The notes below the pieces were generated by a model, which saw nothing but the letters and a program-made list of their open reading frames with translations, was not told the origin of the DNA and made no database searches. A stretch of DNA of 64,000 nt, from the NCBI RefSeq assembly GCF_009176545.1, contig NZ_VTOJ01000002.1, positions 992,001 to 1,056,000 on the forward strand. Direction: 5' to 3'. The stretch is from Salinigranum salinum (lineage in GTDB: Archaea; Halobacteriota; Halobacteria; Halobacteriales; Haloferacaceae). Positions 1 to 64,000 of the stretch are shown here, in pieces; within the stretch, counting starts at the first letter, position 1, and every line of letters starts with the position of its first letter. The translations under genes and the position numbers were made by a program.

Positions 1-867
1 GCGCTCGGACCCGCGGTGTCGGTTCTCGGGGCAGGTGCTCTCGCAGCCGTCGCGATCGAACGGGGCGTCACCATCCTCGCCAACGCTCCCTTCGACCCGA
101 TCGTGGTCTCGCCGGCGGCTCGCGACGCGACTGCCGCGTGCGTAGTCGTCACCGTCGTCGTCACCCTCCTCGCCGTGGCGGTGACCGACGGGCGAGCGAC
201 CGTCAGAGTCGGCCTCCTGTTCGCTGCCGTCTTCGGTCTACTCCCGCTCGTCGCCCCGGGAACAACGCTGGTTGCCGTCGTCGCGGTGGTCGGCGGAGGC
301 GCGCTCGCTCTCGTGGGGACGCTCGGTGCTCCCGCGGAGTGGTCCTACCGTGGCGTCCGCCGGCGCCTCGTGGCCGTCGGAGTCGTCGCGGCGCTCGCGC
401 TGGCGCTCGTCGGCGTGACCGGCCTCCTCGGGGGGGTCCGTACCCCCGGGGCAGTCGCCACACTCGCAGTCGTCGCGGCGGTCGGCACGCGGTCGGACGG
501 ATCGCGGCTGGCCGCGGGCGCTGGCCTCCTCGCCGTCGGTGCAGTGGGTGTCGCCAGCGTCGTGAGCCCGTTCGTCGTCGGCAGCACGCTGCTCGTCGCG
601 CTCGCGGTCACGGGCGTCCCGTCGCTGCTGGTGATGCTCGCGGTCGCCGGCGCCGTCGCGGCCACCGTCGCCGGCCTCCACCGGGGCGAGTACGCACTCG
701 CCACCGGGGCCGCCGTCCTCCTGGGAGCGGGCGTCCCCGTGACGTTCCCACGGGCGTTGACGTTCCTGCTCGGCGCAGTGCTGGTACTGCTCGTCCACGA
801 CGGTACGACGGGGAATCCGGGACGCACGAGGCGGGGGTCGGAGCGCTCGACGGGGGGTCCGGAATGA
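1..867 (+). CDS. Hydrophobic multi-pass membrane protein (5' end probably outside window)
   Basis: The reading frame is open to the left edge, so the true start may lie upstream; a GTG at 16 would give 283 residues. The protein is almost entirely hydrophobic, with about eight to ten Ala/Val/Leu/Gly-rich segments and short Arg-rich loops, and a hydrophilic Arg/Gly tail at the C-terminus. I do not recognise a family. Its stop overlaps the next start (ATGA at 864-867), so it is translated together with the HEAT-repeat gene and probably belongs to the same operon as the Mrp ATPase. Function unknown; a polytopic integral membrane protein is well supported. Confidence 0.75.
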   Translation, partial: ALGPAVSVLGAGALAAVAIERGVTILANAPFDPIVVSPAARDATAACVVVTVVVTLLAVAVTDGRATVRVGLLFAAVFGLLPLVAPGTTLVAVVAVVGGGALALVGTLGAPAEWSYRGVRRRLVAVGVVAALALALVGVTGLLGGVRTPGAVATLAVVAAVGTRSDGSRLAAGAGLLAVGAVGVASVVSPFVVGSTLLVALAVTGVPSLLVMLAVAGAVAATVAGLHRGEYALATGAAVLLGAGVPVTFPRALTFLLGAVLVLLVHDGTTGNPGRTRRGSERSTGGPE

Positions 868-1694
868 GGGACGAGGAGGAGGCGACGGACGGGCCGACCG
901 ATCCACGGGTCCACCCCGAACAGAGCCCGGGATTCGGCGAAGACCACGGCGGACTCGCGGACATCGAGGTGAGTCGTGACGTGACGATCGGTGAGGCGAC
1001 CCCGCGCGAACTCCAGGCCACCGACGTCACGCCGGTCGCCGACGACGCCGTGGCCGAGAAGATCGGGGACCTCCGTGACGGGGACGTCGTCGAGCGTCGC
1101 CGCGCGGCACTCGCCCTCGCCGAGGAATCGACAGAGGTCGTCGACGCGCTCGTCGAGTTCGGCCTGTCGGACGATGACAGTGACGTCAGACAGTTCGCCG
1201 TCGAGGCACTGGGCGAACTCGGCGGGGAACGGGCGGGGAGCGCGGCGGTCGCCACGCTGGACGACCCCGACCCGTGGGTTCGCGCGGAAGCCGTCGTCGC
1301 CCTCGACCGGATCGACCGCCGAGCGTACGAGCCGCACGTCGAGCGCGCGGTCGACGACGACCACCACGCCGTCCGACGCAACGCCGCCGTCTCGCTGTTC
1401 AAACTCCGCGGGGAGGAGACACTCGAGATCCTGCTCGACCAGTCCCGCGCGGACAGCGAGCGGCTCCGGGAGTGGGCGGCCCACCTGCTGGCCGGCGTCG
1501 ACGACGACCGTGCCACGGAGCGCCTGCGCGAACTCGCTGTCGACGACTCCGAACCACAGGTCGTCCGGAGCACCGCCGCCCGCTCGCTCGAAGCCGACCC
1601 CGGGAAGTTCCGCCGGCAGTTCACCGGTGGCACCGAGAACGACAGCACCGACCCCCCGGGCGAGAGCCGACTGAACCGCAGACCGAACCTCTGA
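864..1694 (+). CDS. HEAT-repeat protein
   Basis: A 276-residue acidic soluble protein. After a charged leader of about 70 residues it has roughly five HEAT/PBS-lyase-type helical repeats with the recurring pattern of a helix, Asp-Pro or Asp-Asp-Ser turn and a second helix (for example VRQFAVEALGELG, VRAEAVVALDRID and VRRNAAVSLFKL). Such repeats are scaffolds for protein-protein interaction; in respiratory clusters they are often chaperone-like. Start chosen at 864 because it forms an ATGA overlap with the preceding gene; longer in-frame starts upstream would run inside that gene. One base separates it from the downstream Mrp gene, which suggests one transcript and a shared role, perhaps metalloenzyme assembly (inference). 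Confidence 0.85.
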   Translation: MRDEEEATDGPTDPRVHPEQSPGFGEDHGGLADIEVSRDVTIGEATPRELQATDVTPVADDAVAEKIGDLRDGDVVERRRAALALAEESTEVVDALVEFGLSDDDSDVRQFAVEALGELGGERAGSAAVATLDDPDPWVRAEAVVALDRIDRRAYEPHVERAVDDDHHAVRRNAAVSLFKLRGEETLEILLDQSRADSERLREWAAHLLAGVDDDRATERLRELAVDDSEPQVVRSTAARSLEADPGKFRRQFTGGTENDSTDPPGESRLNRRPNL

Positions 1695-1695
1695 C

Positions 1696-2979
1696 ATGTC
1701 ACGAGACGCTCCCACGGACGCGACCGACGCATCGGCACGGCTGAGCGACCACGTCGAAGCCGCACTCCGGCGGGTCAGGGATCCCGACGCGGACCTGACC
1801 GTGTTCGAGGCGGGGCTCGTCGAGGACATCCACGTGACCGACGGCCGGGTGACGATTGATGCCGACCTGAGCGACTTCCCGCCCCGGGAAGCCGAGTCGG
1901 TGACGGCGACGATGATCCGTGCCGTCTCCGAGGTGCCGGGCGTCGAACGGGCGCACGTCGAACACGTGCAGTCGGCGCCCGCCATCGACGACCGAGCGAT
2001 CGGCATCGAGTCCGCCGACCGTATCATCGCGGTCGCCAGCGCGAAGGGTGGGGTCGGAAAGTCCACCATCGCGACGTCGCTCGCCTGTGCGCTGGCCGCC
2101 GGCGGCGAGCGCGTGGGCATCTTCGACGCCGACATCCACGGGCCGAACGTCCCGGAACTCCTGTCGATCAGTGGTCCCGTCCACTCCGACGCGGACGGCA
2201 ACCCCGTCCCGGTCGACGCCGACGGCATCGACGTGATGAGCGTCGGATTGATGTCCTCCAGTGCTCCCCTGGCGTGGCGCGGCGCGATGGCACACGACGC
2301 CCTCTCGGAGCTGTTCGGGGAGACCGCGTGGAACGACCCGGAGACGATCGTGCTCGACCTGCCACCGGGGACGGGGGACGTCACGCTCACGACGCTGCAG
2401 GAGACGCGGGTCGACGGTGTCGTCTTCGTCACGACGCCCTTCCACGCGGCCGTCTCGGATACGCACCGCTCGATTCAGCTGTTCGAGGAGAACGACGTGC
2501 CGGTGTTGGGTGTCGTCTCGAACATGGGCGAGTTCGTGTGCGGCGACTGCGGGTGCGTCCACGACCTCTTCGACGGCCCCGACCCGGTCGACGCGCTGGA
2601 GGTGCCCGTGCTCGCGGAGCTCCCCTTCGACGCGGCGATGCAGGACGCGCTGGCGCCGTCGCCGGATGCGCTGCCGGAGTGCGCGCGGACGCTCGGGCAG
2701 GCGGTCTCGGACCGCTTCGAGGAGGTCTGGTCGGTCGACGTGCCCGAAGGGGCGGTCGACATTCGAGGGCTGCCGTCGGACGCTCGCTACGACGAAGTCG
2801 AAGCGGGGTGGGCCGACACGGCGACCGGAGAACGGTTCTACCTCGTCAGCGACCGGGATCCGACGCCCGTCCGGAACTACCTCGTCGAGGCCAGCGACGT
2901 GACCGCGGACGAACTGGAGCCGTTCGAGGTCAAACGACCCAACCCCGAGACGTGGCTCCTGCGGACCGTCCGGCCCTGA
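1696..2979 (+). CDS. Mrp/ApbC-family iron-sulfur carrier ATPase
   Basis: A 427-residue P-loop ATPase of the Mrp/NBP35 type, which binds and hands over Fe-S clusters in the cytoplasm. Residues about 15-95 resemble a MIP18/DUF59 domain; the deviant Walker A is KGGVGKST at 117-124, followed by the DADIHGPN switch motif (144-151) and DLPPGTGD (221-228). The cluster-binding cysteines CGDCGC are at 282-287 after NMGEF. The last 80 residues resemble the DUF971-like tail found on haloarchaeal Mrp proteins. It starts one base after the HEAT-repeat gene. In context with a NarO/DmsR-like regulator it may serve a molybdo-Fe-S respiratory enzyme encoded to the left; that part is inference. Confidence 0.92.
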   Translation: MSRDAPTDATDASARLSDHVEAALRRVRDPDADLTVFEAGLVEDIHVTDGRVTIDADLSDFPPREAESVTATMIRAVSEVPGVERAHVEHVQSAPAIDDRAIGIESADRIIAVASAKGGVGKSTIATSLACALAAGGERVGIFDADIHGPNVPELLSISGPVHSDADGNPVPVDADGIDVMSVGLMSSSAPLAWRGAMAHDALSELFGETAWNDPETIVLDLPPGTGDVTLTTLQETRVDGVVFVTTPFHAAVSDTHRSIQLFEENDVPVLGVVSNMGEFVCGDCGCVHDLFDGPDPVDALEVPVLAELPFDAAMQDALAPSPDALPECARTLGQAVSDRFEEVWSVDVPEGAVDIRGLPSDARYDEVEAGWADTATGERFYLVSDRDPTPVRNYLVEASDVTADELEPFEVKRPNPETWLLRTVRP

Positions 2980-3061
2980 CTGTGGGGGGCGACGGCGCAC
3001 CGCGGCGCCCGTCGTGAGGCACGTCGAAGGACTTTTTGACGTACCCGGGGACGGATACCAC

Positions 3062-3700
3062 ATGACCGACAGCGGCGTGCACGCGGAGATGAGGGTGGCC
3101 GGCCCGTCCGTCTGTCGCGTCGTGGACGCGTCGGACTCGGGGGAGGTGGTCTCCGTCTCCCGCGCGACGTCCAGAGTCACCGACGAGGTCACCGTCGAGT
3201 TCATCAGCGAGTCGGGGTCGGTTCCCGTCGACGCGGAGGAGGTGTTCTCCTACGACGGCAAGGCGATCTACCGGTTCGAGCGGCCGGCCGGGACGGAGCC
3301 GGCGTGCGCCTGCGAAGTGATCGAGTGGAGCGGGAATCCCGTCCGTCACACCGAGGTGGACGACGGGTCGGTCGTCGTCTCGTTCGTCGCGAACGACCTG
3401 GACGAACTCGGCAGGATCGTCACCGAACTGAAAGCGCAGTACGAGGAGGTTTCCCTGCAGTGTCTCACCCGCTCGGCGGCGGGCGACGACGAGAGCGACC
3501 TCGTCTTCGTCGACCGAGCCGTCCTCACGGCTCGACAGCGAGAGGTACTGGAGACCGCTCACGAGATGGGCTACTTCGACCATCCGAAGGGGGCGAACGC
3601 GACCGAGGTGGCCGCAGCACTCGACATCAACCGATCGACGTTCGCCGAACACCTCTCGGCAGCCCAGTCGAAACTGCTCGAAGCGATTCTCGAGACGTAA
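3062..3700 (+). CDS. NarO/DmsR-like bacterio-opsin-activator (Bat) type regulator
   Basis: A 212-residue transcription factor. The C-terminal 60 residues are the Bat-type helix-turn-helix (LTARQREVLETAHEMG at 155-170, then a TFAEHL recognition region). The N-terminal sensor part has cysteines at 18, 82, 84 and 134. Haloarchaeal NarO/DmsR regulators of nitrate and DMSO respiration carry, as I recall, a CXnCXCX7C motif that is thought to bind a redox-sensitive metal centre; here CXC is present but the last position (92) is Asn. The ATG at 3062 is preferred to a GTG at 3014 because a T-rich promoter element (actttttgac, about 3030) lies between them. It is probably the regulator of the cluster on its left. 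Confidence 0.85.
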   Translation: MTDSGVHAEMRVAGPSVCRVVDASDSGEVVSVSRATSRVTDEVTVEFISESGSVPVDAEEVFSYDGKAIYRFERPAGTEPACACEVIEWSGNPVRHTEVDDGSVVVSFVANDLDELGRIVTELKAQYEEVSLQCLTRSAAGDDESDLVFVDRAVLTARQREVLETAHEMGYFDHPKGANATEVAAALDINRSTFAEHLSAAQSKLLEAILET

Positions 3701-3819
3701 CCCTCGAATGTCGCGTGGCAGTCACGTGACGGTGACCGCGAGCGACCCGGTCTCTTGATCAACGGCCACCGTATGCGGGGACGACGGTTATACCACGCTC
3801 TGTCGTTCGTGTAACCACG

Positions 3820-4005
3820 GTGGAGTGGATGCCACACGAATTCGTCTTCGACTGCCCCGCATGCGAGGTCCGGGTTATCGTCGACGCCGACATCCGAGCG
3901 GCGGTTCTCGAAGACGGATGCGTGGTGTGTCGGGGCGCAGTCGACACTGGCGCGTTCGTTCCCCGGTCCGAATCCGCGATCGGGGGCGACACGACCCAGC
4001 AGTGA
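3820..4005 (+). CDS. Small two-CxxC zinc-ribbon protein
   Basis: A 61-residue protein (GTG start; an ATG at 3829 would shorten it by three residues). The motif CPAC near residue 12 and CVVC near residue 37 form a four-cysteine zinc ribbon of the kind abundant in haloarchaea; the layout resembles the DUF7560 family. A TATA-like ttataccac sits about 30 bases before the start. Such small zinc proteins are mostly uncharacterised, so no role is assigned. Confidence 0.7.
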   Translation: MEWMPHEFVFDCPACEVRVIVDADIRAAVLEDGCVVCRGAVDTGAFVPRSESAIGGDTTQQ

Positions 4006-4286
4006 CCACGACGGCGACGTCGGAGTGTACAGTCGCCGTGAGATCACACCGAGAGATCCCACAAACGGTCGCCGTGGCTACCGCTCCAGACTGGCGAGAT
4101 CGCGGAGAGGAACGGCCGCACCGGACAGTGACAGTGGGTCTACTCTTCCGTGCAGCGCTCGTCCGTCCGCGCCCGAGGACGCTTCGATGGATCGTCACCG
4201 GCTGTCCGCCACTCGGTCGAGACGCGAGCAGTGCGAGCAGTGTAGTGACTAGCGAGTGGCGTCCCCTGCCTCGACGCCCTGGCGCG

Positions 4287-6089
4287 TTACTCCAGCTGGT
4301 GGTAGTCCAGTTCGTAGCCGGCGTCGAGTGCCGCCTGCACGTCGTCGCTCGGCGCCGCGACGGGCGTGGTCTCGAGCCGCATCGCACCCACCGCGTCCCG
4401 CGTCATCCGGATGTTCCGCTGCCAGTCCTCGTCACGGTCCGGGTAGTCGGTGCGGGCGTGCGCCCCGCGGGACTCCGTCCGCATCGCGGCCCCCCGGAGG
4501 AGCGCCTCGGCGACGTCGAGTGCGAACGCGAGGTTCATCACGAACTCGAACGAACGACTCGTCGGCCCGTCGACCGCCAGATCGCTCGCCCGACGCCGGA
4601 TCGCCGCCAGTTCGTCGAGTCCCACGGAGAGCGACTCCTCGTCACGGAGGATGCCGGCGTGCGCCCACAGCAGGTCGCGTAGTTCGTCCATCAGCGCCGC
4701 GGGATCGTAGCTGCCGTCGCTCCGGACGAGCCTGTCGAGATCGGCGAAATGAATCGCCGCCCGGTCGTGGAGCACGGTCCGCTCGCCGCGCTCGCTGTCG
4801 TGTCTACGGGCGAGCCGTCCGGCGATGGCCTCGCCGGCCACAGCCCCGAATGCGATCGTCTCGGCCAGCGAGTTCCCACCGAGACGGTTCGCGCCGTGGA
4901 CCCCCGCCATCGTCTCGCCGATCGCGTACAGGCCGTCGATATCGGTCTCGCCCGTCTCGTCGACGACGACACCACCCATGCCGTAGTGGGCGGTCGGCGC
5001 TACCTCGACCGGATCGGTGGCCATGTCGACGCCCAGCTCCGCGAAGCGCTCGTACATCCGCGGGAGGCGGTCCTGGATGAACGACCGGTCGCGGTGGGAG
5101 ATGTCGAGGTACACCCCACCGGCGTCGGTTCCGCGGCCCTCGTCGATCTCCCGGGCGATGGCACGGGCGACGACGTCCCGTGCGTCGAGTTCCATCTGTC
5201 CGGGCGAGTACCGCTCCATGAACCGCTCGCCGTCGCTGTTGAACAGCCGACCACCCTCGCCGCGGACGGCTTCGGTCACGAGTCGGCCGTCCCACTCGTC
5301 ACCGTAGCGAGCGCCGACCATGCCGGTCGGGTGGAACTGGACGAACTCCACGTCCATCAACTGCGCGCCGGCCTGGTACGCCAGCGCGGGCCCATCACCG
5401 GTGTTCTCGTCGTCGCGCGAGGAGTGACGGTGGTAGAGACTGGTGTACCCCCCCGCCGCCAGGACCACGACGTCTGCCTCGAAGAGGAGGAACTCCCCCG
5501 TCTCCATGTCGTAGCCGGCCGCGCCGAGCACCCAGTCGTCGTCGGTCAACAGCCGCGTGACGAAGACGTTCTCGCGGTACGGAACCGATAGCTCCTGTGC
5601 GCGCCCGATGAGCGTCTGTAGCAGCGACTCCCCGGTGTGGTCGCCGGCGAACGCCGTCCGCCGGAACGACTGCGCGCCGAAGTAGCGCTGGTCGATCTCG
5701 TTCTCGTCGGTTCGACTGAACGGCATCCCCCAGCCGTCCAGCTCCCGAAGGAGGTCCGGCATCCGGCGGGTCACCGTCTCGACCTTCGCGGGGTCGTTGA
5801 GGAAGTGGCCCTCGTTGATCGTGTCCGCCGCGTGGACCGTCCAGTCGTCCACGGGGTCGTGGGTGCCGAGCGCACCGTTGATGCCGCCACGGGCCCACGT
5901 CGTGTGCGCATCGCCGTGGCTCCGCTTGCCGATCACCAGCAGCTCCTCGGGGGCGACCCCCCGTTCGACGAGTTCGATGGCCGTCCGCGCGCCCGCAGCC
6001 CCCGCGCCGATCACCAGCACGCCGAGGTCGACCGTCTCGTACGACAGCGATTCACGCCGCTCACGATCCGTGGTTCGCCGAGAACTCAT
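4287..6089 (-). CDS. SdhA/FrdA-family FAD-dependent oxidoreductase (fumarate reductase/succinate dehydrogenase flavoprotein type)
   Basis: A 600-residue flavoprotein. The dinucleotide fold GAGAAG is at 28-33. The segment AHTTWARGG has His62 in the position where SdhA/FrdA bind FAD covalently, which L-aspartate oxidases lack. Other family motifs are present: QFHPTG, RGEGG..FNSDGERFMERY, ARDVVARAI, HYGMGG and GANRLGGNSL, followed by the helical capping C-terminal domain. No iron-sulfur or membrane-anchor subunit gene is adjacent, so this is an orphan flavoprotein that may use a soluble partner, or a TfrA-like or NadB-like enzyme. The start codon lies 24-31 bases from a perfect TTTATAAA box, as expected for a leaderless mRNA. 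Confidence 0.85.
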   Translation of the reverse strand: MSSRRTTDRERRESLSYETVDLGVLVIGAGAAGARTAIELVERGVAPEELLVIGKRSHGDAHTTWARGGINGALGTHDPVDDWTVHAADTINEGHFLNDPAKVETVTRRMPDLLRELDGWGMPFSRTDENEIDQRYFGAQSFRRTAFAGDHTGESLLQTLIGRAQELSVPYRENVFVTRLLTDDDWVLGAAGYDMETGEFLLFEADVVVLAAGGYTSLYHRHSSRDDENTGDGPALAYQAGAQLMDVEFVQFHPTGMVGARYGDEWDGRLVTEAVRGEGGRLFNSDGERFMERYSPGQMELDARDVVARAIAREIDEGRGTDAGGVYLDISHRDRSFIQDRLPRMYERFAELGVDMATDPVEVAPTAHYGMGGVVVDETGETDIDGLYAIGETMAGVHGANRLGGNSLAETIAFGAVAGEAIAGRLARRHDSERGERTVLHDRAAIHFADLDRLVRSDGSYDPAALMDELRDLLWAHAGILRDEESLSVGLDELAAIRRRASDLAVDGPTSRSFEFVMNLAFALDVAEALLRGAAMRTESRGAHARTDYPDRDEDWQRNIRMTRDAVGAMRLETTPVAAPSDDVQAALDAGYELDYHQLE

Positions 6090-6112
6090 TACTAGAACGG
6101 GAGGGCCGGACG

Positions 6113-6120
6113 TTTATAAA
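6113..6120 (-). promoter_or_regulatory. TATA box of the SdhA-like gene
   Basis: The palindromic sequence TTTATAAA lies 24-31 bases upstream of the start at 6089, the usual archaeal spacing for a transcript that begins at or next to the start codon. Confidence 0.7.
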
Positions 6121-6168
6121 CTCTCTGTCGTCGAGAGTGCCGAAACCAGGCGATTCAGAGCTTCCTGA

Positions 6169-6480
6169 GCCGGTTCACGAGTTGGCTCTCGAGCACTCGA
6201 TCGCTCGGCACGCCAGCCGTATCGTCGCGAACCACACCGGTCCGATCGGGGACTGTCCCTCGAGACGGTCCTCGCGGTTCTGCCCCTGCGTCGACGCGAG
6301 ACGATCCGGATCGACGACGAGACACACGCAGCACTGGCTCGGCTCGACCGAGACGACGAGACCGCCGACGAACTCGACTCGCGACTCCTCAGCGCCGACA
6401 GAAGAGTATCGAAGCTGGAGCCGGTCTGTGGCGCGAGAGCGACGCGGCGGACGCGGCTCGTGAAGGACGGCTGCGGATGA
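6169..6480 (+). pseudogene. Remnant of a VapB-like (DUF7557-type) antitoxin, no start codon
   Basis: The frame that ends with TGA at 6478-6480 reads ETIRIDDETHAALARLDRDD from 6298 and continues ETADELDSRLLS. This strongly resembles the N-terminal part of small haloarchaeal antitoxins (pattern I.VDDETH..I..LKRDDETFDE.L.RLL). Upstream in frame, back to the TGA at 6166-6168, there is no ATG, GTG or TTG, and the C-terminal part is Arg-rich junk. The following 190 bases (to 6671) show short coding-like fragments in shifting frames, which may be what is left of the partner toxin gene, but I cannot identify it. Likely a decayed toxin-antitoxin locus. Confidence 0.5.
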
Positions 6481-6671
6481 AACGGGACCCGGACCAGTAG
6501 CAGAAAGGACTCGACGAACGCCTTCTCGTCGACCATCCCGACGACACCACACGGTCCGCGATCCCCAGATCGACGCCGAGGAACGCGACCACCTCGTCTA
6601 AAGCTGCCGCGACGACCGTGACGACCTCGACGGGAACGGACGGTGATCCCGCAAAGAAGGCGTGTGATCGA

Positions 6672-8171
6672 CTAGTATTTGCGTTGCTCGGCGGGAATGC
6701 CGAGATCGTCGTTGAACGCGTCGTCCAGCGCGTCCCGGGCGTCACGCCACTCGAAGAAGTCGTCACGATCGACCGGATACTCGTCGTAGAGTCGCTCGTA
6801 CTTCCGGGCGTAGCGCCGCGTCCGGACGAAGTTGAGGAGCGTTCGACCCACCGCCCGCTTCGTGGTGTCGAGTCGCTCGAGACGACCGTCGCTGCCCAGC
6901 GCCAGCGCGTTCCCCACCACGCCGCTCGCGAGGCGGACGGCGCTCCGAACGCCGAGCGAGTTGCCCTCGGAGGAGACGACGTCCGCGATCGCGTCCTCGG
7001 GGAGGAGGGCGACCAACGCACGCACGTTCTCCATCCCGGCGTGCGAGGCCGCGATGTTGTAGGGGTCCTTGACCGCGGTGCGCGTCCCGAGGCCGTGGTC
7101 GACGTACAGGAAGTGGTTGTGCGCCCAGAGATCCGCTTCCGAGATGAAGCCGTCTTCGTCGTCGTGAACCGCCGCCGCGCCGTGTTTCCCGGCCGAGTAG
7201 CCGGTGACGGCGGCCCCTCTGATTCCCTTGCCCGTGATGGGGTGAGTCGTGCCGGCGTTACAGCCGACCGTGATGTACCCGGGCGCGACCATCGAGTCCA
7301 GTGGACGTCGAAGGCCGAGCGCGGCACCCAGTTTGTTGGCCGTGCCGTTGACGGTGTCGAACGCCGCACCGTCGAATTCGGGCCGCCCCTCGAGGTCCGC
7401 TTTCAGCCGGTCGACGAGTGTGACGGGGTCTTTGTTCATCTGAAAGCCCAGTCCGACGTTGATCTCGGTCGCCGTTCGCGGGAAGTACCAGATGTACCCC
7501 ATCCGCTCCAGCGGCTTGCCCACGAGTGCGTTGTCGTACGGAACGGGCGCCTGCGTGGTGAGCACTTCCCGGTACGCGGACCCGAACTGCCGGTAGTTGG
7601 GTTTCTCGAAGCTGGTCTCGGGCTCCGCGTCCAGGCTGGCGAAGTCGACGTCGGCCATGACGCTCGACAGCGCGCCACCGGCGTCGATGACGAGGTCGGC
7701 GGTGTACGTGACAGGCTCCCCGTCTCTGACGGCTCGCACCCCCTCGACCTGCGCACCCTGGAGAACGCCGTTGACGACGGTGTCGAACTGCTGGTCGACC
7801 CCACAGGCTGCCGTCTGTTCGAGCAGCCGTTGCCCCAGCTCGTAGCGGTCGACGACGTTACTGTGACCCTCGTACGGCAGGACTTTCTTCACGTCGAGTG
7901 CCTCGTCCCACCACTCGATCTGGTCGATGTTCCCGTCGATGAGCACGTCCTCGTCCGCCGCGATCGCGCTCATGTCGATGGGACCGGGATACTTCTTCGG
8001 GTCGGTCGGGCTCTTCATCGCGTCGCCGCAGGCGATGTGCCCGGCGTCCGATGCGGACTTCCGTTCGAGCTGCACGACGTCAGCCCCCCGATCGGCGGCG
8101 GTCGCAGCCGCGAAACAGCCCGCTACGCCACCCCCGACGACGACGATCTCGTGAGCCTCGGAAACAGGCAC
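6672..8171 (-). CDS. Geranylgeranyl-reductase-family FAD-dependent oxidoreductase
   Basis: A 499-residue flavoprotein. The N-terminal Rossmann motif VVVGGGVAGCFAAATAADRG (about 10-29) binds FAD; the central part contains YIWYFPRT, matching the YxWxFP signature of geranylgeranyl reductases, and THPITGKGIRGA matches the family's second FAD motif near the C-terminal third. These enzymes saturate isoprenoid chains of archaeal membrane lipids or of menaquinone-like compounds. Length exceeds the usual 350-460 residues, with an extended C-terminus. Monocistronic; nothing nearby tells the substrate. Assignment to the family is firm, the reaction is not. Confidence 0.85.
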   Translation of the reverse strand: MPVSEAHEIVVVGGGVAGCFAAATAADRGADVVQLERKSASDAGHIACGDAMKSPTDPKKYPGPIDMSAIAADEDVLIDGNIDQIEWWDEALDVKKVLPYEGHSNVVDRYELGQRLLEQTAACGVDQQFDTVVNGVLQGAQVEGVRAVRDGEPVTYTADLVIDAGGALSSVMADVDFASLDAEPETSFEKPNYRQFGSAYREVLTTQAPVPYDNALVGKPLERMGYIWYFPRTATEINVGLGFQMNKDPVTLVDRLKADLEGRPEFDGAAFDTVNGTANKLGAALGLRRPLDSMVAPGYITVGCNAGTTHPITGKGIRGAAVTGYSAGKHGAAAVHDDEDGFISEADLWAHNHFLYVDHGLGTRTAVKDPYNIAASHAGMENVRALVALLPEDAIADVVSSEGNSLGVRSAVRLASGVVGNALALGSDGRLERLDTTKRAVGRTLLNFVRTRRYARKYERLYDEYPVDRDDFFEWRDARDALDDAFNDDLGIPAEQRKY

Positions 8172-8247
8172 GGTACTCGGACGAAGGACCCGACATACTT
8201 GACGTTCACTCCTCCGCGCAGGCGAGCGTGTGAGGAGACTCCCTATC

Positions 8248-8345
8248 GGTGAGCGACTCGCGCGTTCGACACAGCACGGTCGCTGGAACCCACCGAAACG
8301 TTGTCAGCACTCTCGTGCCGCAGAGAGAGTGAGTTCAGCACGACA
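8248..8345 (+). repeat. Paired intergenic repeat, copy 1
   Basis: Two related units about 67 bases apart: unit 1 from 8248 (gtgagcgactcgcgcgttcg...cacagcacgg) and a weaker unit 2 from 8315 (gtgccgcagagagagtgagt then tcagcacg). The rest of the 8172-8498 gap between divergent genes holds the promoter of the lipoprotein gene (an A-rich tract at 8458-8470) and nothing else I can identify. Confidence 0.55.
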
Positions 8346-8498
8346 GATCAGTTTGTTTCGTCCACTATCCGCTGAACCAACCGTTAGAAAGAGAGTACGA
8401 GTGTACCCACGCGATGAAGCGGCGACTATCAACTCTCTCCTCACGCACGATGCTGACAATAAAAAAATATGTGCCGAGAGTACGTATGTACTGAGTCG

Positions 8499-9032
8499 AT
8501 GAGCCCTCCAGTATCCCGTCGCAAGGTGTTGGCTGTTAGTGCCATTGCTGGTATTAGCTGTCTCGCCGGCTGTCAAGGTCGAACGAGTTCTTCGACCCCG
8601 AGTACGTCGGATGAGAGCGAGACCGACGAGGGGAAAGAATCTCTCGGGCTTACATACTCAGAGAGCCGTACATCGTTCCCAAGCGAGGGAGAGGCCCACA
8701 GCGGATGGGTTCACATCGTTAGCGACGGCGAGTCTGCGGATGTAACCTTTGATGTGAGGCTCTGTAGTGAGTTAAGAGACATCGAACCGGAGCTAACCCG
8801 TTCCATCGCGAACGAATTCGTCTTGAGATTCAACGTCACGTCTGGTTTCAGTAGTGGAACGACCGGGGAATCGCAATGCAGTTCGGTAACTCACCTCGTC
8901 GGTGGAGCAGATGTACCGAGTGAGTGGGAGACGCTCACTGTCGCGGTAAACAACGTCGAAATCCAAACCGTTGAGCGGTCGGGAACGATGCCAGAACTCC
9001 GACCACTACCAGACCCAGTACGCCCCCGATAG
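8499..9032 (+). CDS. Tat-exported lipoprotein of unknown function
   Basis: A 177-residue precursor. The signal has SRRKVL (6-11), a hydrophobic core and the lipobox LAGC (Cys25), so it is a twin-arginine-exported haloarchaeal lipoprotein anchored on the outer face of the membrane. A Ser/Thr/Glu-rich stem follows, then a small predicted beta-rich domain of about 130 residues that I do not recognise. The ATG at 8499 is chosen over an upstream GTG at 8469 because it places the twin-Arg motif at the N-terminus and lies about 30-40 bases after the A-rich TATA element. The base composition is less GC-rich than that of its neighbours, which hints at recent acquisition. Confidence 0.75.
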   Translation: MSPPVSRRKVLAVSAIAGISCLAGCQGRTSSSTPSTSDESETDEGKESLGLTYSESRTSFPSEGEAHSGWVHIVSDGESADVTFDVRLCSELRDIEPELTRSIANEFVLRFNVTSGFSSGTTGESQCSSVTHLVGGADVPSEWETLTVAVNNVEIQTVERSGTMPELRPLPDPVRPR

Positions 9033-9100
9033 ACTCAAACGCCCTGCCAAGCCGTAAGTCCCTGTGCTGAGGGTAATACCGATGTTGGGGGATGTCTCGT

Positions 9101-9203
9101 GTGACCGACTCGCGCGTTCTACACAGCACGGTCTCCGGGACGTACTCCGTCCCAGCCAGCAACGGCGTGACCGAGACAGCGGCTCTATGCAGCAGCCAGA
9201 GGG
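9101..9203 (+). repeat. Paired intergenic repeat, copy 2
   Basis: Unit 1 begins at 9101 (gtgaccgactcgcgcgttct, then acacagcacgg) and unit 2 at 9167 (gtgaccgagacagcggctct, then atgcagcag), 66 bases apart. Unit 1 differs from copy 1 at only a few positions over about 35 bases. It lies between the lipoprotein gene and the small membrane-protein gene. Confidence 0.6.
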
Positions 9204-9238
9204 AAGGGTTTGAGACAGTTCTCCCCGTAGGAGGTGGC

Positions 9239-9436
9239 ATGGACACAGATCGACTGATGGAACTCGCTCCACACTACATCGCGATGTTTATCCTGGTATT
9301 CGTCGTCCTCACGATCGTTCAAGCGATCGTGGGCGAGGTCGGCTTCTGGGCCGAACTGGCGATTGTCGTCGCCGTCGTCTTCGCCTACCGCCCCGTCGTG
9401 GTGAGACTCGGGTTCGCTCCCAGCGGATGGAAGTAA
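9239..9436 (+). CDS. Small two-helix membrane protein, conserved in haloarchaea
   Basis: A 65-residue protein with two hydrophobic segments (about 12-32 and 36-54) and the C-terminal motif YRPVVVRLGFAPSGW. I recognise this as a small conserved haloarchaeal membrane protein without a known function. The ATG at 9239 is chosen because the longer upstream frame runs through the intergenic repeat. No operon partner. Confidence 0.7.
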   Translation: MDTDRLMELAPHYIAMFILVFVVLTIVQAIVGEVGFWAELAIVVAVVFAYRPVVVRLGFAPSGWK

Positions 9437-9835
9437 CGTGGGTAGTGTTCACCGTCCGGAAACACGTGTCCGTCCGTTTTGTCCCAAGACGTTCACACCC
9501 GTGTCGATGAGAGTAGCCCCGTGTAACGTACCCGGTCGAGCGGATGATCGTCGGGCGATCCGTTGCGGATTCCATGGTTCGACCGACCGTGGTGTCTCTC
9601 GGAGAGGGGTGTCTCCCAGGGACATCGGACTGACTGCTTCCCGGTGAGGCCGAAGGCCGAACGAACCCGACGGGGATCCGATCGTTACGGAGCCGACGAA
9701 TCTCCCGTCTAGGACCAGCGAATCCAGCGACGGTATCGGAACTCCCCGCACATCACACGATCTCTGTTCGCCGACGCGGAACCCACGGAGCGAGAGCAGC
9801 TACTGCGAGGATGACGCGTTTCGGGAGCCACCCTG
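9437..9835 (+). other. Intergenic stretch without a supported gene
   Basis: About 400 bases between a small membrane-protein gene and a small minus-strand zinc-finger gene. No frame shows family resemblance or a convincing start, and no repeat unit of the neighbouring family is present. Confidence 0.4.
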
Positions 9836-9985
9836 TCAGTCGCAGTCGACACACTCTCTGACGTCCACGCCGCCCTCGTACGACACCCACCGCAGTTCAC
9901 CACCACAGGAGGAACACCAGTTGTCCAGCTTCTTCCGTTCCTCTCGGCCGAGACCACAGCCGCACTCCCCGAAGAAGTCCTGCAT
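9836..9985 (-). CDS. Tiny zinc-finger protein (49 residues)
   Basis: Reading the minus strand from ATG at 9985 to TGA at 9836 gives a 49-residue protein with six cysteines: CGC at 8-10, CSSC at 24-27 and CVDC at 45-48. The spacing of paired CxC/CxxC motifs is that of a zinc-binding micro-protein, a class that is numerous in haloarchaea and often missed by gene finders because of size. Codons have GC-rich third positions. No operon partner; the roughly 315 bases to its right (9986-10300) contain no supported gene. Role unknown. Confidence 0.7.
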   Translation of the reverse strand: MQDFFGECGCGLGREERKKLDNWCSSCGGELRWVSYEGGVDVRECVDCD

Positions 9986-10300
9986 GGTCGGCAGTATCGA
10001 TCTACAGGTAGATATAGCTCCGTCAGACAGTGAACTCCGCTGCGTTCCTTCGAGCAGTCCGGACGTGCTGGAGAGAAACGACGATCAGCGAAGTCGAGGG
10101 GACGAGAGCGAACAGCGGAGGACGTATTCGGACCACGTCTGGAGTGTTCGACTCCGTCCCTCGTCGGGAGTGCTGCGACGCACTCGATTCGGCCTCGGCG
10201 TCCGTCTCCCGAACGGTGGTCAAGGGTCGGATGGCGTGGTCACCGGACGACAGGGCCACGGCCTCGTCAGTTCGGGCGGTCTCTCGGGACCGACCGCCCG

Positions 10301-11809
10301 TCACTCCTCGAATACCAGCGTCTTCACCACGACGGGCACCGTGTCGTCATCGGTGATCGGTTCGCCAACGTCGACGTAGGTGCCCCGCTCGACGGACAGT
10401 TCGTCGAGAACGACCACGGGTCGCGAAGCGTCCTGTACCCGCCGGATCGACTGGGCGAGCGCTTTCCCGCAGTTCTGCGCGAGGAGGAGCAGGATCGGAG
10501 CCGCGTACGAGGCGTCGTCGTACGCGGCGACGATCGCCTCGGCGAGGGCTTCGATTCTGTCGTAGGTCAGTTCCCCGATATCCTCGAACGCGAGGAAGAA
10601 CCACTCCTCGCTCGGCTCGTCCGACGGTCCCGGATCGGCGTCTTCCCCGTAGAGAGCGATTCCCTGCGCGACGTGATCACGGATCCGTGCGGCGAGCGCA
10701 CCGTGCTCCCGGCGCGGCCCATCCGTCTCACCCGTCCGGCGTGTCGCCTCGTGGCCGGCCGGGAGAGACGGGACCGAGAGGACGGGAACGTTCCGGAGTG
10801 GGAGCAGCTGCGCGTCGAGACCGACCGTTCGCCCGCTGAGGCGCGTCGTCGTGGTCCCCGCTCCGACCACTGTCGCCCGGATGTCTTCCGACGTATCGAC
10901 TCGCGGCCAGTCGCCGAGGCGGTCGTGGTCCCGGATCGCGGTGGCGAGGGCGACGCCGACATCGCCGTAGGCGCCACGGTCGACGGTGGCGTCGGCCGAC
11001 TTCGAGACGAGCGAACCGACGCCGCCGGTGAACGCCACCGCGTCGAGGTCGACCCGCTCGTCGGGCAGTTCGCCGATCGCCAGTTCCCCGAGCGGGGCGG
11101 GGTACGGGGGACCCGCGAGGAGATCCGCGAGACAGTCGGCCATCGCTCCCACGAGGCGGTCGAGTTCGGCCGGCGAGAGGTCGTCGCCACCTGCGAGCGC
11201 CACGTCGAGAGAGTCGAGCAGCGGCCGGATCGTTTCGGCGACCGCCCGCACGGTTCCGTCGTCGAGCTCGACGAGTCGGCCACCGATCCGACAGCACCGC
11301 GTCTCCCGGACCCCATCGCGGTCGAAGATCGCGACGTTGGTCGTGCCGCCACCGACGTCGACGTTGGCGACTGTCGCGTTCTCGCGACTGGCGTACGCCG
11401 CCGCCCCGGATCCCCGACCGGCGAGGACCGCCTCCAGGTGCGCGCCCGCAGTCTCGACGACGAACTCGCCCAGCTCGAGGGCCAGTTCACTGACCAGCGC
11501 GGCGGCGTTGGACCGCCGTGCGGTCTCACCCGTAACGATCACCGCACCGGTGTCGATCGCCGCTCGGGAAACGCCGGCTCGTTCGAGTTCCCCGTCGACG
11601 ATCGCTGCCACGGCGGCGGCGTCGATCGTCTCCGCGTCGAGCAGCGGCGTCTCGTAGATCTCGCCGCGGTAGAGGATCTCCCGGTCGGTGATCGCCAGTT
11701 TGCCGGCATCGGTCGGGCTGGTCGAGGCGACGTGGAGCCGGCTCACGATCACCTGCGTCGTCGTGGTCCCGACGTCGATCCCGACGCTCGTCAGCGGCTC
11801 CTCGCTCAT
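10301..11809 (-). CDS. eutA: Ethanolamine ammonia-lyase reactivating factor EutA
   Basis: A 502-residue actin-fold ATPase. The N-terminal phosphate loop is GIDVGTTTTQ (10-19), and NVDVGGGTTNVAIF in the middle is the second phosphate-binding motif, both typical of EutA. EutA releases damaged cobalamin from inactivated ethanolamine ammonia-lyase so that the enzyme can rebind adenosylcobalamin. It is the last gene of eutB-eutC-eutA on this strand, 169 bases after eutC. The length agrees with the bacterial protein (about 470). The ATG at 11809 is directly followed by the conserved N-terminus. Confidence 0.93.
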   Translation of the reverse strand: MSEEPLTSVGIDVGTTTTQVIVSRLHVASTSPTDAGKLAITDREILYRGEIYETPLLDAETIDAAAVAAIVDGELERAGVSRAAIDTGAVIVTGETARRSNAAALVSELALELGEFVVETAGAHLEAVLAGRGSGAAAYASRENATVANVDVGGGTTNVAIFDRDGVRETRCCRIGGRLVELDDGTVRAVAETIRPLLDSLDVALAGGDDLSPAELDRLVGAMADCLADLLAGPPYPAPLGELAIGELPDERVDLDAVAFTGGVGSLVSKSADATVDRGAYGDVGVALATAIRDHDRLGDWPRVDTSEDIRATVVGAGTTTTRLSGRTVGLDAQLLPLRNVPVLSVPSLPAGHEATRRTGETDGPRREHGALAARIRDHVAQGIALYGEDADPGPSDEPSEEWFFLAFEDIGELTYDRIEALAEAIVAAYDDASYAAPILLLLAQNCGKALAQSIRRVQDASRPVVVLDELSVERGTYVDVGEPITDDDTVPVVVKTLVFEE

Positions 11810-11978
11810 ACGCTCGGTACGAGGGCTGTGGAAGGTAAGCGTTCGGTACCCAGGGCCGGAACGACGGGAACTCGACTGCTGGCTCGACCGACATCGCCAC
11901 CGCTCGTCGGAGCCACACAGTCGATCGGTCGACTGACGCCGCTGACCGCTCGACCGAGGCCGGCGACGCCATCGGGAG

Positions 11979-12758
11979 TTAGCCTTTCTGGAACTCCCGG
12001 TCGCCCTCGGTGAGGTCCAGTCCGCTGGCTTCCTGTTCGATCATCTCCGCCAGCATATCCGCGATCTTCGCGCCGGCCTCGACCGGCGGCAGACCGCCGG
12101 AGTGGATGTTCGAGATGACCGACTTCTTCGCCGTGGGCGCGCCGCGTTCGGGGCCGTACACCATGTACGCGCTGAGACTCTCGGCGGTCCGCAGGCCGGG
12201 CCGTTCGCCGATCAGGTTGACACAGCAGTCGGCGTCAAGTTCCTCGCCGATGGCGTCCATCACGTCGACGCGGCCGAACTCGACGAACACGGGCGTCCCC
12301 ACCGACAGCCCGCGCGCGTCGAGTTCGTCCACGAGCGCCGGCAACAGGTCGGGGACGTTCGCTTCGATCGCGGTCGAACTCAGTCCGTCGCTGACGATCA
12401 CCTGTATCTGGGGGTGTCGCTGGCCGTGTTCGCGGAGGAACTCGGCGGTCTCCTCGGAGAGTTCCGCGCCGAGGTCGGGACGAGCGAGGTACTGATCCTT
12501 GTCCTCGACGAGCGTCCGGATCTTCAGGAGACCGAGATCCTCGACGAGCGCGTCGTCGACGGTCGTCAGGACCGCGTCGCGGGCACGCCCGTGGTCTGCC
12601 TGGAAGGTGAGGACGGTCTCCGTTCGCGGGCGCGGGCCGGCCCTCCCGACCCCGAGCCGGGAGGGGCTGCGCGAGACGATGCGTTCGAGTTCGTTCGCGT
12701 CCGCGGGGTCGGTCCCGGGACCGTCACGCGTCATGGGGGTGTCGTCGTGTCGGGTCAT
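11979..12758 (-). CDS. eutC: Ethanolamine ammonia-lyase small subunit EutC
   Basis: A 259-residue small subunit of adenosylcobalamin-dependent ethanolamine ammonia-lyase. Family motifs are present: SRLGVGRAGPRPRT near the N-terminus, ARPDLGAEL, VIVSDGLSSTA, and LIGERPGL..AESLSAYMVY near the C-terminus, the cobalamin-proximal region. The ATG at 12758 overlaps the stop of eutB (ATGA, 12755-12758), so the subunits are translationally coupled; a longer frame reaching 12878 would lie inside eutB and is rejected. The N-terminal 35 residues are acidic and variable, as usual in halophilic forms. Confidence 0.94.
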   Translation of the reverse strand: MTRHDDTPMTRDGPGTDPADANELERIVSRSPSRLGVGRAGPRPRTETVLTFQADHGRARDAVLTTVDDALVEDLGLLKIRTLVEDKDQYLARPDLGAELSEETAEFLREHGQRHPQIQVIVSDGLSSTAIEANVPDLLPALVDELDARGLSVGTPVFVEFGRVDVMDAIGEELDADCCVNLIGERPGLRTAESLSAYMVYGPERGAPTAKKSVISNIHSGGLPPVEAGAKIADMLAEMIEQEASGLDLTEGDREFQKG

Positions 12759-14122
12759 GGTTCCGTGAAGATGGTCGGATCGCCCGCACGGTCGGTCAGC
12801 GTGCCGTCGTGCCAGATGTCCATCTCCTCGAGCCACGTTCGGAACTCGGGTGCGGGGCCGAGGTCGAAGATTTCCCACAGCGCTCCGGCGTCGTGGTAAC
12901 TGTTGGACTGGTAGTTCAGCATGACGTCGTCGCCCATCGGGACCGTGATGAAGAAGTTTGCACCGGCGGCACTCAGGAGGACGGCGAGGTTCTCGATGTC
13001 GTTCTGATCGGCATCGATGTGGTTGGTGTAGCAGGCGTCGATGCCCATCGAGATGCCGTGGAGCTGTCCCATGAACACGTCCTCGAGTCCGGCCCGGATC
13101 ACCTGGCGGCCGTCGTAGAGGTACTCGGGCCCGATGAAGCCGACGACGGTGTTGACCATGAACGGGTCGTACCGTTTCGCCAGCCCATAACAGCGCGCCT
13201 CCAGCGTGAGCTGGTCGACGCCCTCGTGTGCGTCGCCGGAGAGCTCTGCGCCCTGGCCGGTCTCGAAGTACATCACGTTCGGCCCGCTGGACGTACAGCG
13301 GCGCTGGGCGAGGTCGTGGGCCTCGTCGAGCAGTTCGACGTCGATGCCGAACTCGTCGTTGCCGACCTCGGTGCCCGCGAGACTCTGGAAGATCAGATCC
13401 GCAGGCGCTCCGTCACGGATCGCGTCCATCTGTGTCGTCACGTGTGCGAGACAGCAGTTCTGGGTCGGAATCTTCCACTCCTCGATGAACTCGTGTGTCG
13501 CCTCCAGAATCCGCGTCGTCGTGCCCACGCCGTCTTCGACGGGGTTGATGCCGATCACCGCGTCGCCGACGCCGTACGACAGCCCCTCCCGCGTCGAGTC
13601 GAGGATCCGCTCGACGTCGTCGGCTGGATCGTTCGGTTGCAGCCTGAACGACAGCGTCCCCTCGGTCCCGATCGTGTTGTTACAGCGCGCGGTCACCTCC
13701 ATCTTCGAGGTCACCAGCACGAGATCCATGTTCGACATGATCTTCGTGACGGCGGCGATCATCTCGCTCGTGAGCCCGGGACGGATCGCGCGGATCTCCT
13801 GGTCGGTCGTCGACGAGTCGACGAGAAACTCGCGCAGATCGGCGACTGTCCACTCCCTGATGCGCTCGTAGACCGGTTCGCGGACCGCGTCCTGGATGAC
13901 CCTCGTTACCTCGTCCTGCTCGTACGGAACCACCGGGTTCTCACGCAGTGTTTCGAGCGTCGTCTCGCTCAGCGCTCGCTTCGCGGCGACGCGCTCGGCG
14001 GCTGACTCCGCGGCGATGCCCGCGAGGTCGTCGCCCGTCTTCGGCTCGTTGGCCGTTGCCAGGAGGCTCCGGACCGAGTCGAACGTGTAGTCGCCGGCCG
14101 AGAAAGTGGTAGACGTTGCCAT
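12755..14122 (-). CDS. eutB: Ethanolamine ammonia-lyase large subunit EutB
   Basis: A 455-residue catalytic subunit that splits ethanolamine to acetaldehyde and ammonia by a cobalamin radical mechanism. Conserved blocks visible: NPVVPYEQDEVTR, IRAIRPGLTSEMIAAVTKIM, CNNTIGTEGTLSFRLQPNDP with the substrate-binding Arg and Gln, GDAVIGINPVED, QNCCLAHVTTQ, GQGAELS, and the C-terminal NYQSNSYHD. First gene of the eut operon; its start faces an AT-rich promoter region. No transporter, aldehyde dehydrogenase or microcompartment gene is linked, so acetaldehyde must be handled by enzymes encoded elsewhere. Confidence 0.96.
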   Translation of the reverse strand: MATSTTFSAGDYTFDSVRSLLATANEPKTGDDLAGIAAESAAERVAAKRALSETTLETLRENPVVPYEQDEVTRVIQDAVREPVYERIREWTVADLREFLVDSSTTDQEIRAIRPGLTSEMIAAVTKIMSNMDLVLVTSKMEVTARCNNTIGTEGTLSFRLQPNDPADDVERILDSTREGLSYGVGDAVIGINPVEDGVGTTTRILEATHEFIEEWKIPTQNCCLAHVTTQMDAIRDGAPADLIFQSLAGTEVGNDEFGIDVELLDEAHDLAQRRCTSSGPNVMYFETGQGAELSGDAHEGVDQLTLEARCYGLAKRYDPFMVNTVVGFIGPEYLYDGRQVIRAGLEDVFMGQLHGISMGIDACYTNHIDADQNDIENLAVLLSAAGANFFITVPMGDDVMLNYQSNSYHDAGALWEIFDLGPAPEFRTWLEEMDIWHDGTLTDRAGDPTIFTEP

Positions 14123-14345
14123 TCTATTTTATTGTTAACATATACCCCTATGTAATACTCACTGTTAGTTAATAAAATTTGATTTACTGTATTAAAGCTC
14201 GCTTTCAAAACGAAACGAGACGGTATCGATCTCAGAACGAACAGACGGGTTTCACGGGGAGAAGACAGGGAGTGTCCTCTTCTTGAAGGAGAGAGTAGCC
14301 GTGTGAAGCGGACCTCCAACTCACCCGTCCGAATCGCTCGCGTCC
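14123..14345 (-). promoter_or_regulatory. AT-rich promoter region of the eut operon
   Basis: The first 90 bases upstream of eutB (about 14123-14210) are far richer in A and T than the surroundings. They include acatata at about 14138-14144 and the stretch ttagttaataaaatttgatt. On this strand they would provide the TATA/BRE of the operon. No clear dyad was found. Confidence 0.45.
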
Positions 14346-15092
14346 TCACTCCAGGGAGTGTCTCACCCGGTCGGCAGAGTCCCGCAACAGCGGGACGTCG
14401 TCGGTGAACACCTCGACGGCGACGGTGCCGTCGAAGTCCGGAAGCGCCTCCGCCACGGGTCCGTAGTCGATTTCGCCGGCACCGAGGGGGAGGTGCGTGT
14501 CTCCGCGTCGGCGCACGTCGTGGACGTGGAGGTGCGAGACCAGATCGGCGTACTGGTCGAGGAAGCGCTCGACCCCGTCGTCCCCGTCTTCCATGTACGC
14601 GTGGCCGACGTCGAAACAGACCGCCGTTCCAGTCTCGCGCGCGAGATCACCGAGGACGGAGAGCGGGAGCCCGCGGGCCTGATGACCGACGTTCTCGACG
14701 ACGAGTTCGACCCCCGCGTCGTCGCCAGCGCTCGCGATCGCCGACAGTTGGTCTGCGAAGCCCGGCCGCTGGCTGGTGTCGTGGGGGTTCCGCATCGTCC
14801 CGTGGAGGACGGCTTTCCGTGCGTCGAGCGTTCCCGCCCAGTCGAGTAGCTCCGCGAGGTAGTCGACGATCGCGTCGTTGAGTTGTGGGACCGGTGTCAC
14901 GACGACCTGGTCGAACGGCAGGTGGACGCACAGCTCCGCGTCGACGGACTCGAGCGCTGCGCGAAGGTCGGCGTCCGATTCGTCGGCAGGGACGTACGAG
15001 GATTCGCCGATCGACAGTTCGGCGAAGGTGAAGTCGTCGGCCGTCGCTTGCAGCCGTTCCACCGAGTCGCCTACCGTGACTCCGATGTCCAT
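14346..15092 (-). CDS. Xylose-isomerase-like TIM-barrel protein (sugar phosphate isomerase/epimerase family)
   Basis: A 248-residue protein of the AP-endonuclease-2/xylose-isomerase-like superfamily. Characteristic metal-binding segments are CVHLPF, AVLHGT, LVVENVGH, CFDVGHAYM, HLHVHDVR and a terminal VAVEVF strand with Glu. Such enzymes are sugar or inositol isomerases/epimerases or endonuclease IV relatives. The start at 15092 is chosen instead of 15119 because a TATA-like cattatatgc covers the upstream ATG itself, so transcription should begin near 15094. It is separated from eutB by the eut promoter region; a functional tie to ethanolamine use is not evident. Confidence 0.8.
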   Translation of the reverse strand: MDIGVTVGDSVERLQATADDFTFAELSIGESSYVPADESDADLRAALESVDAELCVHLPFDQVVVTPVPQLNDAIVDYLAELLDWAGTLDARKAVLHGTMRNPHDTSQRPGFADQLSAIASAGDDAGVELVVENVGHQARGLPLSVLGDLARETGTAVCFDVGHAYMEDGDDGVERFLDQYADLVSHLHVHDVRRRGDTHLPLGAGEIDYGPVAEALPDFDGTVAVEVFTDDVPLLRDSADRVRHSLE

Positions 15093-15242
15093 ATCCACAG
15101 TTCCGTGGTCGGTCTGCATATAATGGCTGCCGTACGTGCTCTCCGCACCGACCGGACGTGGTCACACGCTGTCCTGGCTCACACGGACAACAGCCCGTTC
15201 TGGACCTCGGAACGTCGGTCACGTACGGCAGTCTGGGGGCAG

Positions 15243-15340
15243 GTGACCGGGACGCGCGGTGTATGCAGCAGCGCCTTCATCAGACCCTAACTCTGTCAGT
15301 GAGGCTATGACCGATACAGAGGCTGTATTCAGCAGAGTGA
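15243..15340 (+). repeat. Paired intergenic repeat, copy 3
   Basis: Unit 1 from 15243 (gtgaccgggacgcgcggtgt, then atgcagcag) and unit 2 from 15307 (atgaccgatacagaggctgt, then attcagcag), 64 bases apart. Unit 2 contains the hairpin atacag-agg-ctgtat. The connecting segment carries cctaactctgtcag, shared with copy 4. Otherwise the 370 bases from 15120 to 15489 hold no supported gene. Confidence 0.6.
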
Positions 15341-15489
15341 ATCGCGCAGATTCGGGTCCACCTCCCAAACGGAGGACGTTTGATACTGACGACGGGATGA
15401 TGTCGAACAGCGACTGGATTGCAGTACGTGCAATAGTATCACTCAGCATCGTCAAGAGACATCGACACGATCAATTAGTGAGGAAAAGC

Positions 15490-15648
15490 ATGTCAACTAT
15501 CAGCAACCACCTTAAGAACAGAGTTCCGGTTGGGAAGACACCCGTCCCCAGGTACGCCTCCTGGGATGAACACCGCGACGTGATGCACGCCGAGGCCGAG
15601 GCCCGTCGGACGGCGATGGAACAGCGACTGGGCCAGACTGCGCGGTAA
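15490..15648 (+). CDS. Possible small hypothetical protein
   Basis: A 52-residue frame beginning MSTISNHLKNRVPVG and ending EQRLGQTAR. The second half (TPVPRYASWDEHRDVMHAEA, then EARRTAMEQRL) has halophile-like codon usage and an amphipathic helix, which supports coding, but I recognise no family. The frame is open further upstream to 15259, through the repeat element, which I regard as non-coding. It could be a gene fragment. Confidence 0.4.
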   Translation: MSTISNHLKNRVPVGKTPVPRYASWDEHRDVMHAEAEARRTAMEQRLGQTAR

Positions 15649-15860
15649 AGGGATACGCGACGACCACGTCCCAGTCCCGGACGACTTTCTTCGAATACGA
15701 CTCTCACTACGAGCTTCGCCTCTGGATTTGAACAGCGACGCGGGTCGATGAATAACATGGCAGAGCCGTAGCCGATGGCACACTGGCGTACCATTGAGCG
15801 GCACGTATTGGAACGCTGTGACATCGGAAGGGGTAATATCTCAGCAAGCGTGTCAGTAGC

Positions 15861-16685
15861 ATGCACACACCGGTCGAAGAAATCGAATTTCTAGCTCGTT
15901 CAGATCACCGTGTGAACGCGCTCGGTGCACTGGCAGCGGGCCCCCAGAGTCGCGATGACCTCCGAACAGTAACCGGTGCCTCGAACGCCACGGTCGGACG
16001 TCTCCTCAACGAGTTCGACAGCCGAACCTGGATCAAGCGCGTCGGTCGACGATACGAACTGACGCTGCTCGGTGAGTTAATCGCCGAGGGATTCTTCGAT
16101 CTCGTAGAGCGATTCGAAACAGAGCGAAGGATTCGTGACGTCTGGCAGTGGATCCCGTTCGACCAGATGGGGATCGACATCGAGTGCTTGTCGGACGCGA
16201 CAGTCACGCAGGCGACCGAGAACAACCCGTTGGCGGTGATGTCCCGCGTCAGGGAGTTCGAACGGCGAACCACCGAGACGCAGTGTTTCGCGGACTATTT
16301 CCCCGAACCGTGTATCGACACCCGCAGCGCGGCGATAGCGGCGGGAACCCAGCGGTTCGAGGCGGTGTTCACTCCCTCAGCCGTCGCGACAGTGATGTCG
16401 TCGAAATGGGCGTCCCGGTTCACGGAGATGGTCGCGTCCGACCGAACGGAGATTTCCATCTTGTCCGGAGGGATTCCGTACGCTGCTGGCATCAACGACG
16501 GGGTTGCATATCTCGTCATCGAGGACGACGAGGACAACATCGTCGGTCTGGTAGAGACGGAGGACGAGCACTTCGTTGGGTGGGTCGAGGAGCGCTTCGA
16601 AGCGTATCGGCGAGACGCAACCGTGCTCACGACAGATGCCCTTTCGAGTCTCCGGAAAGAGGAGTACAATCCACGTACCGTGTAA
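15861..16685 (+). CDS. Winged-helix transcriptional regulator with FilR1-type middle domain
   Basis: A 274-residue haloarchaeal regulator. The N-terminal 75 residues form an ArsR/MarR-like winged helix (SDHRVNALGALAAGPQSRDD, then LRTVTGASNATVGRLLNEF), followed by a linker with LGELIAEGF. The C-terminal about 150 residues match the layout of the FilR1 middle domain family (EAVFTPSAVATVM, ILSGGIPYAAGI, DGVAYLVIEDDEDNIVGLVE), thought to sense a ligand. Many haloarchaeal genomes have paralogues controlling stress or metabolism genes. It stands alone, with the target unknown; the universal-stress gene downstream is 470 bases away. Confidence 0.85.
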   Translation: MHTPVEEIEFLARSDHRVNALGALAAGPQSRDDLRTVTGASNATVGRLLNEFDSRTWIKRVGRRYELTLLGELIAEGFFDLVERFETERRIRDVWQWIPFDQMGIDIECLSDATVTQATENNPLAVMSRVREFERRTTETQCFADYFPEPCIDTRSAAIAAGTQRFEAVFTPSAVATVMSSKWASRFTEMVASDRTEISILSGGIPYAAGINDGVAYLVIEDDEDNIVGLVETEDEHFVGWVEERFEAYRRDATVLTTDALSSLRKEEYNPRTV

Positions 16686-16867
16686 ACTCGCTCCGACTGG
16701 AGTGGTTATTGATCGCCGCGAGTCTAGCTGTCAGTGGTGGTGAGTCTTTCCTCTCTCGCGACTACAGCTCGAGGATCGCATCTCCGTTCCACCCGAACAC
16801 CCCCGAGGCTGGTCGGTGACTACACTATATCGAGCGACACAATCGACTCAACCGAGACCACCCGCGC

Positions 16868-16970
16868 GTGACCGACTCGTGCCGTGTATTCAGCACCGTC
16901 GCCACGATCTGCCCCAACTCTGTCAGATAGTGCATGCGAGATACAGAGGCTGCGTTCAGCACGGTGGACG
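16868..16970 (+). repeat. Paired intergenic repeat, copy 4
   Basis: Unit 1 from 16868 (gtgaccgactcgtgccgtgt, then attcagcaccgtc) and unit 2 from 16934 (atgcgagatacagaggctgc, then gttcagcacggtgg), 66 bases apart, joined by gccccaactctgtcag. It lies in the 16686-17158 gap, in which no gene is supported. Confidence 0.6.
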
Positions 16971-17085
16971 AGTTCCATTCCGAACTGGATATCCCGATCA
17001 GCCGTTAAGTACGTCTGCCAACCTTCTACATAGAAATGTGTCAGATCTAGATTGCGTTCGTCTGGACAAACGTACCACGTGGCAG

Positions 17086-17103
17086 GTCAATACGTTTATT
17101 GAC
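17086..17103 (+). promoter_or_regulatory. Palindrome overlapping the promoter of the universal-stress gene
   Basis: The sequence gtcaatacgtttattgac is a perfect 7-base inverted repeat (GTCAATA/TATTGAC) with a 4-base spacer, about 55 bases before the start codon and overlapping the TATA-like tttatt. A shorter palindrome, ccacgtgg, lies just upstream (about 17076-17083). Both look like regulator-binding sites. Confidence 0.45.
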
Positions 17104-17158
17104 AGCGCCTACTAACGTTTGTAGTCAATCCAGTCAGATCCGACGGAAAGTTCAGACA

Positions 17159-26120: not shown

Positions 26121-27287
26121 TTACGTCGACGGACCGATACGGTGGATGGCGAACTGGCTCTCGCCCATCGCCTCGCTCATCGTCACCTTGCCGTTGATTA
26201 CCTCCTCGATCTCGTCCCAGAGCTGGTCGCCGGCCCAGTCGAACGACTCGTCGCCGACGAGCGCCTCGCTGACGTCGACGTCGGTCTGTTCGGGGACCCG
26301 CTCGGCGCTGCCGGGGTTGCCCGTGATCTTGATCGTCGGCATGATCGCGTTCGAGAGCGTGTGGCCCTGACCGGTCGAGATGACCATGAAGTGCGCGCCG
26401 CCCGCGCCGATCCCGGTCACGGACTCGGCACCGTGGCCCGGCGTGTCCATGATGTACATCCCCGGGTCGCCGGGGATCTTCGCGCCGTAGTCGATGATGT
26501 CCTGAATCGGGCCGTCGCCGGATTTGACGAGCGCACCGAGCGACTTCTCCTCGATGGTGGTCAGCCCGCCGTCCATGTTGTCCGGCGTCGGCTGTGCCCC
26601 ACGCACGTCGTATCCAGTCGCCTGCAGGCGTTTGTCCCAGTTGTCGACGCGTTCGAGGATCGCGTCGCGAACGTCGTCGTTGACCGCGCGCTCGGAGAGC
26701 TCTTTCTCGCCGCCGAAGAACTCCGGCGTCTCGGCGAAACAGCCACGGCCGCCGTAGTCGTCGATGAGCCGCCAGACCGCTCGTGCCGTCGCCTTGTGCT
26801 GACAGAGACCACTCGTCGTGTCCGACGTGGCACAGTTGATACCGAAGGTGAGGTTCGACATGTCCGCGGGCACCCGACGCTGGGCGCTGGCTTCCTGGAC
26901 GATGTCGCGCGCGGAGTTGACCGTCCGCTTCAACGCGTTCATGACGCCCTTCTCGCCGTGGATGTTGACCGAGTCGCTCGGCCGACCGGTCTCGGCGATG
27001 TCGCCCGCGAGTTCGTCACCGTCGACGATCTCGCCCGCGTGGGCGACGACGACCGCCCCGTAGACGTTCGGATGCGTCCCGTAGCCCAACAGCGTCCGGT
27101 AGGTCTGGAACACGTCCGGCTTCGTCTGACAGCGTCCCAGTGGATGGGTGATCGGGACTGCGCCCTCGATGATATCGGCGGCGCGCTCAACCGTGTCGTT
27201 GGCGTAGGGCGCCGTCGAGATGATCGCCACGTGGTTTCGGATGCCGACACTCCCGTCGTCGCGTTCGTAGCCAAGGAATTCGCTCAT
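26121..27287 (-). CDS. UxaA/SuyB-family large subunit (sulfolactate sulfo-lyase or sugar-acid dehydratase)
   Basis: A 388-residue protein of the UxaA C-terminal family. Motifs: DGSVGIRNHVAIIS (about 11-24), GTHPNVYGAVVV, INCATSDTTSGL, GCFAETPEFFGGE, GGLTTIEEKSLGAL, YIMDTPGHGAESVTG and STGQGHTLSNAIMPTIK. Altronate dehydratases usually read CGGSDG(F/Y)SG at the third motif; SDTTSG with HPLGRCQ is closer to what I recall of SuyB, which cleaves (R)-sulfolactate to pyruvate and sulfite. Start at 27287 follows the small subunit by four bases. The enzyme uses an iron or metal site with the SAF-domain partner. Family assignment firm; choice between desulfonation and dehydration is inference. Confidence 0.82.
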   Translation of the reverse strand: MSEFLGYERDDGSVGIRNHVAIISTAPYANDTVERAADIIEGAVPITHPLGRCQTKPDVFQTYRTLLGYGTHPNVYGAVVVAHAGEIVDGDELAGDIAETGRPSDSVNIHGEKGVMNALKRTVNSARDIVQEASAQRRVPADMSNLTFGINCATSDTTSGLCQHKATARAVWRLIDDYGGRGCFAETPEFFGGEKELSERAVNDDVRDAILERVDNWDKRLQATGYDVRGAQPTPDNMDGGLTTIEEKSLGALVKSGDGPIQDIIDYGAKIPGDPGMYIMDTPGHGAESVTGIGAGGAHFMVISTGQGHTLSNAIMPTIKITGNPGSAERVPEQTDVDVSEALVGDESFDWAGDQLWDEIEEVINGKVTMSEAMGESQFAIHRIGPST

Positions 27288-27291
27288 TGTC

Positions 27292-27615
27292 TCACTCACT
27301 GGCCGCCGCTGTCTGACCCTCACTGGCGAGGTCACCGCGTCCGTAGTTCGATTCGACGTTCTGGACGTGGACCCACGTCCCGGCCGGGATGTCCTCGGTG
27401 GCGTTCCCGATGCTCTTGCCGTACTTCACGATCGTATCGCCCGCCGAGAGGTCCTCGATAGCGATCTTGTGTCCGAAGACGACGTCTTCTCGTACTTCGA
27501 CTGTTCGTTCCTCGTCACCGACGGCGACCGTGACTGTCTCGCCTGCGTCGAGTTCACGGAGTGCCGTCGCGACGTTGTCCGTCGGTTCGACGACCTGTAG
27601 GTATCTGTCGGCCAT
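27292..27615 (-). CDS. SAF-domain small subunit (SuyA/UxaA N-terminal type)
   Basis: A 107-residue SAF-domain protein. The core GHKIAIEDLSAGDTIVKYGK (49-68) and IPAGTWVHVQNVES are the signature of the N-terminal part of altronate dehydratase and of SuyA. In most sugar-acid dehydratases this domain is fused to the catalytic part; here it is a separate gene directly before the large subunit, as in suyAB. It is first in the operon, with its ATG 25-32 bases from a TATA-like element that is flanked by an inverted repeat (27627-27653). It should form a heteromer with the product of the next gene. Confidence 0.88.
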   Translation of the reverse strand: MADRYLQVVEPTDNVATALRELDAGETVTVAVGDEERTVEVREDVVFGHKIAIEDLSAGDTIVKYGKSIGNATEDIPAGTWVHVQNVESNYGRGDLASEGQTAAASE

Positions 27616-27626
27616 ACAGAACTCAC

Positions 27627-27653
27627 GAACACACTCCCGATATTAATGTGTTC
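27627..27653 (-). promoter_or_regulatory. Inverted repeat around the TATA box of the small/large subunit operon
   Basis: GAACACA (27627-27633) and TGTGTTC (27647-27653) form a perfect 7-base inverted repeat with a 13-base spacer that contains atattaat, the TATA element. A bound repressor here would block the start of the operon. The half-site context CTCACGAACAC (27622-27632) recurs at 35543-35553, directly before the GH31 start codon, which suggests co-regulation. Confidence 0.5.
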
Positions 27654-27679
27654 CGCCGGCGGGAGACCACGGCCGTCGG

Positions 27680-28678
27680 TCAGAGGAGGAGGCGGACGGC
27701 TCCGTACGTCAGCAGACTGAGCGTCAGCAGGTGGACGAGGACGAGTGCGACGGGGCGGAGGCCAGCCGACCGAAGGCGGCGGAACTCGATGTCGAATCCG
27801 AGTCCGACGAACGCGACGGTGAACAGCCAGTCGGTCGTGCGTTCGATCGAGGCCGTTGCCGCCGACGAGAGGAGCCCGAGATTGGCGACGACGAGGACGG
27901 CGAGGAAGCCGAGCAAGAACTTGGGAAACCGGGTCCAGACCTCCGTCGCCGAGACGCGATCGGTGCGTGCCGTCGCGTGCTGCAGGGCGTAGGCGATCGC
28001 GAGCACACCGATGAACGAGTTGCGGACGAGTTTCGTCAGCGTCGCCCACCGCCCGGCAGTCTCCGAGACGGCGAAGCCGACGGCAGCCGTCGGTCCGGTG
28101 CTGAACAGACTCAGCCCCGCCCAGACACCGAACTGCCGGCCCGAGAGTTCGAGCAGTGGAGCCACGGCGGGGAACGCGACCAGCGTGACGGCGTCGAACA
28201 GCAGGATCGTCGCGACGGCGTAGGTCACGGCCGCCTCCTCGACGTCGACACTCCCGGCCACCGCGAGGACGGCCGAGACGCCACAGACACTGGCGCCTGC
28301 CGCGAGAACCGCACGCGCCCCGCGGCCGATGTCGAAGACGAACCGCGCCAGCAGTTCCAGATACAGGACGCTGAAGACGACCGCGACGACGGCGAGCAGT
28401 ACGAGCGTCCCCCCGGCGTCGAGGAGTTCGCCGAACGTCAACTGTGCGCCGAGCAGGACGATCGCCGTCTCCAGGAGGAGTTTGTGACGGTTCGCACCGG
28501 GAACCGCCACCGCCGGGAGGCCGACGGTGTTGGCGAGCGCCACCCCGAGTGCGATCGCGAGGATGAGTGGACTGACTGCCGGGACGGCGCCACCGACGAC
28601 TCGCGCGACGACGGCGAGTCCGACGAGCACCGCGAGTCCCGGCACTACGCTTCGGAGCGAGCCGACCAGCCCCACCAT
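27680..28678 (-). CDS. YeiH-family putative sulfate/sulfite exporter (UPF0324 type)
   Basis: A 332-residue membrane protein with about ten hydrophobic segments. Family hallmarks are LAIALGVALAN..GLPA.. near the N-terminus, LLLETAIVLLGAQLTFGEL, GASVCGVSAVLAVAG and NSFIGVLAIAYAL. Members are annotated as putative sulfate exporters; relatives occur in sulfonate-degradation clusters, where the sulfite or sulfate released must leave the cell. Its place between the sulfo-lyase-like operon and the ABC permeases is the best contextual hint that sulfur is involved. The ATG at 28678 follows a 44-residue gene by two bases; a longer frame to 28858 would overlap that gene and is rejected. Confidence 0.85.
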   Translation of the reverse strand: MVGLVGSLRSVVPGLAVLVGLAVVARVVGGAVPAVSPLILAIALGVALANTVGLPAVAVPGANRHKLLLETAIVLLGAQLTFGELLDAGGTLVLLAVVAVVFSVLYLELLARFVFDIGRGARAVLAAGASVCGVSAVLAVAGSVDVEEAAVTYAVATILLFDAVTLVAFPAVAPLLELSGRQFGVWAGLSLFSTGPTAAVGFAVSETAGRWATLTKLVRNSFIGVLAIAYALQHATARTDRVSATEVWTRFPKFLLGFLAVLVVANLGLLSSAATASIERTTDWLFTVAFVGLGFDIEFRRLRSAGLRPVALVLVHLLTLSLLTYGAVRLLL

Positions 28679-28680
28679 CG

Positions 28681-28815
28681 TCACAGGAGGTGGACCACGA
28701 CGATGAGGACACCGAGGACCGCGGCTTTCCAGCCGCGGTCGAGCGTCGTCCACTGTCGGCGGAGCTGTTCCGTCGGGGCACCGTCGCGTAGCCAGGTGAG
28801 TGGGCGCTTTTTCAT
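28681..28815 (-). CDS. 44-residue single-helix membrane protein
   Basis: The minus strand from ATG 28815 to TGA 28681 encodes a 44-residue protein: a charged N-terminus (MKKRPLTWLRDGAPTEQLRR) and a C-terminal transmembrane helix (AAVLGVLIVVVHLL) that also ends the protein. It stops two bases before the exporter gene, so the two are in one operon. The layout (cytoplasmic basic head, one helix) suggests a small accessory or regulatory subunit of the exporter. I know no named family. Confidence 0.65.
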   Translation of the reverse strand: MKKRPLTWLRDGAPTEQLRRQWTTLDRGWKAAVLGVLIVVVHLL

Positions 28816-28885
28816 TCGTGAACGACAGCACGTCCGCGGACCATCCGGATAAAACCACTGCTACCTATGACGCGCACGTCCGTAA

Positions 28886-28894
28886 TTTTAATAA
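28886..28894 (+). promoter_or_regulatory. TATA box of the ABC permease operon
   Basis: ttttaataa lies 31-39 bases upstream of the ATG at 28925. The 109 bases between the divergent small membrane gene and the permease gene also contain atcatgat (about 28903), a short palindrome at the expected transcription start. Confidence 0.55.
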
Positions 28895-28924
28895 GACTGC
28901 TATCATGATGGTCGATGAGTACAG

Positions 28925-29896
28925 ATGGCAGAATCAGTGGAACCAGCGGGCGACAGGACGATCGACGCCGGTGGGGTAGCCACCGGCCTCAAGGGTCGTC
29001 TCAGGCGGTACCGTGAACTGCGACTGACCGAAGAAGAACTCGCGTCGGTGCTGTTGACACCGGTGCTGGTGTTCTTGTTGACGATCTCGTTTTTTCCGAT
29101 CGCGGATACGTTCGTCGCGAGCCTCCACACCGGCTACGTGCTGGAGATAAACCCGCGGGAGTTCGTCGGCCTCGAACACTACCGGTGGCTGTTCAACAGC
29201 GAGGCCTTCTGGAACGCACTCTCCGTGACCCTCATCTACACGTTCGTCAGCGTCCCCATCGAACTGGTCATCGGGCTGGGACTGGCGCTCCTGCTCGACC
29301 GGGAGTTCAAGGGGAAGTACTTCGCACAGGCCGCGATCGTCTTCCCCTGGGCGCTCCCGACGATCATCAACGCGAAGATCTGGGCGTGGCTCTACCACGG
29401 TGAGTTCGGCGTCATCAACGACATGCTCATCAGAGTCGGTATCCTCCAGGAGCCGTTCCCGTTCCTCTCGATACCCGACGTGGCACTGCCGGCGATGATC
29501 TTCGTGACGATCTGGAAGACGAGTTCGTTCATGGCGCTCATCCTCCTGGCGGGGCTCCAGTCCATTCCGGACCACCTCTACGAGGCGGCGGAGATGGACG
29601 GCGCGTCGAGGCTCTTGCAGTTCAAGGACATCACGCTGCCGCTGCTGAAGCCGACGATCCTGGTCGCGCTCATCTTCCGGACGCTCCCGGCGTTCCAGGC
29701 GTTCGGTCTCCCGTTCGGCCTCACCGGCGGCGGCCCGGCGGAGGCGACGACGACACTCGTCCTCTTCAGCCACAGGCTGACCTTCACGAACCTCTCGTTC
29801 GGTCGCGGGGCCGCCGCGGCGACGATCATCACCCTGCTGGCACTGGTGATCTCGCTGATCTACGTCGGCACGCTCTACGAGCCGGAGGTGAGCTGA
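28925..29896 (+). CDS. Carbohydrate ABC transporter permease (MalF/UgpA type)
   Basis: A 323-residue membrane subunit. An N-terminal cytoplasmic stretch is followed by six helices; the coupling motif EAAEMDGASRLLQFKDITLP (the EAA loop, about 219-238) contacts the ATPase. It pairs with the next gene, one base apart, to form the translocation pore for the solute bound by the lipoprotein encoded at 23654. MalF-like membrane proteins with this short N-terminus are usual for UgpA-type sugar or sugar-phosphate importers. The start MAESVEPAG at 28925 fits the TATA spacing. Confidence 0.93.
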   Translation: MAESVEPAGDRTIDAGGVATGLKGRLRRYRELRLTEEELASVLLTPVLVFLLTISFFPIADTFVASLHTGYVLEINPREFVGLEHYRWLFNSEAFWNALSVTLIYTFVSVPIELVIGLGLALLLDREFKGKYFAQAAIVFPWALPTIINAKIWAWLYHGEFGVINDMLIRVGILQEPFPFLSIPDVALPAMIFVTIWKTSSFMALILLAGLQSIPDHLYEAAEMDGASRLLQFKDITLPLLKPTILVALIFRTLPAFQAFGLPFGLTGGGPAEATTTLVLFSHRLTFTNLSFGRGAAAATIITLLALVISLIYVGTLYEPEVS

Positions 29897-29897
29897 G

Positions 29898-30764
29898 ATG
29901 GCGACCCGTACCGAGGCCGACAACGGGTTCCGAGGCTTCCAGCAGGTCGGGATGCGTGTGGGCTTCTACGGGAGCGTCCTCCTGCTCGTGCTCATCTCCC
30001 TGTTCCCGGTGATCTGGATGCTGATCACGTCGCTGAAACAGCCCAACAACGTCATCGACTTCCCGGTGAGCTACATCCCGAAGGAACCGACGCTACAGAA
30101 CTACGTCGTCGCGCTCCAGGAAGCACGGTTCCCGCGATTCCTGTTCAACAGCGCCGTCGTCGCGAGCGGGACGGCCATCCTCGACGTGTTCCTCGGCGCC
30201 CTCGCGGGCTACTCGCTGTCCCGGCTCAAGTTCCGGTTCAAACTGCCGGTCCTGATGCTCATCCTCGGGACCGCGACCCTGCCCTTCTTCTCGCGGCTCA
30301 TCCCGCTGTTCAAGCTGGCACGGGAGTTCGGGATGCTCAACAGCTATCTGGGGCTCATCATCCCCTACGCCGCCTTCCAGCTCCCCCTCGCCGTCTGGAT
30401 CTTCCAGGCGTACTTCAAGGAGCTCCCGGACTCGCTCGAGGAAGCGGCGCTCATGGACGGACTCTCCCGTATCGGCGTCCTCTTCCGGATCATCCTGCCG
30501 GTGTCGATGCCGGCGATGGCGACGACGTTCATCATCGTCTTCATCTTCGCGTGGAACGAGTTCCTCTTCGCGCTGACGTTCATGACCAACGACAGCATGA
30601 AGACCATCACCGTCGGGATCGCGCAGTTCGGCGGGCAGTTCCAGACGCCGTGGGGCACCATCGCCGCCGGTGTCATCATGTCCATCATCCCGCTGATGGC
30701 GTTCATGCTGTTCTTCCAGCGGAAGGTCGTCGAGGGACTGACGGCCGGCACTGGCAAGGCCTGA
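29898..30764 (+). CDS. Carbohydrate ABC transporter permease (MalG/UgpE type)
   Basis: A 288-residue partner permease with six helices: the first at about 18-38, then YSLSRLKFRFKLPVLMLILG and the EAA coupling loop EEAALMDGLSRIGVLFRIIL (about 182-201), followed by a conserved FIFAWNEFLFALTF segment. It completes the transmembrane part of the ABC importer with the preceding gene. The matching ATPase is not adjacent but 7 kb downstream (37963). A short hairpin (30767-30781) follows the stop codon. Confidence 0.93.
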   Translation: MATRTEADNGFRGFQQVGMRVGFYGSVLLLVLISLFPVIWMLITSLKQPNNVIDFPVSYIPKEPTLQNYVVALQEARFPRFLFNSAVVASGTAILDVFLGALAGYSLSRLKFRFKLPVLMLILGTATLPFFSRLIPLFKLAREFGMLNSYLGLIIPYAAFQLPLAVWIFQAYFKELPDSLEEAALMDGLSRIGVLFRIILPVSMPAMATTFIIVFIFAWNEFLFALTFMTNDSMKTITVGIAQFGGQFQTPWGTIAAGVIMSIIPLMAFMLFFQRKVVEGLTAGTGKA

Positions 30765-30766
30765 TT

Positions 30767-30781
30767 CGGGCGACTCGCCCG
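30767..30781 (+). terminator. Possible terminator hairpin after the permease operon
   Basis: cgggcgactcgcccg is an inverted repeat of seven bases just after the stop codon at 30764, with a pyrimidine-rich gttcttc next to it. Archaeal termination depends more on T-tracts than hairpins, so this is weak evidence. The segment to 30936 repeats tctcgtgttctcg twice and has no gene. Confidence 0.25.
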
Positions 30782-30936
30782 TTCTTCGGGCGTCGTCTCT
30801 CACGTCTCGTGTTCTCGTTCTCGGGCGTCTTCGTCGCTCGTCTCGTGTTCTCGAATCCGCGTCACTGCCGCTGCACGTCCGGGTGACTCGTCCGATTCGG
30901 AAAAACAGACCACGGGTCGCGACGGAGCGACGGGGT

Positions 30937-31905
30937 CTACACGTCGTTGACGACGTTCTCGATGTCACCGCCCGTCAGCGCGGACCGGACGATCGCGGTC
31001 ACCGTCTCACGGCGCTGGTCGTTGGCTTCCTCGCTGTACCACGCGACGTGGGGCGTCGTGATGACCTTCGGATGGTCACGCAGGGGATCGTCGGCCGCGG
31101 GCGGTTCTTCGGGGAAGACGTCGAGCCCGGCACCGGCGATCTCGCCGTCGTCGACCGCGGCGAGCAGTGCGTCCCCGTCGACGATCGGCCCCCGGGCGAC
31201 GTTGACGAAGTAGGCGTCCTCGTTCATCCGGGAGAACGCGTCCGCGTCGAACAGTTCGCGCGTCTCCGGCGTGAGCGGTGAGTGGACGGTGACGACGTCG
31301 GACTGTTCGAGCAGGGCCGCGAACTCGACGAGTTCGGCGGGGTCGTCAGCGACGTCGTCCGCGGTGAGGAAGGGGTCGCTGGCGACGACGTCCGCGCCGA
31401 GGGCGGCCGCCCGTTCGCCGACGGCGCGGCCGATCGCGCCGTAGCCGACGACGCCGACCGTCCGCGTCGACAGCCGGTGAATGGGCGCGGCGACGTCGCG
31501 GTCCCAGCCGCCGTCGGCCACGTCGGCGTCGTAGCTCTTGAGCCCGCGTGCGAGCGCGAGATACAGCGTCAGCGCGTGGATCGACACCTCCTCCAGACAG
31601 TAGTCGGGCACGTTCGTGACGGGGATTCCGCGCTCGGTGGCCGCGTCGACGGCGATGTTGTCGACGCCGATGCCGTACCGTGCGACGACCCGGCACTCGT
31701 CCAGCGCCGCGATCGCGTCGGCGTCGAGGTCGTATCTGAGGTTGATGACGGCGTCGGCCTCGGACAGCCGGTCGTGGGCGTCGGCGGTCTCCTCGCCGAC
31801 GTCGCTCGTGAGTTCGACGACCTCGGCCACGTCGGCGAGGCCGTCGCGTTCGATAGACAGGTCCGTGAAGTCGTGGTCGGTGACGACGACCGTGTACTCT
31901 GACAT
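30937..31905 (-). CDS. D-2-hydroxyacid dehydrogenase (SlcC-type candidate)
   Basis: A 322-residue NAD-dependent dehydrogenase. The nucleotide fold GYGAIG is at 154-159; catalytic Arg238 (NVARGP), Glu267 (FPEEPP) and His286 (TPHVAW) are all present, so it should be active. Family members reduce 2-oxoacids such as glyoxylate, hydroxypyruvate or phosphohydroxypyruvate; the (S)-sulfolactate dehydrogenase SlcC belongs here too, and with a ComC-type enzyme racemises sulfolactate via sulfopyruvate. It lies 23 bases after the dehydratase gene on the same strand, so the two probably share an mRNA. Confidence 0.88.
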   Translation of the reverse strand: MSEYTVVVTDHDFTDLSIERDGLADVAEVVELTSDVGEETADAHDRLSEADAVINLRYDLDADAIAALDECRVVARYGIGVDNIAVDAATERGIPVTNVPDYCLEEVSIHALTLYLALARGLKSYDADVADGGWDRDVAAPIHRLSTRTVGVVGYGAIGRAVGERAAALGADVVASDPFLTADDVADDPAELVEFAALLEQSDVVTVHSPLTPETRELFDADAFSRMNEDAYFVNVARGPIVDGDALLAAVDDGEIAGAGLDVFPEEPPAADDPLRDHPKVITTPHVAWYSEEANDQRRETVTAIVRSALTGGDIENVVNDV

Positions 31906-31928
31906 GGTGTGAAAGGCGAGTGGGGCGT

Positions 31929-33194
31929 TCAGACGACGAGGTCGTAGCCGTCGACGAGGTACTCCTCACAGAGGTCACGGTTCAGCTCGACGCCGAGACC
32001 GGGACCCTCGGGCACGTCGATGTAGCCGTCTTCGAGGATGGGGCCGGAGCCGTCGACGCGCTCGCACATGTCGTTCCACCACGGGACGTCCCGGGAGTGC
32101 CACTCCATGCAGAGGAAGTTCGGGATCGCCGCCGAGACGTGCGCGCCGGCGATGGTGCCGAGCGGGCTGGAGATGTTGTGCGAGGCGATGGGGATGCCGT
32201 AGAGGTCACAGACGGTGGCGATGTCGACGTACTCGCCGAGGCCACCGCACTTGTTGACGTCGGGCGCAGCGATGTCCATCATCCCCTCGCGGGCGGCGTC
32301 GTTGAACTGAGCGACGGTCACGAGGTTCTCGCCGGTGAGCACCGGGGTGTCGAGCGCCTCGGTGACGCGGCGCTGTGAGTCGGTCTTCTCCGGCGGAACC
32401 GGGTCTTCGAGCCACGCGAGGTCGAACCGTTCGAGTTTCTTGCCCAGTCGGATGGCCGTCTCCGTGGTGAAGTTCCAGTGGAGATCCATCCCGAGGTCGA
32501 CGTCGTAACCGATCTCGTCGCGGACGGCCTCGACGAGGGCGACCTTGTGTTCGAGGGCCTCGTTGTCCATCCGGCGATTGGCCTCGTCGTACTCGGCGTG
32601 GGTCGGCACGTCGAGGTCGAACTTCAGCGCCTCGAACCCCTCGTCGACGACGTCGCGCGCGGCACGAGCGTACCCCTCGGGCGTGTAGACGTCCCTCGGG
32701 TCGTGGGCTCGGGCCTCGCCCAGCGACTCGCCGCCGTGGGTGTCACAGTAGATCTTGATCTCGTCGCGGTACTTCCCACCGAGCAGTTCGTAGACGGGGA
32801 CGTCGAACAGTTTGCCCTTGATGTCGTAACAGGCGGTCTCGATGGCCGTGAACGCGGCCTGGCCGATACGGCCGGTGCCCGTGTAGCGCTGTTCGAGCAG
32901 TTCCCGCATCCGATGGGTGTCGAGAGGGTTCTCGCCCTCGAGGTCGACGTCCATCCGCCCGGCCATGTCGAGTGCGGCCTCCGCACGGAACGTCTCACCC
33001 AGGCCGTAGACGCCGGCGTCGGTCTCGACCTTGACGATACCCCAGGTGAAGTTGCCCGCGATGGCCATCGTCTCGATGTCGGTGATCTCCACGTCGCGCT
33101 CGGGAGGACGGTGCGTCTCGTCCATCCCCATGTCCCGCCAGGGCACGCCGCCGCCTTGTGGGATACGGTAGTCCGGTTGGTCGTCTCGCGTCAT
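31929..33194 (-). CDS. Enolase-superfamily sugar acid dehydratase (gluconate-dehydratase-like)
   Basis: A 421-residue member of the mandelate racemase/muconate lactonising group. KFDLD gives Lys191 and Asp193; metal ligands are Asp237 (MDLHW), Glu263 (WLEDP) and Glu289 (GEN), and the general base His339 is in ASHNISSP. The sequence resembles the D-gluconate dehydratase of Haloferax (ETMAIAGNF, KFDLDVP, WLEDPVPPE, HNISSPL). It would convert the sugar acid to a 2-keto-3-deoxy acid for the aldolase; the equivalent step of a sulfo-Entner-Doudoroff pathway is 6-deoxy-6-sulfogluconate dehydration. The start at 33194 is chosen because ATG there is about 30 bases after tttaaccc on this strand. Confidence 0.87.
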   Translation of the reverse strand: MTRDDQPDYRIPQGGGVPWRDMGMDETHRPPERDVEITDIETMAIAGNFTWGIVKVETDAGVYGLGETFRAEAALDMAGRMDVDLEGENPLDTHRMRELLEQRYTGTGRIGQAAFTAIETACYDIKGKLFDVPVYELLGGKYRDEIKIYCDTHGGESLGEARAHDPRDVYTPEGYARAARDVVDEGFEALKFDLDVPTHAEYDEANRRMDNEALEHKVALVEAVRDEIGYDVDLGMDLHWNFTTETAIRLGKKLERFDLAWLEDPVPPEKTDSQRRVTEALDTPVLTGENLVTVAQFNDAAREGMMDIAAPDVNKCGGLGEYVDIATVCDLYGIPIASHNISSPLGTIAGAHVSAAIPNFLCMEWHSRDVPWWNDMCERVDGSGPILEDGYIDVPEGPGLGVELNRDLCEEYLVDGYDLVV

Positions 33195-33240
33195 CGTCTG
33201 TGCCGTCAGCAAATATCGGGTTAAAGATTGTGGTGGACGG

Positions 33241-35460
33241 TCACTCGACGCGCGTGACGGCCAGGGGTCGACGGCGTTCCACCGGCTGGCGATCGCCCGT
33301 GACGACGAGTGACCGCGTCGCTCGGTGGTCCGTCGCCGACCGACCGACGGCGAGGTCGACCGTCCCGGGTTCGACGACCAGCCGTCCGGTCGCGTCGTGT
33401 GCGGCGAGCGTCTCGACGGACAGGTCGAAGTGGACCGTCGCGCGCTCGCCGGCCGCGAGGTCGAGACGCTGGAAGCCGACGAGTTCCCGGACCGGACGGA
33501 CGACGCTGGTCGACGGGGCCCGCGCGTAGAGCTGGACGACCTCGGTGCCGGGACGGTCCGTGACGTTCGTCACCGTGACGCTCACGGACGTCTCGCCGGC
33601 CGTCGAAACACGACCGGGGTCGACGACGGGAGCGCTGTACGCGACGTCGGCGTAGCTCTCGCCGTGGCCGAAGGGGAACAGCGGGCTCCCGTCGGAGAAG
33701 ACGTAGTCGCCGGTGGAAACCGCGTCCTGCCGGTACGCGATCGGGAGCTGGCCGACAGAGCGCGGAAGCGACACCGGGAGACGGCCGCCAGGGTCGGCCC
33801 CCAGGAGGACGTCGGCGATGGCGTCGCCACCGGACTGCCCCGGGAGCCACGCCTCGAGAAGGGCGTCGGCTCGTTCGCTCACCTCGGGAACCGCCAGCGG
33901 ACGACCGTTGACGAGGACGACGACGAGCGGCGTCTCCGTCGCCGCGACCCGGCGGACGAGTTCGCGCTGGCGGCCCGGAAGTCGGAGGCTTGCCCGGTCG
34001 AGCGCCTCGCCGGCAGTGCCGGGCGAGTCGCGTTCGACGTCGATACCGGACTGTCCGCCCACGCAGGCGACGGCCACGTCGGCGGCCGCGGCGGCGGCGA
34101 CAGCCGCACCGACGTCGCTGGGAGCGTCCGGACGGACCCCACAGCCGCGCTCGTGCGTGCAGTCCGCGACCCGGCCCCGGAGCCCGTCGACCGGCGTCAC
34201 GACCTCGATGCCGCCGTGGGCGTTCTCGGCGCCCGCGTACGAGTAGTTTCCGAGCAGGGTGCGCGGCGTGTCGGCGTTCGGCCCGACGACGGCGACCGAC
34301 GCCGTGCCCGACAGGGGGAGGACACCGTCGTTCGTGAGCAGGACCTGCGAGCGTCGTGCGGCACGGCGGGTGAGCGTGCGGACTTCGTCGGTTTGGAACG
34401 CCGTCGCAGCGGTGGGCTCGTCGGGGGCGGCATCGTCGAACACCCCTGCGTCGATCTTCTGCCGGAGGTGACGTCGAACCGCCCGGTCGACGACGGCCTC
34501 TGCGACCTGTCCCTCGCGAACGGCCGCGACGAGGCGGTCGCCGAAGCACTCGGTCTCGGGGAGTTCGACGTCGACGCCGGATTCGAGGGCCAGCACGCCA
34601 GCGGCCTGTCGGTCCGCAGTGACCCCGTAGTCGTCGGCGAGCATCTCGATCCCACGACCGTCGGAGACGACGGTCCCCTCGAACCCCCACTCCTCACGAA
34701 GGACACCGGTCAGGAGCGGTTCGGAGGCGTGGCAGGGAACGCCGTCGACCGTGTTGTACGCGGCCATGACGGACGGTGCGCCCGCGTCCACGCCGACGCG
34801 GAACGGGACGAGGTCGGCGTCGCGCATCTCGCGCAACGAGGCGGTCGGACGCGCACGGTTTCTCCCACCCGCCGGCCGTCCGTGCCCGACGAAGTGCTTG
34901 AGTGTGGCGTCGACACCGCCCGCCGCCAGTCCCTCGACGACGGCGCGAGTCAGACGCGCGGCCAGCGCGGGATCTTCACCGAACGTCTCCTCGGTACGCC
35001 CCCATCGCGGTTCGACCCCGAGGTCGGCCACCGGCGAGAGTGTCACCTGACAGCCGACCGCACGCAACTGGTTGGCCACTGCCCGGGCACTCTCACACAC
35101 CAGGCCCGGGTCCCAACTGCTGGCCATCCCGATTGCCTGTGGCATCGTCGCACCCCGTCGACCCGCGTACCCACAGAGGCTCTCCTCGCGGACGAACGCG
35201 GGGATACCGTGGGCCGTCTCCGTGCGGAGGAACGCCTGGATGTCGGCGATCGCGCGCGAGAGAGGCTCGGGGTCGAGGCCGCTCTCGCGGCCGACGCGCG
35301 TCACCCGACCGACACCGTGGGGGATCGTCCGCGCCGCGTGCTCGGGTGAGAACGAGCCGTCCTCGAGCAGCGCACCGATTCGGACGGTCCCGAGCTGTGC
35401 GACTTTCGCGTCGAGAGACATCCGCGAGAGGAGCGCGTCGACGTCTGGAGCGGCTGTCAT
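33241..35460 (-). CDS. GH3 glycoside hydrolase (beta-glucosidase/beta-xylosidase type)
   Basis: A 739-residue cytoplasmic GH3 enzyme with no signal peptide. The N-terminal barrel contains LSPVADLGVEPRWGRTEETF (141-160), LKHFVGHG and the nucleophile Asp267 in VVSDG. The second domain (about 360-560) carries LPLSG..SVAVVGPNADT and a GIDVERDSPG segment likely to hold the acid/base Glu. The last 120 residues form the fibronectin-III-like domain. It hydrolyses short beta-linked oligosaccharides or glycosides after import. Divergent from the GH31 gene, sharing a 94-base promoter region. The true substrate cannot be read from the sequence. Confidence 0.9.
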   Translation of the reverse strand: MTAAPDVDALLSRMSLDAKVAQLGTVRIGALLEDGSFSPEHAARTIPHGVGRVTRVGRESGLDPEPLSRAIADIQAFLRTETAHGIPAFVREESLCGYAGRRGATMPQAIGMASSWDPGLVCESARAVANQLRAVGCQVTLSPVADLGVEPRWGRTEETFGEDPALAARLTRAVVEGLAAGGVDATLKHFVGHGRPAGGRNRARPTASLREMRDADLVPFRVGVDAGAPSVMAAYNTVDGVPCHASEPLLTGVLREEWGFEGTVVSDGRGIEMLADDYGVTADRQAAGVLALESGVDVELPETECFGDRLVAAVREGQVAEAVVDRAVRRHLRQKIDAGVFDDAAPDEPTAATAFQTDEVRTLTRRAARRSQVLLTNDGVLPLSGTASVAVVGPNADTPRTLLGNYSYAGAENAHGGIEVVTPVDGLRGRVADCTHERGCGVRPDAPSDVGAAVAAAAAADVAVACVGGQSGIDVERDSPGTAGEALDRASLRLPGRQRELVRRVAATETPLVVVLVNGRPLAVPEVSERADALLEAWLPGQSGGDAIADVLLGADPGGRLPVSLPRSVGQLPIAYRQDAVSTGDYVFSDGSPLFPFGHGESYADVAYSAPVVDPGRVSTAGETSVSVTVTNVTDRPGTEVVQLYARAPSTSVVRPVRELVGFQRLDLAAGERATVHFDLSVETLAAHDATGRLVVEPGTVDLAVGRSATDHRATRSLVVTGDRQPVERRRPLAVTRVE

Positions 35461-35520
35461 CGTGCACCGATACACGACTGTTCGCCGCGGTTACAAAAAG
35501 CCGCCGGAACGACGGGGTAG

Positions 35521-35528
35521 TTTTAATA
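35521..35528 (+). promoter_or_regulatory. TATA box of the GH31 gene
   Basis: ttttaata lies 27-34 bases before the ATG at 35555; a possible operator half-site CTCACGAACAC (35543-35553), shared with the operon at 27615, sits between the TATA box and the start codon. Confidence 0.55.
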
Positions 35529-35554
35529 CCGAGAGCCACCCGCTCACGAACACG

Positions 35555-37897
35555 ATGACGAGCGAACGCGTTACGGTCGCCGGTGTGGCCGAGTACGTGG
35601 TCGACGGGGACGCCGTCACCTTCGACTGTGAGATAACCGCACCCGAGACGGTTACCCCACGGACCGTCCCTGTGACGTTGACCTTCTACGACGCCCGGAC
35701 GTTCCGGTTCGAGCTGCAGGCGAACCCCGAAGTCACGACGGACGACGAGTATCCGCCGCTCGACACCGAGGCCGTCGCGGTCGACCTCGACGTGGACGTG
35801 ACCGAGGCCGATGGGACGCTCGAGATCGACACCGGCTCGCTGACCGTCACGGTGGGTCTCGACGAGTGGTCCTTCGTGGTGCGAGACGCCGACACGGGTG
35901 AGCGAGTGTTCGAGGAACAGCGCGCCGACCCCGACGTGTTCGGCCGTCAGCGAGTCGACGCGCTCGGGTTCACGCAGGAGGAGATCAACCACAACCCCCG
36001 GCGGGTCGCCGAGACGGGGACGTCGTTTCGGCTCTCGCCCGACGAGAAGATCTACGGTGCGGGCGAGCAGTTCGTGGAGTTCGACCGCCGAGGGCGGGAA
36101 CTCGACCTCTGGCACGAGGAACCGCTGGGCACCGAGACCGAACGGGCCTACAAGAACATCCCCTTCCACCTCTCGACGAAGGGGTACGGCCTGCTGGTGG
36201 ATACGACCGCGCGGGTCCACTACGACTTCGGAAAGTCCTCGACGGCATCGGGGACGATGTCGGTCGCCGACGACCAGTTCGCGTTCGTCTTCTTCTACGG
36301 GCCCGAGTTCCGGGACGTCATCCGGCGCTACACGGCCGTCACGGGCCGGCCGTCGCGCCCCCCGAAGTGGTCGTTCGGCACGTGGATGTCACGGCTGGGC
36401 TACGAGTCCCGCGACGAACTGGAGGACGTCGCCGACCGCCTCCGAGCGGAGGCGATCCCGAGTGACGTCCTCCATCTGGACCCGTTCTGGATGCGTGCGA
36501 ACAAGTCGACGGACCTCGAGTGGGACACGGAGCAGTTCCCGAACCCCGAAGCGATGATCGACGAACTGCGTGCGGACGATTTCCGACTCTCACTGTGGGA
36601 ACATCCGCACGTCCCGGTCGGGACCGACGCCTTCGCCGAGGGGACCCGCGAGGGCTACTTCGTCACGGACGGCACCGGCGACCCGTACGTGATGGACAAC
36701 ACCTGTCAGGGCGACTACCGGGGCGCGCTGGTGGACTTCACGAACCCCGACGCCGTCGACTGGTGGAAGGCGAAACATCACCGGCTCTTGGAGCAGGGCG
36801 TCTCCGTGTTCAAAACCGACTACGGCGAGTACGTCCCCGAAGACGCCGTCTTCGCCAACGGCCGGAGCGGGAAATCGATGCACAACCTCTACCCGTACCT
36901 CTACAACGAAGCCGTCTACGAGGCCGTCGGAGAGGTCAACGGTCCCGACGAAGCGGTCGTCTGGGGTCGGTCGGCCTGGACGGGGAGCCAGGCGTTTCCG
37001 ATGCACTGGGGCGGAGACCCCCAGACCAGCTGGAACGGGATGAGCGCCGCACTCAGGGGGGGGCTGTCGGCTTCCCTGTCCGGTATCGCCTTCTGGAGCC
37101 ACGACATCGGCGGATTTCGTGGGACGCCGAGCGACGCCCTCTACACCCGGTGGGCGCAGTTCGGACTCCTCTCCTCGAACGCCCGCTGTCACGGCACCAC
37201 GCCCAGAGAGCCCTGGGAGTTCGGCGAGGACGCCCTCGAAATCTTCCGGGAGTACGCCCGCCTGCGCTACCGGCTGGTCCCGTACCTCTACACGTACGCG
37301 GAGGTCGCGGCCAGCACGGGGCTCCCGGTCGTGCGCCCGCTCGTGCTGGAGTATCAGGACGACCCGGTCGTCCATCGGATGGACACGCAGTACCTGCTGG
37401 GCGAGGACCTGCTCGTCGCACCCGTCTTCACCGACGAGGGCACGCGCTCCGTCTACCTCCCCGACGGGGAGTGGCGCGACTACTGGACGAACGAACGGTA
37501 CGCTGGAGGCCGGACCGTCGACGTCGACGTCGGCCTCGCGGACCTCCCGCTGTTCGTGCGCGCCGGGAGTGTCGTCCCCCAGCGTGAACCCACCCAGTCC
37601 ATCCAGCCCGGCACCCCGGACGAACTGACCTTCGAGGCGACGCTCGCCGAGGGGTCCGCCGAGGGCCGGTACTACGACGAGACCGGCGACGAACTGGTGA
37701 CCGTCAGCGTGCGTTCGACGGACGATGCGGTGGCCATCGACCTCGAGGAGACGAGCGCCGAAGCGATCACCATCGACGTGTTCGGGGAGCATCCAGTGTC
37801 GGTCACCGTCGACGGTGAGTCGTACACAGCGGTCGCGAACGAACCGAGTTCGGGCGAGTGGACCCACACGGACGACGGTGTATCGGTCGTCGTCTGA
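35555..37897 (+). CDS. GH31 glycoside hydrolase (alpha-xylosidase YicI-like)
   Basis: A 780-residue GH31 enzyme with no secretion signal. The nucleophile is Asp422 in VFKTDYGEYVP and the acid/base Asp488 in HWGGDPQTSW; VLHLDPFWMR (305-314) and FWSHDIGG are also typical. The FKTD(F/Y)GE form with MHN.Y.Y.YNE is that of alpha-xylosidases such as YicI. The sulfoquinovosidase YihQ is also GH31, but its Arg-x-x-Trp sulfonate-binding motif ahead of the conserved Trp-rich strand is not visible here (residues 316-324 read KSTDLEWDT). So substrate is uncertain: alpha-xyloside, alpha-glucoside, or another alpha-glycoside. Start chosen by TATA spacing. Confidence 0.9.
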   Translation: MTSERVTVAGVAEYVVDGDAVTFDCEITAPETVTPRTVPVTLTFYDARTFRFELQANPEVTTDDEYPPLDTEAVAVDLDVDVTEADGTLEIDTGSLTVTVGLDEWSFVVRDADTGERVFEEQRADPDVFGRQRVDALGFTQEEINHNPRRVAETGTSFRLSPDEKIYGAGEQFVEFDRRGRELDLWHEEPLGTETERAYKNIPFHLSTKGYGLLVDTTARVHYDFGKSSTASGTMSVADDQFAFVFFYGPEFRDVIRRYTAVTGRPSRPPKWSFGTWMSRLGYESRDELEDVADRLRAEAIPSDVLHLDPFWMRANKSTDLEWDTEQFPNPEAMIDELRADDFRLSLWEHPHVPVGTDAFAEGTREGYFVTDGTGDPYVMDNTCQGDYRGALVDFTNPDAVDWWKAKHHRLLEQGVSVFKTDYGEYVPEDAVFANGRSGKSMHNLYPYLYNEAVYEAVGEVNGPDEAVVWGRSAWTGSQAFPMHWGGDPQTSWNGMSAALRGGLSASLSGIAFWSHDIGGFRGTPSDALYTRWAQFGLLSSNARCHGTTPREPWEFGEDALEIFREYARLRYRLVPYLYTYAEVAASTGLPVVRPLVLEYQDDPVVHRMDTQYLLGEDLLVAPVFTDEGTRSVYLPDGEWRDYWTNERYAGGRTVDVDVGLADLPLFVRAGSVVPQREPTQSIQPGTPDELTFEATLAEGSAEGRYYDETGDELVTVSVRSTDDAVAIDLEETSAEAITIDVFGEHPVSVTVDGESYTAVANEPSSGEWTHTDDGVSVVV

Positions 37898-37912
37898 GCC
37901 GGGTACACAAGG

Positions 37913-37922
37913 TTTTATAATA
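37913..37922 (+). promoter_or_regulatory. TATA-like box before the ABC ATPase gene
   Basis: ttttataata lies about 41-50 bases upstream of the ATG at 37963, giving a short leader of roughly 15 bases, and marks the ATPase as separately transcribed from the GH31 gene. Confidence 0.5.
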
Positions 37923-37962
37923 CAAGCTGAGAGACGATTACGTCACAAACGTACGTGATACA

Positions 37963-39090
37963 ATGGGACGCTTACAACTCAACAAACTGACAAAGGTGTT
38001 CGACGGTCCAGGGGGAGACATCGTCGCGGTCGACGAGCTCGACATCACGGTGGAGGACGGAGACTTCCTGGTGTTGGTCGGCCCCTCGGGCTGTGGGAAG
38101 TCGACGACACTTCGGTGCATCGCGGGCCTCGAACATACGACCTCCGGGCAGATCACCCTCGACGATCGGGACATCACCCACAAGAAGCCCAAGGAGCGCG
38201 ACATGGCGATGGTGTTCCAGAACTACGCGCTCTACCCGCACATGACCGTTCGGCAGAACATCGGGTACGGGCTGAAGATCACCACGGATCTCTCGAAGGC
38301 GGAGCGAAACGATCGCATCGAGCAGACAGCCGAACTCCTCGAGATCTCGGACCTCCTGGACAAGGAGCCGGGGGACCTCTCCGGTGGGCAGCAACAGCGC
38401 GTCGCACTCGGGCGTGCGATCATCCGCGAGCCCGAAGTGTTCCTGATGGACGAACCGCTGTCGAACCTCGACGCGAAGTTGCGGACGACGATGCGGACCG
38501 AGATCCAACAGCTCCAGCAGGACATGGGCATCACGACGATCTACGTCACCCACGACCAGACCGAGGCGATGACGATGGGCGACCACATCGCTATCCTCAA
38601 CGACGGAGAGCTCCAGCAACTCGGCGAGCCGCTGGAGTGTTATCACCGCCCGGTCAACCAGTTCGTCGCCGGCTTCATCGGCTCGCCGTCGATGAACTTC
38701 CTCTCGGTCAGACAGAACGGGACCGTCCTCGAACACGACGAGTTCAGCTATCAGCTCTCGCCCGAGACGCGTAGTTCGCTGTCGGACGCGAGCGAGGAAC
38801 TGACCATCGGCATCCGTCCGGAGCATATCGAACTCGTCGATGGTGACGCGAAGAACGCGATCCGGACCACCATCGAGGTCATCGAACCGATGGGCGAGAC
38901 CACCTACGCCTACTTCGAGATCGGCGACGAGACCTACACGGCGAGCATCGGCGGGGAAACCCGGATCACGGCCGGAGACGCCGTCCACGTGGCCTTCCCC
39001 GAGCGGAAGATCCACATATTCGATGGCAGGTCGGGCAGAGCTATCAAGAACAGCGAACTCGACGAGACCGCCGAACCGCCCGAAGCGTAA
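37963..39090 (+). CDS. ABC transporter ATP-binding protein (MalK/UgpC type)
   Basis: A 375-residue ATPase subunit. Walker A GPSGCGKST (about 40-48), the Q-loop FQNYALYPHM, signature LSGGQQQRVALGRAI, and Walker B FLMDEPLSNLD with the switch His in VTHDQ are all present. The C-terminal 130 residues form the TOBE/MalK regulatory domain (IGIRPEHIEL). It powers import by the permeases at 28925-30764; such ATPases may serve several transporters, which could explain its separate promoter. Confidence 0.94.
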   Translation: MGRLQLNKLTKVFDGPGGDIVAVDELDITVEDGDFLVLVGPSGCGKSTTLRCIAGLEHTTSGQITLDDRDITHKKPKERDMAMVFQNYALYPHMTVRQNIGYGLKITTDLSKAERNDRIEQTAELLEISDLLDKEPGDLSGGQQQRVALGRAIIREPEVFLMDEPLSNLDAKLRTTMRTEIQQLQQDMGITTIYVTHDQTEAMTMGDHIAILNDGELQQLGEPLECYHRPVNQFVAGFIGSPSMNFLSVRQNGTVLEHDEFSYQLSPETRSSLSDASEELTIGIRPEHIELVDGDAKNAIRTTIEVIEPMGETTYAYFEIGDETYTASIGGETRITAGDAVHVAFPERKIHIFDGRSGRAIKNSELDETAEPPEA

Positions 39091-39097
39091 CGTCGCC

Positions 39098-39114
39098 GTT
39101 TGCCTCTCGCAAAC
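39098..39114 (+). promoter_or_regulatory. Operator-like palindrome upstream of the IclR gene
   Basis: gtttgcctctcgcaaac is a perfect inverted repeat, GTTTGC/GCAAAC with a 5-base spacer, 32 bases before the iclR start codon. Close relatives occur at 40051-40067 and 40226-40242 and a weak one at 39928. Its place suggests autoregulation by the IclR protein. Confidence 0.6.
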
Positions 39115-39145
39115 AACTAAGTGCCGTCGATATCATCACTAGCGT

Positions 39146-39925
39146 ATGCCACACCAACCGGCGGACGGCGGCTCCGGACGGCGGGTCAATGCCGTCCAGA
39201 CCTCGTGTGACATCGTCGCGAAACTGCGTGAACTGGACGGTGCGGGCGTCTCGGAACTGGCGGCGGAACTCGACCGCTCGAAGGCGACGATACACAGCCA
39301 CCTCGCGACCCTCGTCGACAACGAGTTCGTCGTCAAGCGCGGCGACACCTACGCGCTCAGTCTCCGGTTCGTCGACATCGGCGAGTACGCCAAGGGCCGG
39401 GTCGACATCTACGAGGTCGCCAAAGACGAGGTCGAACGGCTCGCCGAGAAGACCGGCGAGGTCGCCCAGTTCATGGTGGAAGAACACGGTCGGGGAGTCT
39501 ACCTCCACAAAGCTCGCGGGGAGAACGCCATCCAGACGGAGTCGTACACGGGGAATCGGAAGAACCTCCACTGCACCGGCCTCGGGAAGGCCATCCTCTC
39601 ACAGCTCTCCGAGGAGCACGTCGACGACATCGTCGACACGCACGGACTGCCTGCACGGACCGAGAACACGATCACTACCCGAGACGCCCTGTTCGAGGAC
39701 CTCGAGGCGATTCGCGAACGTGGAGTGGCGTTCGACGACGAGGAGATCCTTCAGGGGCTTCGCTGTGTCGCCGCCCCGATCAAACATCCGACCGACAAGA
39801 TACAGGGAGCCATCAGTGTCTCGGGGCCGACGAGTCGGCTCAAGGGCGACCGCTTCTACGAAGAACTCCCCGAGATCGTCAAGGGAGCGGCCAACGTAAT
39901 CGAGGTCAACGCGACGCAAGTGTAG
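39146..39925 (+). CDS. IclR-family transcriptional regulator
   Basis: A 259-residue regulator. The N-terminal winged helix (VSELAAELDRSKATIHSHLA, about 33-52) is followed by the IclR ligand domain (VEEHGRGVYLHKARGENAIQ; LHCTGLGKAILSQL; ILQGLRCVAAPIKHPTDKIQ). Haloarchaeal members such as XacR control oxidative sugar pathways in response to a pathway intermediate. It closes the catabolic cluster and has a perfect palindrome before it, so it is the prime candidate for the cluster's regulator. The ATG at 39146 gives a normal-length protein. Confidence 0.9.
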   Translation: MPHQPADGGSGRRVNAVQTSCDIVAKLRELDGAGVSELAAELDRSKATIHSHLATLVDNEFVVKRGDTYALSLRFVDIGEYAKGRVDIYEVAKDEVERLAEKTGEVAQFMVEEHGRGVYLHKARGENAIQTESYTGNRKNLHCTGLGKAILSQLSEEHVDDIVDTHGLPARTENTITTRDALFEDLEAIRERGVAFDDEEILQGLRCVAAPIKHPTDKIQGAISVSGPTSRLKGDRFYEELPEIVKGAANVIEVNATQV

Positions 39926-40283
39926 CCGTTTGCGAGGAACAACCGATCGCAGCACGGTATTTCTCGCGTCGGATCGAACCGATGGCGCAATCGGGCCCCT
40001 GCTCGGCCGAATTCACCGTCTTTCACCCACTCCCGCTCCGGACACGTCGCGTTTGCGAGACCCAAACACTATCCAGAGCGACCACGCGGCCGGCAGAGAC
40101 AGTGTTCGTGGACGAACGAAGGGATCGTAGGCGGGATTCCGTTGATTCGACCGACCTCTTCGGCTCCAGTTAGCCGTTATCGGTCTCGTTTCGGCGGAGA
40201 GCAGGTGTGTTCGACCGAGATCAGCGTTTGCCTCTTGCGAACGCCGGCTGGTGTACCGTGCACGCGATGATCGGGCGAAAGTC

Positions 40284-40388
40284 ATTACACTCGTACAATT
40301 GTAATGATCCGTCGGTAGCCCAGTTCGACGTCTCGGTGCTATCGATGCCTGGCGTGTCGCCCGTTCGTTACAATTGTACAGATGTAAC
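40284..40388. repeat. Pair of inverted TACAATTGTA elements
   Basis: attacactcgtacaattgta (from 40284, continuing at) and gttacaattgtacagatgta (from 40367, continuing ac) are reverse complements of each other apart from a few bases, about 60 bases apart. Each contains the palindrome tacaattgta (40294-40303, 40369-40378) and a wider ATTACA/TGTAAT or GTTACA/TGTAAC repeat with a 10-base spacer. They could be paired operators, or the ends of a tiny (about 105-base) inverted-repeat element. Confidence 0.5.
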
Positions 40389-41521
40389 GTCGTCACTGCG
40401 CGAGCGTTGAACCGGCCGTCCTCGTCGAACCGTACGACCTCACGACGACGGCCGATCTCGAGACGACGCGGAGGAGAGCCAACCGGGACGGTGCCATGTG
40501 GCCGTCAGAACTATTTGCATATCGTGATACAGCTCGGAACTGTGCCGGCGACTCTCGGCGGAAGCGGTTCGGCGAACACGTGACGGGACTGAGTAGAACA
40601 GCCTTACAGAACGACCCTTACGGAGGTTCGAGCGACACTTGGCTCGAGTAGCCCGACCAGAGTGACGCGGGCAGTTCGTTCGAGATGACTCTCGTTCCTC
40701 GAGATCAAGGGATATAATCAATTAGATATATGTACGATCTGCTACCGAGTACAATCGGCGTCGATGGCTCGACCGGGATGGCGCCCTCCCCAGCACTCCT
40801 CTCGAAGAGGTCGGCCGCGTCGACGACCCACTCCCGAGCGGCCAGTGGTTGACTACGGAACCAGGAACACCGGTCCAACTCGCGTCGTGCACCACACGGA
40901 AGCCACGCGCCACGCGACCATCCACTGAGCGTGCTGGATACCGCGCGTGGACGTGCTCGTTCGGCTTCAGCACGAGCGTCTGCGCCCGACACGACAGATC
41001 GACGTAACTGTCGACGACACGGAACAGTTCAGGTTCGTGCCGTTTAATGTCTGAATGTATATGTTAATTCTGCTGCTGGAGGTGAACGCTCCCACCGTCG
41101 CGCCCTGCAACGACCTCACGTCCGTGAGCGCACTGGGGCTCCACTCGAACGAGATCAGATCGAGGAATGCAGGGGACGAACGACTCGTTGTTCGTAACGG
41201 ATTCTCGACGAATTCGACGCCACGATCGCCGAGAAGTCGGACTGAGAATCGGTGTTTATTCGAGCATATACTTCTACAGACAACTGTAGGAGAGTACGGG
41301 AGATCGACGACGACAGGCTGTATCGAGTTACACTCACACGGCAAGATTAGCCCCAGTGCTGTTCACGATGTCACGTGCGTTACTTCGAGTACCGGACCCC
41401 GGATACGTACGAGAGTATGGACGCGTTCGCGGTTCTGGACCGTCGAGTGTGTTCGATGCACTCGTCGAAGAGGGGGGAGGTAACGGAAACGACTCGGAGA
41501 GAGTGACCAGAACGTGGCGAG

Positions 41522-41632
41522 GTGGAGATCGATGTGACAAGAGAACCGCCGGACGAGCATCACAAAGCTGACCGACGGGCCACTCACGTCGTCTGTCGCG
41601 ACTGTGACGAGTGCGCTGAGTGGTTCGGGTGA
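41522..41632 (+). CDS. Possible tiny CxxC protein or gene remnant
   Basis: A 36-residue frame (GTG start at 41522, TGA at 41630-41632) reads EIDVTREPPDEHHKADRRAT and then HVVCRDCDECAEWFG. The His/Cys-rich C-terminus looks like the start of a haloarchaeal small zinc protein, but there is no clear ribosome-binding site and the frame is short. It may be a truncated gene in the decayed region. Low confidence. Confidence 0.25.
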   Translation: MEIDVTREPPDEHHKADRRATHVVCRDCDECAEWFG

Positions 41633-41907
41633 GCTGCCCGCGTCGAAGTCGGCGGAGCGTGAGAGGCACCGGGTGGCTCCAGTCGTGATCCGACGGGGGG
41701 ATCCGTCCGAGTCGGCGGCCTCCCGCTGTTCCGCGTAGCGCCACCAGACGTCCGTGTGGACCGTCGATCGAGTCCGACCTCGAACGCGACGACGAAACAC
41801 AGTCCCGAGCCACCAGACCACCGACGACGAGGACAGATCATCAGCGAGTCACGGGATCGAGGAAGAGCCCCGGGCCGGGTCTGTTTTACCGCGAGCGGCT
41901 GTCGGGT

Positions 41908-42429
41908 ATGAGTATGAGAGTCTACCCGTGTCCGCTCTGCGGTCGGTGGAAGAACCGTCAGGGGACGCCGTTCACCGAGGAGTCGCAAACGATGGACCAC
42001 ATCACGCGGACGAACGACGCGACGCACCGAGAGGAGCAAGGCGAAGCGTACTGGGGGAAGATCGATCCCACCGACGTCGACGAGCCGCCGGTCGACGGAG
42101 AGGGCGATGCGGGGCGATCGAAGCCGATGAGAGGGGTGTCAATCGACCCGGACCGTGAGCCGGTGCCCGTGATCGAGGCCATCGAGGAGAACGGCGCTCG
42201 GATTCGCGAGCTGGAGGCGCTCGCCGAGGAGAACGCGGCACTCCGGGCCCGTGTCGACGAGCTGGAACGGGTGGTGGAGGCGATGCGAGGGGACGTGGCC
42301 GGGCTGTACGCGGCGCTGGAGACCGACGTGAAGGGTCGCCACGTCGCCTGGTCGTCGACCGACGAACGCGGCTGGATTCCCGAGTCGGTCGACCCGAACG
42401 ACCCCACGGGAGCGTTCGACGACGAGTGA
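41908..42429 (+). CDS. Zinc-finger and coiled-coil protein, haloarchaeal
   Basis: A 173-residue protein. The N-terminus YPCPLCGRWKN has one CxxC pair; a His and other ligands (MDHITR, DATH) follow within 35 residues, so a zinc site is plausible. Residues about 85-135 form a coiled coil (RELEALAEENAALRARVDEL, then ERVVEAM). The C-terminal tail is acidic. ATGs at 41908 and 41914 are both possible. No family name or role is known to me; proteins of this form (zinc site plus coiled coil) are typically regulatory or scaffolding. Confidence 0.75.
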   Translation: MSMRVYPCPLCGRWKNRQGTPFTEESQTMDHITRTNDATHREEQGEAYWGKIDPTDVDEPPVDGEGDAGRSKPMRGVSIDPDREPVPVIEAIEENGARIRELEALAEENAALRARVDELERVVEAMRGDVAGLYAALETDVKGRHVAWSSTDERGWIPESVDPNDPTGAFDDE

Positions 42430-42715
42430 GCCAGAGAGACGTCGACAGGGTACGCGTGCCGACCAGCACCGATCGATTCGATGCGAAAACAGTCGAAGTC
42501 TCCGATCCCTACGAGGGGACGCAGCCGGACCGGATCCTCGGGTTCCGATCCGAAACGACGACACGGCGTTCACACGGACGGCGGTCCACGAGGCGACTGG
42601 TGTCGACCGACGCGCCCGGACGGTTCTCTGGAGTCTCGAGAACCGTGGATGCGGTCGTCACCAGGGGCGGTACCAGGTTTCGAGGAGTGGGCGTGCGCCG
42701 AGACCGAGGAGAGCG

Positions 42716-42898
42716 ATGACACGGGCGACGTTCGGACGGGAGCGCGTCGCGTGGGGTTCGGACTTCCCGTTCGTGAGTTCCGGCGGGGTCGAGTACGCCG
42801 ACGCGCTGGCGTGTCTCGACCACTTCGACAGCCTCTCGACGAGCGATCACCGCTGGCTGACCGAACGGGCGTTCACGCGGTTCGTGGGCATCGACTAA
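42716..42898 (+). pseudogene. C-terminal remnant of an amidohydrolase-2 family protein
   Basis: The frame encodes RERVAWGSDFPFVSSGGVEY, then a helix and LTERAFTRFVGID, which is the C-terminal end of metal-dependent amidohydrolases (the WGSDFP motif with its catalytic Asp, and the terminal helix). The remaining about 250 residues, including the N-terminal HxH site, are missing upstream, where frames change phase. It is therefore a degraded or truncated gene. The flanking 42430-42715 and 42899-43202 contain no other supported gene. Confidence 0.65.
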
Positions 42899-43202
42899 AC
42901 TGCGACTGCGGAACGTGGGCGGACAAGAGCGTGGCGGGCCGTCGGGGACGCCGGATCCGCGGCGTCCCCGTGGGGCGCGCGGTGTGGCCGTTGACGTCCC
43001 CCAGACCACAGAGAGCGCAGTCTGTGTCGCCTCCGTCGGGTGGCTCGTGCGGTGTCGCAGTTCCGGCTCGTGGTCCCACAGCCGACGTCGTGGACTGCCT
43101 CCCAGTGTCGCTGTGACAGTCGGTCGGAGGCTCTCCTCGGCGGAACCGTGTGTCGTCGCCTGCGCGGCGCTGACGTCGGAACGGGGCGGGGGACCGAGAA
43201 CG

Positions 43203-43610
43203 TCAGTCCATGACGTTCCCTTCGCGGTACGAGACGAACGCGGTGACGTCCATCGTCGAGACGATGCCGACGACCCCGTCTTCCCCGGTGACCGGGAGGT
43301 GGTGGATGCCGTGGACGATCATCTTCGCGGCGGCGTCCCGAACCGAGGCGTGTTCGGGGATGGTGACGACCTCGTGCGTCATGTACCGCTCGACCGTCAC
43401 CTCGTCGCCGAAGTCGCCGTCCGAGACGATCTTCGCGAGATCGGTGCTCGTCAGCATCCCGATGGGGTGGTGGTCCGCGTCGACGACGACGAGCGAACTG
43501 ACGCCGGCCTCCAGAAGCGTGTCGGCAGCGTCCGAGATGGGCGTGTCGGGAGTGACGGTGAGGACGCCGGAGGTCATGAGCTGGGTGACAGGAGTGCCGT
43601 CTGTGACCAT
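43203..43610 (-). CDS. CBS-domain pair protein
   Basis: A 135-residue stand-alone Bateman module: two CBS motifs at about 8-60 (VTPDTPISDAADTLLEAGVS, then SLVVVDADHHPIGMLTSTDL) and 72-128 (YMTHEVVTIPEHASVRDAAA, then HHLPVTGEDGVVGIVSTMDV). Such proteins sense adenosine nucleotides or S-adenosylmethionine and regulate partners. GTG/ATG context and length are normal. No operon partner. Confidence 0.88.
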   Translation of the reverse strand: MVTDGTPVTQLMTSGVLTVTPDTPISDAADTLLEAGVSSLVVVDADHHPIGMLTSTDLAKIVSDGDFGDEVTVERYMTHEVVTIPEHASVRDAAAKMIVHGIHHLPVTGEDGVVGIVSTMDVTAFVSYREGNVMD

Positions 43611-43887
43611 GCGACCACACTCGTCCGTATCCAGTTAATACTTGTCGGCGACCCGACTATCAGCGGAACGGCGGCGGTCACGTCCCGCACGGTCGAGCAG
43701 GATCGTCGCGCGTCGATCGGACGTCGCAGTCGTTAATGTCCCTCTCAGTATGTCACTGCGGACCGTCTTTCGGGGCGCGGGAGGCGTTCGTGAGACAGTG
43801 TACGAACACGCCGGCGAAGCGGCCGGGGAGCGACAGTCCAGCGGGTCGCAGTGGACCACGGTGTATCCGCTCGCGAGAGGAACGAGA

Positions 43888-44253
43888 TCAGGCCGTGACG
43901 ATCTGCGCCTCGAGGTCGCCGACGACGCTCATCACCGTATCGACGTCCTCGTCGGCGACGTCGAACGTCTCCAGCGCCTCCCGGAGGTGGGTGGCCACGA
44001 GCGCGAACTGGTCGTGCGTCACGTCCAGATGCTGGTGGGCAGCGTGCATGTCGGCTCCCGTGTAGTCGACGGGACCACCGGTGACGGAGCTGATGAACTG
44101 CGTCTGGTGTGCCCGCAACGCGTCCATGTCCGTCTCCTCGAACATCGGCGCCAGTCGGTCGTCCGCGAGGACGCGTTCGTAGAACTCGTCGACCACGGCC
44201 GTGATGGCCTCGTCCCCACCGAGGCGGTGGTACAGCGGCTGTTCCGGATCCAT
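43888..44253 (-). CDS. Group I truncated hemoglobin
   Basis: A 121-residue 2-on-2 globin. It begins PLYHRLGGDEAITAVVDEFY with Tyr25 at helix B position 10, and carries the proximal-His region MHAAHQHLDV (His73), then HFALVATHL-like helix G. Truncated hemoglobins bind O2 and NO and often act in NO detoxification. It is divergent from the H-NOX gene across an AT-rich 247-base promoter region, so both may react to the same gas. The ATG at 44253 is preferred over upstream codons because the globin pre-helix starts there. Confidence 0.88.
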   Translation of the reverse strand: MDPEQPLYHRLGGDEAITAVVDEFYERVLADDRLAPMFEETDMDALRAHQTQFISSVTGGPVDYTGADMHAAHQHLDVTHDQFALVATHLREALETFDVADEDVDTVMSVVGDLEAQIVTA

Positions 44254-44500
44254 AATCACTCGTTAATCCTCTCCGTATTAGGTGTATTCACTAATGTAAC
44301 TTCGGTAACTGAAAATATTATATACAGAGAAAGTCATTATATTCATAACGATGTTAAGTAGTGCTTTATCAGTGGCATTGGGCGGCCGCGTGAGACGACC
44401 GGCCGGAGATAGAGGCGTGACACGACCGCCCGGAGAGAGAACGGACACCGCGTGCGGCCATCCGGTCGCCGGACCACGGCAGCCCAGCAGGTGGTGAGTC
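44254..44500. promoter_or_regulatory. AT-rich divergent promoter region (globin / H-NOX)
   Basis: The stretch from about 44256 to 44370 is AT-rich compared with neighbouring DNA, with aaatattatatacag near 44307 as a likely TATA element for the rightward operon and gtaacttcggtaac near 44297 as a short inverted repeat. The long leader before the GTG of the H-NOX gene could be untranslated. Confidence 0.45.
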
Positions 44501-45052
44501 GTGCACGGAATCGTCCTGAAAGGGCTGAAGGACTTCGTCGTCGACTCGTACGATCGCGACACGTGGCAGACGCTCCAGCGGGAGGCCGAACTGCCGCACC
44601 GGCTGTACGTCCCGGTGACGGAGTACCCCGACGAGGACGTCCTGACCCTCGTGGAGACCGCGTCTAGGCTCACCGATCTCCCGGTGCCCGATCTGCTCGA
44701 ATCGTTCGGTCGGTTCATCGTACCGCCGCTGGTCGAAACCTACGGCATCCACGTCGACGCCGACTGGACCGGACTCGAACTCATCGCCAACGTCGAGACG
44801 TACATCCACCTCGCGCTCCGGGCGAAACAGATCTCGACGTACACGCCCCCCGAGCTTGAAGCGGAGTGGCGCGGAACGGACACGGTCAGCGTCGTCTACC
44901 GGTCGGATCGACAGCTCTGTCACCTCGCGCGGGGCATCATCAACGGTGTCGGCGACTACTTCGACGAACCGTACGTCATCGAGGAACCCCGCTGTATGCA
45001 CGCGGGCGACGACCACTGTGAACTCGTCGTGAGCCGTGCGCCCGGTGTCTGA
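44501..45052 (+). CDS. H-NOX (heme NO/O2-binding) sensor protein
   Basis: A 183-residue stand-alone H-NOX domain (HNOB family) that starts MHGIVLKGLKDFVV. The proximal heme ligand position is His103 (YIHLALR), and the propionate-binding YxSxR motif is YRSDR at 133-137, exactly as in bacterial H-NOX. Such sensors bind NO or O2 at a ferrous heme and pass the signal to a partner protein. The next gene is a chemotaxis transducer without an extracellular sensing domain, a combination also seen in bacteria where H-NOX controls chemoreceptors. The GTG start at 44501 is the only one that includes the whole N-terminal helix. Confidence 0.9.
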   Translation: MHGIVLKGLKDFVVDSYDRDTWQTLQREAELPHRLYVPVTEYPDEDVLTLVETASRLTDLPVPDLLESFGRFIVPPLVETYGIHVDADWTGLELIANVETYIHLALRAKQISTYTPPELEAEWRGTDTVSVVYRSDRQLCHLARGIINGVGDYFDEPYVIEEPRCMHAGDDHCELVVSRAPGV

Positions 45053-45206
45053 ACGGGATGCAGTCCACCGATTCCCTCGACGGCAGAGCGACCTCACTCG
45101 CCTCGCCAGCCGGGTTTAACAATAGGTTCAACTCTTTAAATTCGATTTATTATAACATTATGTGCAGGCTAAAGGTTTATTATGGAAGATAATAAACTCA
45201 CTGAAC

Positions 45207-47183
45207 ATGGTAGGTTACTCTGAACCCCTGTTACCAGGGTTCATACGCCGACGGTACGCCCTCCGGTTCGGAGCGGTCCTGGGGGTCGTCGCCGTCGCCG
45301 TCGGCGGGATGGGCCTGGGGCTGGGAGCAACGACAGCGTATCAGGTTCCGACGAATCTCGTCGTCGGAGCGGTCGGTGGCATCCTCGTCAGTGGCCTGCT
45401 CGGTGGCGTCCTAGTCCAGCGGACGATGGACGCCGTCGACTCCATCCGTACGAACGCCGACCAGCTCCGCGACGGGGACCTCGACGTCGACTTCGACCAG
45501 GAACGCGTCGACGGCGTCGGGCAGCTAGCGGGGTCGCTCGCCGCGCTCCGCGACGCCGTCGACGAACAGCGGACGCAGGCCCAGGCCGACCGACGCCGGT
45601 TCGAAGAGTACCAGCGTCAGCTCGAGGCGACCGCCACCGAGTACGCCGACGGGCTGGACACGGCGCGCACGGATCGGTCGGTTCGGCTGCCGACCGACGT
45701 CCAGAGCGACGCGATGGCGACGGTCGGCGTCGCGTGTAACGAGCTCCTGCAGACGCGACAGAGCCAGGTGGACGACCTGGAAGCGAGATGTGAGCGGTCG
45801 TCCCGGGAGGCGCAGGAGCTGAAAGCGCAGGCGAGGGAGTACGCGGACGTCTTCGAGGAGTGCGCGGAGGGCGACCTCGGCCAGCGGATGGACGAGGACG
45901 TCGACAGCCCGATCGCCGCCGAGTTCGCCGCCCGCTTCAACGAGATGATGTCGCAGTTCGAGTGGGCGACCGTCGAAGCCGAGAACTTCGCCGCGGAGGT
46001 CGCGACGCTGGGCAACGAGGTCACGGTGAGCACCGCCGAGGTGCGCGAGGGGAGCGAGCAGGTCGCCGGCAGTCTGAACACCATCTCGGACGTGACCGAA
46101 CAGCAGTACGAGAACCTCGACGCGGTGGTGTCGGACATGACCGATCTCTCCGCGGCGATCGAGGAGATCGACGCCTCGTCGAGCGACGTCGCCGACATCG
46201 CCCAGCAGACGGTCGAGACCGGGCGAGCGGGTCGTGAGGCGGCCACCGAAGCGATCGACGGCATGAAGGAGATCGAACAGGAGTCCGTCGACACGGTCGA
46301 GGAGATCGAACGGCTCGAGTCCGCGGTTCAGCAGATCGACGAGCTCATCGAGTTCATCCGCGAGGTCGCCGAGCAGACGAACATGCTGGCACTGAACGCG
46401 AACATCGAGGCGTCCCGCGCCGGCGAATCCGGGCAGGGGTTCGCGGTGGTTGCCCGCGAGATCAAAGAGCTCGCCAAGGGGACGAAGGACGCGGCGGCGG
46501 ACATCGAGACCCGACTCGAGGAGATCCAGACGCGAACGTCCGAGACGGTCGAGGAGGTTCGTGAGACGCGGGAGAAGATCGCACGCCACACCGGCTCGGT
46601 GGAGAACGCCGCGAACGCGCTCAACGACATCGCCGAGAACGCACGCGACACGAACGCCGGGGTCCAGGACGTCAGCTCGGTCATGAGCCAGCAGGCCGAC
46701 GCCACCCAGGCCGTGCTCGCAGCCGTCGACGGAGCGACGGAGACCAGCGCCGAGACGGTCGAGGAGGCGACCGCGACGGCGCGGGGAGCCGAAGAACAGA
46801 CCCGTGCGTTGAGCGCGGTCTCGGACCGTGCGGAGGCGCTGTCGACGCAGGCGACCCGACTGAAACAGACGCTCGATCAGTTCGAGACCGACGGGGCGGC
46901 CACCACCGGGACCGACGTGGGTTCGGCCGCTGCGGATGCGGTCGACGCGGAGTCGGACGACCCCGCGGAGCGAGATGACGGGTCGACGCCCGAGACGGAA
47001 GGGGAGAGCGAAGGGTCCGGCGTGGTCGAACACGCGGAGACCGTGGGCGTCGAGGCGACCAACGGCACGAGCCTGACGGACGCCGAGTCGGCCGACCACC
47101 GAGACCGTGAGCGGGACGCCGACGCCGAGTCGCGAGACAGCGAGGGGGGGCAGTCGTCAGTCGACGGCACTACGGAGCCATGA
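45207..47183 (+). CDS. Two-TM methyl-accepting chemotaxis transducer without extracellular domain
   Basis: A 658-residue transducer. TM1 (about 20-41) and TM2 (about 50-70) are joined by fewer than ten outside residues; a HAMP domain (71-125) and the long coiled-coil signalling domain follow. The kinase-contact hairpin is [20 protein letters not shown], near-canonical, and a Glu/Ser/Asp-rich tail of about 100 residues ends the protein. With no ligand domain it must be driven by a partner; the H-NOX directly upstream (AT-rich 154-base gap) is the obvious candidate. The layout also resembles sensory-rhodopsin transducers, but no rhodopsin gene is nearby. ATG at 45207 is chosen because TM1 begins soon after. 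Confidence 0.9.
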
Positions 47184-47226
47184 CACACCCGACCTCGACG
47201 GCCCACGGCAGGCGGAGTGATCGCGG

Positions 47227-47814
47227 ATGAGTGGGCAGCTGGCGGCGTTCGACGAGAGCGAGGCGGTCGATCCGGAGTCGGTGATCGAGTTCCTGGAGTT
47301 CCGTCTCGACGGCGCGCGGTACGCGCTCGAGATCGGACGAGTCGGGCCGGTCGTCCGGCACCCCGCGACGACGCGCGTTCCGGGCGCCCCGTCGGGGATC
47401 TACGGGGCATCGACGAACGAAGGGGACGTGGTCGTCGTCGTCGACACGTACGCGGTCGTCGGTCTCGACCGACCGTTCGCCGACCCGGACGAGGGGTATC
47501 TCGTACTCCTGAAAGAGGACGACACGCCCCAACCCATCGGGCTCCTCGTCGAGGCGATCGACGGGATCGCCCGCCGCCACGTCGACACGGTGTCGCCACC
47601 ACGAACGGGTGGCACGTCGGTCGACGACCAGTGGTTCAGGGCCACGATCGAGAGAGACGGAGGCCGGGACGTCCCGGTGTTCGACAGCCAGCAGCTCGTC
47701 GCCGCGCTTCACGCGGCACGGGGAGCAGACATGAACACGATGCAACAGACAGACGCGGAAGACGTGCGAGCCGACCGAGACCGAACCGAGGACCGAAGCG
47801 AGGTGGACGGATGA
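47227..47814 (+). CDS. cheW: CheW coupling protein
   Basis: A 195-residue CheW domain protein that links transducers to CheA. The double beta-barrel core runs from about 18 to 165 (EFLEFRLDGARYALEIGRVG; GAPSGIYGASTNEGDVVVVV). An acidic C-terminal tail of 30 residues is lineage-specific. Its stop codon overlaps the cheY start (ATGA). The start at 47227 gives a normal N-terminus. Confidence 0.9.
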   Translation: MSGQLAAFDESEAVDPESVIEFLEFRLDGARYALEIGRVGPVVRHPATTRVPGAPSGIYGASTNEGDVVVVVDTYAVVGLDRPFADPDEGYLVLLKEDDTPQPIGLLVEAIDGIARRHVDTVSPPRTGGTSVDDQWFRATIERDGGRDVPVFDSQQLVAALHAARGADMNTMQQTDAEDVRADRDRTEDRSEVDG

Positions 47815-48188
47815 CCGTCGGAATCCTGCTCGTCGACGACTCGAACTACATGCGGAGCAGGCTGAAGAGCGCGCTCGACGACGACGAGTACGAGGTCGTC
47901 GACGAGGCGTCGAACGGGGCGTGGGCCGTCCAGAAGTACAAGGAGCAGACCGACGACATCGACGTCGTCCTGATGGACATCGTGATGCGGAAGGCGAACG
48001 GGGTGAAGGCGACTGCGGCGATCAAACACCTCGACAAGGACGCGCGTGTCATCATGTGTACGAGCGTCGGGCAACGGAAGAAGATGGAGCTGGCCGCCCG
48101 TGCCGGCGCGGACGGCTACATCACGAAACCGTTCGACGACGACGAGATCGTCAGAGCGATCCGAAGCATTCTCATGAGCGAGGCATGA
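47811..48188 (+). CDS. cheY: CheY response regulator
   Basis: A 125-residue receiver domain. Asp9-Asp10, phospho-acceptor Asp56 (LMDIVM), Thr84 (MCTSVGQ) and Lys106 (ITKPF) are present. In haloarchaea phospho-CheY acts on the archaellum motor through CheF and related proteins. In most archaeal CheY the residue after DIVM is Pro; here it is Arg. The start overlaps the cheW stop. Confidence 0.93.
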   Translation: MTVGILLVDDSNYMRSRLKSALDDDEYEVVDEASNGAWAVQKYKEQTDDIDVVLMDIVMRKANGVKATAAIKHLDKDARVIMCTSVGQRKKMELAARAGADGYITKPFDDDEIVRAIRSILMSEA

Positions 48189-48249
48189 GCCGTCCGGAGA
48201 GACGAGCGCGACCGACCGTGGCGGTCGTGAGTGAGCGGGGACAACCGCC

Positions 48250-51200
48250 GTGAACCGAGACGCCGAGTTCGTCCGTGAGACCAGGGCCTCGTTACAGCAG
48301 CTGACGAGCGGTCTCCTCGAACTCGAACGGGAGGGACTCACCCGCGACCGCCTGGACGAGCTGTTCCGCACGGCGCACACGCTGAAGGGCAACTGCGGGA
48401 TGGCGGGGCTCGACGGGGCGAGTCGGCTCGCTCACGCGGTCGAGGAGCTCCTCTCCGAACTGCGCGACGGGAGTCTCGCGCCCACGCCGCCGCTGATCGA
48501 CGCGTCGCTCGCCGCACTCGACGACATCAATGCGATGGTCGTGGAGTGGCACGAAGACGAGACCGTGACGACGGACCCGAGTCCGTCGGTGTCGACACTC
48601 CGCGACGCGATGCACCGACACCGCGACGATCCCGGGGTCGAAGACGAGAGACAGCCGCCGACCGACGACGGTCCGGCACGTCCCGAATCCGACGCCACGC
48701 CGACGGTCGACGTCGGATTCGACCTCACCGAAGACGAAGTCGACGCTGTTGGTGACGAACTCGATCTCACCGGGGACGAAGTCGGTCTCGCCGAAGACGA
48801 GTTCGAGACAGGTGACGACCCCTTCGATCTCACCGAGGACGAACTCGACGCAGGTGACGACGCCTTCGGTCTCACCGGGGCCGGAGTCGATCGGACGGAC
48901 GACGAGTTCGATCCGGCGGTCGTCGACGCACTCGACTCCGCGAGCGGCTTCGACGACCTCGAAGCGCTCCTCGCCGAGCTCGACGAGCCAGACGTACGGG
49001 ACGACGAGGACGAGGCGCGGTGGGGGGCGTTCGACAGTGTCGAGCCGGACGACTCGGAAGACGCGGGAGACGCCGACCGGACGAGGTCGGATGGACGTCT
49101 CGCGGGACGCAGCGCTCGACCGGAGGAGATCGACGCATCGTCCGAGCCGATGGCCGAGTTCGACACGATCAAGGGTGGCGTCGAGCAGGACGACATCTCG
49201 TCGCTCGACGGCGAGCTCGTCGACGTCGAGTTCGGCGAGTTCGACGACGACGACGAGCTGTCGATTCAGGACCTCCTGGACGGGGAGGTGGCCGGGACGG
49301 ATGCGACGAGCGGAGCCGTCGATCGGATCGACGACGGGGCCGACGAGGAGCGGCCCGCGGACTCGTCTGACGTCCCGAGATCGTTCGACGTCGACGACGA
49401 GACCAGTCTCGACGACGTCGGTTCCGAGCTGACCGCTTCCGGCGTGACCGACGTCTCCGAGGGCCGGGAACCGTCGAACGACGCGACGAGCGCGGACACC
49501 GCCGGGCCGGACGACGTGACGAGTGCGGATACGGTCGAGCCGGAGAGTGCGGGAGGTGTAGATGCAGCCATCGCCGAACCGGACGAGGGAGCGAGCGCGG
49601 ACACCGCCGACTCGGAGAGCGGGGCCGGTGCGGACACCACTGAACCGAAAAGCGCGGTCGGTGCGGACACCACCGAGCCGGGCGACGTGGGGAGTACGGA
49701 CACTGCCGAGCCGGACGAGGTGGAGAGTACGGACCGCGAGGAAGAGAACCCGTTCGTCCAGGCCGACCTCGTCGACGAGGCCGAGACGGACGAGCCGGCG
49801 TCCGAACGGGTGACGAGCACGGACCGCGGCGACGACGAAGCCGTCGTCGGAGCCGACGAGCCGGTCCAGCCGACGGACCCGTTCGAGCCGTCCGACGACC
49901 CGGCGACCGGAGAGTCCGTCGAAGCGGCGTCGGACTCGACCGACGATCCAGCCGATGGACCCGATATCGACTTCGCTGGGGGTGACTCGTCACATCCGGA
50001 CAGAGTCGACGCGAAGACAGACGACGAACCGGAGATCGACCTCTCGGACGTCCTCCGCGAGGAACCCGAGACCGATCCGGACGTCGGTGGCGACGCGCCC
50101 GCGGGGCTGCCGGACATCGACGAACTCGGCGCGTCCGTGACCGACGACGTGCCGGTCGCGCACGAACCGACGCCCGACGTGTCGTTCCAGCGAGACCGAC
50201 ACACCGTCGAGTTCGAGTCGCGGTTCGCCGAGCGGTTCGGCACCACCCCCGACGGCGAGTCGGAGCCGCTGGTGCAGACGGCGTCGTCGACCATCGAGGA
50301 GAGCTGCCTCGACACCAATCGGTACCAGTCGAGCAGCGCCGTGGAATCCCCTCCCGGCGAGGTGGGCGCGACACCGACGACTCAGGTGGGGTCGATCACG
50401 GTCGACGTGCAGAACGCGGACACGCTGTTGAACCTGGTGGACGAGCTGTCGCTGGCACAGCTCCGACTCAGAGAGGCGGACGAGAACGAACGCGACGACC
50501 ACCTCTCGACGCTCGAGTCGGTGACCGCCGAACTCCGGCGGACGGTGATGGACCTCCGTCTTATGCCCCTCTCGACCGTCGACGTCGGGCTTCCTCGAAT
50601 CGTCCGCGACGTCGCACGGGAGCAGGGCAAGCGGGTCGCGTTCGAGGTCTCCGACGAGGGCGTCAATCTCGACCGGGGCATCATCGAGAAACTCGGCGAT
50701 CCGCTGGTCCACCTCGTCCGCAACGCGGTCGATCACGGCATCGAGTCGCCTCGAGAACGCAAGCGGAAGGACAAACCGCCAGAGGGGACGATCGAACTCC
50801 GGGCGTGGCGCGACCGCGATCGCGCGGTCATCGAGATCGAAGACGACGGCCGAGGGATCAGCACGGACCGACTCCGACAGCACGCGGTCGAGACCGGGCT
50901 GCGCTCTCGGATAGGGGTCGAGAAGCTGTCGCAGGACGAGGTGTACGACCTCGTCTTCGAACCGGGCTTTTCGACCGCGGCGGAGGTGACGGACGTCAGC
51001 GGCCGCGGCGTCGGCATGGACGCGGTCAAACGGACCATCAACTCGCTGGACGGGACGGTGAGCATCGAGAGCGAACCGGACGTGGGGACGACCATCCGGA
51101 TCGGGCTCCCCGTCTCGGTCGCCGTCTCGAAGATGCTGTTCGTCGAGGTCGGCTCCGAACGGTACGCGATGCCGGCGAGCGTCGTCAACGACGTCGAGGG

Positions 51201-51543
51201 CGTCGACGAGGAGGCACTCACCGGCGACGGTCGGATCGCCGTCGAGTGGCCCGACGAGTCGGTCGACCGACCGGACTACGTGCCGCTCCGTTCCGTCCGC
51301 GAAGCGTTCGACGTCCGAGACGGCGGCGTCGACTCCACGAACCGCGTCGAAGACCAGCGGGTCGTCGTCCGGCTGGAGCCCGACACGCGCGAACTCGCCC
51401 TCCTCTGTGACGGGGTCGACGACGCCCGCGAGGTCGTGGTCAAACCCTACGAGGGCCTGCTCGGCGACGTCCCCGGGATCAGCGGGGCGACGATGAGCGA
51501 GGACGGATCGCTGGTGAATATCATCGAGGTGACATCGATATGA
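48250..51543 (+). CDS. cheA: CheA histidine kinase with a very long acidic linker
   Basis: A 1097-residue kinase (GTG start). The HPt domain has His43 in RTAHTLKGNCG. From about residue 105 to 710 lies an acidic linker with two degenerate tandem repeat zones: DLTEDE.DAGDD-type units (about 158-220) and about 12-residue units like SADTAEPDE (about 415-500). The dimerisation helices (from about 715), ATPase with N box HLVRNAVDHG, G1 DDGRGI and G2 GRGVGMD, and a C-terminal CheW-like domain (about 955-1095) follow. A separate CheY-binding domain is not obvious. The gene overlaps cheC (ATGA). Confidence 0.93.
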   Translation: MNRDAEFVRETRASLQQLTSGLLELEREGLTRDRLDELFRTAHTLKGNCGMAGLDGASRLAHAVEELLSELRDGSLAPTPPLIDASLAALDDINAMVVEWHEDETVTTDPSPSVSTLRDAMHRHRDDPGVEDERQPPTDDGPARPESDATPTVDVGFDLTEDEVDAVGDELDLTGDEVGLAEDEFETGDDPFDLTEDELDAGDDAFGLTGAGVDRTDDEFDPAVVDALDSASGFDDLEALLAELDEPDVRDDEDEARWGAFDSVEPDDSEDAGDADRTRSDGRLAGRSARPEEIDASSEPMAEFDTIKGGVEQDDISSLDGELVDVEFGEFDDDDELSIQDLLDGEVAGTDATSGAVDRIDDGADEERPADSSDVPRSFDVDDETSLDDVGSELTASGVTDVSEGREPSNDATSADTAGPDDVTSADTVEPESAGGVDAAIAEPDEGASADTADSESGAGADTTEPKSAVGADTTEPGDVGSTDTAEPDEVESTDREEENPFVQADLVDEAETDEPASERVTSTDRGDDEAVVGADEPVQPTDPFEPSDDPATGESVEAASDSTDDPADGPDIDFAGGDSSHPDRVDAKTDDEPEIDLSDVLREEPETDPDVGGDAPAGLPDIDELGASVTDDVPVAHEPTPDVSFQRDRHTVEFESRFAERFGTTPDGESEPLVQTASSTIEESCLDTNRYQSSSAVESPPGEVGATPTTQVGSITVDVQNADTLLNLVDELSLAQLRLREADENERDDHLSTLESVTAELRRTVMDLRLMPLSTVDVGLPRIVRDVAREQGKRVAFEVSDEGVNLDRGIIEKLGDPLVHLVRNAVDHGIESPRERKRKDKPPEGTIELRAWRDRDRAVIEIEDDGRGISTDRLRQHAVETGLRSRIGVEKLSQDEVYDLVFEPGFSTAAEVTDVSGRGVGMDAVKRTINSLDGTVSIESEPDVGTTIRIGLPVSVAVSKMLFVEVGSERYAMPASVVNDVEGVDEEALTGDGRIAVEWPDESVDRPDYVPLRSVREAFDVRDGGVDSTNRVEDQRVVVRLEPDTRELALLCDGVDDAREVVVKPYEGLLGDVPGISGATMSEDGSLVNIIEVTSI

Positions 51544-52190
51544 GTAAAGTGGATCATTCGGTAGACGGACAGTATCGGATCGACATCGAAAAGCTGGGCG
51601 TGTTGAACCACCTGGGCGTGGTCGGCGCCGGCGGGGTCGAAGCGCGACTCGGGAAGTTGGCCGGCAAGCCGACCGCCGTCGAGTCCGGCGGCGTGAAGAA
51701 CGGCTACGTCGACGAGTCGACGGTCGACCTCGTCTTCCCCGCCGAGCGACGGCTGGGGGTGAGAATGCCGCTCGACGGCGTGCCACGCGGCTGCGTGCTC
51801 GTCCTGTTCACGCCGCCGGGGGCGTCTCGGGCCATCCGGCTGATGCTCGCGGACACCGACGAGGACGTCGACCAGGTGTCGAACGAGATGGCGGTGAGCA
51901 CGCTCGTCGAACTCGGGGGGATCATCGCGAACGGCTTCCTCGACGCGCTGGCGGACACGTTCGACCAGCACATCGCCACCCAGCCGCCAGTCGTCCTGAA
52001 CGACCAGCTCTCGACGGTCGTCGGGAAAGTGGTCGCCGGAGACGAGGGGCAGGGGCTGTATCTCGAGAGTGCGCTCAACATCGCGAGTCACGACATCGAC
52101 GTCACGGTGTACCTGTTTCCGGAGAACGACATCTTCGCCCAGATCCTCGACCGGATCGACATGGGGATGCTCCTCGGCGAGGTCGACTGA
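51540..52190 (+). CDS. cheC: CheC-family protein
   Basis: A 216-residue CheC-like protein (CheY-phosphate phosphatase/adaptor family). The paired phosphatase helices are recognisable at STLVELGGIIANGFLDALAD (about 120-139), with its Glu and Asn in the usual spacing, while the second helix pair after about 155 is less conserved, so catalytic activity is uncertain. In archaea CheC proteins interact with CheD and CheF-like motor proteins. ATG overlaps the cheA stop by four bases and its own stop overlaps the next start (TGATG). Confidence 0.82.
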   Translation: MSKVDHSVDGQYRIDIEKLGVLNHLGVVGAGGVEARLGKLAGKPTAVESGGVKNGYVDESTVDLVFPAERRLGVRMPLDGVPRGCVLVLFTPPGASRAIRLMLADTDEDVDQVSNEMAVSTLVELGGIIANGFLDALADTFDQHIATQPPVVLNDQLSTVVGKVVAGDEGQGLYLESALNIASHDIDVTVYLFPENDIFAQILDRIDMGMLLGEVD

Positions 52191-53488
52191 TGAAGCTGAG
52201 CGTGACCGCGCTGGGAACGTTCTACGAGATGGCTCGCGAGGGCGCCGGGCTGGCGGCGACGCGTCTGAACTCGATCTCCGACATCGACAGCCGCGTGAAG
52301 GTCACCCGCCTGCACTTCACGCGCCGCTCCGAGATCCGCAACGTGCTCGACAGTGGTGGGGAGAAGGTCGGAATCCGCGTCTCCTTGGACGGGGGGCTCG
52401 CCGGAACCTCGATCCTCCTGTTCGACCGCGACAGCGCCAAGTCCGTTGCGGGGATCCTCGTCGACGACGTGGACGAGAAGCTGACCAGCGACCTCGCGAC
52501 CAGCGCCATCGTCGAGGCCTGTAACATCATGAACAGCGGGTTCGTCGACGGCTGGGCCGACGTCCTCGACGCCGAGATCACGGTCTCCGCGCCGGAGTAC
52601 GTCGTCGGCGACGCCGCGGGCGCGTTCGTCGACGACGGCGAGTTCGCCGCCATGCACGACGAGCTGGCGCTGCTGTTCCGGAGCCAGATCGAGACGCAAT
52701 CGGACGAGATCGGCTTCGAGCACTACCTCGTCCCCGAACACGAGTCGTTCGCCCGGCTGTTCGAGACGCAGTCGGACGAGAGCGGCATCGAGTACGAGAA
52801 GCTCGCCGGCTTCGACGAGATGGCCCAGCACGGGTCGACATGCGTCGCGGAGTACCTGACGAAGATGACGGGGATCGAGATGGGCGTCGACATCCGTCGC
52901 ATCAACTTCGTCTCGCTCGACGCCATCCCCGAGACCGTCCCGAACGACCCGCTCGTCAGCGTGGCGTTCAGCTTCGACGGGACACTCGGCGGCTACCTCC
53001 TGTTCCTGTTCGATCCGGAGTCGGCGAACGAACTGGTCGACGCCACCGTCGGCAACGCCCGCGGTGGTGGGCTCGGCCCGTTCGAACAGGACGCGATCAA
53101 GGAGCTGAGCAACGTCATGACCAGCGGGCTCCTCGACGGCTGGGCGAACATGCTCGACGCGACCATCGACCACTCCACCCCCGCGTACTCGCACGACATG
53201 GGAGCGGCCGTCGTCGACCCGCTCATCATCGGCCTGAGCGAGGTGCAGGAGTTCGCGTTCGTCTTCGACACGCGCATTCGCGCCGTCAACACCGAGTTCG
53301 ACGTGGACATCTACGCCATCCCCGACGAGAACGACCTCGAATCCGCACTCGACCAGCTCAACGCGGGCCGGGTCGGTCGGTCGCTGGACGCGGACGTCTA
53401 CGAGCCCGAGTTCAGGGCCAGAGAGATCGACGCGGAGGTGGTCGAAGAGATCGCGGCCGGGGCACTGGAGGAGCTCGACGAGCCATGA
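52190..53488 (+). CDS. Tandem CheC-domain protein
   Basis: A 432-residue protein built of two CheC-like halves. Domain 1 (about 1-190) has SAIVEACNIMNSGFVDGWAD; domain 2 (about 200-400) has AIKELSNVMTSGLLDGWANM, at matching relative positions, each with the E-x-x-N phosphatase core. Such double CheC proteins are known in haloarchaeal che operons. The start ATG shares one base with the cheC stop, and the CheD start overlaps the stop of this gene. An internal duplication is certain; activity is not. Confidence 0.85.
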   Translation: MKLSVTALGTFYEMAREGAGLAATRLNSISDIDSRVKVTRLHFTRRSEIRNVLDSGGEKVGIRVSLDGGLAGTSILLFDRDSAKSVAGILVDDVDEKLTSDLATSAIVEACNIMNSGFVDGWADVLDAEITVSAPEYVVGDAAGAFVDDGEFAAMHDELALLFRSQIETQSDEIGFEHYLVPEHESFARLFETQSDESGIEYEKLAGFDEMAQHGSTCVAEYLTKMTGIEMGVDIRRINFVSLDAIPETVPNDPLVSVAFSFDGTLGGYLLFLFDPESANELVDATVGNARGGGLGPFEQDAIKELSNVMTSGLLDGWANMLDATIDHSTPAYSHDMGAAVVDPLIIGLSEVQEFAFVFDTRIRAVNTEFDVDIYAIPDENDLESALDQLNAGRVGRSLDADVYEPEFRAREIDAEVVEEIAAGALEELDEP

Positions 53489-54003
53489 AGACGTTCGACT
53501 TCGGTTCCGACACCGAAGAGCGGACCCGTGAACGCCGGCTCGTCGGCGTCTCGGGGTACGAGGTCCGGGACGACGGGGAGACGCTCGTCGCCTACGGTCT
53601 CGGCGCGTGTGTCGCCATCGCGCTCTCCGACACCGACGCGGGCGTCGGCGCCCTCGCACACACGCTCTTGCCCCGGCAGGACACGGGGCTCGACGCCTCC
53701 TCGGGCAAGTACGTCGACGCGGCCATCCCGGCGATGCTCCGCGAGATGGTCGAGGCGGGCGCGGGTTACTCGTCGATCGAGGCGCGGCTCGTCGGTGGCG
53801 CGGACATCTTCGAGCTCAAGCCGCTCGGCAGAGGGATCGGCCGGAAGAACGTCGTCGTCGCTCGCGAGGAACTGGCGCGGCTCGACGTGCCGGTCGTGGC
53901 CGAGGCGACCGGCGGGGAACACGGCCGAACCGTCGATTTCGACGTCGCGTCCGGTCGGCTCGAGATCACGACCGCGCACACGGACGAAGTTCGGGTGCTC
54001 TAG
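53485..54003 (+). CDS. cheD: CheD chemoreceptor deamidase
   Basis: A 172-residue CheD. Catalytic Cys42 (GLGACVAI) and His59 (ALAHTLLP) have the 17-residue spacing of the Thermotoga enzyme. It deamidates or modifies receptor glutamines and exchanges with CheC in binding. The ATG overlaps the stop of the double-CheC gene (ATGA). It is the last che gene here. CheB and CheR, which would adjust methylation, are not in this cluster. Confidence 0.93.
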   Translation: MKTFDFGSDTEERTRERRLVGVSGYEVRDDGETLVAYGLGACVAIALSDTDAGVGALAHTLLPRQDTGLDASSGKYVDAAIPAMLREMVEAGAGYSSIEARLVGGADIFELKPLGRGIGRKNVVVAREELARLDVPVVAEATGGEHGRTVDFDVASGRLEITTAHTDEVRVL

Positions 54004-54131
54004 TCGCTCGCTCGGCGGGCGCGTCGCGACGCACGGAACCCCGACGGAGCACGGGGACGCCGGGCACGGCCGAAATCGGTCTCGCCTCGGCCGACGATAC
54101 GTCTATTGCGAACCGTGAACATTCGTCACCT

Positions 54132-55103
54132 ATGAGCACCCGTCCGGACACCACCCCGAACTACCAGCGGCTCCCGGACGACGAGTTCGCCGCCCGCGTC
54201 GACGAGCTGTGGCGCCGCTACGCCGACTGCGACCTGTGTGCGTACGACTGCGGCGTCGATCGCACGGCCGGCGAGACCGGAGCCTGTCGCGTCGACGACA
54301 CCGCTTTCGTCTCCTCGTACTTCGACCACCACGGCGAGGAGGACGTCCTGCGCGGCCACGCGGGCAGCGGGACGATCTTCCTCGCGCACTGTAACATGAC
54401 GTGCGTCTTCTGCCAGAACTTCGAGACCAGTCACGAGGCCCGCGGCGAGCCGGCCACGCCCGCGGAGATCGCCGAGATGGCGCTCGAACTCCAGTCGCGG
54501 GGGTGTCACAACGTCAACTTCGTCTCCCCGACGCACCACTCGCCGCACCTCGTCGAGGCGGTGCGGATCGCTCGCGACCGCGGCCTCGACGTCCCGGTCG
54601 TCTGGAACTGCGGGGGGTACGAACGCGTCGAGATCCTCGAACTCCTCGACGGCGTCGTCGACGTCTACATGCCGGACGTCAAGTGGAGCGACGACGCGGC
54701 GGCGACGAAGTATTCCAAGGCCCCGGGATACTGGTCGAACGTCAAAGGGTCGCTCCAGGAGATGCACCGCCAGGTCGGCGACCTCGCGCTCGACGACACG
54801 GGTCTCGCCACGGGTGGGCTGCTCGTCCGCCACCTCCTCATGCCCGGCCACGTCGACAGCGCGAAGGACGTCCTCTCGTTCGTCGCCGACGAGATCGGTC
54901 GGGAGACGTTCGTGAACGTGATGGCGCAGTACCGGCCGTACTACGAGGCCGCCTCGAACGAGCGCTACGCGGAGATCGATCGGCGGATCACGCGCGAGGA
55001 GTACCGGGCAGTCCTCGACCACGCCCGCGACGTGGGGCTCCGCCGCATCGAGTACGACCCCGCGATGGCGAGCGAACGGGAGAGTCGACTCCCGTGGCGG
55101 TGA
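54132..55103 (+). CDS. PflX-like radical SAM protein
   Basis: A 323-residue radical SAM enzyme related to pyruvate-formate-lyase-activating proteins (PflX group). The CX3CX2C cluster motif is Cys87, Cys91 and Cys94 in CNMTCVFCQN. Four further cysteines (33, 36, 40, 52) in the N-terminal 60 residues could bind a second cluster. GGCHNVNFVSPTHH-like strands of the TIM barrel follow. The substrate is unknown. It is not part of the che operon: a 130-base gap with its own promoter separates them. Confidence 0.85.
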   Translation: MSTRPDTTPNYQRLPDDEFAARVDELWRRYADCDLCAYDCGVDRTAGETGACRVDDTAFVSSYFDHHGEEDVLRGHAGSGTIFLAHCNMTCVFCQNFETSHEARGEPATPAEIAEMALELQSRGCHNVNFVSPTHHSPHLVEAVRIARDRGLDVPVVWNCGGYERVEILELLDGVVDVYMPDVKWSDDAAATKYSKAPGYWSNVKGSLQEMHRQVGDLALDDTGLATGGLLVRHLLMPGHVDSAKDVLSFVADEIGRETFVNVMAQYRPYYEAASNERYAEIDRRITREEYRAVLDHARDVGLRRIEYDPAMASERESRLPWR

Positions 55104-55360
55104 CGGTCGACCGCCGGAGACCCCACGGGTCGGTGTCGGTCGAGCCGTTCGTCCGTCGAGGTGCTGGAGGTCGTCCCCGACCCCGCGGTCGATCCGCGTT
55201 GGTCCGATCCGACGGTGGAGACGGCGACCGAAGCACCTATTTCCCACCGGGCTGACACTCGACCGCGTATGCCCCACACTGGTCCCCTCCGGGAGTTCCA
55301 ACGCTCCCGACAGTCTCGACAGTCCCGCCCATCGATCACCCCGAGCAGGGACACGAGCCG

Positions 55361-56380
55361 ATGACGTGGTACGCAGTCGACGCGATCGACGACGCCCTCG
55401 AGGCGACGCAATCGTTCCTCTGGCCGTTCGACCGCGGCCGGTGGGCACGGCTCGCCGTCGTCGCGTTCTTCCTCGGCGGCATCGGTGGGGCCAACCCGCT
55501 CCAGCTCGGCAGTAGCACGAGCGGGGGGACGGACGCGCCCGCCCCACCCGGTGACCCCGGTCCGTCCGGCCCGCCGGCGCCGTCCGAGGTGCTCTCGTCC
55601 ATCGGCGGCGCGGAGCTGGCGATCGTCGCGGCGATCGTGGTCGTCGTCGCGGCGCTCGCTGTCGGCTTCCTCTTCGTCGGCTCGGTCATGGAGTTCGTCT
55701 TCGTCGACTCTCTCCGGCGGGAGGACGTCACGATCAGGCGCTACTGGCGCGAGCACTGGCGGCGAGGGCTGCGGCTGTTCGGCTTCCGGCTGGTGCTCGG
55801 CATCGCGACGCTCGCCGTCGTCGGCCTCCTGCTCGCCGTCGTCCTCGCGCCGGTCGTCCTCGGGGGGAACATCCTCGGGCTGGGGCTGTTGCTCCTCGTC
55901 GTCCCCCTCCTAGTCCTCCTGTCGGTCGTCGTCGGCCTCGTCAACGGCTTCACGACGATGTTCGTCGTGCCGGTCATGCTCGTGGAGAGTCGCGCCGTCG
56001 TCTCGGCTTGGCGTCGGTTCTGGTCGACCCTCACCGGCGAGTGGAAGCAGTACGCCGTCTACGCGGTGATCGGCTTCGTCCTGCAGCTCGCCGGCGGCAT
56101 CGTCGCCGGGCTCGCCACGCTCGTCGGCGCGCTGGTCGTCGCCATCCCCCTCGGCATCGTCGGGCTCCTCGGCGCCGGCCTCCTCACGGTCGTCCCCGTC
56201 GCCGGCTGGGTAGTGATCGGGATCGCCGTCGTGGTGTTCGGTCTCGCGGTGGTGGTGCTCACGCTGTTCGTCTCCGTGCCGGTCCAGACGTACCTCCGGT
56301 ACTACGCGCTGTTCGTCCTCGGGGACACGAACGACGCGTTCGACGTCATCGCCGACCGTCGCCGCGCGGTCCGGGAGTGA
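55361..56380 (+). CDS. Polytopic membrane protein (DUF7544-like)
   Basis: A 339-residue membrane protein with about six helices and a Gly/Pro-rich external loop (residues about 50-75) near the N-terminus. It begins MTWYAVDAIDDALEATQSFL, typical of a conserved haloarchaeal family that I know only as DUF7544-like. Function unknown. Cytoplasmic Arg-rich loops support the predicted topology. Single gene. Confidence 0.75.
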   Translation: MTWYAVDAIDDALEATQSFLWPFDRGRWARLAVVAFFLGGIGGANPLQLGSSTSGGTDAPAPPGDPGPSGPPAPSEVLSSIGGAELAIVAAIVVVVAALAVGFLFVGSVMEFVFVDSLRREDVTIRRYWREHWRRGLRLFGFRLVLGIATLAVVGLLLAVVLAPVVLGGNILGLGLLLLVVPLLVLLSVVVGLVNGFTTMFVVPVMLVESRAVVSAWRRFWSTLTGEWKQYAVYAVIGFVLQLAGGIVAGLATLVGALVVAIPLGIVGLLGAGLLTVVPVAGWVVIGIAVVVFGLAVVVLTLFVSVPVQTYLRYYALFVLGDTNDAFDVIADRRRAVRE

Positions 56381-56414
56381 CGTCGACCGTCTCCCGCGCC
56401 CGACGCCGCAGAGG

Positions 56415-57473
56415 TCACGACCGGTCGACCGGTTCGACGGCGGCCGCCACCCACAGCGCGCCGACCGTCGGCGGATGCAGTGCTCGGAGGTGGTCGAACC
56501 GATGCGGCTCGACGTCGACATCGCGGTCCTCCTCGGTGAAGTAGCGGAGCGAGTGGACGCGCTCGAGCGGCGTCCAGATGTCGTCGGGGGGCGGGGACGG
56601 CGTGGCGACGCGGACGAACCGCCCCCCGCTGGCGACGACCCGCTCCCACGGGACGCCGTACACCGGATTGTGACCGTGGAGCGGGAGCGCCGGTCGGGAT
56701 TCGCCGACCGCCGGGGTCGTCACCTCGAACGGGTCGATCGGCGGCCCCCACGGGCCTCCGTGCAGGACGAGTTCCTCCCGTGGCCACTCGCTCGGGGAAC
56801 GCGGCGGCTCCAGCCGGAGCGCCTCGAAGAACGCCCGGGCTGGCGCGACACTGTCAGCCGGAGCGGAGCGGAGGAACCCGAACGTGAGCAGTTCCTCGGG
56901 CGGCTCCCTTTCGGCGTCCGGCTCGTACGTGTACTCGAGGTAGAACGGCCCGAGATCGGTCGGCCAGTACAGCGCGGCGACGACGTTCGAGGAGCGAGCG
57001 AACCCCTCCCGCGCCGTGTGCTGACGGTCGACGTAGTCGCGGGCGGCCGCGACGTCGTCGAGGAACGCGGCGGGCGTGTTCGTGTGCGTCTGGACCATGG
57101 TGTCGCCGACGAGGACACCGCCCCGACAGTTCCGCGACGTGTGGGGTCGCGCACGGCCCTCGACGGCCGCGAGCACGTCGTCGGGGTCGACCCAGCCACT
57201 GTGGTCCCAGTGCGCCCCGAGCGACCGTTCGAGCGTCGTGAACGCGGGGTTCGAACGCCCGATCGTGGGCGACTCCGCCTCGGCGAGACAGACGACGACG
57301 CGCCGACCCGTGTTGACGCTCCGGAGCCGTCCCGCGTTCGCGGGCCAGCCACGGTCGCCGGTGACGCCTCCCGCGTGGTCGACGTCGACCCCGTACCGCT
57401 CGTGGGGTGGGGTGGCCCCCTGCCGTGCCCCCGGTGGAATCGTCACGTGTTGCCGGTACGGCTCGCGTGCCAT
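56415..57473 (-). CDS. Hypothetical protein, soluble, 352 residues
   Basis: A long acidic open frame with consistent halophile codon usage but no domain I recognise. Features: a Trp-rich segment GAHWDHSGWVDPDD, an LLTFGFLRSAP segment, and a C-terminal PVYGVPWERVVASGG. The start at 57473 (MAREPYRQHV) is chosen because the next gene on the other strand starts at 57633 and further upstream codons would overlap it. No functional clue from neighbours. Confidence 0.6.
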   Translation of the reverse strand: MAREPYRQHVTIPPGARQGATPPHERYGVDVDHAGGVTGDRGWPANAGRLRSVNTGRRVVVCLAEAESPTIGRSNPAFTTLERSLGAHWDHSGWVDPDDVLAAVEGRARPHTSRNCRGGVLVGDTMVQTHTNTPAAFLDDVAAARDYVDRQHTAREGFARSSNVVAALYWPTDLGPFYLEYTYEPDAEREPPEELLTFGFLRSAPADSVAPARAFFEALRLEPPRSPSEWPREELVLHGGPWGPPIDPFEVTTPAVGESRPALPLHGHNPVYGVPWERVVASGGRFVRVATPSPPPDDIWTPLERVHSLRYFTEEDRDVDVEPHRFDHLRALHPPTVGALWVAAAVEPVDRS

Positions 57474-57632
57474 GCACCGCCGTTGCCGGTGACGGTATAT
57501 AACCTCTCGCGCCCGCGAATCGACCGCCGAAAACGGGGCACCGGCGAGGCCGATCCGGACGGCCGTCGACGGGAGCGACGACGGGGACAACTGTCTTGTC
57601 CGCCGGTCGCGTGGTCACCGGCGAGTCCACCG

Positions 57633-58676
57633 ATGTCACAGTACACGCCCGTCGACTCGCCCGACGAGACGACGATCTTCCCGTACCACGACCTCACGCC
57701 ACCGACGACGCGAGACGTCTACGCGGCCCGGCGGATCGTCTCGCGCGAACTCCCCCGGACGCCGCTGGTCCGGAGCGAACCCCTCTCGGCCGAGCTCGAC
57801 GCCGACGTCTATCTCAAACGCGAGGACACGCTCCCGACGGGGGCGTTCAAAGTCCGCGGCGGCGTCACCCTCGTGTCGGGACTCGACGCCGAGTTCCGCG
57901 AGGCGGGGCTCGTCGCCGCCAGCACGGGTAACCACGGCCAGTCGATCGCTTACGCGGGGCGGGCGTTCGACGTCCCCGTGTCGATCGTCGTCCCGCGGGA
58001 GGCGAACCCGTCGAAGGTGACCGCGATGGAACGGCTGGGCGCGACCGTCGTCCACCACGGTGCGGACTTCGACGAGGCCCGCGAACACGCCGAACGGCTG
58101 GCCACGGAGGAGGGGTATCGGTACGTTCACTCGGCGAACGAACCCCCGCTCGTCGCCGGCGTCGGGACGGCCGGACTCGAGATCGTCGAAGACCTGCCCG
58201 AGATCGACTACCTCTTCTGTCCGGTCGGTGGCGGGTCGGGCGCGTCGGGCTACTGCCTCACGGTCGGCGCGCTCACGGACGCGACCGTCGTCGGCGCACA
58301 GTCGGCGGCGGCACCCGCGATGCACCGCGCGTGGGCCGAGGGAACGCTCGACCCCCACGACCGCATGGAGACGTTCGCCGAGGGCGTCGCGACGCGCGTC
58401 CCGTTCGCGCTGACGACCGAACTGCTCCGCGACCGGCTCGACGAGTTCCGCCTCGTGAGCGAGGACGCCATCAGGCGCGGGGTTCGCGACGTCTTCACCC
58501 GCGAGACGATCGTGATGGAGGGTGCCTGTGCGACCAGCCTCGCGGCGATGCGGCAGCGACCGGAGGAGCTGCGGGGGAAGACGGTGGTCTTCCCCGTGTC
58601 CGGCCGGAACATCGCGCCGGAGACGTTCGACTCGATCCTCGAACGTGCCGAGAACGAGGACGACAGCGACCGGTGA
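57633..58676 (+). CDS. Threonine/serine dehydratase-like PLP enzyme
   Basis: A 347-residue fold-type II pyridoxal-phosphate enzyme. Lys73 in LPTGAFKVRGG binds the cofactor and VGGGSGASG is the phosphate loop. It is shorter than biosynthetic IlvA and lacks an ACT regulatory domain, so it resembles catabolic threonine ammonia-lyase or serine racemase. It would deaminate threonine or serine to a 2-oxoacid. A standard start (57633) follows a promoter-like gap. Confidence 0.87.
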   Translation: MSQYTPVDSPDETTIFPYHDLTPPTTRDVYAARRIVSRELPRTPLVRSEPLSAELDADVYLKREDTLPTGAFKVRGGVTLVSGLDAEFREAGLVAASTGNHGQSIAYAGRAFDVPVSIVVPREANPSKVTAMERLGATVVHHGADFDEAREHAERLATEEGYRYVHSANEPPLVAGVGTAGLEIVEDLPEIDYLFCPVGGGSGASGYCLTVGALTDATVVGAQSAAAPAMHRAWAEGTLDPHDRMETFAEGVATRVPFALTTELLRDRLDEFRLVSEDAIRRGVRDVFTRETIVMEGACATSLAAMRQRPEELRGKTVVFPVSGRNIAPETFDSILERAENEDDSDR

Positions 58677-58758
58677 GGGTGTAGACGACGACCGATGACA
58701 TTTCGCACACACGGGCACGAACGAGGAGACTTTTCAGCGACTGCACGGACGACGATGC

Positions 58759-59952
58759 ATGGAGACGGTCACCGGCGACGAGTCCAGGCAGGAGGTCGAC
58801 AGCCGTCGCTGGTGGACGCTGGCGGTCTTCGCGTTCATCGCGCTCGAAGGGGCCACGCTCCAGCTCCAGGGGGCGATCATCCCCGTGCTCCGCGAGCAGT
58901 TCGGCACGCCGGAGTGGCAGCTGGGACTGGTCGCACCCGCCGGAACGATCGGATTCCTCCTCTTCGTGGCCGTCGTCGGCGTGGTCGCCGGCCGACTCGA
59001 CACGCGACGGCTCCTGCTGGTCGGCATCGTCGGGACCGGCCTCGGCGTCTTCGTCATGGGGCTCGTTCCCTCGTTCGGGTTCTTCCTGGCCGCGCTGGTC
59101 GTCCGGGGAGCGTTCGCCGGCATCGGCCGCGGGAGCGACCGCCCCCTGTTGAGCCACCTCTACCCCCACCGACGCGGTCGGCTGTTCGGCTACTACGACA
59201 TGATGTGGGCCGTCGGGGCGACGCTCGGTCCGCTCGGTGTCGCCGCCGCGCTCCACCTCGGGGACTGGCGGCTCGCGTACTACGCGCTCGGCGTGTCGTT
59301 CGTCCCGGTCGCCGCGCTCGTCTGGTACCTTCCGAGCCCGTCCGTCGAGGGGGGTGACGACCCACTGACGCTTTCGGAGGTGCGCCGCGTCGGGCGGAGC
59401 CCGCCAGTGCAGGTGATGGCCGCCGGCATCCTCTTCGCCACCGGAATCGAGGGAGGGCTGTTCACCTGGCTGACGACGTACGTCGAGGGACGGGTCGCGC
59501 CGTCGCTGGTGCCGCTGTCGTTGAGCGTGCTGCTGGGTGCGTACGTCCCCGGCCGGTTCGTCGCCGGCTCGCTCTCCGAGCGGTTCGGCTACGTCCCGCT
59601 GGCGTTCGGTCTCGGGGCGCTCTGCACGGCTGCGGGCGCGTACACCTTCCTCTTCGCCTCGGGACGTTCGCTCCTGATCGGCGTGTTCGGGATCGGGCTC
59701 ACGCTGTCGGGGCTGTACCCGACGCTGCTCGCGTACGCGACGGGGGCCGCACCGGAACACAGCGCACCGATCAACGCGCTCGCGCTGGTCCTCTCCTCGT
59801 GTGGCATCGCCGGCGTCCCCGCCGTGATGGGCTTCGTCATCGACGACGCCGGGGTCGCTCCGGCGATGCGACTCCTGTTCGTCCCGCTCTGTGGGCTGCT
59901 CCTCGTCACCGCCGTGGCCTGGGTTCGCGTGGGCCGGTCCGCTGACGCGTGA
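58759..59952 (+). CDS. Major facilitator superfamily transporter
   Basis: A 397-residue permease with 12 predicted helices. The A-loop between helices 2 and 3 reads GRLDTRRLL and the later loop GRFVAGSLSERFGY is the MFS repeat. The N-terminus has the ligand-facing QLQGAIIPVLREQFG segment typical of NarK/MFS families. Substrate unknown. It stands alone. Confidence 0.87.
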   Translation: METVTGDESRQEVDSRRWWTLAVFAFIALEGATLQLQGAIIPVLREQFGTPEWQLGLVAPAGTIGFLLFVAVVGVVAGRLDTRRLLLVGIVGTGLGVFVMGLVPSFGFFLAALVVRGAFAGIGRGSDRPLLSHLYPHRRGRLFGYYDMMWAVGATLGPLGVAAALHLGDWRLAYYALGVSFVPVAALVWYLPSPSVEGGDDPLTLSEVRRVGRSPPVQVMAAGILFATGIEGGLFTWLTTYVEGRVAPSLVPLSLSVLLGAYVPGRFVAGSLSERFGYVPLAFGLGALCTAAGAYTFLFASGRSLLIGVFGIGLTLSGLYPTLLAYATGAAPEHSAPINALALVLSSCGIAGVPAVMGFVIDDAGVAPAMRLLFVPLCGLLLVTAVAWVRVGRSADA

Positions 59953-60020
59953 CGGCGATGCCGAGGGGACCGCGACAGCCGTGTGTACCCGTTTTTGTCG
60001 GTCGGGGCGAAACGTCCGGT

Positions 60021-60551
60021 ATGAACGCGAACGGGGCCACCTACTGCCCCACGTGTGGAGCCGAACTCGTCGCGCGCCGGATCGAGGGCCGCGACCGGCG
60101 CTACTGTCCCGCGTGCGAGCGGCCGTGGTACCGAAACCCCAAGCCCTGCGCCGGCACGCTCGTCGTCGACGGATCGTCCGTCCTCCTGGTCCAGCGGACG
60201 CAGCCGCCGGCGGTCGGCTCCTGGAGCGTACCCGCGGGGTATCTCGAACACGACGAACCACCCCACGAAGCGGCCGCGCGCGAACTCGAAGAGGAGACTG
60301 GGCTGGTGGTCGATCCCGCGGCGATCGACCTCTTCGACACCGCGTTCGTCGGCCACGACGACGGGACGCACGTGCTCGTGATCCTCTACGCCGTGGGCCG
60401 TGCAGCGACCGAGGGAACACCACAGGCCGGGTCGGACGCCGACGGCGCGTCGTTCTGGGCGTCCGACGCGCTCACCGCCGAGGCACCGCTCGAACCGGGC
60501 TACCGGGAGTTGCTCCAGCGCGTGATCGAACGATACGGAGACGCTGGCTGA
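60021..60551 (+). CDS. NUDIX hydrolase with zinc ribbon (NudC-like)
   Basis: A 176-residue hydrolase. An N-terminal ribbon with CPTC (about 9-12) and CPAC (about 29-32) precedes the NUDIX domain; the NUDIX box is GYLEHDEPPHEAAARELEEE (about 73-92) continuing TGLV. Zinc-ribbon NUDIX enzymes usually hydrolyse NADH or nucleotide sugars. The start (ATG 60021) is directly before the ribbon. Confidence 0.9.
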   Translation: MNANGATYCPTCGAELVARRIEGRDRRYCPACERPWYRNPKPCAGTLVVDGSSVLLVQRTQPPAVGSWSVPAGYLEHDEPPHEAAARELEEETGLVVDPAAIDLFDTAFVGHDDGTHVLVILYAVGRAATEGTPQAGSDADGASFWASDALTAEAPLEPGYRELLQRVIERYGDAG

Positions 60552-60761
60552 GGCCGGAACGCGGGCTCGCGGCGCTCAGCCTGGTGTCGTTCTGTTGTTC
60601 GGTCGCCGTCGTCGAGCTGCGACACGAGAGTGCGCGAGCGTCTACCGACGGGAGAGACGTGAACGGATTCGTGGGAAGCCGTCGGTGAACGCACGAGCAG
60701 GTTCTCAGTGCTGAGATTTTTCGAGGCAGATTTAGATACCGGATAGTGGAAAATTCGCCTC

Positions 60762-61589
60762 ATGGAGAAAGTACGAGAGGTCCACATCGTCCCCGTCTGG
60801 CGCGAGTACGACCGGGTCGTCGAACCGATCCGCGAGTACCGACCGGACCGGGTGTACCTCCTCGCACACGATGACCAGCCCGCCAACAGCGGCGAGTACT
60901 GTCACGACCTCCGCGACGAACTCTGTGAGCTCGTCCCGCGGGTCGACCTCGTCGAACTGGACCTGTTCGACATGTACGACGTGATGGGGGCAGTGACGAC
61001 CCTCGCCGACACGCACGCGGGCGAACGTGTCCGGGTCAACGTGACCGGTGGTACGAAGCGGGCGGCCATCGGCGCGTCGATGGCGTGTATGGACCGCGGA
61101 ACGAACGCCGAACCGTACGTCGTCGAGCCGGGAGAGCGACCTGCAGGCATCGACGATCCGCTCACGTCCGGCTACGACAGTGCGAGCCTGATGACGATGT
61201 ACTCGATCCACTCGCCGTCGCGCGACCAGGTGATCGCGATGGCGGTCATCGACGCGTACAACACGAACACGCGGAAGACGAAACTCCGGACGGTCATCGA
61301 CAAGGGTCGCCAGTGGGGGATCGCGGGTCTCGACCCGGAGGCCGACCGCGACAAGGGCGACTACGCGAAGCTCAGATCGCGTATCACCGAAGACCTCGAA
61401 GAACGTGGCTACATCGAGATCGTCGAACGGTCGACCCGGTGCAAGCACGTTCGACTCACCGGTTCGGGATATCAGACCCTCCGGTCGTTCAGGCATCGGG
61501 CCGAGAACGTCATCCAGACGCTGGAAGACCGGAGTGGGACTGACCTTACACTCGACAACCCGGTCGAAGAGAGTCGCCGACTCGAATAG
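60762..61589 (+). CDS. CARF-like wHTH transcriptional regulator (HFX_2341 family)
   Basis: A 275-residue regulator. The N-terminal Rossmann-like domain has NVTGGTKRAAIGASMA from residue 93, the motif typical of CARF nucleotide-sensing domains (as in Csa3). The C-terminal part is a winged helix (SRITEDLEERGYIEI). Such proteins may sense cyclic oligoadenylates or other nucleotides. No cas gene is within the window. The start is ATG 60762. Confidence 0.85.
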   Translation: MEKVREVHIVPVWREYDRVVEPIREYRPDRVYLLAHDDQPANSGEYCHDLRDELCELVPRVDLVELDLFDMYDVMGAVTTLADTHAGERVRVNVTGGTKRAAIGASMACMDRGTNAEPYVVEPGERPAGIDDPLTSGYDSASLMTMYSIHSPSRDQVIAMAVIDAYNTNTRKTKLRTVIDKGRQWGIAGLDPEADRDKGDYAKLRSRITEDLEERGYIEIVERSTRCKHVRLTGSGYQTLRSFRHRAENVIQTLEDRSGTDLTLDNPVEESRRLE

Positions 61590-61764
61590 ACTCCGAGAGG
61601 CAGCGAACAGCTGCTCGTTGCGACGGTTGTCGACCTCTATCGGGCCGTCAGTCTCCGCACACCGTCCAGGTCCGTTCGTCTTCGTCTGTCTCCCCGATAC
61701 ACACACAGCACGGGTGAATGCCGAACGCGAACCCGACCATCACTCTCGAACGCGAACCCGACCA

Positions 61765-63969
61765 TCACCCCCGAGCGACGAGGCCGGCGGCGAGAAGACA
61801 CGTGAGGAGAACGACGACCAGGTCTCCGGCGGTGAACCCCGGGAGGGTAGTCGTGGACGAGCCCGGATTCGATCGATCGACGTCCTCGTGCACCGTGACG
61901 GAGATCGGGGTCACCGCGAGAGTTCGGCGGTCGTCCGACGAACCGGAGTCGTCGAAGTAGTACACCGCCGTCCCGCCGAGCTCGTGCTCGCCGGGTTCGG
62001 TGAACTGGATCCGGACGGTGATCTGCTCTCTCTGCCCGGGCTCAACTGTGATGAACGTCGTTTCACCAGCGCCGGTCACAGATGCCCCGTCGACGGACGC
62101 GATCGACGCGCCCGTGTCGGGGAGGTCGAGCGCCATCTTCACGTCCATCGGGGTGTCGCGGACGAAGTTGCTCGCACGAAGCGTCACGACCGCGGTCTCG
62201 CCCTCGGAGATGGTCGTCTTGGCCGACGTCAGCTCGAACCCGGCGCTCTGCTGGACAGTGACGACGGCGGTCTGTGTGGTCGCGACACCGTTCGCCGCGA
62301 CGACGCGGGCACCGAGGGTGTGTCTGCCCGTGTCGTTGTAGGCGTGGACGGCCATCCTTCCCTCGCCGTCGTCGTACTCGCCGTCACCGTCGAAGTCCCA
62401 CTCGACCGTCTCGACCGGCGTCGACGCCGACGCGTAGAACGTCGTGTCGAGGTCGTCTCGCGGGGTCTGCGGCTCCCACGAGAGGTTCACCGTCGCTGGC
62501 TGCTTGGCGACGAGCGTCTCGGTGACGCTGTGGGTGTTCCCCGTCACGTCGGTGACGGTCAGGGTGACGTCGTACTCTCCCTGCGCTGGGACCGACGTGC
62601 TGACGGTCTCGCCGTGAGCGACGGTTCCATCCGGAAGCGTCCAGGTGTAGTTCGTCAGTTCCCCGTCGGGGTCGACCGACTCGGCAGCGGAGAGCGTGAC
62701 GGTCCGACCGGTAGGGACGGCCTCGCCGGCGTAATCGATGCTCGCCGTCGGTCGCTGGCTCACGCCGACCGTCTCCGTGCGCTCGCGCGTGACGTCGCCG
62801 TTGTCGGTCACGACGAGGCGGACGTCGTAGCGTCCTGCCTCCTCGAATTCGTGCGTGTAGGTAGCGTCGTCGCCGTCGGCGTAACTGTCGGTGCCGACGT
62901 ACCAGTCGTAGTCGACGATCCGCCCGTCGGGATCCTCGCTCGCGCTGGCGTCGAACGTCACGTCGAGACCGTTTGATGAACTCCGCACGTCGAACCGTGG
63001 CACGGGTGGCGCGTTGGTGACGTTCACTTGCCTGGTCATCTCGGCCGTCTCGTCGCCGTTGTCGGTCACGACGAGACGGACCTGATAGACGCCGGCAGTG
63101 TCGAATTCGTGACTGAACGACACGTCGTCGCCATCAGCGTAGCTTCCGCTCCCGACGTACCAGTCGTAGTCGACGATCTCCCCGTCGGCGTCGTCACTCG
63201 CGCTGGCGTCGAACGTGACCGTCTCGTCGGGGCTCGGAGTCTCCGGACTGTACTCGAAGGTCGCGGACGGAGCCGCATTCTCGACCGTAATCGTCTTTGT
63301 GATACGGTCGGTCTCCTCACCGTTGTCTTCGACTTCGAGCGTAACCTGGTAAGTTCCGGCCGTCTCGAACGAGGTCTCGAAGTGCTCGCCGTCACCGTCC
63401 GAGTAACTTCCGCTCCCGACGTACCAGTCGTAGTCGACGATTCGACCATCTGTGTCGGCCGAATCGGCAGCGGTGAACCGAATTGTCTCGTCAGGCGTGG
63501 GGTTCGACGGCGTGTAGCTCAGTCGCGCCTCGGGAGCAGCGTTTTTGACGGGCACAGTCCGTTCGTAGTGGTCGACGCTCCCGTTGTCGTCCTCGACAGT
63601 GAGGCCGATGGTGTACGCTCCGGCCGTCTCGAACGCGTGTGTGAACGTCTCGCCATCACCATCGGGATAGCTTCCGCCACCCACATACCACTCGTAGTCG
63701 ACGATCCGTCCGTCGGCGTCACTGCTCGCGCTGGCATCGAAGGTGACCGTGTCGTCGGGGTTCGGCGTCGACGGACTGTACTCGAAGGTGGCGGTCGGAG
63801 ATTCGTTCGCCACCACGGGACTCGGCAGCGCCGCGGCGAGGACGAGCAGCGCGAAGACGACTGTCGCCACGCGTGTCCAGGCACGGGCGCGAACGAGACG
63901 ATTCAGGAGCTCGGCAGCGTGTCCAGTTCGAGACACCGTCGACGGTTCTTTGGCGGACCTGGTGGGCAT
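61765..63969 (-). CDS. Surface protein with tandem PKD domains and PGF-type C-terminus
   Basis: A 734-residue secreted protein. It has an N-terminal hydrophobic signal (ARVATVVFALLVLAAALPSP), then four nearly identical PKD repeats of about 90 residues (DGRIVDYDWYVG, with TFDASAS and the ending VTDNGDET), two more divergent ones and a beta-rich domain. The end has a Thr-rich stem, PGF and a hydrophobic helix (DLVVVLLTCLLAAGLVARG), resembling the PGF-CTERM signal of archaeosortase substrates. It is likely lipid-anchored at the S-layer. Repeat units are highly similar at DNA level too, with identical stretches such as tcgacgatccgtccgtcgg. Confidence 0.9.
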   Translation of the reverse strand: MPTRSAKEPSTVSRTGHAAELLNRLVRARAWTRVATVVFALLVLAAALPSPVVANESPTATFEYSPSTPNPDDTVTFDASASSDADGRIVDYEWYVGGGSYPDGDGETFTHAFETAGAYTIGLTVEDDNGSVDHYERTVPVKNAAPEARLSYTPSNPTPDETIRFTAADSADTDGRIVDYDWYVGSGSYSDGDGEHFETSFETAGTYQVTLEVEDNGEETDRITKTITVENAAPSATFEYSPETPSPDETVTFDASASDDADGEIVDYDWYVGSGSYADGDDVSFSHEFDTAGVYQVRLVVTDNGDETAEMTRQVNVTNAPPVPRFDVRSSSNGLDVTFDASASEDPDGRIVDYDWYVGTDSYADGDDATYTHEFEEAGRYDVRLVVTDNGDVTRERTETVGVSQRPTASIDYAGEAVPTGRTVTLSAAESVDPDGELTNYTWTLPDGTVAHGETVSTSVPAQGEYDVTLTVTDVTGNTHSVTETLVAKQPATVNLSWEPQTPRDDLDTTFYASASTPVETVEWDFDGDGEYDDGEGRMAVHAYNDTGRHTLGARVVAANGVATTQTAVVTVQQSAGFELTSAKTTISEGETAVVTLRASNFVRDTPMDVKMALDLPDTGASIASVDGASVTGAGETTFITVEPGQREQITVRIQFTEPGEHELGGTAVYYFDDSGSSDDRRTLAVTPISVTVHEDVDRSNPGSSTTTLPGFTAGDLVVVLLTCLLAAGLVARG

Positions 63970-64000
63970 ACACGTGATTCAACAGCGTCTCTCACCGAGG

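Follow-up and report, generated by a model that had tools for sequence, protein, structure and literature searches.

What supplies the input to a chemoreceptor that has no sensor domain of its own? This question is raised by a locus of Salinigranum salinum (genome of 4.69 Mb; G000), a haloarchaeon in the same family group as Haloferax, where a gene for a stand-alone H-NOX protein precedes a gene for a methyl-accepting transducer without a sensor domain. Both lie in the 64,000-nucleotide stretch of contig C2 that was analyzed here as a whole and is referred to as the window. Our favored answer, to which we give a probability of about 70%, is that the H-NOX and the transducer together make up a two-protein NO receptor. 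The gene set reaches past the segment treated in the preliminary description, with genes for CheW, CheY, CheA, and two CheC-like proteins following up to position 53488.

The H-NOX (HNOB) gene, on the forward strand at 44501–45052, runs from a GTG start at 44501 to a stop at 45052 and encodes 183 amino acids. Residues 2–161 match the HNOB domain (Pfam PF07700, E = 4.8e-32), with an overlapping V4R match, and such proteins are labeled “heme NO-binding domain-containing protein” in PLSDB. The proximal heme ligand, His103 (codon at 44807–44809), is conserved without exception among the transducer-linked relatives (38 of 38, locus L077 being left out), the heme-propionate motif Y133-x-S135-x-R137 (44897–44911), which reads Y133-R-S-D-R137 in the window protein, occupies invariant alignment columns, and P117 is kept as strictly as both in the linked members. 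A putative zinc site consists of C140, E162, C165, and C173 (44918–45019), all four of which are found in every linked member; the column of E162 holds His in the Shewanella oneidensis protein and His or Gln in H-NOX of Shewanella/Vibrio. The AlphaFold model (pLDDT 88.8, built from 37 sequences) has the S. oneidensis H-NOX (4u9b) as its best Foldseek match, with a TM score of 0.90 and 26% identity. The protein is predicted to bind heme and a diatomic gas.

The transducer gene follows on the forward strand at 45162–47183 (MCPsignal PF00015, E = 4.2e-34). Two uncharged hydrophobic stretches form predicted transmembrane helices at residues 36–60 (45267–45341) and 66–85 (45357–45416), with about five, and at most 10, outside residues between them, and the MCP signaling domain at residues 357–524 (46230–46733) has a conserved hairpin tip. 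No further sensor domain, cytoplasmic or as an ectodomain, was identified in the transducer by Pfam. Its AlphaFold model is all helical, which is the only statement for which a model of such low confidence (pLDDT 67) is usable. Both proteins are therefore as the preliminary description had them, namely an H-NOX with a proximal His103 and YRSDR, and a transducer with two helices, fewer than ten outside residues, and no sensory domain. The true start of the transducer is probably the ATG at 45207 rather than the GTG at 45162, since an AT-rich, TATA-like stretch lies just 5′ of this ATG and the alignment of relatives begins there; the gene seems to have its own promoter in the S. salinum genome, a point against the two-protein reading. 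Another MCP of S. salinum, at 877654–878745 of contig C1 (L172:7415–8782; a 455-residue ORF), has no transmembrane helix and no recognized sensor domain, and may also draw its input from a partner.

Is the pair more than a chance neighborhood? We searched PF07700 in 392 sampled Halobacteria genomes, 86 of which gave a match, and the surroundings of nearly all matches were screened for MCPs. In the linked cases, the H-NOX gene is followed in the same direction by a gene for an MCP that has no ectodomain. Thirty-eight proteins keep His103 and adjoin a transducer (both members of four tandem pairs counted; two contig-end loci and L077 left out), eight keep it without adjoining one, 71 have lost it and adjoin none, and no protein combines the loss with an adjacent transducer. 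The linked fraction is thus 38 of the 46 His103-keeping proteins with readable context versus 0 of 71 proteins without His103, although the latter form a single clade with full support, and His103 was lost once on the tree, so that this two-by-two table is not made of independent trials. Locus L077 was dropped from the counts as a linked pair: an MCP lies 514 nt from a Tyr103 H-NOX there, but it has an ectodomain of about 240 residues and falls outside the transducer clade.

The transducers were also compared among themselves. All 33 of the 33 linked ones in the tree group into a single clade (SH-aLRT 99), which excludes five rhodopsin-linked transducers and the other MCPs of S. salinum; as controls, MCPs similar to the window transducer were taken from 40 genomes, an incomplete sample. 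Linked transducers have either two transmembrane helices separated by only a very short turn or a single continuous hydrophobic run, and apart from the product of the upstream gene no source of input is apparent for them. Distance matrices of H-NOX and transducer correlate closely (r = 0.94, 0 of 2000 permutations), also when reduced to seven non-redundant pairs (r = 0.72, 3 of 5000 permutations), a correlation that would also arise from co-inheritance. In the reverse direction, a profile of the linked transducers gave 21 best matches in the 392 genomes, each of at least 624 bits and all neighbors of an H-NOX gene, while the weaker, unlinked matches were mostly long ORFs aligning from about profile position 33–55, without the membrane part. 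No fusion of H-NOX and MCP in one chain was encountered, the two being separate ORFs in the window and in every locus scanned.

At the level of sequence, the partnership is therefore exclusive and co-evolving, and linkage, transducer clade, tree congruence, and reverse search lend strong support to the proposal of the preliminary description that the two genes make up a single sensor-receptor unit. Gene order by itself never proves function, and the two genes might be mere neighbors that are inherited together without acting together. This, however, would leave unexplained the recurrence in several families, the exclusivity in both directions, and the congruent trees, as well as the overlap between H-NOX stop and transducer start (4–29 nt in most of the bare pairs, i.e., those without Che genes) and the occurrence of the same gene content in two different orders, and we consider it very improbable.

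A different partner for the transducer is suggested by its membrane part, as the TM-HAMP portion resembles that of NpHtrII (2f95_B, E = 1.8e-6) and some Htr proteins have a similarly short loop. The transducer might thus be of the sensory-rhodopsin type (HtrI/HtrII), with the adjoining H-NOX being incidental, and a sensory rhodopsin as partner had been named in the preliminary description as the finding that would speak against the pair. However, S. salinum has only three rhodopsins, one halorhodopsin and two pumps of the bacteriorhodopsin type, and none of them is encoded beside an MCP; the two pumps of the bacteriorhodopsin type have the bacteriorhodopsin helix-C signature RYADWLFTTPLLLLDLALL, and one of them has a PDB match. 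In addition, rhodopsins are absent altogether from 10 of the 36 genomes with the pair, and among these 10 are six with the full module described below (four Haloferax, G385, and G404); moreover, rhodopsin-linked transducers sit elsewhere in the tree. A rhodopsin partner is thereby ruled out for the family and is extremely improbable for the window transducer.

What, then, would the pair sense? The preliminary description left this as NO or O2. Haloarchaea respire O2 and do aerotaxis, and an H-NOX that serves as an O2 sensor for aerotaxis would fit this way of life. In anaerobes, moreover, H-NOX fused to MCPs binds O2 (PMC8738867), but O2-binding H-NOX require a distal tyrosine, whereas the NO-type proteins lack it and control kinases or cyclic-di-GMP enzymes (PMC8738867; PMC12329717). 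The position that matches Tyr140 of the O2-binding type, residue 142, was located from its spacing, five residues past the R of YxSxR; the window protein has Leu there, and every linked member has V, L, F, W, or I. Nearly all linked members are also apolar at positions 5, 9, 74, and 78. With the distal tyrosine missing from every linked H-NOX, NO is a more likely ligand than O2, the other of the two gases first proposed; we regard the O2 sensor as quite improbable.

A more serious competitor concerns the chemistry of the signal rather than the pair itself. The pair may be real and yet sense oxidative or thiol stress through the conserved Cys3 zinc site instead of NO at the heme, as C140, C165, C173, and E162 occur in every transducer-linked member, and the H-NOX of Vibrio cholerae and Caulobacter signal by oxidation of that Cys site (PMC12329717; PMC8738867). 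The C. crescentus protein binds NO yet signals by Cys oxidation (PMC12329717), so heme and pocket do not prove NO signaling, and this precedent, together with the conserved site, makes thiol sensing the main rival as to the signal. On the other hand, His103, YxSxR, and P117 are kept just as strictly in the same proteins, and the His-less sister clade mostly keeps the Cys but never adjoins such a transducer, indicating that the heme ligand is what accompanies the partnership. We therefore judge thiol sensing unlikely, though well worth keeping in view, and prefer NO sensing at the heme.

How NO sensing might proceed can be outlined, and what we infer here extends from heme and NO binding and physical docking at a particular site to the sign of the response and swimming as its output. 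The soluble H-NOX would hold a ferrous heme through His103; binding of NO would yield a five-coordinate nitrosyl heme, releasing His103 and changing the conformation of the H-NOX. The protein would sit on the transducer's stalk in the cytoplasm and, as this cognate receptor has no ectodomain, provide its input; along the coiled coil, the change would reach the CheA/CheW encoded in the adjoining operon and alter the phosphorylation of the module's own CheY, with the CheC-like proteins acting as CheY-P phosphatases or sinks. As to the docking site, the preliminary description had placed it on the membrane-adjacent HAMP region. The linked transducers L076 and L078, however, have no membrane helices and retain their H-NOX partnership, which points further down the stalk. 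The site should therefore lie in the part that both keep, i.e., a HAMP-like unit with the stretch DGDLTRRLD and the upper signaling stalk.

The genes around the pair extend the picture. Immediately downstream, all on the forward strand, are CheW (47227–47814; PF01584, E = 1.7e-17), CheY (47814–48188; PF00072, E = 4.3e-27), CheA (48250–51543; 1097 amino acids with Hpt, HATPase_c, and CheW domains and a long acidic linker), CheC-like protein a (51540–52190; NCBIfam CheC, E = 1.4e-15, below the cut-off), and a double CheC/CheX-like protein b (52190–53488; PF04509, E = 3.1e-14). The linker of the CheA is an acidic, repetitive stretch of about 600 residues between the Hpt and the dimerization/catalytic part. 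In CheC-like protein a, ELGG replaces the active ExxN, with loss of the catalytic Asn, and the protein may bind CheY-P without hydrolyzing it; the ExxN is also lost in the Haloferax modules, and ELCN is kept in L003, L004, L041, and L067. Upstream of the H-NOX gene and divergent from it, a truncated globin is encoded on the reverse strand (43888–44259; PF01152, E = 9.8e-24). Some truncated globins oxidize NO. A link to denitrification via NirK was considered and dropped, as no association with the module was evident (NirK in 5 of 9 module genomes vs. 208 of 392 overall), which counts against the NO receptor rather than for it.

In ten other genomes, the pair is likewise accompanied by its own CheW, CheY, CheA, and CheC-like genes without CheR, CheB, or CheF. 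The full module is found in the window, in three Haloferax genomes, and at L003, L004, L039, L041, L067, and L079; in another Haloferax (H. profundi, G262), the same parts are split by a contig end, with the H-NOX on contig NZ_LOPV01000013. Next to 8 of the 10 other full modules there is a divergent gene for a truncated globin (Bac_globin family). In the window and in Haloferax the order is divergent globin, H-NOX, transducer, CheW, CheY, CheA, and CheC, whereas at L003, L004, L041, and L067 the divergent globin is followed by CheY, CheA, CheC, H-NOX, and transducer, then by CheW and CheC. The same complete set in two shuffled orders argues for function rather than a frozen order. Further downstream in G277, G183, and two Haloferax, CheC-like genes are followed by unrelated genes where these could be identified. 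Bare pairs, mostly in family group f4, have no Che genes and must therefore use the ordinary Che proteins of the cell. At four loci (L004:9956–11188, L039:6978–8316, L041:7311–8619, and L067:7693–9070), two tandem H-NOX genes precede the transducer. Both copies keep His103, and they branch apart from each other in the tree, so the two might conceivably pair as a heterodimer in the manner of soluble guanylate cyclase.

The Che set of the window is accessory, given that the genome encodes another CheA at 2.34 Mb of contig C1 with CheB, CheR, and CheF adjoining; the two CheA are 45% identical. It has the CheA, CheW, CheY, and CheC families in common with the main haloarchaeal che cluster, but lacks CheR, CheB, CheD, and CheF, where the main cluster has CheB, CheA, CheR, and CheF. 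Signaling from its CheY to the archaellum would need the CheF of the main cluster, and a different output is possible, such as pili, surface behavior, or gene expression, with the H-NOX-transducer pair as the input. Besides the missing genes, this is favored by the presence of another CheA in most full-module genomes examined and by the scores of the module CheA and CheY, which are well below the cut-offs of the haloarchaeal equivalogs in NCBIfam (CheA_Halo, 508 vs. 950 bits; CheY_Halo, 145 vs. 200 bits). However, the main CheA of S. salinum also falls short of its cut-off (836 vs. 950 bits), for which reason CheA_Halo was dropped as a test of accessory status. The bare pairs, in turn, suggest that the transducer can work in standard arrays, and in G277 and G183 no CheA other than that of the module was found. 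Taxis, which the preliminary description proposed as the output, is no more than a possible one, given that the pair heads a second Che set without CheR, CheB, and CheF. A non-archaellum output is, in our judgment, a genuine possibility, though short of probable. A still wider reading, namely that of a self-contained, laterally mobile NO chemosensory system of haloarchaea, comprising one or sometimes two tandem H-NOX, the sensorless transducer, its own CheA, CheW, and CheY and CheC-type phosphatases, with no methylation adaptation of its own, a non-archaellum output, and a neighboring globin that may remove NO, is doubtful at present.

The two-protein NO receptor can be set beside three known arrangements. 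With the H-NOX/HnoK system of S. oneidensis, an NO-type H-NOX that acts with a histidine kinase or cyclic-di-GMP enzyme, it shares a small soluble H-NOX with an apolar distal pocket and a Cys zinc site, encoded beside its effector, in addition to the fold. By contrast, the partner in the window is a chemoreceptor followed by a Che set rather than a kinase or cyclase, Glu takes the place of His/Gln in the zinc site, and the host is an archaeon. In the O2-binding type of Caldanaerobacter tengcongensis, an H-NOX likewise feeds an MCP but is fused to it, whereas the window system consists of two proteins, has no distal Tyr, and has an H-NOX only 20–22% identical. The haloarchaeal sensory rhodopsin-Htr complexes likewise combine a sensorless receptor, having two transmembrane helices with a short turn, with a separately encoded sensor, and their TM-HAMP part is homologous to that of the window transducer; here, however, a soluble heme protein takes the place of the membrane retinal protein as sensor, and the transducer belongs to a separate clade of the MCP tree.

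No description of an H-NOX-transducer pair in archaea, haloarchaea included, was found in the open-access papers searched, which is weak evidence of absence, and the reviews among them do not list the wiring of an NO-type H-NOX to a separate chemoreceptor. If our reading is true, NO sensing by H-NOX extends to archaea, beyond the bacteria and animals in which it has been studied to date, and the pair joins sensory rhodopsin-Htr as a second example in nature of a chemoreceptor whose sensor is encoded separately. The soluble transducer variants make the docking site mappable, and as the full module occurs in Haloferax species, a genus with established genetics, the reading is testable.

H-NOX genes also occur outside this partnership. 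Eight His103-bearing H-NOX lie away from a transducer (L040, L042, L054, L055, L062, L063, L070, and L081), suggesting that H-NOX can have other partners; near some of them are amine-oxidase-like, cupin, PNPOx, and NifU-like genes. Further families within this archaeal phylum have H-NOX with a higher HNOB score (L249–L257; families f22, f43, and f44), which have no MCP within 1.5 kb and show no halophile C-terminal Cys motif. In the His-less haloarchaeal clade (L075–L154, 71 proteins; e.g., L083:7945–8580), Tyr, Ala, Thr, or Val replaces the proximal His, while YxS/TxR and three Cys are mostly kept, and many of these genes adjoin a ribose-phosphate pyrophosphokinase-like gene and an HVO_0234-like beta-propeller gene in a conserved neighborhood.
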